Below are positions 1 to 42,988 of a stretch of DNA of 42,988 nt, piece by piece; position 1 is the first letter of the stretch, and each line of letters starts with the position of its first letter. Location of the stretch: contig SRSN01000003.1 of NCBI GenBank assembly GCA_004791645.1, positions 1-42,988 on the forward strand, written 5' to 3'. Under the pieces are notes generated by a model. It made no database searches. It was not told the origin of the DNA and saw only the letters and a list, made by a program, of their open reading frames with translations. This DNA is from Alcaligenaceae bacterium 429. GTDB lineage: Bacteria; Pseudomonadota; Gammaproteobacteria; Burkholderiales; Burkholderiaceae_B. The position numbers were made by a program, and so were the translations under genes.

Positions 1-398
1 GTCTGGAAAGTTTTGCTGACTGACGATGAGCCAGGCAAACGCATATTTTCTGGATTGCGTGTTACCTGACCATTTGCCGCAGCACCTATAGAGGGGAACT
101 GCTCCCCTCTGGCGATGCCGTACTGCGCGCGTGCTTCATCAACACGCGCTACTGCAATACGCATATCGCGGTTATTTTCCAGCGATAGAGCGATCAACGC
201 TTGCAAACGTGGGTCGTTGAAAAACTCTTTCCAACCCAACGTTTCTAAACTAGCGTCGGAACTTGCCTCTGCGGCACCCTGCACATAGGCAGGGTAATCA
301 GCAGAAACAGGCATTTCAGGTTGCTCATATTTAGGAGCGAAGGAGCACCCTGCCAGCAGCAATGCTGCGCTAAGTGTACTGAGCTTAGCTTTTATCAT
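1..398 (-). CDS. RND efflux outer-membrane factor, OprM/NodT family (partial, 3' end outside window)
   Basis: Only the first 132 residues are inside the window. The protein starts with a lipoprotein signal peptide whose lipobox LLAGC puts the acylated Cys near residue 18. The mature part begins SFAPKYEQPEMP and contains GWKEFFNDPRLQALIALSLENN, split here as GWKEFFNDP and LQALIALSLENN, which is the usual start of the OprM/TolC-like repeat. The family forms the trimeric outer-membrane exit duct of tripartite pumps. The start ATG overlaps the stop of the pump gene (ATGA, bases 395-398), so the two are translationally coupled and form one operon with the adaptor. Being cut by the window edge is not evidence of a pseudogene. 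Confidence 0.9.
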   Translation of the reverse strand, partial: MIKAKLSTLSAALLLAGCSFAPKYEQPEMPVSADYPAYVQGAAEASSDASLETLGWKEFFNDPRLQALIALSLENNRDMRIAVARVDEARAQYGIARGEQFPSIGAAANGQVTRNPENMRLPGSSSVSKTFQ

Positions 399-3300
399 TT
401 TTGCTCCCCGGTACTAGGCTGAGCGTGTGCGGCTTTTTCTGCCGCTGCGGCTGCAGCTGCTGCACCAAATAACTTGGGCTGCGTTTTAAACAATTTCAGA
501 ATCACAACAAAGAAGGTAGGCACAAACAGCACGGCCAATGGGGTAGCGGCCAACATACCGCCCAGCACACCAATACCTACCGCGTTCTGGCTGGCTGCAC
601 CTGCACCACTAGCAATAGCCAGAGGTACTACACCCAGAATAAAGGCGAACGAGGTCATCAGAATTGGACGGAAACGTAGGCGCGCTGCTTCCACCGTGGC
701 TTCGATCAGATCGTCGCCTCGGGCGACCGCATCTTTAGCAAACTCCACAATCAGAATCGCGTTCTTCGCCGCCAAACCAATAATGGTCACAATACCCACC
801 TGGAAGTACACGTCATTTGCCATGCCCATAGCGCTCGTTAACAGTACTGAGCCCAGCACCCCTAACGGCACAGACAACATTACAGACAGCGGGATAGCCC
901 AGCTTTCATACAATGCCGCCAACACCATGAACACCACCAGTACCGACAAGCCCATCAAGATCATGCTTTGACCTGAAGCTTGAATTTCCTGGTAGGACAA
1001 ACCTGTCCACTCGTAACCGAAACCACTTGGCAACTCAGAAATCAAACGCTCGATTTCAGCCATCGCGTCACCACTGGTGTAACCCTCTTGAGCGGCACCA
1101 CTGATACGTGTTGCAGGGTAACTGTTATAGCGAACAATCTGTACTGGGCCTTTAATAGGCTCAGCAGTTACTACAGTACGCAGCGGTACCATTTCACCTT
1201 TGTTGTTTTTCGCTTGTAGGCTCATCACGTTTTCGATATTCATACGGAAACGTTCATCAGCCTGTACCCAGACGTTTTGCACCCAACCTTCGCTGGTGTA
1301 TTTACCCAAGTACGAAGAACCCAGTGCAGTACTTAGCAAGTTAGCAACTTCCTCGAAGTCCACACCTTGAATTGCTGCTTTCTCGCGGTCAATAGTCACT
1401 TGCCACTGTTGGCCAGGTGACAAACCTGTCAAGCGCACATCTTTCAAGACTGGGCTTTTACCTGCTTTGTCCAACAACTCTTGGGTCGCATTTAACAGTG
1501 CGCTCGTGCCCAGTTCTGCACGATCTTCCAATCGCACATCAAAACCGGAGGAGTTACCCAACGACATAATGGCTGGAGGAACAATAGAGAACACGATAGA
1601 GTCAGGCAAGCCCATCAACAATGCACCGGTTGCACGACCTGCTACCGCTTGTGCTGAGTTTTCTGGCCCTTTACGCTCTTTAAAGTCTTTCAGCGTTACG
1701 AATGCCAATGCAGCATTCAGACCGTTACCGTTGAAACTGAAACCACGCACAGTCACCAGGTTTTCTACCTGTGGCTGTTTAAAGAAGTAGTCCTCCACTT
1801 CTTTAATGGTATCCATCGTACGGTTCGCAGTAGAACCTGCTGGCAACTCGATGTTCGCAAATGCAAAACCTTGGTCTTCTTCTGGCAAGAAAGCAGTAGG
1901 CATACGCATGTACATAAACACTACAGCCACTACCAATGCCAGATACACCAGCATCATGCGACCTGTACGTTTCAAGCTGCCTTTAATAAAGCCTTCGTAA
2001 CCGTTCGTCAACTTGTTAAAGCCACGGTTAAACATACCGAAGAAACCACGACGGTTATCGCCATGCTCACCCTTAGGCACAGGTTTCAAAATGGTTGCAC
2101 AAAGCGCAGGCGTAAAGCTCAATGCCAAGAACGCAGAGAAGGCAATGGACACCGCCATCGCGACGGAGAACTGTCTGTAGATCACCCCTACCGAACCGGA
2201 CATAAAGGCCAGCGGCAAGAACACCACGGTCAGAACCAGTGTAATACCTACAATCGCACCAGTAATCTGCGGCATGGCTTTTTCGGTCGCCTCTTTAGGA
2301 GACAAGCCATCTTCCGCCATGATACGTTCGACGTTTTCAACCACCACGATCGCATCATCCACCAGAATACCAATCACCAGCACCATCGCGAACATGGTTA
2401 GTACGTTCACGGAGAAGCCCATGGCATTCATCACACCCAGTGAGCCCAGAATAGCAACAGGCACCACCAAAGCAGGAATGACGGTATAGCGAATGTTCTG
2501 CAAGAACACGTACATCACCACAAACACCAGCAACATCGCTTCTAGCAGTGTTTCGACCACCTGCTGAATAGAGGTTTGAATGTAGGGGGAGGTATCGTAA
2601 GGGATGGCATAACTAACTTGATCGGGGAAGAACTGAGACAGTTCTTTCATCTGAGATTTAATGCCTTCAGCTGTTTCCAGCGCGTTAGCATCTGGTGTCA
2701 ACGACACCGCAAACGCTGCCGTAGATTTACCATTCAGCCTAGCACCAAACTGGTAGTTATCAGAGCCTACTTCTACACGAGCAATGTCAGACATTTTCAC
2801 GCTAGAACCGTCTAGGTTAGCGCGCAGAATGATGTTCTCAAACTCTTCTGGCTTGCTTAGCTGACCATTAACGATGATAGGCGATGCTACACGCTGACTA
2901 TCTGGGTTTGGTGGAGCACCCAAAATACCACCTGAAATCAGGTTGTTTTGCGCAGCAACAGCAGCATTCACTTCAGCCATGCTCAAGTTATAGCTAACCA
3001 GCTTTTCGGGGTCTACCCAAATACGCATGGCTTTACCAGACGCAAACAGCTGGAACTTACCTACACCTGGTACACGTGAAATAGTGTTTTGCACGTTACG
3101 TTTGATGTAGTCAGCCAGTTCTGTTTGGTCCAAGCTACCGTCTTCCGACGACAGCGTAACCACCAGCAAGAAGCTGTCATTACCCTGCTCTACTTTCAAA
3201 CCTTGCTGAACCACCGCCGTAGGCAAGGCTGCCTGTACGTTGGAGATACGGTTCTGCACGTCCACCTGAGCCATGTCAGGGTCGGTACCAGGTTTGAAGG

Positions 3301-3577
3301 TCGCTGTAATTTGGGTTTGACCAAAGGAGTCACTAACAGACTCGTAGTACAACAGACCTTTGGCACCGTTCAGCTCGTTTTCAATAACGTTAGCAACGTT
3401 ACTGGCCACGTCTTCTGCAGTTGCACCTGGGTAAGTAGCACTAATAGTGACAGAAGGTGGCGCGACATCCGGGTACTGTGCAACCGGCATTAACGGTAGC
3501 GACAGTAGCCCGAGCAGCGTTATCCCTAACGCTACCACCCATGCAAAAATGGGGCGTTCAATAAAAAACTGTGGCAT
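395..3577 (-). CDS. RND multidrug efflux pump, inner-membrane permease (HAE1 family, AcrB/MexB-like)
   Basis: This 1060-residue protein has the full length of an AcrB-type proton-driven pump, which exports hydrophobic drugs from the periplasm and inner membrane. It begins MPQFFIERPIFAWVVA, the family's N-terminal helix. The proton-relay residues are visible: the Asp pair in ILVDDAIVVVENVER (transmembrane helix 4) and the Lys in LAAKNAILIVEF (helix 10). It lies 5 bases after the adaptor gene and overlaps the outer-membrane factor by 4 bases. Odd point: after the last membrane helix the tail is FGAAAAAAAAEKAAHAQP, a poly-alanine stretch. The drug range cannot be read from the sequence. Confidence 0.96.
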   Translation of the reverse strand: MPQFFIERPIFAWVVALGITLLGLLSLPLMPVAQYPDVAPPSVTISATYPGATAEDVASNVANVIENELNGAKGLLYYESVSDSFGQTQITATFKPGTDPDMAQVDVQNRISNVQAALPTAVVQQGLKVEQGNDSFLLVVTLSSEDGSLDQTELADYIKRNVQNTISRVPGVGKFQLFASGKAMRIWVDPEKLVSYNLSMAEVNAAVAAQNNLISGGILGAPPNPDSQRVASPIIVNGQLSKPEEFENIILRANLDGSSVKMSDIARVEVGSDNYQFGARLNGKSTAAFAVSLTPDANALETAEGIKSQMKELSQFFPDQVSYAIPYDTSPYIQTSIQQVVETLLEAMLLVFVVMYVFLQNIRYTVIPALVVPVAILGSLGVMNAMGFSVNVLTMFAMVLVIGILVDDAIVVVENVERIMAEDGLSPKEATEKAMPQITGAIVGITLVLTVVFLPLAFMSGSVGVIYRQFSVAMAVSIAFSAFLALSFTPALCATILKPVPKGEHGDNRRGFFGMFNRGFNKLTNGYEGFIKGSLKRTGRMMLVYLALVVAVVFMYMRMPTAFLPEEDQGFAFANIELPAGSTANRTMDTIKEVEDYFFKQPQVENLVTVRGFSFNGNGLNAALAFVTLKDFKERKGPENSAQAVAGRATGALLMGLPDSIVFSIVPPAIMSLGNSSGFDVRLEDRAELGTSALLNATQELLDKAGKSPVLKDVRLTGLSPGQQWQVTIDREKAAIQGVDFEEVANLLSTALGSSYLGKYTSEGWVQNVWVQADERFRMNIENVMSLQAKNNKGEMVPLRTVVTAEPIKGPVQIVRYNSYPATRISGAAQEGYTSGDAMAEIERLISELPSGFGYEWTGLSYQEIQASGQSMILMGLSVLVVFMVLAALYESWAIPLSVMLSVPLGVLGSVLLTSAMGMANDVYFQVGIVTIIGLAAKNAILIVEFAKDAVARGDDLIEATVEAARLRFRPILMTSFAFILGVVPLAIASGAGAASQNAVGIGVLGGMLAATPLAVLFVPTFFVVILKLFKTQPKLFGAAAAAAAAEKAAHAQPSTGEQK

Positions 3578-3582
3578 AAACT

Positions 3583-4836
3583 TTACTCGCTTGCTTTAGC
3601 GTCATCCTGAGCTGGAGCTTGCTCTGCACCGCTATCTTCTGCGGGTGCAGCTTCAGCAGACTCTTCTGCGTTTTCAGTACTGGTAGGGCCTGAGTTCCAA
3701 GGCATTGGCTCTACAGGTACCCCTGGGCCAATTTTCTGGAAACCAGCAACGATAAGCTCGTCACCTTCAGCCAAACCAGTGTTCACCAGAATTTTGTCGC
3801 CGTATGTAGTCCCTACTTTCACAGGAACTGCAGCAACAACACCTTCTTTCACTACGAACACAGAGGTCGCACCAGCGTTAGAGTATTGAACCGCTTGTGT
3901 AGGCACCAGAATCGCTTTTTCATCTACCCCGTTTTGCAAACGCACACGCACAAACATGCCTGGCAGCAAAATATTATCTGGGTTAGCGAACTCAGCACGC
4001 AGATTAATTTGGCCTGTAGATGGATCTACCGACACACCAGAGAACAAGAGTTCGCCTGTTTGGTCGTATTGCGTATTGTCATCAAACAAGGCTGTCACTT
4101 TGGCGCCTTCAGCGTCTTGCGTCAGTTCCCCGGCGGCCATGGCATTACGCAAGGACATCAATTCACTAGCAGGGCGTCGAATATCTACATACACGCGATC
4201 CAACTGTTGAACCACAGCCAATTGCGTACCTTCATTCGCATTCACCAAAGCACCTTCAGTCACAATGGCTTTACCAATGCGTCCGTTAATCGGTGATGTC
4301 ACCTTGGTGTAACCTAGGTTAATTTCAGCTGTTTTCAGGTTCGCTTGCGCAGCAGCAATAGCGGCTTGTGCCTGAGCGTTACGCGCCATCGCGTTATCGT
4401 ACTCTTGGCGGCTGACCGCGTTTTCTTTAATCAGGATCTGGTAGCGTTGTGCCAATGAGGCGGCTGCTTTTGCATCAGCTTGTGCGTTTTGCAATTGTGC
4501 AGCAGCTTGGTCACGTAATGCTTGATAGGTGTCCGGGTCAATACTGAATAGGTGTTGGCCTTCAGTAACGTCAGTACCTTGCTTGAAGTTAATTTCCTCA
4601 AGAATACCTGTTACTCGAGCACGGATCTGTGCTTCTTTGATGGCTTCCACACGGCCTGGCAAGTCCTGATACAGCGTCGTTGGTGTTGTATTCACCGTAA
4701 CGACGCTGACTGGAACCTTCATGCCGCCTCCGGCTTGCTGTTGTGGTTCTTTATCACCGCATGCTGCAAGCAGAACCACACTAGTTAAGAATAATACTCG
4801 TAGCGGACGCCACGCCTTAGGGCGGGATTTCAGCAT
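3583..4836 (-). CDS. RND efflux periplasmic adaptor lipoprotein (AcrA/MexA-like)
   Basis: The 417-residue protein bridges the inner-membrane pump and the outer-membrane duct. A lipoprotein signal is present (VVLLAACGDKE, lipobox LAAC). The barrel-sandwich half-motifs flank a long Ala/Gln-rich coiled-coil hairpin (about residues 100-170, with ADAKAAASLAQRYQ and AQAAIAAAQANLKTAEINLGY), followed by TSPINGRIGKAIVTEGALV. The last 40 residues are acidic and rich in Ala, Glu and Pro. It is the first gene of the three-gene efflux operon and has a good Shine-Dalgarno AGGAG just before the start. No repressor gene (AcrR/MexR type) is adjacent, so control is unresolved. Confidence 0.95.
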   Translation of the reverse strand: MLKSRPKAWRPLRVLFLTSVVLLAACGDKEPQQQAGGGMKVPVSVVTVNTTPTTLYQDLPGRVEAIKEAQIRARVTGILEEINFKQGTDVTEGQHLFSIDPDTYQALRDQAAAQLQNAQADAKAAASLAQRYQILIKENAVSRQEYDNAMARNAQAQAAIAAAQANLKTAEINLGYTKVTSPINGRIGKAIVTEGALVNANEGTQLAVVQQLDRVYVDIRRPASELMSLRNAMAAGELTQDAEGAKVTALFDDNTQYDQTGELLFSGVSVDPSTGQINLRAEFANPDNILLPGMFVRVRLQNGVDEKAILVPTQAVQYSNAGATSVFVVKEGVVAAVPVKVGTTYGDKILVNTGLAEGDELIVAGFQKIGPGVPVEPMPWNSGPTSTENAEESAEAAPAEDSGAEQAPAQDDAKASE

Positions 4837-4903
4837 GAAAAACTCCTGAATCTCAATAGACTATAGACACACCGCGCCAGTAGACGTGGATAGTGAGACG
4901 TAA

Positions 4904-4932
4904 AGTATATATGGATTATTTGTTTTTCACAA
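4904..4932 (-). promoter_or_regulatory. Candidate sigma70 promoter of the RND efflux operon
   Basis: On the minus strand a -35-like TTGTGA (4927-4932) and a -10-like TATACT (4904-4909) are separated by 17 bases. The position, about 70 bases before the adaptor ATG, suits the efflux operon. A short dyad (4935-4950) touches its upstream edge. This is pattern matching only. Confidence 0.45.
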
Positions 4933-4950
4933 AAACGACCACACAGTCGT
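4930..4950 (-). terminator. Short hairpin after the ABC transporter operon, possible terminator or operator
   Basis: ACGAC (4935-4939) and GTCGT (4946-4950) pair around a 6-base loop. Read on the minus strand the stem is followed by TTTTTG. With only 5 base pairs it is a weak intrinsic terminator for the upstream ABC operon. Its contact with the -35 of the efflux promoter leaves an operator role open. Confidence 0.3.
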
Positions 4951-4981
4951 ATAGGGTCTTTTGCAACAAAAACTTAACCCA

Positions 4982-5776
4982 TCACCCTAGAAGCAAAGCG
5001 TCATCGGTGATTTTTTCTCCACGTACTTTTTCAAACATATGGAGTAGATCGGTTACCTCCATACCTTTACGCTCTTCACCACTCACATCTAACACTACTT
5101 GCCCTTGGTGCAGCATCACAGTTCGGTCACCCACATCCAAGGCCTGACGCATACTATGCGTGACCATCATGGTAGTGAGTTTGCCCTCTTCCACGATGCG
5201 TGCAGTAAGCTCCAACACGAAATCGGCTGTGCGTGGGTCTAAAGCGGCCGTATGCTCATCCAGCAGCAAAATACGCGAAGGACGTAATGCTGCCATCAGC
5301 AAACTAACAGCCTGTCGTTGACCACCCGATAACAACCCAATACGATCCGTCAGACGGTTCTCTAAACCCAACCCTAGAGTTTCTAGTTTGGTTTTAAATT
5401 CGTCACGCATACTGAGCTGTACGGCACGCGACAAACTACGGCTAAGACCTCGTCTAGAGGCCAATGCCATGTTTTCTTCAATCGTTAAGTCTTCACACGT
5501 ACCCGCCATAGGATCTTGGAATACACGGGCCACCATGTCGGCACGCTTCCATACAGGCAGTCGGGTCACATCCTTACCATCGATGAGAATCTGACCATCA
5601 TCTACGCTTTGGTCGCCGGACACCGCATTCAAAAATGTGGATTTACCAGCACCATTAGACCCAATCACTGTCACAAACTGACCGCTAGGAATAGTCAGTG
5701 ACGCCCCGCGCAACGCACGAGTTTCAATCGGAGTACCAGGGTTAAAAGTTAATTGCAGGTTTTTTGCTTCAAGCAT
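4982..5776 (-). CDS. ABC transporter ATP-binding protein (partner of ABC_sub_bind system)
   Basis: A complete 264-residue ATPase subunit. Walker A is GSNGAGKST (residues 39-47), the Q-loop Gln is in FQDP (residue 87), the signature is LSGGQRQ (149-155), and Walker B is ILLLDEHTAALDP. In Walker B the residue after the catalytic Glu is His rather than the usual Pro. I recall DEHTAALDP being common in this importer subfamily, so it is not a defect. It follows the permease gene by 17 bases and the binding-protein gene beyond that, so it energises that importer. TrpXYZ of streptococci is a characterised relative of this type, but the substrate here is unknown. Confidence 0.93.
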   Translation of the reverse strand: MLEAKNLQLTFNPGTPIETRALRGASLTIPSGQFVTVIGSNGAGKSTFLNAVSGDQSVDDGQILIDGKDVTRLPVWKRADMVARVFQDPMAGTCEDLTIEENMALASRRGLSRSLSRAVQLSMRDEFKTKLETLGLGLENRLTDRIGLLSGGQRQAVSLLMAALRPSRILLLDEHTAALDPRTADFVLELTARIVEEGKLTTMMVTHSMRQALDVGDRTVMLHQGQVVLDVSGEERKGMEVTDLLHMFEKVRGEKITDDALLLG

Positions 5777-5793
5777 GACTCTTCCCTTTAGTA

Positions 5794-6687
5794 CTACGAC
5801 TTACGAATAGCTTTTTTACGTTTCTTCAACAGCGGGATCACCAGTGCGATGGTTACTAGAACCGCCGTCACCAAGTTGAGATCCTGCGCTTGCAGGCCAA
5901 TGAAATCTGCATTCAACGCCAGCGCAATAAAGAAGCGATACAGGATCGCACCTAAAATCACTGCCAGCGTTGCCCACACCAAACGGCGTGATGGCAAAAT
6001 ACTTTCACCCACAATTACGGCGGCCAAACCAATCACGATAGTCCCAATACCCATAGAGATATCAGCGCCACCCTGTGACTGTGCGAACAACGCGCCAGCC
6101 AAGGCTACTAATGCATTGGAAATAGCCATACCCAGCAAGATCATGCCGCCAGTCGCAACGCCCTGCGCTCTGGCCATACGTGGATTAGAACCAGTAGCAC
6201 GCATACCCAAACCTTTTTGGGTAGAGAAAAACCAATCCAACAGCAACTTGGCGATGATCACAATCAACACCAGCAGCAATGGACGGAAAATATAGTCGTC
6301 TGACCAGCCAGAAGGCTGCAAAATCGTAAAGACAGTATCGTCGTTAATTAACGGAACGTTAGGTCTACCCATCACGCGCAAGTTAATGGAGTACAACGCT
6401 GTCATCATCAAAATACTGGCCAGCAGATCCATGATCTTCAGTCGTACGTTCAACCAGCCAGTAATCATCCCCGCGAACGCCCCTGCGCACATGGCAACAA
6501 ACGTAGAGATAAATGGATCTACCCCTTGGCTAATCAGCACTGCTGCACAGGCGCCCCCAAGAGGAAAACTGCCATCAACCGTTAAATCAGGGAAACGAAG
6601 AATACGAAACGAGATCAGCACTCCCAGTGCAACCAGACCAAAAATTAGGCCGATTTCTAGAGCGCCCCACAGAGAATATAAGGACAT
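5794..6687 (-). CDS. ABC transporter permease (BPD_transp_2 / COG4120 type)
   Basis: A 297-residue very hydrophobic protein with about eight predicted membrane segments. It starts MSLYSLWGALEIGLIFGLVALGVLISFRILRF, cited here in parts as GALEIGLIFGLVALGV and SFRILRFPDLTVDGSF. The ILRFPDLTVDGSFPLGGA block is typical of permeases paired with ABC_sub_bind proteins. The tail is basic (KKRKKAIRKS) and cytoplasmic. It lies between the binding-protein and ATPase genes in one minus-strand operon. A homodimer is the likely translocation pore because no second permease gene is present. Confidence 0.92.
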   Translation of the reverse strand: MSLYSLWGALEIGLIFGLVALGVLISFRILRFPDLTVDGSFPLGGACAAVLISQGVDPFISTFVAMCAGAFAGMITGWLNVRLKIMDLLASILMMTALYSINLRVMGRPNVPLINDDTVFTILQPSGWSDDYIFRPLLLVLIVIIAKLLLDWFFSTQKGLGMRATGSNPRMARAQGVATGGMILLGMAISNALVALAGALFAQSQGGADISMGIGTIVIGLAAVIVGESILPSRRLVWATLAVILGAILYRFFIALALNADFIGLQAQDLNLVTAVLVTIALVIPLLKKRKKAIRKS

Positions 6688-6745
6688 GCGTAGTCAGACA
6701 AGAATAAGCGGTGCCTGTTTAGGGCACCGCTAGCGTGATTAAAAA

Positions 6746-7714
6746 TTACTCAACGATGGTAGTGGCTGACTTGATGAATGCATCATCTAACGTCAGCCCT
6801 TGTTTGGCGGCTGCACCTGGGTTAACAAACAACTCCAGGTTTTCACTGGTAGAGGAAGCAATATCGCCCGGCTTCTCACCTTTAAGAATGCGCACCACTT
6901 TCTCACCGGTTTGTTTACCCAGATTGAAATAGTTCACACCCAATGCCGCAATAGCGCCACGTTCAACACTGCCCGTATCAGAAGCAATCAATGGAATTTT
7001 GGCGTCGTTAGCCACTTTCACCAGAGCTTCGTATGCCGACACAACGTTGTTGTCGGTATTGGTGTAGAACACATCCACTTTGCCAATCAAGCTGCTACCT
7101 GCAGCACGTACGTCTACGGTACGAGCCGCTGTCGCCTCTACCAAGCTCATGCCTTGCTCGGACAGCAGATCGCGCATGCGTTCTACTACTACCACAGAGT
7201 TAGCTTCGCCTGGGTTGTACACCATACCTACGTTTTTAGCGTCAGGAACAATACGCTTGATCAGATCAACTTGCTTTTCTAATGCCAATGCATCAGACAT
7301 ACCTGTCACGTTCGTACCGCTAGCATCAAACGAAGGAACCAGTTGTGCAGCCACAGGATCAGTCACGGCTGAGTACACAATAGGAATAGATTTAGTTGCG
7401 GCTACTGCTGCTTGAGCAGAAGGCGTAGAGATTGCAACAATCACATCCGAATTATCACCTACGAATTTTTTGGCAATTTGCGAGGCGATTGCAGTATTAC
7501 CTTGAGCGGTTTGAAACTGCCATTTCAGACCGTTTGCTTCGGTATAACCGGCCTCTTCCAGAGCCTGTTTCACGCCATCACGGATAGAGTCCAGCGCTGG
7601 GTGTTCAACAATGGAGGAGACAGAAACCGTTTGCGCACCTGCCACACTCGCACCCATCATGCTGATACCAGCCAGAACGCTGGCCAGAAGTGCCGTTGTA
7701 TTTCTTAACTTCAT
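6746..7714 (-). CDS. ABC transporter substrate-binding protein (ABC_sub_bind / TrpX-like)
   Basis: A 322-residue periplasmic protein. It has a Sec signal peptide with basic start MKLRNTT, hydrophobic core and a cleavage site near ASVAGAQT. The mature part has the two-lobed fold sequence typical of this family: VSSIVEHPALDSIRDGVKQ, then VIVAISTPSAQAA, IPIVYSAVTDPVAAQLV, NVGMVYNPGEANS, and the late block ALGVNYFNLGKQTGEKVVRILKG. It is the first gene of the importer operon, with Shine-Dalgarno AGGAGC before the ATG. Relatives bind tryptophan or other aromatic amino acids, but the ligand here cannot be told from the sequence. Confidence 0.93.
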   Translation of the reverse strand: MKLRNTTALLASVLAGISMMGASVAGAQTVSVSSIVEHPALDSIRDGVKQALEEAGYTEANGLKWQFQTAQGNTAIASQIAKKFVGDNSDVIVAISTPSAQAAVAATKSIPIVYSAVTDPVAAQLVPSFDASGTNVTGMSDALALEKQVDLIKRIVPDAKNVGMVYNPGEANSVVVVERMRDLLSEQGMSLVEATAARTVDVRAAGSSLIGKVDVFYTNTDNNVVSAYEALVKVANDAKIPLIASDTGSVERGAIAALGVNYFNLGKQTGEKVVRILKGEKPGDIASSTSENLELFVNPGAAAKQGLTLDDAFIKSATTIVE

Positions 7715-7801
7715 GCGAAGCTCCTGGAAAAAAGAATCAATAAACCAGACAACGAGTAGTCTGAACTACAGGCCTGAAAAAAACTCTAGTGAATTTCCCT
7801 G

Positions 7802-8593
7802 CTAGATTTCACTAATTGTAAACGCAGTATCAACAGACCGTGTAGCCAAAAGCGCTTTAGCCCAACGACGCGCTTCCAATTTATAACGGCTTTGCACTGA
7901 CTCTGCCCTATCTAATAGCTGTTGTGTGGTGGTTTCTAAACCGCGCCCTTTAAACGCCACAACAATGGTATTGCCCTCATCAATTTCAGGTAACACCAAG
8001 ACCTGCCCATTAAATACCTGACGAATGTTACGTAGGTTTAACTCAAAACTCGGGTGAGAGCCAAACAAATTCACAACCATAATGCCGTCTTGATCTAGGC
8101 ATTGCTTACAGCCTTCGTAAAACTCCACTGACGAACATACCGGCCCTTGAGCGGCAGCATCGTATATATCCACCATCAACACAGCATGCTGGTTATGGTT
8201 TTCGGCATTCTCTACCCAGTCAGCAGCATCCTCATGCACTATTTCAGAGCGCACGTGATCTGGCAGTCTAAAGAAAGCACGGCACATCGCTGTTACTTGG
8301 GGATTAATCTCTACCGTGACGCAATAAGAAGGGGTTTGCTTCAGGCAATAACGCAATAACGAACCTGCCCCCAACCCCAACATGGCAATACGATCAGACT
8401 CGTGCGGCTCATGAAATAAGAGCCATGTCATCATTTGCTGCGTGTACGCCAATACCAAATCATGTGGTTTTGACATACGCATCGCACCTTGAATCCACTC
8501 TGTTCCAAAGTGCAAATAACGGATGCCGTCACTTTCCGACATCGTCACATCATCTTCGTCATACAGACTATCGTCTTCCCATTCTTGATCCAT
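7802..8593 (-). CDS. Spermidine synthase-like protein (aminopropyltransferase/methyltransferase fold)
   Basis: A 263-residue protein with a Rossmann nucleotide-binding core: MLGLGAGSLLRYCL (residues 71-84) is the glycine-rich loop, VEINPQV (94-100) carries the acidic ribose-binding residue, EDAADW (121-126) follows, and LMVDIYDAAAQG (139-150) is where SpeE enzymes have the catalytic Asp. The N-terminus is strongly acidic (MDQEWEDDSLYDEDD) and short, so it lacks the usual N-terminal beta domain in full. Many such solitary SpeE-like proteins have no proven polyamine activity. It stands alone, with no speD or speA beside it, so the product is best left general. Confidence 0.8.
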   Translation of the reverse strand: MDQEWEDDSLYDEDDVTMSESDGIRYLHFGTEWIQGAMRMSKPHDLVLAYTQQMMTWLLFHEPHESDRIAMLGLGAGSLLRYCLKQTPSYCVTVEINPQVTAMCRAFFRLPDHVRSEIVHEDAADWVENAENHNQHAVLMVDIYDAAAQGPVCSSVEFYEGCKQCLDQDGIMVVNLFGSHPSFELNLRNIRQVFNGQVLVLPEIDEGNTIVVAFKGRGLETTTQQLLDRAESVQSRYKLEARRWAKALLATRSVDTAFTISEI

Positions 8594-8725
8594 GACCCTC
8601 TATTTCCCAGCTTGATCTATCACGTCGTTAGACGCCCGCCCTGCATCATAAGCGCTTTTGCCAAACCCTGCCCGGTTTGACCGCCGTCCTACTATAGTGC
8701 GTCCTATACACGCTGCAGCATTCAC

Positions 8726-9496
8726 TTAACCAGCATCACACATTAGATTGCTAAAATCGCGAGCCAACAATTTTTCTTGCTCAATAAACACCATCAACTT
8801 AGCCCCATCTTGCCAACACCAGTTGAACTGCTCGTACGAGTCCACCGTCAGCAAAGAGACCCACTCCGGCCCTGGTGTTGGGTTGTAGCCAAGGCTGTAA
8901 TACGAGGGATAGCCCAACAAATAATCCGTAGCCAGCATATCCACCGTGGCCGATGGCCCTGGACACTCGCCCTCTACGTCCAATAGATCCTCAAGAATCT
9001 CGGAATCAAACGGGCACCCTTTCAGCATGTCCTGATGACGGGGGATATCCAACTCACCTACCAATGTGAGGCGTTTCCCTTGCACATCCCTACCATGAGG
9101 TGCAGCCATGGGTCTCAAGGTATCGACGCCCTCAAAGTACCAAGCTTTCAGATAGCCCTCGTCACCCCAAAACACTTCCTCGTCGCTTTCAGACTTAGGA
9201 TCGTAATCCGCATTAAATAACGCTAATAGCCCGGTAGCGGGTAATGAGTCTGGTCTATTCTCAATTTCAGCAAAGTTGATCTGCCCAAGAAAATAATACA
9301 AACCCACATCGTGTTCTGGCCACTCAAAATCAGCAGGAACCATCGCTGGCCCACCAAACTTACTTTGCACACCAGCAGCAGCGTCTTGGCTAATGGTGAT
9401 TCTCACGCTAGGACGCACCAAACCGCGCACAAAATCGGCATGTTCGGAGAGTATTGGGTGGCTGGCGATGAGTGTATCTATGTCTTGAGCGTTCAT
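8726..9496 (-). CDS. YwqG-like protein (DUF1963)
   Basis: A 256-residue soluble protein. The family signature is visible: SKFGGPAMVPADFEWPEHD (around residue 45-65), YYFLGQINFAEIE, LPATGLLALFNAD, and near the C-terminus YYSLGYNPTPGPEWVSLLTVDS. Members occur in many bacteria, often near toxin-immunity genes, but no biochemical role is established. Here no toxin gene is adjacent. It seems transcribed alone, with non-coding gaps of about 130-150 bases on both sides. Function unknown. Confidence 0.8.
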   Translation of the reverse strand: MNAQDIDTLIASHPILSEHADFVRGLVRPSVRITISQDAAAGVQSKFGGPAMVPADFEWPEHDVGLYYFLGQINFAEIENRPDSLPATGLLALFNADYDPKSESDEEVFWGDEGYLKAWYFEGVDTLRPMAAPHGRDVQGKRLTLVGELDIPRHQDMLKGCPFDSEILEDLLDVEGECPGPSATVDMLATDYLLGYPSYYSLGYNPTPGPEWVSLLTVDSYEQFNWCWQDGAKLMVFIEQEKLLARDFSNLMCDAG

Positions 9497-9646
9497 AGGG
9501 AATGAAGATTACTAGCGCGAGTAATAAGCGGCGGGCCTGTCTTGTTAAGAGAGCCCCTGCCGTCGTGAAGAGATGAATGTGCTATTTGAGCAAACTATGC
9601 CGACAAACTGAACTACTTTGCAAAAATAACGGCCTTTGCTTTAGCT

Positions 9647-10570
9647 TTATGAGCGCGTCTGCTTACGTGTAAAAATCTCATCTCTGTGATAGGCCAAATA
9701 TTTTTTCTGCTCTTCCCGAAGCCCCCCGATAGATCCTTCAGGGTCTATCCCCCATGCTTTCAACATCGCTCGCCCCAGAGCCCCACTTAAAATGACACCA
9801 TCATCAGAAAAAGAGATATAGCCTTTATCAAATAACAGATCTACATGCGGCGCTAAAAGAAAACCGTTATATCCATCAAGACGTTCCTTGTTAGAACAAA
9901 ATCTCCACGGTTTGATATGACTTGCAATAAGAAAACGACCATCTGTAATGCCTGTCAATCTACATGCCTTTTCAACATCTTCAAGACGCGTTCTAAACGT
10001 ACCCTGCCCCCTTCTTGATTTCACTAACTGCTCTTTTTCTGTTTCAGCGATATTCAAATCCCAAAGCAAGGCCTCTTGCTGCTTTTCTTCGGCTTCTATG
10101 ATTTCTTCTTCATCCACAGAAGAGCCTGCGAGCCCCACTAAAAACAAACCTAATTTATTTGAAATAGAGGCCAGATAGCAGCTTTGTATTCCATCACCAT
10201 TAACTGCACGAATCGGAGAGTGCTTTGATGGCAGCAAAGGAGCAATAGTGGGCAAGTGCTCCTTAGGTCGTATCGGTTTTAGTAATCGCTCCCATTCGAT
10301 ACGTACACGCCAGCCATCTTGATCCCATGCATTACCCGCTGCACCAAACTCTCCAGGCTTAGCCGCATCCTCACATCCGCTTATCGCACGACCTATAGCT
10401 TTAATTTGACCATCGGCATAAGAGAACACCACATCAGCAGGTTGTACCAGGCATAAATTCTCATAGGTTTGACTGCGAGCACCATTCTTTTTTCTTTTAG
10501 GGCTCCAGATATAACCACCTTCAAATTCCTGCTTGAAAGTTTGCTTATGATTTACCCACCAGAAGGCCAT
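9647..10570 (-). CDS. HNH endonuclease (HNH_2 type) with N-terminal PUA/EVE-like domain, probable restriction enzyme
   Basis: A 307-residue protein. The C-terminal part is an HNH nuclease of the HNH_2 type: CRLTG (203-207), SHIKPW (217-222) with the first His of the motif, NGFLLAPHVDLLFD (235-248) with the Asn and second His, then the usual GYISFSDDGVIL. The first 150 residues (AFWWVNHKQTFKQEFEGGY, QPADVVFSYADGQIKAIG, GWRVRIEWERL) resemble the PUA/EVE-like readers of modified bases found in type IV restriction enzymes. That part is my inference. No methylase gene is adjacent, which fits a modification-dependent enzyme. Codon use looks more A/T-rich than the neighbours, a hint of horizontal gain. 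Confidence 0.75.
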   Translation of the reverse strand: MAFWWVNHKQTFKQEFEGGYIWSPKRKKNGARSQTYENLCLVQPADVVFSYADGQIKAIGRAISGCEDAAKPGEFGAAGNAWDQDGWRVRIEWERLLKPIRPKEHLPTIAPLLPSKHSPIRAVNGDGIQSCYLASISNKLGLFLVGLAGSSVDEEEIIEAEEKQQEALLWDLNIAETEKEQLVKSRRGQGTFRTRLEDVEKACRLTGITDGRFLIASHIKPWRFCSNKERLDGYNGFLLAPHVDLLFDKGYISFSDDGVILSGALGRAMLKAWGIDPEGSIGGLREEQKKYLAYHRDEIFTRKQTRS

Positions 10571-10882
10571 TCCTACCCCGAATACAAGATTTATCCTACG
10601 TAATATTACCAGTTAAATCTTATAGACCTGTTTTTGATAAACACCTCAAACCATTCATAAAATGCCCCCTCACAACACATCTCAACCACTCATTCACAGC
10701 AACTCACAAGCCGCACATAGCTTCGCCACCTTGAAGTTGTCAGGTGTTAACTTTGGCTACACCATTGCCCGGGGTACACTACCTATACAATGTTGTGTTT
10801 GGGTAGTTAGGTGGGTAGCCTAAAACACAAAAAACCAAACCCACCCCTTGTAAGCTGCATAAATAAAGGGAATGCTTTAACA
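10571..10882. other. Non-coding gap between the HNH gene and exonuclease III
   Basis: About 310 bases without a convincing gene. A weak plus-strand promoter may lie at TTTGGC (10752-10757) and TACACT (10775-10780), 17 bases apart. The predicted leader could form a 7-bp stem, GGTGGGT (10810-10816) with ACCCACC (10839-10845). An AAAGGGA motif precedes the exonuclease ATG at a rather long distance. I see no RNA gene or coding remnant. Confidence 0.35.
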
Positions 10883-11674
10883 ATGAAAATTGCCACGTGG
10901 AATGTGAACTCTCTGCGCGTACGTTTGCCGCAAGTATTGGACTGGTTAGAGCAAAATCCTATTGATGTGCTGTGCCTACAAGAACTCAAATTGGCGCAAG
11001 ATAAATTCCCTATTGAGGAACTGCGTGAAGCAGGCTGGGATGCGCAATGGGCTGGGCAGCCTACGTATAACGGCGTGGCGCTCATTACCAAGTTGGAAGG
11101 CCAAGATATACAACGCAACCTGCCTACGTATGAAGACCCACAACAACGTGCTATTGCAGCCACCTTTGACACAACCGCAGGCCCTGTACGTGTCATCAAC
11201 CTGTACTGCCCTAATGGCCAAGCTATTGGCAGCGACAAATTCGCTTATAAGCTGGAATGGTTTCAAGCGTTGACTACATGGTTGAAAACCGAGCTAGAGC
11301 GCTACCCTAACTTAGTTGTGGTTGGTGATTACAACATTGCCCCTGCTGATGAAGACGTGCATGATCCCGCCCGCTGGGAAGGTGAAGTACATGTTTCCGA
11401 GCCAGAACGCGCCGCCTTCCAAACACTGCTAGATTTGGGTTTACACGACTCGTTCCGGCTTTTCCCCCAAGAGGAGAAAAGCTTTAGCTGGTGGGACTAC
11501 CGACGCATGGCCTACCGCCGTAATGCGGGGCTACGTATTGATCATATTTTGGTTTCTGATGCCTTAAAGCCTGCTACCGTTGCTTGCACTATAGATAGAC
11601 AACCGCGCGGCAATGAGCAGCCTTCTGACCACACTCCCGTGATTGTGGAGCTGGATTTCGACAAACTGGCCTAA
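10883..11674 (+). CDS. xth: Exodeoxyribonuclease III (AP endonuclease family)
   Basis: A 263-residue member of the exonuclease III family, which cuts DNA 5' of abasic sites and removes blocked 3' ends in base excision repair. Catalytic blocks are complete: MKIATWNVNSLR (Asn), LCLQELK (metal-binding Glu), YNGVALITK, VINLYCPNG, VVGDYNIAP (Asp/Asn), RNAGLRIDHILVS, and SDHTPVIVEL (Asp-His). I start it at the ATG at 10883 because the family begins MKIATWNVN. An in-frame GTG at 10811 would add 24 residues of no family likeness. It points the same way as gmk, 76 bases downstream. Confidence 0.94.
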   Translation: MKIATWNVNSLRVRLPQVLDWLEQNPIDVLCLQELKLAQDKFPIEELREAGWDAQWAGQPTYNGVALITKLEGQDIQRNLPTYEDPQQRAIAATFDTTAGPVRVINLYCPNGQAIGSDKFAYKLEWFQALTTWLKTELERYPNLVVVGDYNIAPADEDVHDPARWEGEVHVSEPERAAFQTLLDLGLHDSFRLFPQEEKSFSWWDYRRMAYRRNAGLRIDHILVSDALKPATVACTIDRQPRGNEQPSDHTPVIVELDFDKLA

Positions 11675-11750
11675 GTAGCCTGCAATATTTTGCCTCGTTA
11701 CAGCGCTTTTTTGTTATGCTTTCAACCCGCTGATTAGCTATTAGATCATC

Positions 11751-12392
11751 ATGAGCACACAACATCCCGGCAATATTTTCATTGTCGCCGCGCCTAGCGG
11801 TGCAGGCAAATCCAGCCTGATCAACGCTTTGCTGACACAAGAACCCGATATCCAACTTTCCATCTCTTGCACTACGCGCGCTCCGCGCCCGGGTGAGCAA
11901 GATGGTGAGCACTACCGATTTGTGTCTGTTGAGGATTTCCAGACATTGCGCGCAGACGATCAGTTGCTGGAATGGGCTGAAGTGCATGGCAATTTTTATG
12001 GCACACCAGTACAACCCATTCACGAAGCCCTAGAGGCAGGTCGCGATGTGTTGTTGGAAATTGATTGGCAAGGGGCACGTCAAGTGCGTCGCTTCTTCCC
12101 TGAAGCCATTGGCATCTTTATCCTTCCCCCTTCTATTGAAGCTTTGGAAAGTCGTCTAAACCAGCGTGGCCAAGACTCCGCTCAGGTAATTGCTCGCCGC
12201 CTGCTAGCTGCTGGCAGCGAAATGTCGCATATTTCCGAGTTTCAATATGTTATTATTAATCAAGAATTTAACTTTGCACTTGCAGAGCTTGCCGCTGTAG
12301 TAAAAGCCAGCCGCTTAAGCTTGCCAAAACAAGCGCATAGGCACGCCGAGTTGTTTAGCCAACTGGGCATTCGCACTGAATTCAATTCCTAA
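11751..12392 (+). CDS. gmk: Guanylate kinase
   Basis: This 213-residue enzyme phosphorylates GMP to GDP with ATP. The P-loop is [10 protein letters not shown] (residues 13-22), followed by the GMP-binding block [22 protein letters not shown] and the [15 protein letters not shown] block, both typical. The pair gmk-rpoZ followed by the ppGpp enzyme is a conserved proteobacterial operon. Joint placement makes sense because Gmk supplies the guanine nucleotides from which ppGpp is made. ppGpp is known to inhibit some bacterial Gmk enzymes, but not those of every lineage. The stop is 24 bases before rpoZ. Confidence 0.97.
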
Positions 12393-12416
12393 ATTTTAGT
12401 CATACAGGTTCTATTT

Positions 12417-12620
12417 ATGGCACGTATTACTGTTGAAGATTGTCTGGATAAAATCCCCAATCGTTTTAACCTGACTCTGGCTGCTGCTTACCGCGCACGT
12501 GAACTGGCCCAAGGCCACGAAGCTCGCGTAGACAGCCGTAACAAGCCTACCGTTACTGCGCTGCGTGAAGTTGCTGCCGGTACAACTGGCGTAGAAATGT
12601 TGCGTAAAGTACCCACCTGA
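12417..12620 (+). CDS. rpoZ: DNA-directed RNA polymerase omega subunit
   Basis: The 67-residue protein has the family's usual short length and start, [19 protein letters not shown], followed by [20 protein letters not shown]. Omega binds the beta-prime subunit and helps assembly of RNA polymerase. In E. coli it also forms part of one ppGpp-binding site, which fits its place between gmk and the ppGpp synthase/hydrolase. Gaps to both neighbours are under 30 bases. Confidence 0.97.
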
Positions 12621-12647
12621 TAAGCAATGATCTAGCGAGGAAGTTTT

Positions 12648-14921
12648 ATGGCATTTACAGGTTTACGTGGCGCTTCATCCGGCCTGTTGGCCGTGCTTAA
12701 AAAAGGCTCCCGTCTTGGGCGCAGGAATAAAGATGTAGTTACGGTTCCTACGCTAAAACCTGCTAAAGCTCCCATCGCTTCACTCGCTCCGCTGAACAAG
12801 ATCATCAGCACCTACCTTGACCCCAAGGACGTAGAACGTGTACGTGAAGCCTATAAACTGGCTGACAACGCTCACTTGGGGCAATTTCGCACTAGCGGCG
12901 AACCCTACATCACTCACCCTATAGCAGTTACTGAAATTTGCGCTGGCTGGAAGCTAGATGCCGATTCACTAATGGCTGCTTTGCTGCATGACGTCATTGA
13001 AGACCAAGATGTCACTAAGCAAGAATTAGCGGAAAAATTCGGCACTGACGTTGCTGAAATCGTGGATGGGGTTTCCAAGCTAGAGCGTTTGCAATTCCAG
13101 ACCAAAAGCCAGCAACAAGCCGAAAGCTTCAGAAAAATGCTTTTGGCTATGTCCAAAGATGTTCGGGTCATCCTGATCAAACTGGCCGACCGTCTGCACA
13201 ACATGCGCACACTGGATGCTGTTAGCCCAGAAAAACGTCGCCGTGTTGCTCAAGAAACCTTAGAGATTTATGCTCCCATTGCTCATCGCTTGGGGCTAAA
13301 TGCCTTGTTTCGCGAGCTGCAAGACCGCTGCTTTAAAGCTATACACCCAAACCGCTACCAAGTGCTCCATAAGGCTTTGTTGGCTGCTCGTGGCAACAGA
13401 CGAGAGGTGCTAAGCAAAATCACAGAGGCCGTCACGGTTGCCTTACCTGCTGCCGGCATAGAAGCCGAGGTAAGTGGCCGCGAAAAATCGCTGTACAGCA
13501 TTTTCTGTAAGATGCAGGAACAGAAAAAGTCCTTTTCTGATGTGCTGGATATTTACGGTTTTCGTATAGTTGTGAACACCTTGCCTGAGTGTTATTTAGC
13601 ACTTGGCACCCTTCACCAGTTGTACCGCCCTATTCCTGGTAAGTTCAAAGACTATATTGCCATTCCTAAGATCAATGGCTACCAATCTCTGCACACCACC
13701 TTGATTGGCCCTTATGGAACCCCTATAGAGTTCCAGTTCCGCACCCATGAAATGGATCACGTAGCGGAAGAAGGCGTGGCTTCGCACTGGTTGTATAAAG
13801 ACGAAAACGTCACACTGAACGATCTACAAAAACGCACCCACCACTGGTTGCAGTCTTTGTTAGACATTCAAAGCCAAACTGGAGATTCCAGTGAGTTTCT
13901 GGATCACGTTAAGGTGGATCTGTTCCCCGACGCGGTCTATGTATATACCCCTCGCGGCAAAATTATCTCGTTGCCACGTGGTGCTACACCTATTGATTTT
14001 GCATACAGCATCCATACCGACATCGGTAACCAAGCTGTGGCCGCCAAAATCAACGGCGAGTTTGTTGCGCTACGCACCGAGATGAAGAGTGGTGACTCGG
14101 TTGAGATTGTCACCTCACCTGCCGCTAGACCTAGCATCCAATGGCTAAACTACGTACGCACCGGTCGCGCCCGTTCTGAGATTCGCCATTACTTGCGCAC
14201 CGTAAAATACGAAGAGTCTGTTGCCTTCGGCAAGCGTCTGCTGAAACAAGCGTTTGAAAGCATTCACATTCCTTACCCTGACGACGATCACCCTGAATGG
14301 GAAAAACTGGCCAAGAGCTCTGGCGCAGCTTCGCGTGAAGAAATTTTGGCAGATATTGGCTTAGGTAAACGTTTGGCAGCCGTAGTGGCTCGCCGATTTG
14401 CGCCTGAACATGCGATTCTGGCCACGACTGCCGCGCAAGTGGATGACTACACCTCTAGTGGCGCTGCACCCATTGTGATTCATGGCAACGAAGGTCAAGC
14501 AGTACAGCTGGCTCCATGTTGCGGCCCGCTTCCTGGCGATGCCATTATTGGCGGTATTCGTATGGGTCACGGCCTAGTCGTACACATGGCGGAATGTCAG
14601 GTTGCACAACGTCAGCAAATAAAAGAGCCTGAGCGCTGGATTCCAGTGGTATGGGATACCAATACAGCACGCCACTTGAACACCAAGTTAGACGTTACTG
14701 TACTGAATGAGCGTGGCGTATTGGGCCGACTAGCCGCCACCATTAACGATGCAGACTCTAACATTCTGCACCTAACCATGCCTGACGAAGGTGCAGCCAC
14801 AAACCTGCTACACCTTACCGTACAGGTAGATAGCCGTACTCACTTAGCCAGAGTGATTCGCGCTATACGCCAGATTCCGCAAGTACAGAAAATCGTACGC
14901 GTGAAAGGCGCAAACTCGTAA
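12648..14921 (+). CDS. spoT: Bifunctional (p)ppGpp synthase/hydrolase (SpoT/Rel type)
   Basis: A 757-residue stringent-response enzyme. Domain order: HD hydrolase (about residues 75-190, with YITHPIAV, ALLHDVIEDQ and ILIKLADRLHNMRTL, all metal and catalytic residues present), synthetase (about 275-390, with DIYGFRIVV and KDYIAIPKINGYQSLHTT), TGS (about 425-485, DLFPDAVYVYTPRGKI), a helical/CC segment with APCCGPLPGD, and a C-terminal ACT domain (from about 680, LDVTVLNERGVLGRLAATI). The intact HD motif marks the bifunctional type rather than RelA. A good Shine-Dalgarno (GAGGAAG) precedes the ATG. A strong terminator closes the gmk-rpoZ-spoT operon. Confidence 0.97.
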   Translation: MAFTGLRGASSGLLAVLKKGSRLGRRNKDVVTVPTLKPAKAPIASLAPLNKIISTYLDPKDVERVREAYKLADNAHLGQFRTSGEPYITHPIAVTEICAGWKLDADSLMAALLHDVIEDQDVTKQELAEKFGTDVAEIVDGVSKLERLQFQTKSQQQAESFRKMLLAMSKDVRVILIKLADRLHNMRTLDAVSPEKRRRVAQETLEIYAPIAHRLGLNALFRELQDRCFKAIHPNRYQVLHKALLAARGNRREVLSKITEAVTVALPAAGIEAEVSGREKSLYSIFCKMQEQKKSFSDVLDIYGFRIVVNTLPECYLALGTLHQLYRPIPGKFKDYIAIPKINGYQSLHTTLIGPYGTPIEFQFRTHEMDHVAEEGVASHWLYKDENVTLNDLQKRTHHWLQSLLDIQSQTGDSSEFLDHVKVDLFPDAVYVYTPRGKIISLPRGATPIDFAYSIHTDIGNQAVAAKINGEFVALRTEMKSGDSVEIVTSPAARPSIQWLNYVRTGRARSEIRHYLRTVKYEESVAFGKRLLKQAFESIHIPYPDDDHPEWEKLAKSSGAASREEILADIGLGKRLAAVVARRFAPEHAILATTAAQVDDYTSSGAAPIVIHGNEGQAVQLAPCCGPLPGDAIIGGIRMGHGLVVHMAECQVAQRQQIKEPERWIPVVWDTNTARHLNTKLDVTVLNERGVLGRLAATINDADSNILHLTMPDEGAATNLLHLTVQVDSRTHLARVIRAIRQIPQVQKIVRVKGANS

Positions 14922-14932
14922 TTGCATTCATC

Positions 14933-14960
14933 ACCGCCTTGTATTCTACAAGGCGGTTTT
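14933..14960 (+). terminator. Intrinsic terminator after spoT
   Basis: ACCGCCTTGTA (14933-14943) pairs perfectly with TACAAGGCGGT (14947-14957) around a 3-base loop and is followed by T residues. It starts 12 bases after the spoT stop and sits between two convergent operons. There is no T run on the minus side, so it acts mainly on spoT. Confidence 0.9.
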
Positions 14961-14965
14961 CATTT

Positions 14966-15307
14966 CTACCCTACTACCGCAGTACAAGCAGCATACGCTA
15001 GCACACCCATGATGGTACCGGCGGCAATGCTGTTCCTAAACAGTTTTCGGCCTAACCATACCCCCAGCAATCCGCACAAGCCCGGCAGCAAGCTACGTAT
15101 AGGTGCGTCGGGGGCTACTTCAGCAATGAGCGATACTGTTAATAGCGACACAATCGCCGCAGGACCTATTGCTGCAAGCATTTGATGCAATACCCTACGC
15201 CCTTGTCCTGAACGCCTCTGACCATGCAACCGTAGTGGCACGTAACGTATTAATAGCGTACCCAAGCCACCCAACACTGCCACAAGAATAAAATCAGTTG
15301 TGCTCAT
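14966..15307 (-). CDS. azlD: Branched-chain amino acid exporter small subunit, AzlD family
   Basis: A 113-residue membrane protein with about four hydrophobic segments and the AzlD pattern FILVAVLGGLGTLLIRYVPL near the start. With AzlC it forms a two-subunit exporter (BrnFE-like) of branched-chain amino acids or methionine. I choose the ATG at 15307 (MSTTDFILVA) because a GGAG motif lies just upstream. The longer ATG at 15334 would add nine residues with no family match. The chosen start overlaps the end of azlC by 14 bases, so translation is probably coupled. Confidence 0.88.
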   Translation of the reverse strand: MSTTDFILVAVLGGLGTLLIRYVPLRLHGQRRSGQGRRVLHQMLAAIGPAAIVSLLTVSLIAEVAPDAPIRSLLPGLCGLLGVWLGRKLFRNSIAAGTIMGVLAYAACTAVVG

Positions 15308-15989
15308 GTTTAGCTCCAACCAAGACGGCCACACATCCGGTGAACATACCTACAATGATGGCCATATACACAGGCACCACAAGTAAACTTAGCCCGGCCC
15401 CAAGCGCGGCCGCCCACAACACCGGGCGAGGTACTGCATCGGCAATTTCTAGCAGCAACGTAAAGAACAAAGCCGGCAAAACAAAACCCAAACTTTTATC
15501 CAACACTTCCCAACGTCCTAGCCAATCTGCACCAAACAATGCACCAATGGCTGTACCGCCCACCCATGACAAGTAGGCTCCCAACTGTAAACCTAAATAC
15601 CAATCTTCTTTATCGCTATCTGGCTGTTTAGCCAACCGCCCCACTGCTGTAGCAAATACCTCATCCGTTAGGCCTGCTCCCCACAACAGCGTAGGACGTT
15701 TAGGCTGACAAGGCTGGGCGGCATTCAATAGCGCAGGCCCATAAAATAAGTGCCGTAAGTTCATCAGCCATACCACTGCCACCACGGTAAGAAACCACGC
15801 TTGCTGCGAAATTAAACTTACCAGTACGAATTGGCTAGCTCCGGCATAAACCAGTACCGAAAACATGATGGCGGCCCATGCTGGTACATCTGCAGCCACA
15901 GCCGCCAAACCAAACGAGATCGCAACAGGCACATAGCCAACCGCTATGGATAGGCTATCTTTCAAACCTCTACATAACGCTTTACTCAT
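15294..15989 (-). CDS. azlC: Branched-chain amino acid exporter large subunit, AzlC family
   Basis: A 231-residue inner-membrane protein. The AzlC hallmarks are IAVGYVPVAISFGLAA near the start, VYAGASQFVLVSL, and NLRHLFYGPALL about a third in. The predicted six or so helices fit the family. Its start overlaps the stop of the upstream M23 peptidase gene (ATGA at 15986-15989), and its end overlaps azlD, so the three genes are one tightly coupled unit. Substrate is inferred from the family only. Confidence 0.92.
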   Translation of the reverse strand: MSKALCRGLKDSLSIAVGYVPVAISFGLAAVAADVPAWAAIMFSVLVYAGASQFVLVSLISQQAWFLTVVAVVWLMNLRHLFYGPALLNAAQPCQPKRPTLLWGAGLTDEVFATAVGRLAKQPDSDKEDWYLGLQLGAYLSWVGGTAIGALFGADWLGRWEVLDKSLGFVLPALFFTLLLEIADAVPRPVLWAAALGAGLSLLVVPVYMAIIVGMFTGCVAVLVGAKHEHN

Positions 15990-16822
15990 GGCTTGGCAAT
16001 AAAGATCTGAGGATCTACGCGCGCATTATTTAAACTAACGTTCCAATGCAAGTGCGGGCCAGTAGCACGGCCAGTCGCCCCTACCTTGGCAAAAGACGAA
16101 CCACGAGCGACTTCATCACCAGGTTGCACCATAATTTCGGACAGGTGGCAGTACATGGTAATCAAACCTTGTCCATGGTCTAGGAACACCGTCCTGCCAT
16201 TAAAAAAGTAATCACCCACTAGTATCACTTTGCCATTAGCAGGTGCACGCACTAGCGTGCCACTGGCTGCAGCGATATCCAAACCAGAGTGTGGGTTGCG
16301 CTCTTCGCCATTAAAGAATCTACGTAAACCAAAAGGACTGCTGAACCGCCCTTGTACTGGTAAGTCGAAAATCACGTTACTAGGGTAACGATCATTAAAC
16401 TGCTGATACGCATCTATCTGTTCGTTATATTCACGCTCGTAACGAGCTAACTGCTCGACGCTAGGGTTCACATGCGAATTATTTTTCAGCTTAATATGCT
16501 GTTCGCGGTACTGCTTATGACCCACGTTGAAACCCAAGCTTTGCCCCTGATCCGTTACCACCTCATGCGGGCCTTGTGAGGTTTTAAGATCCAACCCCAC
16601 GATTGCAATCCATTGCTCGTTACTATCACGAACCACCAATACAGGTTTGCCTTCATAACTAGCCTTAGGCGCTGCCTCCTGATTACCCAGCGCCAATACT
16701 GCCACCCCACCTGGTACAGCATTATGCAACTGTCGCTGTATATAGCCTGTCTCTTGCGCCATCGCTGCACCAGCCCAGAATGCGCAGCCCACCATCATCA
16801 GTTTTACGTATTTTTTTATCAT
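15986..16822 (-). CDS. Secreted M23 family metallopeptidase
   Basis: A 278-residue periplasmic protein with signal peptide (MIKKYVKLMMVGCAFWAG, cleavage near AMAQ). The N-terminal half is a beta-rich region of the type seen in LasA-like M23 peptidases. The C-terminal LytM domain keeps all zinc ligands: HSGLDIA (His, Asp) and HLHWNV (His), plus MYCHLSE. It should therefore be an active peptidoglycan cross-link endopeptidase, unlike the degenerate NlpD protein in this window. It is first in an operon with azlCD. The promoter must lie close to, or inside, the ppiD terminator region. Confidence 0.9.
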   Translation of the reverse strand: MIKKYVKLMMVGCAFWAGAAMAQETGYIQRQLHNAVPGGVAVLALGNQEAAPKASYEGKPVLVVRDSNEQWIAIVGLDLKTSQGPHEVVTDQGQSLGFNVGHKQYREQHIKLKNNSHVNPSVEQLARYEREYNEQIDAYQQFNDRYPSNVIFDLPVQGRFSSPFGLRRFFNGEERNPHSGLDIAAASGTLVRAPANGKVILVGDYFFNGRTVFLDHGQGLITMYCHLSEIMVQPGDEVARGSSFAKVGATGRATGPHLHWNVSLNNARVDPQIFIAKP

Positions 16823-16833
16823 TGCGTCACATA

Positions 16834-16867
16834 TTAAAAAGCCCCACCTAACTGCTCAGATGGGGCT
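16834..16867 (-). terminator. Intrinsic terminator after ppiD
   Basis: On the minus strand AGCCCCATCT (16867-16858) pairs with AGGTGGGGCT (16849-16840) in a 10-bp stem with one G-T pair and an 8-base loop, followed by TTTTTAA. It ends 12 bases before the ATG of the downstream M23 gene, so it insulates the two and leaves little room for an independent promoter outside the stem. Confidence 0.88.
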
Positions 16868-16887
16868 ATTTACATCATAGATGAAAA

Positions 16888-18849
16888 TTACTGCTCTTCT
16901 TCGTCACTGCTTTGCAAAGCCTCTTGCACTGCAGGCTGTTCCGCCACTTTCAACTCAGTGCGTAGAGCCGTCATTGCAGCTTGCTCTTCAGCATTAGCTA
17001 GCAATGCACGCATTTGCTGCTGCATGAAGTCTTTCAGCGCTGGGTCCAGATCAGCAACGCTTTCACCTGTTACTTTGATCACACTGTAACCGGTATCTGT
17101 ATTGACGCCAGCGTAGCCAGGCAGTGTCGTGATATCGGCAGACATCGCTGCGTTCACAACCACTTCAGGCAAACCAGCGTTATTCAGGCGGTTAATGGAG
17201 CGCTCCCAACCGAATGTAGCATCAGCCACTTCTTGGCCTACTTTCAGGCTAGCCAATGCTTTTTCGCCAGCGTCTTTCACTTGCTGACGAGCTTTCTCTA
17301 CAGCCAAACGTTCAACGATGGCATCTTTCACCTGAGCCAATGCTGGCACAGAAGACTCGTGAATTTCTTCAGCACGAACTGCCACGATATTGTCAGCAGC
17401 TACTTCAATCACACCAGCGTTTTGGCGCTGTGACAACGATTGCGGGCTAAACAAAGCACGACGCACGCGAGGATCATTCAACAACTCAGCATCCGCCGAG
17501 TTCTGAGCGGAACCTTCGCCAATAATGACGGCATCCAACAAACCTTCGCGAGATACACCCTTAGCCTGACGAATAGTCAGACCCAACGCATCTGCAGTGG
17601 CTTGCAAGGACTCTGGACTTTCATACACCAAGCTTGTCAGCTGTGTTGCCATATCAGCAAATCGTTGTGCTGCCAGTTGCTGGCGGATTTCCTGATCAAG
17701 CTGCGTTGCCAGTTCTTCTAAAGGCTGCACCGCCTCTTCTTCGTAGGCATTAGCTTTAAAGATGTGGTAACCGTCTACACTTTGTACGGCTGGCGATACA
17801 TCACCAGTACGCAAAGCAAAAATTGCGGTTTCCATCTCTGGCAATGCACCACGGCTAATCCAGCTTAAGTTACCGCCGTTACGCGCTGTACCTTTATCGT
17901 CGGAGTTCTGCTGTGCCAAAGCAGCAAAGTCTGCTCCGTCTTGTTTAGCTTCTGCAGCGATTTTCTCAGCACGCTCACGTGCAGCATTGCGCTCTTCTTC
18001 TGAGGCATCCGATTTCACGGCAATCAAGATATGGCTCAGGTTGATACGCTCTGCACGGCCAAAACGAGATTTGTTCTGGTCGTAATAGTTCTGCACATCT
18101 TCAGCAGAAGGCGCTGGTACGCTTTTGCGTGCTGCTTCTTCATCCAGAACCAAGTACGACACATCTACATACTGAGGCAAACGCAATGCATCTTGGTTTT
18201 TCTCGTACCATGCTTGTACTTCTTCATCAGTAATAGACTCTGGCTTCACATAGTCAGCGACTTCGAAATTCAGCAGCTCAACTTTGCGAGTTGTAGTCAG
18301 GGCTTTATCTACCAGGTTTGCAACAGATGCAGGCAGCTCAGCTGTTTGAGCGACAGGACCCAATACGCGGCCCAAAGTCAGATCGGCACGCTGAGACTGC
18401 TCAAACGCACGCAGGGAAATGCCAGATGTGCTTAACAATGTGTTGTAGCGCTCAGGCGAGAACACACCATTTACTTGGAAGTCAGGAATAGCAGCAATAG
18501 CTTGGCGCAGAACACCATCCGATACACTCAATCCTTCTTTGGTGGCGATTTCTACCAAGACATTACGGTTCACCATAGCGTCTAACAACTTGCGACGCGC
18601 TTCAGGTGAGTCCACCGCAGCTAAGTCAAAGGCACTGCCTTGCTCTTGCTGCATGTTTTGTAGCTGTACACGACGAGCTTGATCAAACTCTTCAACAGTA
18701 AGCGCTGTATCCCCAATTTTCACCAATTCGGTGTCATTAGAGGTATAGCTGCTGTAACCACTCACCCCGATCAGCACAAAAGAAGGCAGAACCAGGATCA
18801 GCAAAACCACCTGCATCAAACGTTGATGCGTTCGGAAAAAATTGAACAT
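16888..18849 (-). CDS. ppiD: Periplasmic folding chaperone / peptidyl-prolyl isomerase PpiD
   Basis: A 653-residue protein anchored by one N-terminal helix (VVLLILVLPSFVLIGVSGY, residues 14-32) with the rest in the periplasm. A SurA_N-type chaperone region follows (about 35-190, with VDSPEARRKLLDAMVNRNVL). A parvulin domain sits at about residues 265-375 (LSHILIAV, DFAALAQQNSDD, NGGNLSWISRGALPEME). The C-terminal third is a second chaperone-like region. It helps newly exported outer-membrane proteins fold at the Sec exit. Shine-Dalgarno AGGTG precedes the ATG. It is transcribed alone and ends at a strong terminator. Confidence 0.94.
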   Translation of the reverse strand: MFNFFRTHQRLMQVVLLILVLPSFVLIGVSGYSSYTSNDTELVKIGDTALTVEEFDQARRVQLQNMQQEQGSAFDLAAVDSPEARRKLLDAMVNRNVLVEIATKEGLSVSDGVLRQAIAAIPDFQVNGVFSPERYNTLLSTSGISLRAFEQSQRADLTLGRVLGPVAQTAELPASVANLVDKALTTTRKVELLNFEVADYVKPESITDEEVQAWYEKNQDALRLPQYVDVSYLVLDEEAARKSVPAPSAEDVQNYYDQNKSRFGRAERINLSHILIAVKSDASEEERNAARERAEKIAAEAKQDGADFAALAQQNSDDKGTARNGGNLSWISRGALPEMETAIFALRTGDVSPAVQSVDGYHIFKANAYEEEAVQPLEELATQLDQEIRQQLAAQRFADMATQLTSLVYESPESLQATADALGLTIRQAKGVSREGLLDAVIIGEGSAQNSADAELLNDPRVRRALFSPQSLSQRQNAGVIEVAADNIVAVRAEEIHESSVPALAQVKDAIVERLAVEKARQQVKDAGEKALASLKVGQEVADATFGWERSINRLNNAGLPEVVVNAAMSADITTLPGYAGVNTDTGYSVIKVTGESVADLDPALKDFMQQQMRALLANAEEQAAMTALRTELKVAEQPAVQEALQSSDEEEQ

Positions 18850-19094
18850 TAAACACCTATTCTTGCGTGTTTAGAACAGCACAACGGCCTAATCTATGAT
18901 CAAAACCAAAGACCGGACTGCTGGCCAGAGAATAAAATAATCCCCTATTCTACTGAACTTTTGGTCTGCTTTCATTGCTGAATCGCCTCTAGCCTGCATA
19001 AACCTTTAAAATCATAGATTGGTCTACGCCTTATTACCTAGAAATGCGGTATAAAACTCTTCTGACACAAGCACTTAGCTTTCTGAAGCGTTAA

Positions 19095-20042
19095 ATGCTA
19101 CCCTCACCTTCTATTTCATCGATTAACCGCTTACTTCCATCGGATAGTACTTTGTTCAGCTATAGACACGCTTTTCACGCCGCCAATCACGCAGATGTAC
19201 TGAAGCATGTGATTTACACACGCATTCTGGACTATTACCTGCAAAAGGAAACCGGCTTTACCGTTATCGATACACACGCCGGCGCCGGACTTTACGATCT
19301 GGAGCATGAATGGTCACAGCAAAGCGGTGAGTGTGTAGATGGTTTGGATAGAGTTATTGAGGCCGAAAACGTGCCTGAGATGGTGGAAGGCTATTTGGAT
19401 GCGATTGCCGAGTTAAACCCTGATGGTTTAGCCCGCTACTATCCTGGTTCACCATGGCTAGCCGTTAGCAAACTTCGTAAGCAAGACAGCTTTCACGGTT
19501 TTGAGCTACACCCTAACGAATACCCTTTGCTGCAACACAACCTTCAATTAATACGCACACCAGCAAAACGTCGCGTGCACGTACATGCTGAAGATGGTTT
19601 TAAAGAAGTGTTGCGCTTGATGCCACCTCATACACGTCGCGGCATTGTGATTATCGACCCATCGTATGAGGCAAAAACCGATTACAAAAAGGTCTTTGAT
19701 AGCCTCACGGAAATACTGAAACGCTTTGCGCAATGCTGCATTGTCATTTGGTATCCCATTGTTCAGCGTGAAGAAGTGCGCAGTCTGCAACGTCGCTTAG
19801 AACAGCTGAAAGTGGAATGGCTACACGCATCACTAACCGTGAAAGCGCCACAAAAGGACGGCTTTGGTTTACATGGCAGTGGTATGTTTGTGATCAACCC
19901 ACCTTGGGTGCTGACTAAAGAGCTACCATCCACCATGAAATGGTTGGCTAAAACCTTGGCACAAGATAAAGATGCCTCGTTTACTTTCCGCCACCAAGCC
20001 GCTAAACCTGTGCGTCGCACTACACAAAACGAATACGAATAA
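19095..20042 (+). CDS. rlmJ: 23S rRNA (adenine-2030-N6)-methyltransferase RlmJ
   Basis: A 315-residue SAM-dependent enzyme that methylates A2030 of 23S rRNA. Core family blocks are visible: FSYRHAFHAANHADVLKH, VIDTHAGAGLYDLE (SAM loop), YPGSPWLA, FELHPNEYPLL, and the catalytic IIDPSYEAKTDY. The start is uncertain. The family normally begins at (M)FSYRHAFHA, which corresponds to the TTG at 19152. The ATG at 19095 gives a 19-residue extension with no family match but a possible GAAG ribosome site. I report the ATG and note the TTG as the conserved alternative. A weak -10 TATAAA lies about 40 bases upstream. Confidence 0.92.
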   Translation: MLPSPSISSINRLLPSDSTLFSYRHAFHAANHADVLKHVIYTRILDYYLQKETGFTVIDTHAGAGLYDLEHEWSQQSGECVDGLDRVIEAENVPEMVEGYLDAIAELNPDGLARYYPGSPWLAVSKLRKQDSFHGFELHPNEYPLLQHNLQLIRTPAKRRVHVHAEDGFKEVLRLMPPHTRRGIVIIDPSYEAKTDYKKVFDSLTEILKRFAQCCIVIWYPIVQREEVRSLQRRLEQLKVEWLHASLTVKAPQKDGFGLHGSGMFVINPPWVLTKELPSTMKWLAKTLAQDKDASFTFRHQAAKPVRRTTQNEYE

Positions 20043-20057
20043 CGTTTTACCAGTTCA

Positions 20058-20082
20058 TGCAGGGCATCATTGATGCTCTGCA
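20058..20082 (+). terminator. Hairpin just after rlmJ without T run
   Basis: TGCAGGGCATC (20058-20068) pairs with GATGCTCTGCA (20072-20082) with one G-T pair and a 3-base loop. It starts 16 bases after the rlmJ stop. There is no following T run, so it may stabilise the mRNA 3' end instead of terminating. Confidence 0.4.
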
Positions 20083-20129
20083 GCCAACATGGCTTTGAAC
20101 CCTATCTGCGCTAGACATCAGGCCTAATA

Positions 20130-20157
20130 CAAAAAATGGGGTGTAACAACACCCCAT
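20130..20157 (-). terminator. Intrinsic terminator after the pseudouridine synthase gene
   Basis: ATGGGGTGT (20136-20144) and ACACCCCAT (20149-20157) form a perfect 9-bp stem with a 4-base loop. On the minus strand it is followed by TTTTTT. It lies 50 bases past the stop of the minus-strand gene and probably also limits readthrough from rlmJ. Confidence 0.9.
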
Positions 20158-20208
20158 GCAATACAACTCGGCAGCGTATACACATCTCTGTGCTGGCAAG
20201 AATTCAGA

Positions 20209-20943
20209 TTAATAGAACTTCTCACCTGGACGCAGGTAGCGCCATTTGCCTGGAGGCAAATCACCCAGTACAACGCGTCCCATACGTACACGCTTCAGGC
20301 CTACAACTTTCAGCCCCACCATCTCACACATACGGCGAATCTGACGTTTTTTACCCTCACGCAGCACAAAATGCAGCTGATCGTCGTTTTGCCAGCGCAC
20401 TTCTGCAGGCAGCAAGGGCTTGCCATCCAAGCTTAAGCCGTGACGCAACATAGCCAAATTACGGTCGTCAAGCTTACCACTCACACGTACTAGATATTCT
20501 TTGTCTATAGGTGAGTCTTCGCCAATTAACTGTCTAGCGATACGACCATCTTGAGTCAGTACCAACAAGCCTTGCGAATCAATATCTAAACGACCTGCCG
20601 GTGCCAAACCACGCAAGTGCGCAGGGCTAAATTTGCCTTGCCCTGAGACACCTGGCTTGTACTGTGTACTAGCCTGAATCAACGACACCGCGTTCCTATA
20701 CCCTTTTTCTGCCTGACCGGACACAATACCTACCGGTTTATGCAAAATAATGGTCACACGCTCTGTTTGACGTTGTTGAGCGGTTTTATCCAGTACAATT
20801 TTGTCGTTTGGTGATGCTTTTTGTCCCAATACCGCAACGCGGCCGTTAACCTTTACCCAGCCACGCTCTATAAAAGCATCGGCTTCCCGGCGCGAACAAA
20901 GGCCGCGCTCTGCCATGAGTTTTGAAATTCTGATCTGTTCCAT
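20209..20943 (-). CDS. rRNA pseudouridine synthase, RsuA/RluB/RluE/RluF family
   Basis: A 244-residue enzyme that isomerises a uridine in rRNA. An S4 RNA-binding domain comes first ([18 protein letters not shown], residues 5-22), then the catalytic domain with [27 protein letters not shown] (catalytic Asp), [11 protein letters not shown], and [17 protein letters not shown]. The S4 plus catalytic layout and MCEMVG block look closest to RluF. Paralogues in this family are hard to separate by eye, so the exact target uridine is left open. Only 37 bases separate its ATG from that of the divergent ubiC gene. Confidence 0.9.
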
Positions 20944-20980
20944 AGTTTTGCTATTTTAAGCGTTGTTTGCGTAATTCCCT

Positions 20981-21544
20981 ATGAAATTCTGTCCGCCCGC
21001 TGAGAACTCCTGGACATCCCAATTGCCCTCCGACTTGGCTCCCTTGCCTGCCTTCTGGCTAGATAAGCCCGGCGCTTTGACAGCGTCGCTGCGTAACCTA
21101 GGTCAGCTCACGCTGGCCGTGCAAGCCGAACGTGCTACTACGCTGCATGAAGAGGAAAGCTGGATGTTGGATCAACCACAAGCGTGGGTGAGAGAAATTG
21201 TCATGAGTTTGGATGAACAGCCCATGGTCTGCGCGCGCAGCTTCTGTACTGTAGCAGCCTCTGACGACCAGTGGGGCAGCATTAAGAATCTAGGTACTAA
21301 ACCACTGGCCGATATTCTATACAACGATCCAGAAGTTAGCCGCTCTAACTTCTGCTATCGCTTAAATACCGAAACAGATAGTGCACTTGCACCTTTAGCG
21401 CAACACACCTTTCACACTCAAGCCCTGCAACCGCTGTATGCACGATGCTCACGTTTTATGAGACAAAATCAGGCTTTGATTGTGATTGAGTGCTTTCATC
21501 CCGAGTTTTGGACGCGTTACCCCAACAGCCAGCTTCTAGCTTAA
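20981..21544 (+). CDS. ubiC: Chorismate--pyruvate lyase (UbiC family)
   Basis: A 187-residue protein. UbiC removes pyruvate from chorismate to give 4-hydroxybenzoate, the first committed step of ubiquinone synthesis. Family blocks are present: DKPGALTASLRNLGQ (compare DSMTKRFE in E. coli), WVREIVMSLDEQPMVCARSF, NLGTKPLADILYND, and PLYARCSRFMRQNQALIVIECFHPEFW, cited here in parts as LYARCSRFMRQNQ and IVIECFHPEFW. The Arg and Glu of the active site (REI..., IECF) are kept. Overall similarity to E. coli UbiC is low but the order of blocks is right. No ubiA gene follows. Confidence 0.85.
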   Translation: MKFCPPAENSWTSQLPSDLAPLPAFWLDKPGALTASLRNLGQLTLAVQAERATTLHEEESWMLDQPQAWVREIVMSLDEQPMVCARSFCTVAASDDQWGSIKNLGTKPLADILYNDPEVSRSNFCYRLNTETDSALAPLAQHTFHTQALQPLYARCSRFMRQNQALIVIECFHPEFWTRYPNSQLLA

Positions 21545-21556
21545 AAAGATAAATTA

Positions 21557-21614
21557 CGTTAAGTTCTTTGTATATTCCTCGTAACAATTAATTTTACTAA
21601 CAAAGTACTTAACG
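21557..21614. promoter_or_regulatory. 15-bp inverted repeat flanking the leader of the MFS gene
   Basis: CGTTAAGTTCTTTGT (21557-21571) and ACAAAGTACTTAACG (21600-21614) are inverted copies with one mismatch, 28 bases apart. The right arm ends one base before the ATG at 21616, in the place of the ribosome site. No Shine-Dalgarno is visible. It could be two operator half-sites, or an RNA hairpin hiding the start. There is no T run to make it a terminator for ubiC. Confidence 0.55.
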
Positions 21615-21615
21615 C

Positions 21616-22839
21616 ATGAACTCCTCACTTACAGGCAACGGGCGTCGTAACGCCCTAGTGCTGTCCGGACTGCAAGCTCTTGGAGGTGCCAACCCTGCCG
21701 TTGTTGTGGCTCTGGGGGGGTTGGTAGGCTCGCAGCTGGCACCTTCTACTGAGATGGCAACACTGCCTGTCAGCTTGTTTAACATTGGGCTGGCGTTAGG
21801 TGTGCTACCCGCTGCTTTTGTCATGCGTCAAAAAGGCCGCCGATTCGGGTATGTATTAGGCAGTTTGTTAGGTGCTTCTGGCGGCATGATTGCCTTCTAC
21901 GGCATCGCCATCGGCTCGTTCCTGCTATTTTGTCTGGGTACTATTCTGGCTGGGTTGTACGCCTCCTATGTGCAGAGCTACCGCTTTGCAGCGGCTGACT
22001 CTGTAGAAGGCCCTCTCAAGCCTAAAGCCATCTCTTGGGTCATGATTGGGGGGTTGGTAGCTGCCGTACTGGCGACCCAAGTCATCCTTCATACCAGCGA
22101 AATTATCCCTAGCCTCCCCTTTGGGGGCACATTCATCGCTCAGGCTATACTGGCCCTGTGCGCTCTTCCGTTAATTGCATTTTTGCGCAATGACCCTGCT
22201 GTCACGCACAGCACACCAGCGGCACAGGCCAATGCTTCTCACGGGCGCCCTCTGTTAGAGATCATCAAACAACCCAAATTCATCGTGGCAGTAATTGCTG
22301 GTACCAGTTCATACAGCTTGATGAGCTTCATGATGACCGCCTCCCCTTTGGCGATGGTGGGCTGCGGCCATAGCATGCGCGACTCTACTCTAGGTATTCA
22401 GTGGCATATTCTGGCCATGTTTGGCCCTAGCTTCTTCACGGGTACGCTCATTCGTCGTTTCGGCAAAATTGCCGTCACGCTCAGCGGCCTGCTCTTGATT
22501 GCTTTGGCTAGCGTAGTCGCCCTAGGCGGCTTATCAGTAGAGCACTTCTGGATCAGCCTAATTCTACTGGGCTTGGGTTGGAATTTTGGCTTTATTGGTG
22601 CCACCGCTATGGTCACCGACTGCTACCGCAACGAAGAACGTAACCGCGTACAAGCCTTTAACGACTTCTTAGTGTTTGGCTCGGTCGCGATTTCATCATT
22701 TTCTTCGGGCCAATTACTGGTCACGCATGGCTGGGATGGCATCAACACCTGGACCTTCCCTATCGTAGGGGTGGTAGTGATTGCATTGATGTGGCTGTGG
22801 TTTCATGAGCGCAGCCAAGCTGGCGTAGCGGCAGACTAA
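21616..22839 (+). CDS. MFS transporter, substrate unknown
   Basis: A 407-residue membrane protein with about 12 hydrophobic segments (for example NIGLALGVLPAAFVM, LGASGGMIAFYGIAIGSFLL, ISLILLGLGWNFGFIGA). The loop after helix 2, [18 protein letters not shown], is the MFS motif A region (basic, G-x-R-R). I cannot assign a substrate. It follows ubiC in the same direction, but the inverted repeat in between suggests separate control. It is convergent with the aldo/keto reductase, 19 bases away. Confidence 0.85.
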   Translation: MNSSLTGNGRRNALVLSGLQALGGANPAVVVALGGLVGSQLAPSTEMATLPVSLFNIGLALGVLPAAFVMRQKGRRFGYVLGSLLGASGGMIAFYGIAIGSFLLFCLGTILAGLYASYVQSYRFAAADSVEGPLKPKAISWVMIGGLVAAVLATQVILHTSEIIPSLPFGGTFIAQAILALCALPLIAFLRNDPAVTHSTPAAQANASHGRPLLEIIKQPKFIVAVIAGTSSYSLMSFMMTASPLAMVGCGHSMRDSTLGIQWHILAMFGPSFFTGTLIRRFGKIAVTLSGLLLIALASVVALGGLSVEHFWISLILLGLGWNFGFIGATAMVTDCYRNEERNRVQAFNDFLVFGSVAISSFSSGQLLVTHGWDGINTWTFPIVGVVVIALMWLWFHERSQAGVAAD

Positions 22840-22858
22840 GCGCCTACCGCTGCGGCCT

Positions 22859-23704
22859 TTAGATCATGGGTAAATAACCCGGATGAGGTTGCAGCGGAAA
22901 CGCTGCATCAATATTGGCGATATCGTCTTGGCTAAGGGTTAAATCCAGCGCGCCAGCATTATCCAACACATGCCGCATCGTAGATGCCTTAGGAATCGCA
23001 AATACGTCTAGCCTACGGCATAAAAACGCTAATGCCACCTGACGCGCACTGGCATCGTACTGCTGGCCTATCTGCACTAACAACTGGCCTTCTGCACTGT
23101 TTTCTAATGGAAACTGGTCATGCCCAAACGGGCTATAGGCTACAACGTTGATACTGTGAGCAGCGCACCAACCTATAAGCTCGTGCTCAATGGTGCGCTC
23201 TTCTAAATGGTAGAGCACTTGATTACAGGCGATTTTGCCTGCGCCAGTGATGGCATACAGCTCTACCAGGTCATTCACATCGAAGTTACTAACGCCCCAG
23301 CTACGGATTTTACCGGACTGCTGTAGTTGCTCCATCGCTGCAACGGTTTCTTCCAGCGGGACTTGCCCACGCCAATGCAACAAGTAGCTATCCAAGTAGT
23401 CGGTTTGCAAACGCCGCAAACTGCGTTCACAGGCAGCAATAGTGTCGTCGTACCCGGCATTAAACGGCAGCACCTTAGACACTAGAAATGCTTCGTCTCT
23501 ACGATCACGTAGCGCCTCGCCCAACAGGGTTTCAGCATCGCCCTCACCGTACATTTCTGCGGTATCTATGTGGGTCAACCCGGCATCTAGACCTGTTTGT
23601 ACGGCACGAATGGCTTGCGCTCTATCGGCTGCATTATCTAAATACCAAGAACCCTGCCCAATTCTAGAGAACGTAGAATTATCCAGTGAAAAATACGACT
23701 GCAC
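22859..23704 (-). CDS. Aldo/keto reductase
   Basis: A 281-residue NADPH-dependent oxidoreductase with the (beta/alpha)8 fold. The catalytic tetrad is present: Asp and Tyr in HIDTAEMYGEGD, Lys in FLVSKVLP, His in YLLHWRGQ. SWGVSNFDVNDL and ACNQVLYHLEER are family blocks that shape the cofactor and substrate site, and AIPKASTMRHVLDN binds the cofactor phosphate. The start is GTG at 23704 with AAGGAG six bases upstream. It lies 10 bases after the P-II gene, probably co-transcribed. Substrate unknown. Confidence 0.92.
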   Translation of the reverse strand: MQSYFSLDNSTFSRIGQGSWYLDNAADRAQAIRAVQTGLDAGLTHIDTAEMYGEGDAETLLGEALRDRRDEAFLVSKVLPFNAGYDDTIAACERSLRRLQTDYLDSYLLHWRGQVPLEETVAAMEQLQQSGKIRSWGVSNFDVNDLVELYAITGAGKIACNQVLYHLEERTIEHELIGWCAAHSINVVAYSPFGHDQFPLENSAEGQLLVQIGQQYDASARQVALAFLCRRLDVFAIPKASTMRHVLDNAGALDLTLSQDDIANIDAAFPLQPHPGYLPMI

Positions 23705-23714
23705 CCTGTACTCC

Positions 23715-24053
<339 letters not shown>

Positions 24054-24099
24054 CTATATAACCAAAGCGATAACTCTGAAAATTGCCACCCGCTACATC

Positions 24100-25422
24100 T
24101 TAACTGTCCAACGCACTACCTGCACGTTTTTCGGTGTCTGAACGCTCTGCCTGCAACACCTCTTTCAGGTTTGCACCCTGCGCAAAAGCTTCACGCATGT
24201 CTACACCAGACGGCGACTGGTACAAGCGCAGACCCATTTCAGGCAAGATAGACAAGAAGTGGTCAAACACATCTCCCTGAATACGCTCGTAATTTACCCA
24301 CGCTGTGTCATCAGTAAAACAGTAGATTTCGACGGGCACACCTTCGCTGCTGGGTTCCATCATGCGCACCATCATTAACATCTGATGATGAATACCTTTC
24401 TTGTGCTTCAAGTACTGCATGGCATACGCCCTGAAAGTACCAATGTTGGTCAAGCGACGGCGATTAATCACATCACGCCCTTCTGCTTTTAATTGTCTAT
24501 TGCTTTCTTCTAGCTCTAACTGCTTTTCCACCAAATACTCGTCCAGCAGCGAAAACCTACGCAATCCTTCTACTTCTTCATCATTCAGGAAACGGATGGT
24601 AGAAGCATCAATGCTTAACGTACGTTTGATACGGCGGCCACCCGACTCAAACATATGACGCCAGTTTTTGTAGCTTTCAGAAAACAGCTTGTATGTCGGT
24701 ACGCTGGTAACGGTTTTATCGAAGTTCTCTACTTTTACCGTGTGCAAAGAAATATCAATCACCGTACCGTCTGCATTGGCCTGCGGCATGCTGATCCAGT
24801 CGCCGATACGCAACAGGTCGTTGCTACTAATTTGCGCACTGGCCACCATGGACAGCAACGTATCCTTAAACACCAACAGCAATACGGCTGAGATCGCCCC
24901 CAGACCAGACAGCATCAGGATAGGTGATTTATCCAGCAGAATGGAAACCCCTACCACCGTACCTAGCGCCCACATAATGCTGCGTGCGACTTCTATGTAG
25001 CCCTTAATCGAAGCGCGGCCAGAACGAGTGCTTTCTTCGTAGATATCTTGAGTCGCTGACAACGCAGCACTCAAACAGCGCAAGGCATAAAAACATGACA
25101 GCGTCAGCACAATACGTTGCAAGACCTCGGTGACGGTCTCGCTCATGGGCATTAACTGCAGATTTAGGGCCAAGAACAACAGTGCCACCATGTGGCTGAG
25201 ATAGGCCGCCACACGACGTTTGCGCAATGGCTCCTGCCACGACCCTTTACGTATTGCTTGCAAGGCTCTGCCAACAATAACAGCCATCCCTGCACGCACA
25301 CCCCAGCTTATAATACTGTAGAGCACGATCAACAGTAGCAGCCCTGCCAGAACTCGCATCCAAACTTCTGGCAAATACTGCGTTAATAAACTTTGATCTA
25401 CCCATTCGTCTAACATAATCAT
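24100..25422 (-). CDS. Small-conductance mechanosensitive channel family protein (MscS, YbdG/MscM-like)
   Basis: A 440-residue inner-membrane protein. Several N-terminal helices (residues about 20-160) lead to the pore-lining helix and MscS beta domain: LSGLGAISAVLLLVFKDTLLS, then SSNDLLRIGDWISMPQANADGTVIDISLHTVKVENFDKTVTSVPTY, given here in parts as RIGDWISMPQANADG and VIDISLHTVKVENFD. The cytoplasmic cage has WRHMFESGGRRIKRTLSID and a long C-terminal region. The insertion and length match YbdG (MscM). It opens on membrane tension to protect against osmotic downshock. The start may be Met1 or Met3. Confidence 0.9.
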   Translation of the reverse strand: MIMLDEWVDQSLLTQYLPEVWMRVLAGLLLLIVLYSIISWGVRAGMAVIVGRALQAIRKGSWQEPLRKRRVAAYLSHMVALLFLALNLQLMPMSETVTEVLQRIVLTLSCFYALRCLSAALSATQDIYEESTRSGRASIKGYIEVARSIMWALGTVVGVSILLDKSPILMLSGLGAISAVLLLVFKDTLLSMVASAQISSNDLLRIGDWISMPQANADGTVIDISLHTVKVENFDKTVTSVPTYKLFSESYKNWRHMFESGGRRIKRTLSIDASTIRFLNDEEVEGLRRFSLLDEYLVEKQLELEESNRQLKAEGRDVINRRRLTNIGTFRAYAMQYLKHKKGIHHQMLMMVRMMEPSSEGVPVEIYCFTDDTAWVNYERIQGDVFDHFLSILPEMGLRLYQSPSGVDMREAFAQGANLKEVLQAERSDTEKRAGSALDS

Positions 25423-25562
25423 GTATACCTTATTTCTATAATCTTGTCGGACGCCAGAGCGCGTTGATCGTCAAACTTGCCATTACGTCCTAAATAACCG
25501 TTTAATATAGCCTATTGACCTGGCTACACGTAAGCCTGGCTGACCTACAAAAGCAATCAATT

Positions 25563-26975
25563 ATGTCTGATAACTCTTCATCTTCCATGCAAAACCAATT
25601 CGCGAACAAAGCCCAAGCCTGGTCGGCGCGCTTTACAGAACCAGTGTCTGATCTCGTCAAGCGCTACACGGCTTCCGTCAATTTCGACAAACGTTTGGCT
25701 GCCTTTGATATTCAAGGCTCCTTGGCTCACGCCACTATGCTGGCCACGGTTGGTGTTATCAGCAAAGACGACCTGCAAGCGATTGAGCGCGGCATGGCAC
25801 AAATTCTGGGCGAAATCGAACAACAGCAGTTTGAATGGTCTATCGACCTAGAAGACGTGCACCTGAACATCGAAAAGCGCTTGGTAGAAATCATCGGTGA
25901 TGCCGGTAAACGCCTGCACACAGGCCGTTCACGTAACGACCAAGTTGCCACCGATATTCGCCTATGGCTGCGCGCAGAAATCGACACTGCAATTACACTG
26001 CTGCAACAGTTGCGTAAAGGTTTAGCTACCTTGGCGCTCAAACATGCAGACACTATTCTACCCGGCTTCACCCACCTGCAAGTGGCTCAGCCTGTGACCT
26101 TCGGTCACCACTTGTTGGCTTACGCTGAAATGTTTGGTCGTGATGCCGAGCGCTTGGCTGACTGCCGCAAGCGTGTAAACCGCCTACCTTTGGGTGCTGC
26201 AGCCTTGGCTGGTACCAGCTACCCTATAGACCGCGAGCAAGTTGCCAGCCTGTTGGCCTTTGATGGCGTGTGCCGCAACTCTCTGGATGCAGTCTCTGAC
26301 CGCGATTTCGCCATCGAATTCTGCGCTGCCGCTGCACTGGTCATGACTCACATCTCGCGCTTCTCCGAAGAGTTAGTGCTATGGGTTAGCCCACGCGTAG
26401 GCTTCATCGACATCGCTGACCGCTTCTGCACAGGTAGCTCCATCATGCCTCAGAAGAAAAACCCAGACGTGCCTGAGTTAGCTCGTGGTAAAACAGGCCG
26501 CGTAAACGGTCACCTGATGGCTTTGTTGACCTTGATGAAAGGCCAGCCTTTGGCTTACAACAAAGACAACCAAGAAGACAAAGAAGGTCTGTTTGACTCC
26601 GCTGATACCATTCGCGACACACTGACTATTTTTGTAGACATGGTTGATGGCATTCGCGTTCACCCAGAAGCCATGCGTGCTGCTGCACTGCAAGGCTTTG
26701 CCACAGCCACTGACTTGGCTGACTACTTGGTGAAGAAAGGCCTGCCTTTCCGTGACGCACACGAAACCGTGGCATTGGCTGTACGTAAATGCGAAGAAAA
26801 AGGCTGCGACTTAGCTGACCTGAGCTTGGACGAACTTAAAGCCTTCCACGCCAGCATTGAAGAAGACATCTATGGTGTACTGACTCTGGAAGGTTCTGTG
26901 GCTTCGCGTAACCACATCGGTGGCACAGCCCCCGAACGTGTACGCTTTGAAGCAGAGCGCATTCTGGCTGAATAA
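25563..26975 (+). CDS. argH: Argininosuccinate lyase
   Basis: A 470-residue enzyme that splits argininosuccinate into arginine and fumarate, the last step of arginine synthesis. The fumarase-superfamily signature [19 protein letters not shown] is present, with the catalytic Ser, as are [13 protein letters not shown] and [21 protein letters not shown] start it at the ATG at 25563. The in-frame TTG at 25515 would add 16 residues with no family likeness. It stands alone and ends in a very strong terminator. Confidence 0.96.
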
Positions 26976-26995
26976 GTAGCATAGACAGCGTTGAT

Positions 26996-27028
26996 AAAGG
27001 GGTAGAACAGTGTGTTCTACCCCTTTTT
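26996..27028 (+). terminator. Intrinsic terminator after argH
   Basis: AAAGGGGTAGAACA (26996-27009) and TGTTCTACCCCTTT (27013-27026) pair perfectly over 14 bp with a 3-base loop and run into TTTTT. It starts 20 bases after the argH stop. Confidence 0.96.
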
Positions 27029-27176
27029 GTATGGCTCACCCTCATACTACCAATCCTAGATAGGCGGCAGGTGATAGATATCCTAAAGGTACGGTGGCCA
27101 CAGTTACTGCTAGAGGATTATGCAAAAAAGGCCATGCATCCACGCATGGCCAAATCGCTACGATGACTCTGTTATC

Positions 27177-28502
27177 TTACGAATACCGACTGCGCAAAAC
27201 CGGAGTTGGCACGCTTTCTTTTTGCTGCTTAGACTTCTTAATAGACCACGCACTGTACGCCGATACCAGCCCAGCAAACACCACATAGCCTGCCACGTAC
27301 CAAGGCTGTCCATCGTTGGCATGCAACAGCGCAGTAGCAATCATAGGTGTAATGCCCGAGGCAAAAATACCCGAGAATTGGTACACAAACGAGATACCGG
27401 TATAACGCACATCCGTATCAAATAACTCGCAAAACAAGGCGGCCTCGGGACCATAAACTGATGCGTACAGAATGCCGAAAGGAATGATGATAGACAGCCA
27501 CACCACCAAGGTATTGTCTGAGTGCGCCGTCATAAAATACAAGGCGGGTACAGCAGAGAACCCAGTGATGATTGAACCCCAGAAATAGGTTTTAGTGCGC
27601 CCTACTTTGTCCGATAACGCCCCAAAGAAAGGGATAGAAAAGCACATAATGAACGATGCGATCAACACCCCGGTTAAAGCGGTGGTTCTGTCCATGTTCA
27701 GATCGTTGCTTAGGTAACTAATACTAAACACACCAAAGATATTAAACAGCACACCATCTATATAACGCGCACCCATCCCCCTAATAATATTGCCGGGGTA
27801 CTGCTTAATCATGCTCACAAAAGGCTGCTTATTTTCTGCGTTACTGGCTTTGAGCTTCTCAAACTCAGGGCTTTCTTTAATGGCTACCCGTATATACAGC
27901 CCAAGAAAGACCAATAATGCCGATAACAAAAAGGCCACGCGCCAACCCCATGTATAGAAATCCTCTGGTGTGAGTACAGCCGTGAGTATGGCGACCACAC
28001 CCGAGGCCAAACATAAGCCTAGGGCCAAGCCCACTTGTGGCCATGAAGCATAAAGTCCGCGCTTCTCTTTTGGAGCGTATTCATAGGCCATCAATACAGC
28101 CCCCCCCCACTCCCCACCTAAGCCTATACCTTGCAAAATACGGCATAGCAGCAAAAGAATAGGTGCCCAAACGCCTATGCTGTCATAGGAAGGAATCAAC
28201 CCTATGGCGACGGTGGAGGCCCCCATCAAGACCAACGTAGCGATCAGTGCACCTTTGCGACTTACTCTATCGCCGATGTGGCCGAAAATTACGCCCCCTA
28301 AAGGCCGTGCTACAAAACCTATAGCAAAAGTGGTGTACGCCAGCATGGTGCCAATAAAGGCATCATCACTGGGAAAATACAGTTTGTTAAATACCAGTCC
28401 AGCAATCACACCGTATAAAAAGAAGTCATACCACTCTATGGTGGCTCCTATGACTGAGGCTCGTATGACTCTGGACACTTCTTGTTTATGCGTCGTACTC
28501 AT
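27177..28502 (-). CDS. MHS-family MFS permease (metabolite:H+ symporter)
   Basis: A 441-residue transporter with 12 predicted helices. It has the MHS (ProP/KgtP/shikimate) signatures IGATIEWYDFFLYGVIAGLV near the start, RPLGGVIFGHIGDRVSRKGAL (motif A), CRILQGIGLGGEWGGAVLMAYEY split here as RILQGIGLGGEWGGA and EYAPKEKRGLYASWPQ. I start it at the ATG at 28502: GAGGAG lies 8 bases upstream, and this motif itself overlaps the longer ATG at 28517. It lies 22 bases after the GMC dehydrogenase and probably imports that enzyme's substrate or a related compound. The substrate is not known. Confidence 0.92.
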   Translation of the reverse strand: MSTTHKQEVSRVIRASVIGATIEWYDFFLYGVIAGLVFNKLYFPSDDAFIGTMLAYTTFAIGFVARPLGGVIFGHIGDRVSRKGALIATLVLMGASTVAIGLIPSYDSIGVWAPILLLLCRILQGIGLGGEWGGAVLMAYEYAPKEKRGLYASWPQVGLALGLCLASGVVAILTAVLTPEDFYTWGWRVAFLLSALLVFLGLYIRVAIKESPEFEKLKASNAENKQPFVSMIKQYPGNIIRGMGARYIDGVLFNIFGVFSISYLSNDLNMDRTTALTGVLIASFIMCFSIPFFGALSDKVGRTKTYFWGSIITGFSAVPALYFMTAHSDNTLVVWLSIIIPFGILYASVYGPEAALFCELFDTDVRYTGISFVYQFSGIFASGITPMIATALLHANDGQPWYVAGYVVFAGLVSAYSAWSIKKSKQQKESVPTPVLRSRYS

Positions 28503-28524
28503 TGCTTGTCTCCTCATTTCTGAG

Positions 28525-30168
28525 TTAGGTGAGCGCTACATTTTTTGATTGTGTTTTTTGATGTTGAAGAATCATGTCTGCCGCTTTTTCAGCAATCATG
28601 ACTACTGGCACATTGGTATTTCCGGATACCAAGGTAGGCATTATGGAAGCATCGACTACCCGTAGGCCCTCCACGCCATAGACGCGTAATTGCTCATCCA
28701 CCACTGCCATTTCGTCGCTTTCCACTCCCATCTTTGCTGTGCCTGCCGGATGGAAAATCGTGGCACCGTAATTGCGACAAAACTCTAAAATTTCCTCATC
28801 GCTTTGCTGATCCAAGCCCGGCCTATACTCCTTCACCAACAAATCTGCTAAAGGTTGCGTGCTCGCGATACGTCGGGCTAAGCGAATCGATGCTACCGCC
28901 GTACGCCGATCTAAATCGGTACTCAAATAATTGGGCTGTATCGCCATAGGCTGAGCGGGATTTGTGCTTTGCAGATGCATATAACCCCGCGACTCTGGTC
29001 TTAGCTGACACACGGAAATCGTGCAGCCAGAAAACTCATGTACTTGTCCGCCCGCTTGGTCGGCAGATAGCGTTCCAAAGTGAAATTGCACATCGGGAGT
29101 CTTAGCCTCTTTGGGCAAGGCGTAGGCAAATGCGCCCCCTTGATTAATGCCTATAGCCAACGGGCCTGAGCGCGTAAATAACCACTGCAACCCAATTTTG
29201 CTTTTGCTCCAGACTGTACGCAGTTGATCGTTATTAGTGATGGGCTTCGCGACCTCATAGATCAGGCGTAACTGCAAGTGATCTTGAAGATTCTGACCCA
29301 CACCCGGTGCATGCTGCTGCACAGGAATACCCATTGCTTGCAGGTGATCTGCAGGCCCTATACCGGAAAGCATCAAGACCTGGGGACTTTGAATAGCCCC
29401 TGCACTCAAAATCACTTCGTGATTAGCACGAATAACAAACGGCTCTCCACCTTTGTTACTCAGCTCTATACCCACCACTTTTTTATTCTTGAACAACACA
29501 CGATGCACTAAATGCTCAGTTTTGATTGTGAGATTCATGCGTTGTCTAGCAGGATTCAAATACGCGACTGCTGTAGATTGGCGCAACCCATTTTTGGTGG
29601 TGAGCTGGTAGTAACCCACGCCATGCTGATTACCCGTATTGAAGTCTTTGATGTAGGGAATATGCTCTTTTTGCGCTGCATGGATAAACGCATCAACGAG
29701 CTCATGCTTGGCAGGAATAGACGTTGCACTCAGTGGCCCATGTTTGCCGCGTGTATCGGCTTCTGGTAAATCATTGGATTCCAGTTTGCGAAAATACGGT
29801 AGGCAGTCCTCCCAACTCCAGCCTTCATTGCCTAAGGCACCCCAACGGTCATAATCCTCTTTTTGACCACGGATGTAGATCAGTCCATTGATGGAACTAC
29901 TTCCGCCTAGTGTTTTACCTCTGGGCCAATAAAACTGGCGCTGGTTCATGTGCGGATCGGCTTGCGTTTCAAAGCCCCAGTTCAATTTTTTGTTGAACAT
30001 GGTTTTGCCGTAGCCAATAGGAATATGGATCCATATATTCTTATCGGCCGGACCTGCCTCTATCAAACATACAGAGTATTTACCGTTTTCCGTGAGTCTA
30101 TTTGCCAAGACACAACCCGCAGACCCTGCACCCACAATGATGTAGTCATAAGTTTCCTGCACGTTCAA
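28525..30168 (-). CDS. GMC-family FAD-dependent alcohol dehydrogenase (choline dehydrogenase-like)
   Basis: A 547-residue flavoenzyme. The FAD-binding motif is DYIIVGAGSAGCVLANRL (residues 8-25), the GMC signatures are YWPRGKTLGGSSSINGLIYIRG (in parts RGKTLGGSSSINGLIY) and EVILSAGAIQSPQVLMLSG, and the C-terminal active-site pair is the His of IFHPAGTAKMG and the Asn of VSGNTNVPVVM. BetA (choline dehydrogenase) and polyethylene glycol or aliphatic alcohol dehydrogenases share this layout, so the substrate alcohol is open. No betB or betI gene is nearby, which argues against choline. It is the first gene of an operon with the MHS permease, divergent from an IclR regulator. Confidence 0.93.
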   Translation of the reverse strand: MNVQETYDYIIVGAGSAGCVLANRLTENGKYSVCLIEAGPADKNIWIHIPIGYGKTMFNKKLNWGFETQADPHMNQRQFYWPRGKTLGGSSSINGLIYIRGQKEDYDRWGALGNEGWSWEDCLPYFRKLESNDLPEADTRGKHGPLSATSIPAKHELVDAFIHAAQKEHIPYIKDFNTGNQHGVGYYQLTTKNGLRQSTAVAYLNPARQRMNLTIKTEHLVHRVLFKNKKVVGIELSNKGGEPFVIRANHEVILSAGAIQSPQVLMLSGIGPADHLQAMGIPVQQHAPGVGQNLQDHLQLRLIYEVAKPITNNDQLRTVWSKSKIGLQWLFTRSGPLAIGINQGGAFAYALPKEAKTPDVQFHFGTLSADQAGGQVHEFSGCTISVCQLRPESRGYMHLQSTNPAQPMAIQPNYLSTDLDRRTAVASIRLARRIASTQPLADLLVKEYRPGLDQQSDEEILEFCRNYGATIFHPAGTAKMGVESDEMAVVDEQLRVYGVEGLRVVDASIMPTLVSGNTNVPVVMIAEKAADMILQHQKTQSKNVALT

Positions 30169-30235
30169 CTCCTCGCTGTTTTTGTTCTAAACAATGTAGG
30201 GAGTTGTGTACCTAATCGGCATAGGGTTTTCGCTT

Positions 30236-30277
30236 GAAAAACCATTTTCGGAACTTACAGTATCAAAAATGGTTTTG
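30236..30277. promoter_or_regulatory. Two palindromes between GMC dehydrogenase and IclR regulator, probable operators
   Basis: GAAAAACCATTTTC (30236-30249) and CAAAAATGGTTTTG (30264-30277) each read as a palindrome with 5-bp arms and a 4-base centre. They also form an 11-bp inverted repeat with one another. The centres are 28 bases apart. IclR-type regulators such as KdgR bind similar A/T-rich palindromes with a 4-base centre. The place between divergent genes suggests control of both promoters. Confidence 0.55.
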
Positions 30278-30374
30278 TTTTTATGCTATTTTAAGATCCA
30301 CTTAGCACCAAATAACGCCAAGAGCACATAAAAACATCGTAGCGGTATCAGCCCCTACCACCGGAGACATAGAC

Positions 30375-31157
30375 ATGGGCAGCACACCTAGTGCATTGCG
30401 GGCATTATGCATACTGGAAACGTTAACCAACTCTACTGAGCCACTGACGTTAACGGAATTAATGCACTACTCAAAAATTCCCAAAACCAGCTTATTGAGG
30501 AATCTCTCACTGCTGGTACAAGCGGGTTACGTGATCCGCTTACCCGGGCAATTGGGATATACCGTAGGCGCACGTAGCTTGCGGTTAAGCGTCAATGCAT
30601 TACGCTCATCGTGGTTTCTGAATGCCGCACGTAAAACCCTAAAACGACTGGTGCAAAGTACCAGTGAGGCCTGCAACCTCACGATGCTGTCCGAGGACTC
30701 TGTGCAATATCTAGTGCGGGAAGACAGCAATGCGCCGTGGAGCTTGCGCCTGCATGTACAGCCCAATGCCCCTGTACCCTTACACTGCACCGCAAGTGGT
30801 AAGTTATTTTTGGCCTATTTACCCTATATAGAGCAGAAAAAATACTTAAATAGGCTGAATTTCGCTACCTATGGCGAGAACTCTATCACCGACATGCAAC
30901 GTCTAAAAACAGAACTAGAAAGCACACGTAGGCAAGGATTTGGCGTAGACAACGAAGAGTTCGTGACAGGCATGATCGCTATTGCTGTACCCATATTTGC
31001 TGCTACAGACAGTTCTCAAGTTATTGCTGCCATAGCCTGTCACGCGGTGACGGCTAGAACCGACCTGCGCAAGCTGCTGTCATACCGAGCCATGATGTCG
31101 CAAGCCGCTACCGAAATCTCCGAGCTGCTAGCCGTTACCACTAGCCCCCAACACTAA
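30375..31157 (+). CDS. IclR-family transcriptional regulator
   Basis: A 260-residue regulator. The winged helix-turn-helix is at about residues 5-65 ([41 protein letters not shown], in parts [14 protein letters not shown] and [14 protein letters not shown]). The effector domain follows, with [18 protein letters not shown] and [21 protein letters not shown], both family hallmarks. GGAG stands before the ATG. It is divergent from the GMC-MHS operon and is its likely local regulator, binding a small ligand from that pathway. Its 3' end overlaps the 3' end of convergent arsB by 17 bases. Confidence 0.94.
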
Positions 31158-32430
31158 GCCGCAGCCCCAACGCCAATAACGTCAGCACCAATACGGGAAG
31201 CGTCAGCACTATACCTACGCGGAAATAATAGCCCCAGCTAATCACCATACCTTTACGTGCCAACACGTGCAGCCACAGCAGTGTCGCAAGTGAACCTATG
31301 GGTGTGATTTTGGGGCCCAGATCACTGCCTATGATGTTGGCGTAAATCATGGCCTCTTTCACAACGCCTGTGGCGCTGGATGCCTCAATAGACAGTGCCC
31401 CCACCAAGACTGTAGGCATGTTATTCATGATTGAAGACAACAGTGCTATCAGCAGCCCTGTGCCCAATGTCGCTACCCAAAGCCCTTGTTCAGCAAAGTA
31501 ATTCAGTAGGCGTACCAAATAGCCTGTTAAGCCCTGGTTGCGCAAGCCATAGACTACCAAGTACATACCCAAAGAAAATATAACGATGGCCCACGGTGCA
31601 GCCTTAATAACGTTATGCGTATTGATGATGTGCTGACGCGTTGCCACTGCATAGAGCAATAACGCCCCCGTTGCCGCCACAGCGCTCACGGGTACCCCCA
31701 TAGGCTCTAATGCAAAAAAGCCCACCAGCAATAACAGTAATACTAGCCAACCAAAGCGGAAGGTAATGGGGTCAACGATAGCTTCGTGGGGTTGTTGCAA
31801 TGACTCTTGGCCGTAGTGTTTAGGAATGGCATGACGAAAATACAGCACCAACATCACTAAAGATGCCACTACAGCAACAATAGCTACAGGCACCATTACC
31901 GCCGCATAATCGGTGAAACCTATAGCAAAAAAATCAGCCGAAACAATGTTGACTAAGTTGGAGACGACCAAAGGCAAACTGGCGGTATCTGCTATGAACC
32001 CCGCGGCCATCACAAACGCTAATGTTGCCCCTGCATTCACACCTAAGGCTAAGAGCATTGCCATCACAATGGGTGTCAAAATCAACGCAGCACCATCATT
32101 GGCAAATAACGTCGCAACCGCTGCCCCTAGCAAGATAATCAACACAAACAAGGCTAAGCCGTTGCCCCTCCCCCAACGAGCCACGTGCAAGGCAGCCCAT
32201 TTAAAGAAGCCCGCCTCATCTAAAAGCAAACTGATAATAATAATGGCGATAAATGTAGCGGTTGCATTCCATACTATGCTCCATACCACTGGAATATCAG
32301 CCACACTGACGGTACCAAGTAGCAAGGACAACACAGCACCAATGCTCGCACTCCACCCTATGGACAACCCCTTAGGCTGCCAGATCACCAGTACTAACGT
32401 AAGGATAAAAATACCTACTGCAGTAAACAT
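31141..32430 (-). CDS. arsB: Arsenite efflux pump ArsB
   Basis: A 429-residue, 12-helix carrier. It matches the ArsB type, not ACR3: [20 protein letters not shown] at the start, [68 protein letters not shown] (in parts [19 protein letters not shown]) and [13 protein letters not shown]. It exports arsenite or antimonite by the proton gradient. No arsA ATPase is in the window. It lies 11 bases after the fused arsCH gene and is therefore the second gene of the arsenic operon. Confidence 0.96.
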
Positions 32431-32441
32431 GATCTACGCCC

Positions 32442-33584
32442 TTAAATAGAACGTTGGTTGACTCTAGCGCTCAGGGCTTCAGCACTTTCTTTGCGCTCAC
32501 TATAACGGTCCACCAAGTAAGCCCCTACATCGCGTGTAAGCAGTGTAAATTTCACCAGTTCTTCCACGACATCCACAATGCGATCGTAATACGCCGACGG
32601 CTTCATACGACCATCCTCGTCAAACTCCAAATACGCTTTGGCCACAGAAGACTGATTTGGGATAGTCAGCATGCGCATCCAACGCCCTAACACCCGCATC
32701 TGATTCACCGCATTAAAGGATTGCGAACCTCCTGAAACCTGCATCACGGCCAATGTTTTACCTTGTGTAGGTCGCACCGCACCTTCGGATAGCGGAATCC
32801 AATCTATTTGTGTTTTCATCACCCCCGTCATTGCCCCGTGTCGTTCAGGGGAACACCAAATCATTCCCTCTGCCCACTGCGCTAAGGATCGTAGCTCTTG
32901 CACTTTAGGGTGTTGCTCTGAACTGTCATCCACCAGCGGTAAGCCTTTGGGGTTAAAAATACGTACTTCAGCGCCAAACGCCTGCAACAAACGTGCGCTT
33001 TCTTCTATCACGAAGCGGCTATATGAGCGCTCTCGCAATGAGCCATAAAGCAGTAAAAAGCGTGGTGCGTGTGTCTTTCGTTGCGTTGGCTGCAATAAAC
33101 GCTGTAAATCGGGTACGTCAAACAGTTCTGGTATAACTTGCGATGGCAAAACTGCGGCACTCACACGTTGGCCCGCATCATTGACCACCACTTCGCCATC
33201 TTCTTTACTAAACGCTCCAATCTGCGGATCAGGCAAGATATCCAGCACTGTTTCTGAGGGTCGGCACAACTTAACCCCTAAGGGCGTGACCACGATCGGC
33301 CTATTGATCAAGATAGGATGCTCTAGCATCACGTTGAGTAACTGATCATCATTCAACGTCGCATGTTCTAGCCCTAAGTCTGCATAAGGCGCCGTGTTGG
33401 TACGCAACAGGTCACGAACACTACAGCCCATTTTTTCTATAAGCCCCTGCAACTCTGCTTTGCTAGGCGTATTCACCAAATACTCAATGACACGAGGCTC
33501 TTGCCCACTATTGCGAATTAGCCCCAGTACGTTGCGTGACGTCCCACAATTAGGGTTGTGATAGATGGTGATGGTAGTATCCAT
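32442..33584 (-). CDS. arsCH: Fusion of arsenate reductase ArsC and organoarsenical oxidase/FMN reductase ArsH
   Basis: A 380-residue fusion. Residues 1-140 are a complete glutaredoxin-coupled Ars[13 protein letters not shown] with the catalytic Cys13, and the three arsenate-binding Arg residues in LLRTNTAPY (61), [11 protein letters not shown] (95) and KLCRPSE (108). Residues 145-380 are a complete Ars[24 protein letters not shown] (FMN phosphate loop, 181-190), [38 protein letters not shown], and [13 protein letters not shown]. ArsC reduces arsenate to arsenite. Known ArsH proteins oxidise trivalent methylarsenicals or reduce quinones. I start at ATG 33584 because the TTG at 33629 would lie upstream of the predicted transcript. 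Confidence 0.95.
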
Positions 33585-33617
33585 GAGTAGATCAGATTCC
33601 GTATTAACGATATCATT

Positions 33618-33647
33618 ACAATAGTTCAACTATAATTGAATAGTCAA
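33618..33647 (-). promoter_or_regulatory. Candidate promoter of the arsCH-arsB operon
   Basis: On the minus strand a -35-like TTGACT (33642-33647) and a -10-like TATTGT (33618-33623) are 18 bases apart. Transcription would start near 33611, which supports the ATG at 33584. The ArsR-type dyad at 33625-33640 lies in the spacer. Confidence 0.5.
33625..33640. promoter_or_regulatory. Probable ArsR operator and arsR -10 box
   Basis: TTCAA (33625-33629) and TTGAA (33636-33640) form a dyad with a 6-base centre, the form expected for an ArsR/SmtB-family site. The perfect -10 box TATAAT (33631-33636) for arsR lies inside it. No clear -35 is seen 16-19 bases upstream. Bound repressor would block both divergent promoters. 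Confidence 0.6.
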
Positions 33648-33650
33648 TTT

Positions 33651-33980
33651 ATGGACACCAAAACAGCCGTACAAATGTTCGATTCCCTAGCCTCAGAAGT
33701 CAGGTTAGATGTAATTAAGCTACTCGTGAAGTTTGGCGAAGATGGTTTGGTCGCAGGCGATATTGCTAGTACTTTGCAAATCCCCTCTACCAACTTGTCC
33801 TTTCACCTCAAAGCCCTCACCCATGCCGGGCTAATTACGGCTACCCAAGAAGGACGCTACCAGCGTTATAGAGCGAACCTAACCGAAATGATGGGGCTAG
33901 TGAACTTCTTGATGGCAGAGTGCTGCGCACAGCAGCAAGACGGCTGTAGCACAGTGGAGTGCAACCTTATTAGCAAATAG
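33651..33980 (+). CDS. arsR: ArsR-family arsenite-responsive repressor
   Basis: A 109-residue winged-helix repressor: MFDSLASEVRLDVIKLL, then the recognition region LQIPSTNLSFHLKALTHAGL and the wing TATQEGRYQRYRANL. It lacks the ELCVCDL arsenite site of plasmid R773 ArsR. Instead the C-terminus has Cys91, Cys92, Cys99 and Cys104, a CC-x6-C layout close to the CC-x5-C site described for Acidithiobacillus ferrooxidans ArsR. I choose the ATG at 33651; the upstream TTG at 33636 overlaps the -10 box. No ribosome site is present and the leader would be only about 6-8 bases, so translation is probably leaderless or nearly so. Confidence 0.93.
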   Translation: MDTKTAVQMFDSLASEVRLDVIKLLVKFGEDGLVAGDIASTLQIPSTNLSFHLKALTHAGLITATQEGRYQRYRANLTEMMGLVNFLMAECCAQQQDGCSTVECNLISK

Positions 33981-34055
33981 CTAGGCTTACTGCCGACTAA
34001 ACTACACGGCGGGCCGCCTCGCTACACTAGCGCTGTAAACGCCGCGGCAACACAT

Positions 34056-34094
34056 AAAACAATGGCTACTGTGAGAAACTCAACAGTAGCCATT
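34056..34094 (-). terminator. Intrinsic terminator after rlmD
   Basis: AATGGCTACTGT (34061-34072) and ACAGTAGCCATT (34083-34094) form a 12-bp stem with a 10-base loop that can extend by GAG/CTC. On the minus strand it is followed by GTTTTA. It lies 31 bases past the rlmD stop. Confidence 0.85.
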
Positions 34095-34125
34095 CCACCC
34101 ACACGCCAACACAACGATCGTGCTG

Positions 34126-35478
34126 TTACGCCTCTACGGTGCTTTGTACTGCGCCGGCTGAAACCGGCTCAAACACAGCAATAGATTCTACGTGTGCGGT
34201 GTGCGGGAACATGTTCAACACGCCTGCATTCAGCAAACGGTAACCACCCTCTTTCAACAAGATACCGGCATCACGTGCCAAGGTTGCGGGGTTACAGGAT
34301 ACGTACACAATACGCTTAGGCTTTTCGTGCTCGCTTAACTCGCTTAGTGCTTGCGCTACAGCTTGTGCACCATCACGTGGTGGATCAATGAGGATGCGAT
34401 CAAAATAGCCCAACTGACGCAACCACGATACGTCCACCTCAAACAAGTTCAAGGTCGTAAAGCTGGCTTTATCTTGCAGGCCATGTAACGCCGCTGCTTC
34501 GCCCGCACGCTTAGTTAAGGTAGAACTACCTTCAATACCCACCACTGAAGATGCCACACGCGCCAATGGCAAACTGAAGTTACCCAGACCACAGAACAAG
34601 TCTGCCACACGCTCGCCTTGTTTAATCTGCAGCAGGTTCAGTGCCAAACGGATCAAACTACGGTTAATGCTAGGGTTCACCTGCGTGAAATCAATAGGCT
34701 TAAACGGCATGCGCAGATCGTAATCCGGCAGATCGTAATACAAGCTATCTTCGTCTTCGCGCTCTAATGGGTGCATGGTTTCTGGCCCTTTGGGTTGCAG
34801 CCACCAGCTCACGTTATAGCGTTTAGCAAATTCTCGTAATTTCTGTATATCACTGTCTTGCAACGGCTCAATATGACGCAATGCCAAAGACAAACAATCT
34901 TCACCTACCGACACTTCGATTTGTGGAATGCGGTGGGGAATAGACATGCCGCTAATCAGTTCGCGTAGCGGCAATAACAACGCCGACACCTGCGGAGGCA
35001 GAATATGGCAATCGGCCATATCTACAACGTAGTGGCTACCTTTCTCGCGGAAACCCACTAACGCTGTGCCTTTTTTCATCACATTGCGCACGGATAAACG
35101 GGCTCGATGGCGATACTGCCAATACGGGCCATGCATAGGTGCCAAGTAGCTTTCTGCTTTGACACCACCAATATGGTTCAGCGCATCTTCCAGCACGCGC
35201 TGTTTAACCGCCACCTGCGCCGATGGCTCTAGGTGTTGCATGGCACAGCCGCCACACACACCAAAGCTAGGACAGGCAGGCGTTTGTCGTTGAGGGGACT
35301 GTGTCAACAGCTGCACCACGCGAGCTTTGTCATAGGATGATTTGCTGCGTACGTTTTCCACTAACGCGCGTTCACCTGGCAATACACCATCTACAAATAC
35401 CACTTTTCCATCGTAGTGGCCTACACCACGTCCCTCTATATCGAGAGACTCTATTTCCAACTCGTATGCTGTTGTCAT
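34126..35478 (-). CDS. rlmD: 23S rRNA (uracil-1939-C5)-methyltransferase RlmD (RumA)
   Basis: A 450-residue rRNA methylase. A TRAM domain leads (LEIESLDIEGRGVGHYDGKVVF), followed by the iron-sulfur Cys motif CPSFGVCGGCAMQHL (C-x5-C-x2-C). The methyltransferase part has RVADLFCGLGNFSLPLA, LIDPPRDGA and the catalytic Cys of VYVSCNPATLARD. I start it at ATG 35478 (MTTAYELEIES) because the TRAM domain begins there. The longer GTG form from 35535 adds a 19-residue stretch with no family match that also contains a terminator-like hairpin. It lies downstream of nlpD, where rpoS usually intervenes. Confidence 0.93.
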   Translation of the reverse strand: MTTAYELEIESLDIEGRGVGHYDGKVVFVDGVLPGERALVENVRSKSSYDKARVVQLLTQSPQRQTPACPSFGVCGGCAMQHLEPSAQVAVKQRVLEDALNHIGGVKAESYLAPMHGPYWQYRHRARLSVRNVMKKGTALVGFREKGSHYVVDMADCHILPPQVSALLLPLRELISGMSIPHRIPQIEVSVGEDCLSLALRHIEPLQDSDIQKLREFAKRYNVSWWLQPKGPETMHPLEREDEDSLYYDLPDYDLRMPFKPIDFTQVNPSINRSLIRLALNLLQIKQGERVADLFCGLGNFSLPLARVASSVVGIEGSSTLTKRAGEAAALHGLQDKASFTTLNLFEVDVSWLRQLGYFDRILIDPPRDGAQAVAQALSELSEHEKPKRIVYVSCNPATLARDAGILLKEGGYRLLNAGVLNMFPHTAHVESIAVFEPVSAGAVQSTVEA

Positions 35479-35489
35479 GAGGATGTCTA

Positions 35490-35528
35490 AATTAAAAATG
35501 CGCTGCCTGTATGAACAAGCAACGCATT
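35490..35528 (-). terminator. Terminator-like hairpin between nlpD and rlmD
   Basis: On the minus strand AATGCGTTGC (35528-35519) pairs with GCAGCGCATT (35506-35497) over 10 bp with one G-T pair and a 12-base loop, followed by TTTTTAATTT. The stem ends only 18 bases before the rlmD ATG. It probably ends surE-pcm-nlpD transcripts and may lower rlmD expression. Confidence 0.7.
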
Positions 35529-35561
35529 CGTTCACGTTATGCCATTCGGCTGAAAATCATA

Positions 35562-36404
35562 TCAGCGTGCGGGCAGATATGCCAGTGGATTGACTGGAGT
35601 ACCCCTGCGGCGAATCTCGAAGTGCAAGCGTGGGGAGGTTGTATCGCTTTCACCCAACGATGCAATAGTTTGGCCTTTTTTCACTTCATCGCCAGTTTTC
35701 ACGGACAACTTGTCGTTGTGTGCATAGGCAGTAATGAAGCCATTGCTATGACCTAACAGGATCAGATTACCCAAGCCACGCACACCATTACCGGCGTACA
35801 TCACTTTACCATCTGCAGCGGCACGAATAGGATCGCCGATAGCACCGGACAGGTCTATACCTTTAGTTGCGGTCGTAAAGGACTGAATCACAGGACCATT
35901 AGCAGGCCATGCCCACGAAACCAGGTTAGCATCACTAGCACGCTGTACTGTGCCCGTGGCGGCTGGTGTAGTCGTGGTACCGCTAGTTGGCGGTACTTGC
36001 GCTGGTTGCGCAGGCGCTTTTGTAGACGGTGGGGTTACTGGAGTAGTAACGGCCACTTGTGTAGCCCCCTCGCCCAATTGCAATACTTGACCCACACGCA
36101 ATTGCGAAGGATCAGTAATGTTGTTGATACGGCTCAAATTAGACACGCTCATCCCATGAGCTTGTGCAATTTTGTAGAGCGTATCGCCGGCTTTTACTTG
36201 ATACGTACCACCAGCATTTTGTGCAGTTTGCATGGTACCAGTAGGACCACCAGCGGAACCATCCACTATGGGTGCTTTATCCATTCTGGAAGCACAACCT
36301 GCTAACACTACTGATAGCAAGACAACGCTTACTACACTACGGCTTGCCGACTTGCTCAAGCCATTTTCAGCAACGGCCATCAACCTACCGCCTGAATGCT
36401 GCAT
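35562..36404 (-). CDS. nlpD: Murein hydrolase activator NlpD-like lipoprotein (LysM + degenerate LytM)
   Basis: A 280-residue lipoprotein (lipobox LAGC at about residue 36, after VVSVVLLSVV). A LysM peptidoglycan-binding domain spans about residues 67-112 (TYQVKAGDTLYKIAQAHGMS, LRVGQVLQL), then a Pro/Thr-rich linker (about 115-155), then a LytM/M23 domain. The zinc site is broken: TKGIDLSG stands where active peptidases have HxGxD, although RLHFEIRRRG keeps one His. This is the pattern of NlpD/EnvC activators, which switch on amidases for daughter-cell separation. A strong ribosome site (GGAGAGG) precedes the ATG. Confidence 0.92.
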   Translation of the reverse strand: MQHSGGRLMAVAENGLSKSASRSVVSVVLLSVVLAGCASRMDKAPIVDGSAGGPTGTMQTAQNAGGTYQVKAGDTLYKIAQAHGMSVSNLSRINNITDPSQLRVGQVLQLGEGATQVAVTTPVTPPSTKAPAQPAQVPPTSGTTTTPAATGTVQRASDANLVSWAWPANGPVIQSFTTATKGIDLSGAIGDPIRAAADGKVMYAGNGVRGLGNLILLGHSNGFITAYAHNDKLSVKTGDEVKKGQTIASLGESDTTSPRLHFEIRRRGTPVNPLAYLPAR

Positions 36405-36422
36405 ATCCCTCTCCTGAGTTTT

Positions 36423-37247
36423 TTAAAGCTGAGTACCGGCACGTAACGGCACAAAACGTACGGATTCTAACTCCTTACGTTGCCACGTTTTCATGCTGGT
36501 ACGCTCAATCAATACCAATCGTTGTGAGGCAGAGCCTTCCGGGGCGATCAAACGCCCTCCCACGGCTAACTGTTCCAGTAAAGCCTGAGGAATTTTCAGT
36601 CCGGCTGCTGCCACAATAATTCCATCAAACGGCGCGGCATGGGGCACACCCAGCATACCGTCCGCAAAGTTCAATCTTACGCGGCTTGTTAAGCCTAAAT
36701 CACGCATTTTAATACGAGCGAGATCGTATAGTCCCTGTATTCGTTCTATGGCATACACTTCATTTGCCAATTGGGCGAGCACAGCCGTCTGATAGCCGCA
36801 ACCAGCACCCACTTCCAGAACTTTGGTAGGAACGCGCACCTCACATAAGGTGGCAATCATGCGTGCCACCACCCAAGGTTGCGAGATAGTTTGCGCGTAG
36901 CCTATAGGTAGAGCATCTTCTTCATAGGCTCGGCTTGCCAAGCCTTCATCGACGAATAAATGTCGTGGTACAGCCATCATGGCTTGCAGCACGCGCTCGT
37001 CTTTTATGCCCTGTCTGCGCAAACGTTCGATCATCATGCCACGCGAACGCTCTGAGTTCAAACCCAGATTTACATTCCTTGCCACTGTTTCTATAGGTGT
37101 GCTGAGTGGCACACGTAATTGGCCAGGCTGGATGACCTTTGCATTACTGTTCGAGGTAGTTAAGCCCTTACCTAGTCTGGAACGACCAAACCTATTGGTA
37201 GTGCCATCTGCCCACGAAAATCGGTTGTTATTGGGATTCTTGCTCAT
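36423..37247 (-). CDS. pcm: Protein-L-isoaspartate O-methyltransferase
   Basis: A 274-residue repair enzyme that methylates isoaspartyl residues in aged proteins. The SAM loop is [18 protein letters not shown], the family blocks are [32 protein letters not shown] (in parts [10 protein letters not shown] and [14 protein letters not shown]) and [19 protein letters not shown]. It has a basic, low-complexity N-terminal extension of about 65 residues ([23 protein letters not shown]) beyond the short E. coli enzyme, of a kind seen in other betaproteobacteria. Its start lies inside the end of surE (20-base overlap), and nlpD follows 18 bases later. Confidence 0.94.
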
Positions 37248-37986
37248 CGCTCACCCAACGTTTCATGGCTTCGATGCTGTCATAACTGGTCAGATCGAAA
37301 CGTAATGGTGTCAATGACACAGCCAGATCGGCTACCGCACCAAAATCCGTATCGCTAGCAGAGTCACGGATTTTACCTACTGGCCCAATCCAGTACACCG
37401 GCTCACCATAAGGTGTGGCGCTTTTGATCACGGGTTCTGATGGATGACGCTTACCCAAACGCGTCACACGTGTACCTTTTAGGGCCTCGTAAGGCACATT
37501 AGGAATATTCACGTTCAACAACGTACCGGCTGCCAGCGGTTGTTTCGCAACTTTTTCTACGATATCCCGAGCAACGCGCGCAGCACTATCCAGATGTTGC
37601 CAGCCTTTTTCAATCAACGAAAAAGCAATAGACGGGATACCAAACAAATGCCCTTCCATCGCGGCAGCTACCGTGCCTGAGTACAGGGTATCGTCACCCA
37701 TATTGGCACCGTTATTAATGCCAGATACGATTAAGTCAGGTTTGAAATCCAGTAGGCCCGTTAGCGCGACATGCACGCTATCTGACGGAGTACCATTGAC
37801 GTAGTAAAAGCCGTTAGAGGCTTGGCGCACAAACAGTGGCCTATTTAGCGTCAGCGCATTAGACGATGCGCTGCAGTTGGTTTCTGGTGCCACCACCACC
37901 AGTTCTCCCAAGTTTTTCAGGGCCGCATACAAAGCCTCAATGCCTTCTGCGTTATACCCATCATCGTTGGAAATTAGTATTTTCAT
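37228..37986 (-). CDS. surE: 5'/3'-nucleotidase SurE
   Basis: A 252-residue metal-dependent phosphatase acting on nucleoside monophosphates. The metal-binding Asp pair is in [16 protein letters not shown] (residues 8-9), the Ser in [17 protein letters not shown], the Asn in [20 protein letters not shown], and AAMEG follows. The surE-pcm-nlpD order is a conserved stationary-phase survival block in beta- and gammaproteobacteria. It is first in the operon; a -10-like TACAAT lies about 45 bases upstream of the ATG, but the -35 is poor. Confidence 0.96.
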
Positions 37987-38110
37987 TGTTCAACCCGAAA
38001 AACAGAGTGAGGCACAGCTCACATTGTACCTGCTGCTTTGGTTTTTTATCATCAAGCCAGTAGAATCACCATTTTAGTATTTTCTTCTTCAACCATTTCC
38101 CAAAACAACC

Positions 38111-38737
38111 ATGTTACCCAGCGTTATTCTGACCGCTCTTATTGCCTATCTTCTGGGCTCACTGCCTTTTGCTGTGATTGTCAGCAAGTTCATGGGGCTA
38201 GCGGATCCGCGCAGCTTCGGCTCCGGAAACCCAGGAGCGACCAACGTTTTACGTACGGGAAATAAGAAAGCCGCGATATACACCTTATTGGGTGACATGC
38301 TGAAAGGCGTAGTAGCTGTACTTCTGGCTCAGTATGCCGTGCGTCACTGGGGACTGTCTACCGGCTTACCTGGCATTGCCGCGCTGGCTGCTTTCTTGGG
38401 ACATATTTTCCCTTGCACCCTGAAATTCAAAGGCGGCAAAGGGGTTGCCACGGCACTAGGTGTGCTGTTGGCGTTGAATATTTGGTTGGGATTGCTCACG
38501 GCGGCTACATGGTTAGTAGTGTTTTATGCCAGCCGTTATTCGTCACTGTCTGCCCTGACTGCTGCTGTGCTTAGCCCTATGTATTACTTCCTAGGGGCTG
38601 GCACCTTGTGGCCACTGAACGGCGTGATCGCATTGTGCTTAATTTTAATTTGCGCATTGTTGCTCTGGCGTCACAGTGCCAACATTCGCAGACTAATTCA
38701 GGGCACTGAACCTAAAGTGGGTCAGAAGAAAGAGTAG
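38111..38737 (+). CDS. plsY: Glycerol-3-phosphate acyltransferase PlsY
   Basis: A 208-residue inner-membrane enzyme that moves an acyl group from acyl-phosphate to glycerol 3-phosphate, the first step in phospholipid synthesis. The three conserved loops are visible: [18 protein letters not shown], the [14 protein letters not shown] block (glycerol phosphate binding), and the late segment [16 protein letters not shown]. About five helices fit the family. It is divergent from surE and convergent with tsaD. No clear ribosome site precedes the ATG. Confidence 0.95.
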
Positions 38738-38763
38738 TAAACCTACCCCCATTCAGACCAACT

Positions 38764-38845
38764 GGGGGACGGAGAGGAAACTTTTTTGATTTGGTGTCTC
38801 AAATCACAAAAAGTATTCCTGCAGTCCCCAGCATGGGCGATGAAT
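38764..38845. repeat. Intergenic hairpin repeat, copy 1
   Basis: An 82-base element between plsY and tsaD that recurs at 42326-42408. It starts GGGGGACGGAGAGGAAA and ends GGGCGATGAAT. It folds as one long imperfect hairpin: GGGGAC pairs with GTCCCC, AGGAA with TTCCT, and GATTTG with CAAATC around a GTGTCT loop. CCCCCA at 38746-38751 could pair alternatively with its left end. No ORF is inside. It looks like a REP/REPIN or small MITE type element. Confidence 0.8.
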
Positions 38846-38893
38846 CTCTCAGCGGCCTACTCTCTGAGCTGTTCGCACTCCAACCAGTCCTAC

Positions 38894-39937
38894 CTAGTAC
38901 AGCTCGCCCGCCTTACTTAACTCCCAACGCGGGCGCACCGTAAAACCGGGCTTTTTCAGGTTCTCAGGCAACAACCCTGCATTAGCTCGCATCGCTGCCG
39001 CAAACGCAATCATTGCACCGTTATCCGTACACAACGCCACAGGCGGGAAGAACACTTCCGCTTTGAGCTTGGCTGCTTGTGTCAGCAAACGGTTACGCAA
39101 CGGCAAATTAGCCCCTACTCCCCCAGCCACCACTAAACGCTTCAAGCCTGTTTCTTTTAAAGCGCGTATCGCTTTAGCTGCCAACACATCCACAATAGCA
39201 GCCTCGGTACCAGCGGCCAGATTGGCCAACTGCTCTTCTGGAACCTCGTCGTACTGTGCTTTTAATTCTTTCATCTTGAGCAGCACGGCTGTTTTCAGAC
39301 CGCTGAAGCTGAAATCTAAGTCTTTACTGTGCAACATAGGACGCGGCAGCACAACGGCGTCGGCATTGCCTTTTTGTGCCATGTTGGACAGAGCAGGCCC
39401 ACCGGGATACCCCAAGCCCATCAGCTTGGCGCTTTTATCAAACGCCTCGCCTGCAGCATCATCCAGTGTTTCGCCTAGTAGTTCGTATTGACCCACGCCA
39501 TCCACTCGCATCAACTGTGTGTGACCGCCTGATACCAGCAGCGCCACAAAAGGGAAGTCTGGTCTAGGCTCAGCCAGCAATGGCGACAACAAGTGGCCTT
39601 CTAAGTGGTGCACAGGGATAGCCGGCAAATCCAGCGCCCACGCTAAGGATCGCGCCACACTGGCACCTACCAACAACGCACCAGCCAAGCCCGGCCCTGC
39701 GGTGTACGCTACAGCATCAATATCAGACAAGCTCAAGCCGGTTTGATCCAACACTTCTTGTGTGAGCGGTAACGCACGACGAATGTGGTCTCTAGAGGCG
39801 AGCTCAGGCACCACGCCACCATAATGTTGGTGCATAGCGATTTGGCTGTGCAGCGCATGGCCCAGCAGCCCTTTTTCTGTGCAGACTATTGCGACGCCCG
39901 TTTCATCGCAAGAGCTTTCATAACCAAGTATTTTCAT
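38894..39937 (-). CDS. tsaD: tRNA N6-adenosine threonylcarbamoyltransferase TsaD
   Basis: A 347-residue enzyme that makes the t6A37 base of ANN-reading tRNAs with TsaB, TsaC and TsaE. It starts [17 protein letters not shown]. The metal-binding His pair is in [13 protein letters not shown], and the ATP-fold blocks are [47 protein letters not shown] and [11 protein letters not shown]. Length is normal for the bacterial form. It is essential in most bacteria. No rpsU or dnaG neighbour is here. Confidence 0.97.
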
Positions 39938-40127
39938 AGCCTTCTATTGTACTGCGAAAGCGTACTGCTCCGTCACGCTTCTCTATTGAGGCACATAAGC
40001 CTTATCAGTATCCCCACATGATGATATACCCTGCATTCCCAACCATAATGCGGCCAAAAGGTCTAAAATCTGCCTCGCAGCAAATTGCTCAAGCGCAACA
40101 CACATTTTTATTTCACAGGGGAGCCTT

Positions 40128-41414
40128 ATGTTTGAACAGCTATTCAAACTAAGAGAGCACGGAACCAATATCAGAACAGAAATACTGGCAGGGGTGACTA
40201 CCTTCCTGACCATGTCCTACATTATTTTTGTGAACCCGGAGATTCTGTCCTCCACCGGCATGGACCGCAACGCCATTTTCGTGGCAACTTGTGCGGCCGC
40301 CATCATTGGTTCGCTGATTATGGCTTTTGTCGCCAACTGGCCTATTGGTATGGCGCCAGGCATGGGGCTAAACGCCTTCTTTGCCTTCACTATCGTCGGT
40401 ACGCTAGGCTTTACGTGGCAACAAGCACTGGGGGCCGTATTTATATCGGGGATTATCTTCCTGATTCTGACAGTATCCGGCATACGTAGCTGGATTGTAG
40501 ATGGCATCCCCCGCTCCTTACGCTCTGCCATTGTGGCGGGTATTGGTTTGTTCTTGGGTTTGATTGCACTGTCCAACGCCCAAATCGTGGTTGCCAACCC
40601 TGCCACCAAAGTAGGCTTGGGTAGCTTGACTGAGCCTGCTGCGCTATACGCCATTTTGGGCTTTTTCATCATCGCTGCGTTGGATGCCCTGAAAGTACGC
40701 GGCGCCATCTTGATCGGTATTTTGGTGATTACGCTACTGTCCATCCAGTTGGGTCACAGTGAATTTAATGGTTTAGTCTCCTTGCCTCCAAGCATCGCTC
40801 CTACCTTCCTGCAACTAGACATCATGGGCGCACTGTCCATGGGCGTGGTACACGTGATTCTGGTATTGGTGTTAGTAGAGATTTTTGATGCCACCGGCAC
40901 CATGATTGGCGTGGCCAAACGCGCCAACCTGATTCAAGAAGGTAAACCTAACCGTTTAAACCGTGCCTTGCTGGCTGACAGTACCGCGATTGTGGCTGGT
41001 TCCATGATCGGTACCAGCAGTACAACGGCTTACGTAGAAAGCGCCTCTGGCGTACAGGCTGGTGGTCGCACAGGTTTGACCGCCTTGGTGATCGCCGCCA
41101 TGTTCTTACTGGCGCTCTTCTTCTCACCACTGGCTGGTGTCGTACCTGCTTACGCTACTGCCCCAGCATTGCTATATGTCGCATGTTTGATGCTGCGTGA
41201 GTTGGGCGATATTGACTGGAATGACGTCACTGAAGCGGCTCCTGCTGCACTGACTGCACTGGCAATGCCATTTACATATTCCATTGCAAACGGCTTGGCA
41301 TTTGGCTTTATCAGCTACGTCGTGATTAAGGCTGTCACCGGCAAATTCCGTGACATGCACCCTGCTACCATCATCGTAGCGGCCTTGTTTATCGCGAAAT
41401 ACACCTTCGAATAA
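40128..41414 (+). CDS. NCS2-family purine permease (AzgA/PbuG type)
   Basis: A 428-residue inner-membrane proton symporter with 12 or more predicted segments. Family blocks are LAGVTTFLTMSYIIFVNPEIL near the start, GMAPGMGLNAFFAFT, and SSTTAYVESASGVQAGGRTGLTA in parts as TSSTTAYVESASGVQ and GGRTGLTALVIAAMF. COG2252 members carry hypoxanthine, guanine or adenine; which one is not readable here. A strong ribosome site (GGGGAGCC) precedes the ATG. I looked for a purine riboswitch in the 190-base leader and saw none. Confidence 0.92.
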   Translation: MFEQLFKLREHGTNIRTEILAGVTTFLTMSYIIFVNPEILSSTGMDRNAIFVATCAAAIIGSLIMAFVANWPIGMAPGMGLNAFFAFTIVGTLGFTWQQALGAVFISGIIFLILTVSGIRSWIVDGIPRSLRSAIVAGIGLFLGLIALSNAQIVVANPATKVGLGSLTEPAALYAILGFFIIAALDALKVRGAILIGILVITLLSIQLGHSEFNGLVSLPPSIAPTFLQLDIMGALSMGVVHVILVLVLVEIFDATGTMIGVAKRANLIQEGKPNRLNRALLADSTAIVAGSMIGTSSTTAYVESASGVQAGGRTGLTALVIAAMFLLALFFSPLAGVVPAYATAPALLYVACLMLRELGDIDWNDVTEAAPAALTALAMPFTYSIANGLAFGFISYVVIKAVTGKFRDMHPATIIVAALFIAKYTFE

Positions 41415-41435
41415 GTCCTTTATTCCTCGGTCTCT

Positions 41436-41471
41436 AACGGCAACAGAAGCTTATATTCTGTTGCCGTTTTT
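41436..41471 (+). terminator. Intrinsic terminator after the purine permease
   Basis: AACGGCAACAGAA (41436-41448) and TTCTGTTGCCGTT (41456-41468) form a perfect 13-bp stem with a 7-base loop, running into TTTTT. It starts 22 bases after the stop. Confidence 0.95.
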
Positions 41472-41485
41472 GTAACTGCAAGGCG

Positions 41486-41513
41486 TTGCAATAGCACTTA
41501 AACGCGCTACACT
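41486..41513 (+). promoter_or_regulatory. Candidate sigma70 promoter of the thioredoxin gene
   Basis: TTGCAA (41486-41491) and TACACT (41508-41513) are 16 bases apart, just past the terminator and about 57 bases before the ATG at 41570. Confidence 0.5.
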
Positions 41514-41569
41514 GGAACCTTACTCACTGTCCCAGCGACTGTTTGCTCTCATTTTAGAAGGTCCGGCTC

Positions 41570-41947
41570 ATGAGCACTGTAGAACTCACGCAAAACACAT
41601 TTCAATCCAGCATCGAAGGCGAAAAGCCACTGATTATCGATTTCTGGGCGCCATGGTGTGGCCCTTGCCGCCAATTTGGCCCAACCTTTGAAAAGGTGTC
41701 CGAGAAACACGATGATATCGTTTTCGCCAAAGTAAACACCGAAGAAGAGCAAGAACTGGCCGCTGCATTGCGCATTCGTTCTATTCCTACCATCATGGTA
41801 TTTCGTGAACGCGTACTGCTGTTCTCCCACTCTGGAGCTCTGTCTGAGTCACAATTGGAAGAGTTGGTTTCTCAAGTTAAAGCGGTAGATATGCAGCAAG
41901 TACATGCTGAAATTGCCGAACAGCAAAAGCAGGCTCCTGAAGCTTAA
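41570..41947 (+). CDS. Thioredoxin
   Basis: A 125-residue thioredoxin. The active site is FWAPWCGPCRQF (Cys30, Cys33), and the cis-Pro loop is RSIPTIMVF (Pro73), both standard. KVNTEEEQELAAALRIR is the family helix. A C-terminal extension of about 18 residues (VDMQQVHAEIAEQQKQAPEA) is unlike E. coli TrxA. It could be the main thioredoxin or a secondary one; ArsC of the glutaredoxin type elsewhere in the window does not depend on it. It is transcribed alone. Confidence 0.94.
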   Translation: MSTVELTQNTFQSSIEGEKPLIIDFWAPWCGPCRQFGPTFEKVSEKHDDIVFAKVNTEEEQELAAALRIRSIPTIMVFRERVLLFSHSGALSESQLEELVSQVKAVDMQQVHAEIAEQQKQAPEA

Positions 41948-41957
41948 TCATGCTTGA

Positions 41958-41985
41958 AAACCGCTTGGATGATTTCAAGCGGTTT
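41958..41985 (+). terminator. Hairpin after the thioredoxin gene
   Basis: AAACCGCTTG (41958-41967) and CAAGCGGTTT (41976-41985) form a 10-bp stem with an 8-base loop, 11 bases after the stop. The T run is short (TTTC), so termination may be partial. On the minus strand it ends GGTTTTC. Confidence 0.65.
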
Positions 41986-42184
41986 CAGACTCCCCCTTTA
42001 CTCCCTCTTTCTCTAGTAGCGCAGCAGCGTAGCTATAGTTGTGTATGCTCGCAAAAGCCCACTGTTCAACGACTGTCTGTCGTAGCCCAAGGCGGATATA
42101 AAGGGATTTGCTTTGATAATTACTGATGGTTGCTCTACTTCTGTGACAAGCCAGAAACAGCTCAACTTGGTTAGCAGAAAACAA
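41975..42184 (-). pseudogene. Possible remnant of a GNAT-type acetyltransferase
   Basis: A 69-codon open stretch without ATG or ribosome site. The segment SNYQSKSLYIRLGLRQTVVE resembles the last conserved block of GNAT acetyltransferases (N-x2-S-x2-LY-x-R-LGF-R). The acetyl-CoA loop that should precede it is missing, and other frames upstream hold stops. If real, it is a decayed 3' fragment. The match is short and could be chance. Confidence 0.3.
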
Positions 42185-42325
42185 AGATTTCCTGCTAGTA
42201 CCTCTCAGGTGTGCCCAGACAAATTCGGCCTACAAGATGAACACGTGAGAAAGTATGTTTTCGCTGTATGAACCTAACATGCCGCAAAAAAAAGCACTGT
42301 GAACCCGCCAGATTCAGAGGTATCA

Positions 42326-42408
42326 GGGGGACGGAGAGGAAAATTTCTTGATTTGGTGTCTCAAATCACAAAAAGCTTTCCTGCAGTTCCCCTGCGTGGG
42401 CGATAAAT
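42326..42408. repeat. Intergenic hairpin repeat, copy 2
   Basis: An 83-base element in the same orientation as the copy at 38764-38845, with about seven differences and one single-base length change. The left part GGGGGACGGAGAGGAAA and the central GATTTGGTGTCTCAAATC are identical. The outer stem is kept despite the change: GGGGGAC pairs with GTTCCCC, and AGGAAA with TTTCCT. It ends 6 bases before the stop codon of the minus-strand marR-family gene. Confidence 0.8.
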
Positions 42409-42414
42409 ACCGTA

Positions 42415-42870
42415 TCAATCCTCACTACGCGTTTCCGCAATCAAACTACGCAACGTGTCTTTGAGCATGTCTATATCTAAAGGCTGCAAACGTCGAATCA
42501 CTTCAGACTCGTGGTGCTTAGCCTCTTGAATCAAGCCCGAAATCAGCACCTGCCCTTCCTCAGTGATTTCCACTAATGTGACACGCCTGTCGCCCGAATG
42601 CGGCACCCTACATATATAGCCCGCCCCCACCATCTTATCTACCACACGCGTGACTGTAGGCTGCTTACTGGTCGCAATACGTGCTAAATGCCCTACGCTC
42701 ACCACACCCGCACCTGATAGCGTAGACAGCACGCGCCACTCAGTAATGGACAAACCCTTTTTCAGTACGACTTGGTGAAATTCCGTTGAAATAATCAAAC
42801 TCGCTTGCGCCAGTAAGGCAGGCAAATAATCATCAACGAATACAAATTTATCGGTTGTAGAGGCGGTCAT
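42415..42870 (-). CDS. MarR-family transcriptional regulator
   Basis: A 151-residue dimeric winged-helix regulator. The DNA-binding part spans about residues 40-105: LSITEWRVLSTLS, LARIATSKQPTVTRVVDKMV (recognition helix) and the wing with SGDRRVTLVEITEEG, which keeps the Asp-Arg pair. No target gene is adjacent inside the window. A palindrome lies about 70 bases upstream (42939-42959). MarR proteins often control efflux or aromatic degradation, but linking it to the RND pump 38 kb away would be speculation. Confidence 0.93.
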   Translation of the reverse strand: MTASTTDKFVFVDDYLPALLAQASLIISTEFHQVVLKKGLSITEWRVLSTLSGAGVVSVGHLARIATSKQPTVTRVVDKMVGAGYICRVPHSGDRRVTLVEITEEGQVLISGLIQEAKHHESEVIRRLQPLDIDMLKDTLRSLIAETRSED

Positions 42871-42938
42871 TACGTGGCCAATAGAGTCTAAAAGTTCGCC
42901 TAATATACCAAACTTTACTCATCGCACCGCGGTATGCC

Positions 42939-42959
42939 GTTTTCCTTATCAGGGAAAAC
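42939..42959. promoter_or_regulatory. Palindrome upstream of the MarR-family gene
   Basis: GTTTTCC (42939-42945) and GGAAAAC (42953-42959) are perfect inverted arms with a 7-base centre. The size fits a MarR-type operator. A -10-like TATATT on the minus strand (42902-42907) lies downstream of it. It could also serve a divergent gene beyond the window edge. Confidence 0.45.
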
Positions 42960-42988
42960 CATCACAAATAATATATTGAGAACTAAAC

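Follow-up and report, generated by a model that had tools for sequence, protein, structure and literature searches.

Does the single long reading frame in the ars locus of Alcaligenaceae bacterium 429 encode a genuine fusion of ArsC with ArsH, and if so, by what route did it form and what might its product do? The locus lies within a stretch of 42,988 nucleotides (assembly GCA_004791645.1, contig SRSN01000003.1), hereafter the window. A sequence-only reading of this DNA had proposed that one 380-codon gene at 32442–33584 carries a complete ArsC and a complete ArsH. These coordinates are correct, models of both families match the one frame, and the strand, absent from that reading, is minus. 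The features of the locus are given below.

31141–32430, minus strand: arsB, encoding an arsenite efflux pump, separated from the upstream fusion gene by 11 bases (TIGR00935, 683.6 bits against a cut-off of 415)
32442–33584, minus strand: arsC-arsH fusion gene, open frame of 380 codons plus stop, matched by both families
32445–33074, minus strand: ArsH core, residues 171–380 (TIGR02690 over 152–366; PDB codes 7ple, 2q62 and 2fzv; a 16-residue motif and the motif GGSQSFN)
33075–33161, minus strand: junction and ArsH N-terminal arm, residues 142–170, with a probable old arsH start in the +1 frame
33162–33575, minus strand: ArsC part, residues 4–141 (PRK10026 alignment, under its cut-off; TIGR00014, over its cut-off; 1jzw alignment)
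33585–33650, no strand: divergent intergenic region, with short inverted repeats and one promoter-like site
33651–33980, plus strand: divergent arsR-like regulator (PF01022 (HTH_5) and PF12840 (HTH_20) over their cut-offs; NF033788 just under, at 54.3 against 55)

One reading frame carries a complete ArsC and a complete ArsH

The frame runs from an ATG at 33584 to a TAA and encodes 380 amino acids (42.5 kDa). It can be extended upstream to a TTG at 33629, which would give 395 amino acids; the ATG is in line with the starts of aligned ArsC proteins and is favoured.

The N-terminal half is matched by Pfam PF03960 at residues 8–115 (E 1.4e-21) and by NCBIfam TIGR00014 at residues 5–117 (135.4 bits, cut-off 106.05). 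The exception-level model PRK10026 aligns with residues 4–141 over model positions 3–140 of 141, at 204.7 bits below its cut-off of 242, and its narrower label is not claimed here. In the alignment of the ArsC structure 1jzw with residues 4–140, Cys13, Arg61, Arg95 and Arg108 correspond to chain positions 12, 60, 94 and 107, in agreement with the proposal that the cysteine and three arginines of ArsC are retained. We take these four to be the catalytic residues of R773-type ArsC, the type to which 1jzw belongs. Judged by these matches, the half is a complete ArsC of the R773 type, dependent on glutaredoxin, with predicted activity.

The C-terminal half is matched by Pfam PF03358 at residues 175–317 (E 2.1e-32) and by TIGR02690 with 406.7 bits against a cut-off of 292.25, and ArsH structures align over residues 160–378 (7ple) and 157–380 (2q62). 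The flavin loop, GSLRxRSxSR, was said to be retained and is located at residues 181–190, and the alignment reaches the complete C terminus. Residues from about 142 to 380 are accordingly a complete ArsH, predicted to bind FMN, to oxidise NADPH and to assemble into a tetramer.

The two halves had been described as joined with almost no linker. It holds that nothing is inserted between them, but residues 142–170, ArsH's own N-terminal arm, lie between the two cores. Chance matching of both domains is excluded, and a pseudogene or a decayed half is ruled out, as both halves are full length with their key residues. An AlphaFold model of the fusion, computed with mostly unpaired rows, has a mean pLDDT of 79.8 and a pTM of 0.56. 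The ArsC half is confident, confidence drops at residues 131–150, with a dip at 138–150 by the junction, and within the ArsH half, much of which is poorly modelled, residues 161–240 and 321–350 are confident while 241–320 are weak (block means 33–79). As a prediction it gives nothing on contacts between the halves or on their relative placement.

The ars locus and its surroundings

The setting of the fusion is that of an ars operon, with an arsenite pump and an ArsR-type regulator both adjoining it, and the whole ars locus sits between a gene for an IclR-type regulator and rlmD. The arsR-like gene is listed from a TTG at 33636, inside the divergent intergenic region; given that position, translation more likely begins at the ATG at 33651. 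An operator search of 33585–33650 returned short repeats only, no more than expected by chance, and a promoter search gave one rightly placed site, but found two sites in total where shuffled sequence averaged 3.9. The GC content of the ars locus (48.8%) is like that of the window (49.3%), so that composition argues neither for nor against recent acquisition. A megablast search of plasmids with window positions 30900–34100 gave no match.

A close relative of the same genus (G008) is collinear with the window on both sides of the ars locus. Between its IclR-type gene and rlmD (locus L139, contig C9) it carries an unrelated 377-codon frame in place of the ars locus, so the interval differs by replacement or insertion. 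The relative's own arsC/arsH pair is on another contig. Likewise, nothing in the retrieved part of this relative's genome, collinear in other respects, corresponds to a 307-codon frame at window positions 9647–10570.

The genome that carries the fusion has a second ars copy (locus L003, G000:C124) with separate, overlapping arsC and arsH, and the fused copy may therefore be redundant. The arsH of this second copy may begin at a TTG. A search for ArsM in the same genome gave nothing above cut-off, which is weak evidence of absence because the genome is 89% complete; the ArsM model has matches in all 14 control genomes, above cut-off in only one.

Two-gene relatives suggest a route to fusion

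Loci were collected by similarity to the fused protein, one step of the collection keeping the best 80 of 552. The 127 loci compared contained 80 adjacent arsC/arsH pairs, and removal of 19 duplicates with identical DNA left 61 distinct pairs. In 49 of these arsH lies in the +1 frame relative to arsC, six keep both genes in one frame but separated by a stop, two have arsH in the other frame, and four are fused; with a collection built on likeness to the fusion itself, four in 61 overstates the true fusion frequency. The statement that arsC and arsH are normally separate genes is supported both by the 57 unfused pairs and by plasmid records, where all 40 of those listed, from 3506 matching, align in two pieces.

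All 49 +1-frame pairs have an arsH frame that passes the arsC stop uninterrupted, by 20–185 nt, and loss of one base in the overlap would thus carry reading from arsC into arsH. The fusion would have formed when an ordinary overlapping pair lost its arsC stop, most simply by a net loss of one base in the overlap. Such a ready one-base route would explain why arsC-arsH fusions recur, and it carries a warning for annotators, as single-base errors in the overlap would mimic fusions.

At the junction, the +1 frame contains two ATGs (33181 and 33178) and then a TGA at 33163, probably what is left of the former arsH start. This stretch resembles the arsH start of an unfused pair (L045), although some resemblance is unavoidable, since the conserved tail of ArsC is encoded by these very bases. 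Retained +1-frame starts are as expected of a very recent fusion, and equally of an assembly error.

The six same-frame pairs with an intervening stop are L019, L021, L025, L107, L109 and L110. Loss or read-through of the stop would fuse them, and among the four fusions L108 is related to this group.

Several candidate fusions were dropped. The 418-codon frames of genomes G022 and G029 correspond to loci L021 and L019, which have a same-frame stop between the genes, as do L025, L107, L109 and L110. The locus of a 520-codon frame in G544 (L127) is without ArsC, and the arsC adjacent to a 391-codon frame in G1030 is, by its coordinates, in another frame.

Fusion has occurred more than once and is rare in the genomes surveyed

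Three further distinct fusions were found, with neighbours named by eye from the translations.

L024, Comamonas MAG NTP6: arsR-acr3-arsCH
L026, Alcaligenaceae MAG: arsR-arsCH-arsB (the same gene recurs as L111 in genome G214)
L108, genome G236: divergent arsR

All four fusions retain the key residues of each half, and no two of them have the same linker sequence. In L108 the ArsC and ArsH matches lie 100 nt apart, compared with 181 nt in the nearest unfused relatives.

A tree of both halves was built from 61 rows, a selection that differs from the 61 distinct pairs. The label 'fused' changes four times on this tree, the starred branches force four changes, and a single fused clade appears in 0% of 200 bootstrap trees. 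One ancient fusion family, with all four as a single clade, is rejected by the AU test (p-AU 2.8e-8). A clade of the window fusion with L024 and L026 is not rejected (p 0.18), nor are the pairs of the window fusion with L024 (0.31), L024 with L026 (0.10) and the window fusion with L026 (0.38). In a quick tree of ArsH only (103 rows), the starred branches force only two changes. Long branches in the two-half tree are those of L026, L102, L074 and the window fusion. The trees indicate that fusion arose at least twice, and two to four origins are possible.

In a survey of 268 genomes of the family (E ≤ 1e-120), three unbroken matches spanned both halves, that of the window included, and three more did so with one TGA inside. 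Surveys of the order (399 genomes) and class (369 genomes) at E ≤ 1e-122 gave no other match spanning both halves, and a phylum survey of 398 genomes at E ≤ 1e-95 gave no other such row. The four samples overlap, and scored candidates per genome were at most seven in the family survey and four or five in the others. Two other fusions, at 1e-138 and 1e-154 in the family survey, would pass every survey threshold. Among ten other members of the genus, none has the fusion. We conclude that the fusion is real and recurrent, and it is rare in these surveys.

Function of the fused protein and alternative explanations

We consider it likely that the gene is a real in-frame arsC-arsH fusion, derived from an overlapping pair that lost its arsC stop, and that this gene, part of an arsR / arsCH-arsB locus, encodes a bifunctional protein. 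We infer the activity, regulation and oligomeric state of this protein, and its existence as one chain rather than two. The ArsC half would reduce arsenate to arsenite with glutathione and glutaredoxin, and ArsB would export the resulting arsenite. The ArsH half would act as an NADPH:FMN oxidoreductase with the usual job of ArsH, either oxidation of trivalent organoarsenicals or reduction of flavins, quinones or organoarsenic compounds. The literature disagrees on this job: one paper treats ArsH as an organoarsenical oxidase (PMC6205960), another as a flavin reductase that also reduces organoarsenic compounds and is tetrameric in crystals (PMC9137774). Most likely the halves keep their usual jobs at a 1:1 ratio, which the fusion would fix while placing ArsC on the ArsH oligomer. 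Two ordinary enzymes on one chain are the simplest reading, and the evolutionary route to such a chain is a plain one.

A rather improbable alternative is that the fusion is a neutral and recent accident, in which the frame is joined, an internal start still yields free ArsH and function is as in the two-gene state. A separate ArsH could be initiated within the frame, at GTG codons (residues 132, 133 and 141) or TTG codons (146 and 164), and by eye a purine-rich stretch, weakly resembling a ribosome-binding site, precedes the GTGs at 132 and 133. The probable relic of the old start, the unfused second copy in the same genome and the absence of the fusion from the ten other genus members fit such an accident as well. 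By eye, however, there is no strong ribosome-binding site before codons 141 and 146. Moreover, the linkers of L024, L026 and L108 have diverged, yet both halves remain open with their key residues, from which it follows that fused proteins can persist.

Because the loss of one base suffices to join the genes, an assembly error was a rival to be weighed: the cell would then have an ordinary overlapping arsC/arsH pair, with one base missing from the contig. Besides the sufficiency of a single base in the overlap, the two ATGs kept in the +1 frame just before the TGA speak for this, as does the state of the assembly (391 contigs, 89% complete). As a control for frameshifts, the window was compared with its close relative G008, to which DNA identity is 79–87% in the seven largest collinear pieces. 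The window has 38 non-overlapping frames of at least 90 codons, not every one of which need be a gene. A counterpart was present for 34 of them, and each of these aligns without a change of frame across at least 97% of its length; the frames that lack one are 9647–10570 and the three ars genes, and the control covers only frames common to both genomes. Taken the other way, from the relative to the window, 34 of 35 matched frames are covered, and the remaining one runs off the window end. The control amounts to approximately 11,700 codons, or about 35 kb, with zero breaks, which places the error rate below roughly 9e-5 per base (95% bound), or at about 0.2% over an overlap of 25 bases. The existence of three further distinct fusions also stands against an error, and L108 at least is not explicable by one base, given the difference in its gap. 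We therefore judge an error in the contig to be quite unlikely, and with it the hidden frameshift at the junction that the sequence-only reading had named as its possible refutation.

It is highly unlikely that the halves are directly coupled, with the FMN/NADPH half re-reducing the ArsC half or taking its product, so that the fusion would be a channelled enzyme or an arsenate reductase independent of glutaredoxin: both redox centres are on one chain and fusion has occurred at least twice, but the four differing linkers do not suggest a conserved contact, the ArsC half retains its R773-type residues, the ArsH substrates named in the accessible parts of PMC6205960 and PMC9137774 include neither arsenite nor ArsC, and the AlphaFold model is silent on contacts. 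Nothing points to the earlier idea that the ArsH half feeds electrons to the ArsC half, and we hold it very doubtful that the join evolved several times for that reason, as a self-sufficient enzyme in which NADPH electrons would pass via the ArsH FMN to ArsC and arsenate would be reduced with less glutaredoxin or none.

Comparison with known systems

Returning to the preferred reading of two ordinary enzymes on one chain, the ArsC half resembles the R773-type, glutaredoxin-dependent ArsC (PDB codes 1jzw and 1i9d) over residues 4–140, with the key cysteine and three arginines aligned. The solved chains of this type that were matched have 138–141 residues, whereas in the fusion 239 further residues of ArsH follow ArsC. 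The ArsH half resembles the NADPH:FMN oxidoreductase ArsH (7ple, 2q62 and 2fzv), with matches that begin at residues 157–174 and end at 372–380 and with the flavin loop region aligned. Ordinary ArsH has a free N terminus; in the fusion it is joined to ArsC. Among two-gene loci, a plasmid of Comamonas endophytica (NZ_CP106883.1) has the same gene order, and its annotated arsC and arsH share 14 bases; there the pair encodes two proteins where the window encodes one.

Among the titles and abstract openings listed from the open-licence literature, no ArsC-ArsH fusion was found. A natural ArsC-ArsH chain offers a reagent for asking whether ArsH, whose role has long been debated, acts in the handling of inorganic arsenic. 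Known fusions of ArsC, according to PMC6205960, include ArsR-ArsC, Acr3-ArsC (Mycobacterium tuberculosis), AqpS-ArsC and ArsN-ArsC, and the same source cites the view that the small ArsC seems 'predestined' for fusions. The present protein is like these in joining ArsC to another ars protein; it differs in that their partner, as described there, is a regulator, a transporter or ArsN, and here it is ArsH. ArsH thus joins the list of ars proteins fused with ArsC, as a partner that is new as far as these literature searches reach, in a kind of fusion that is familiar.
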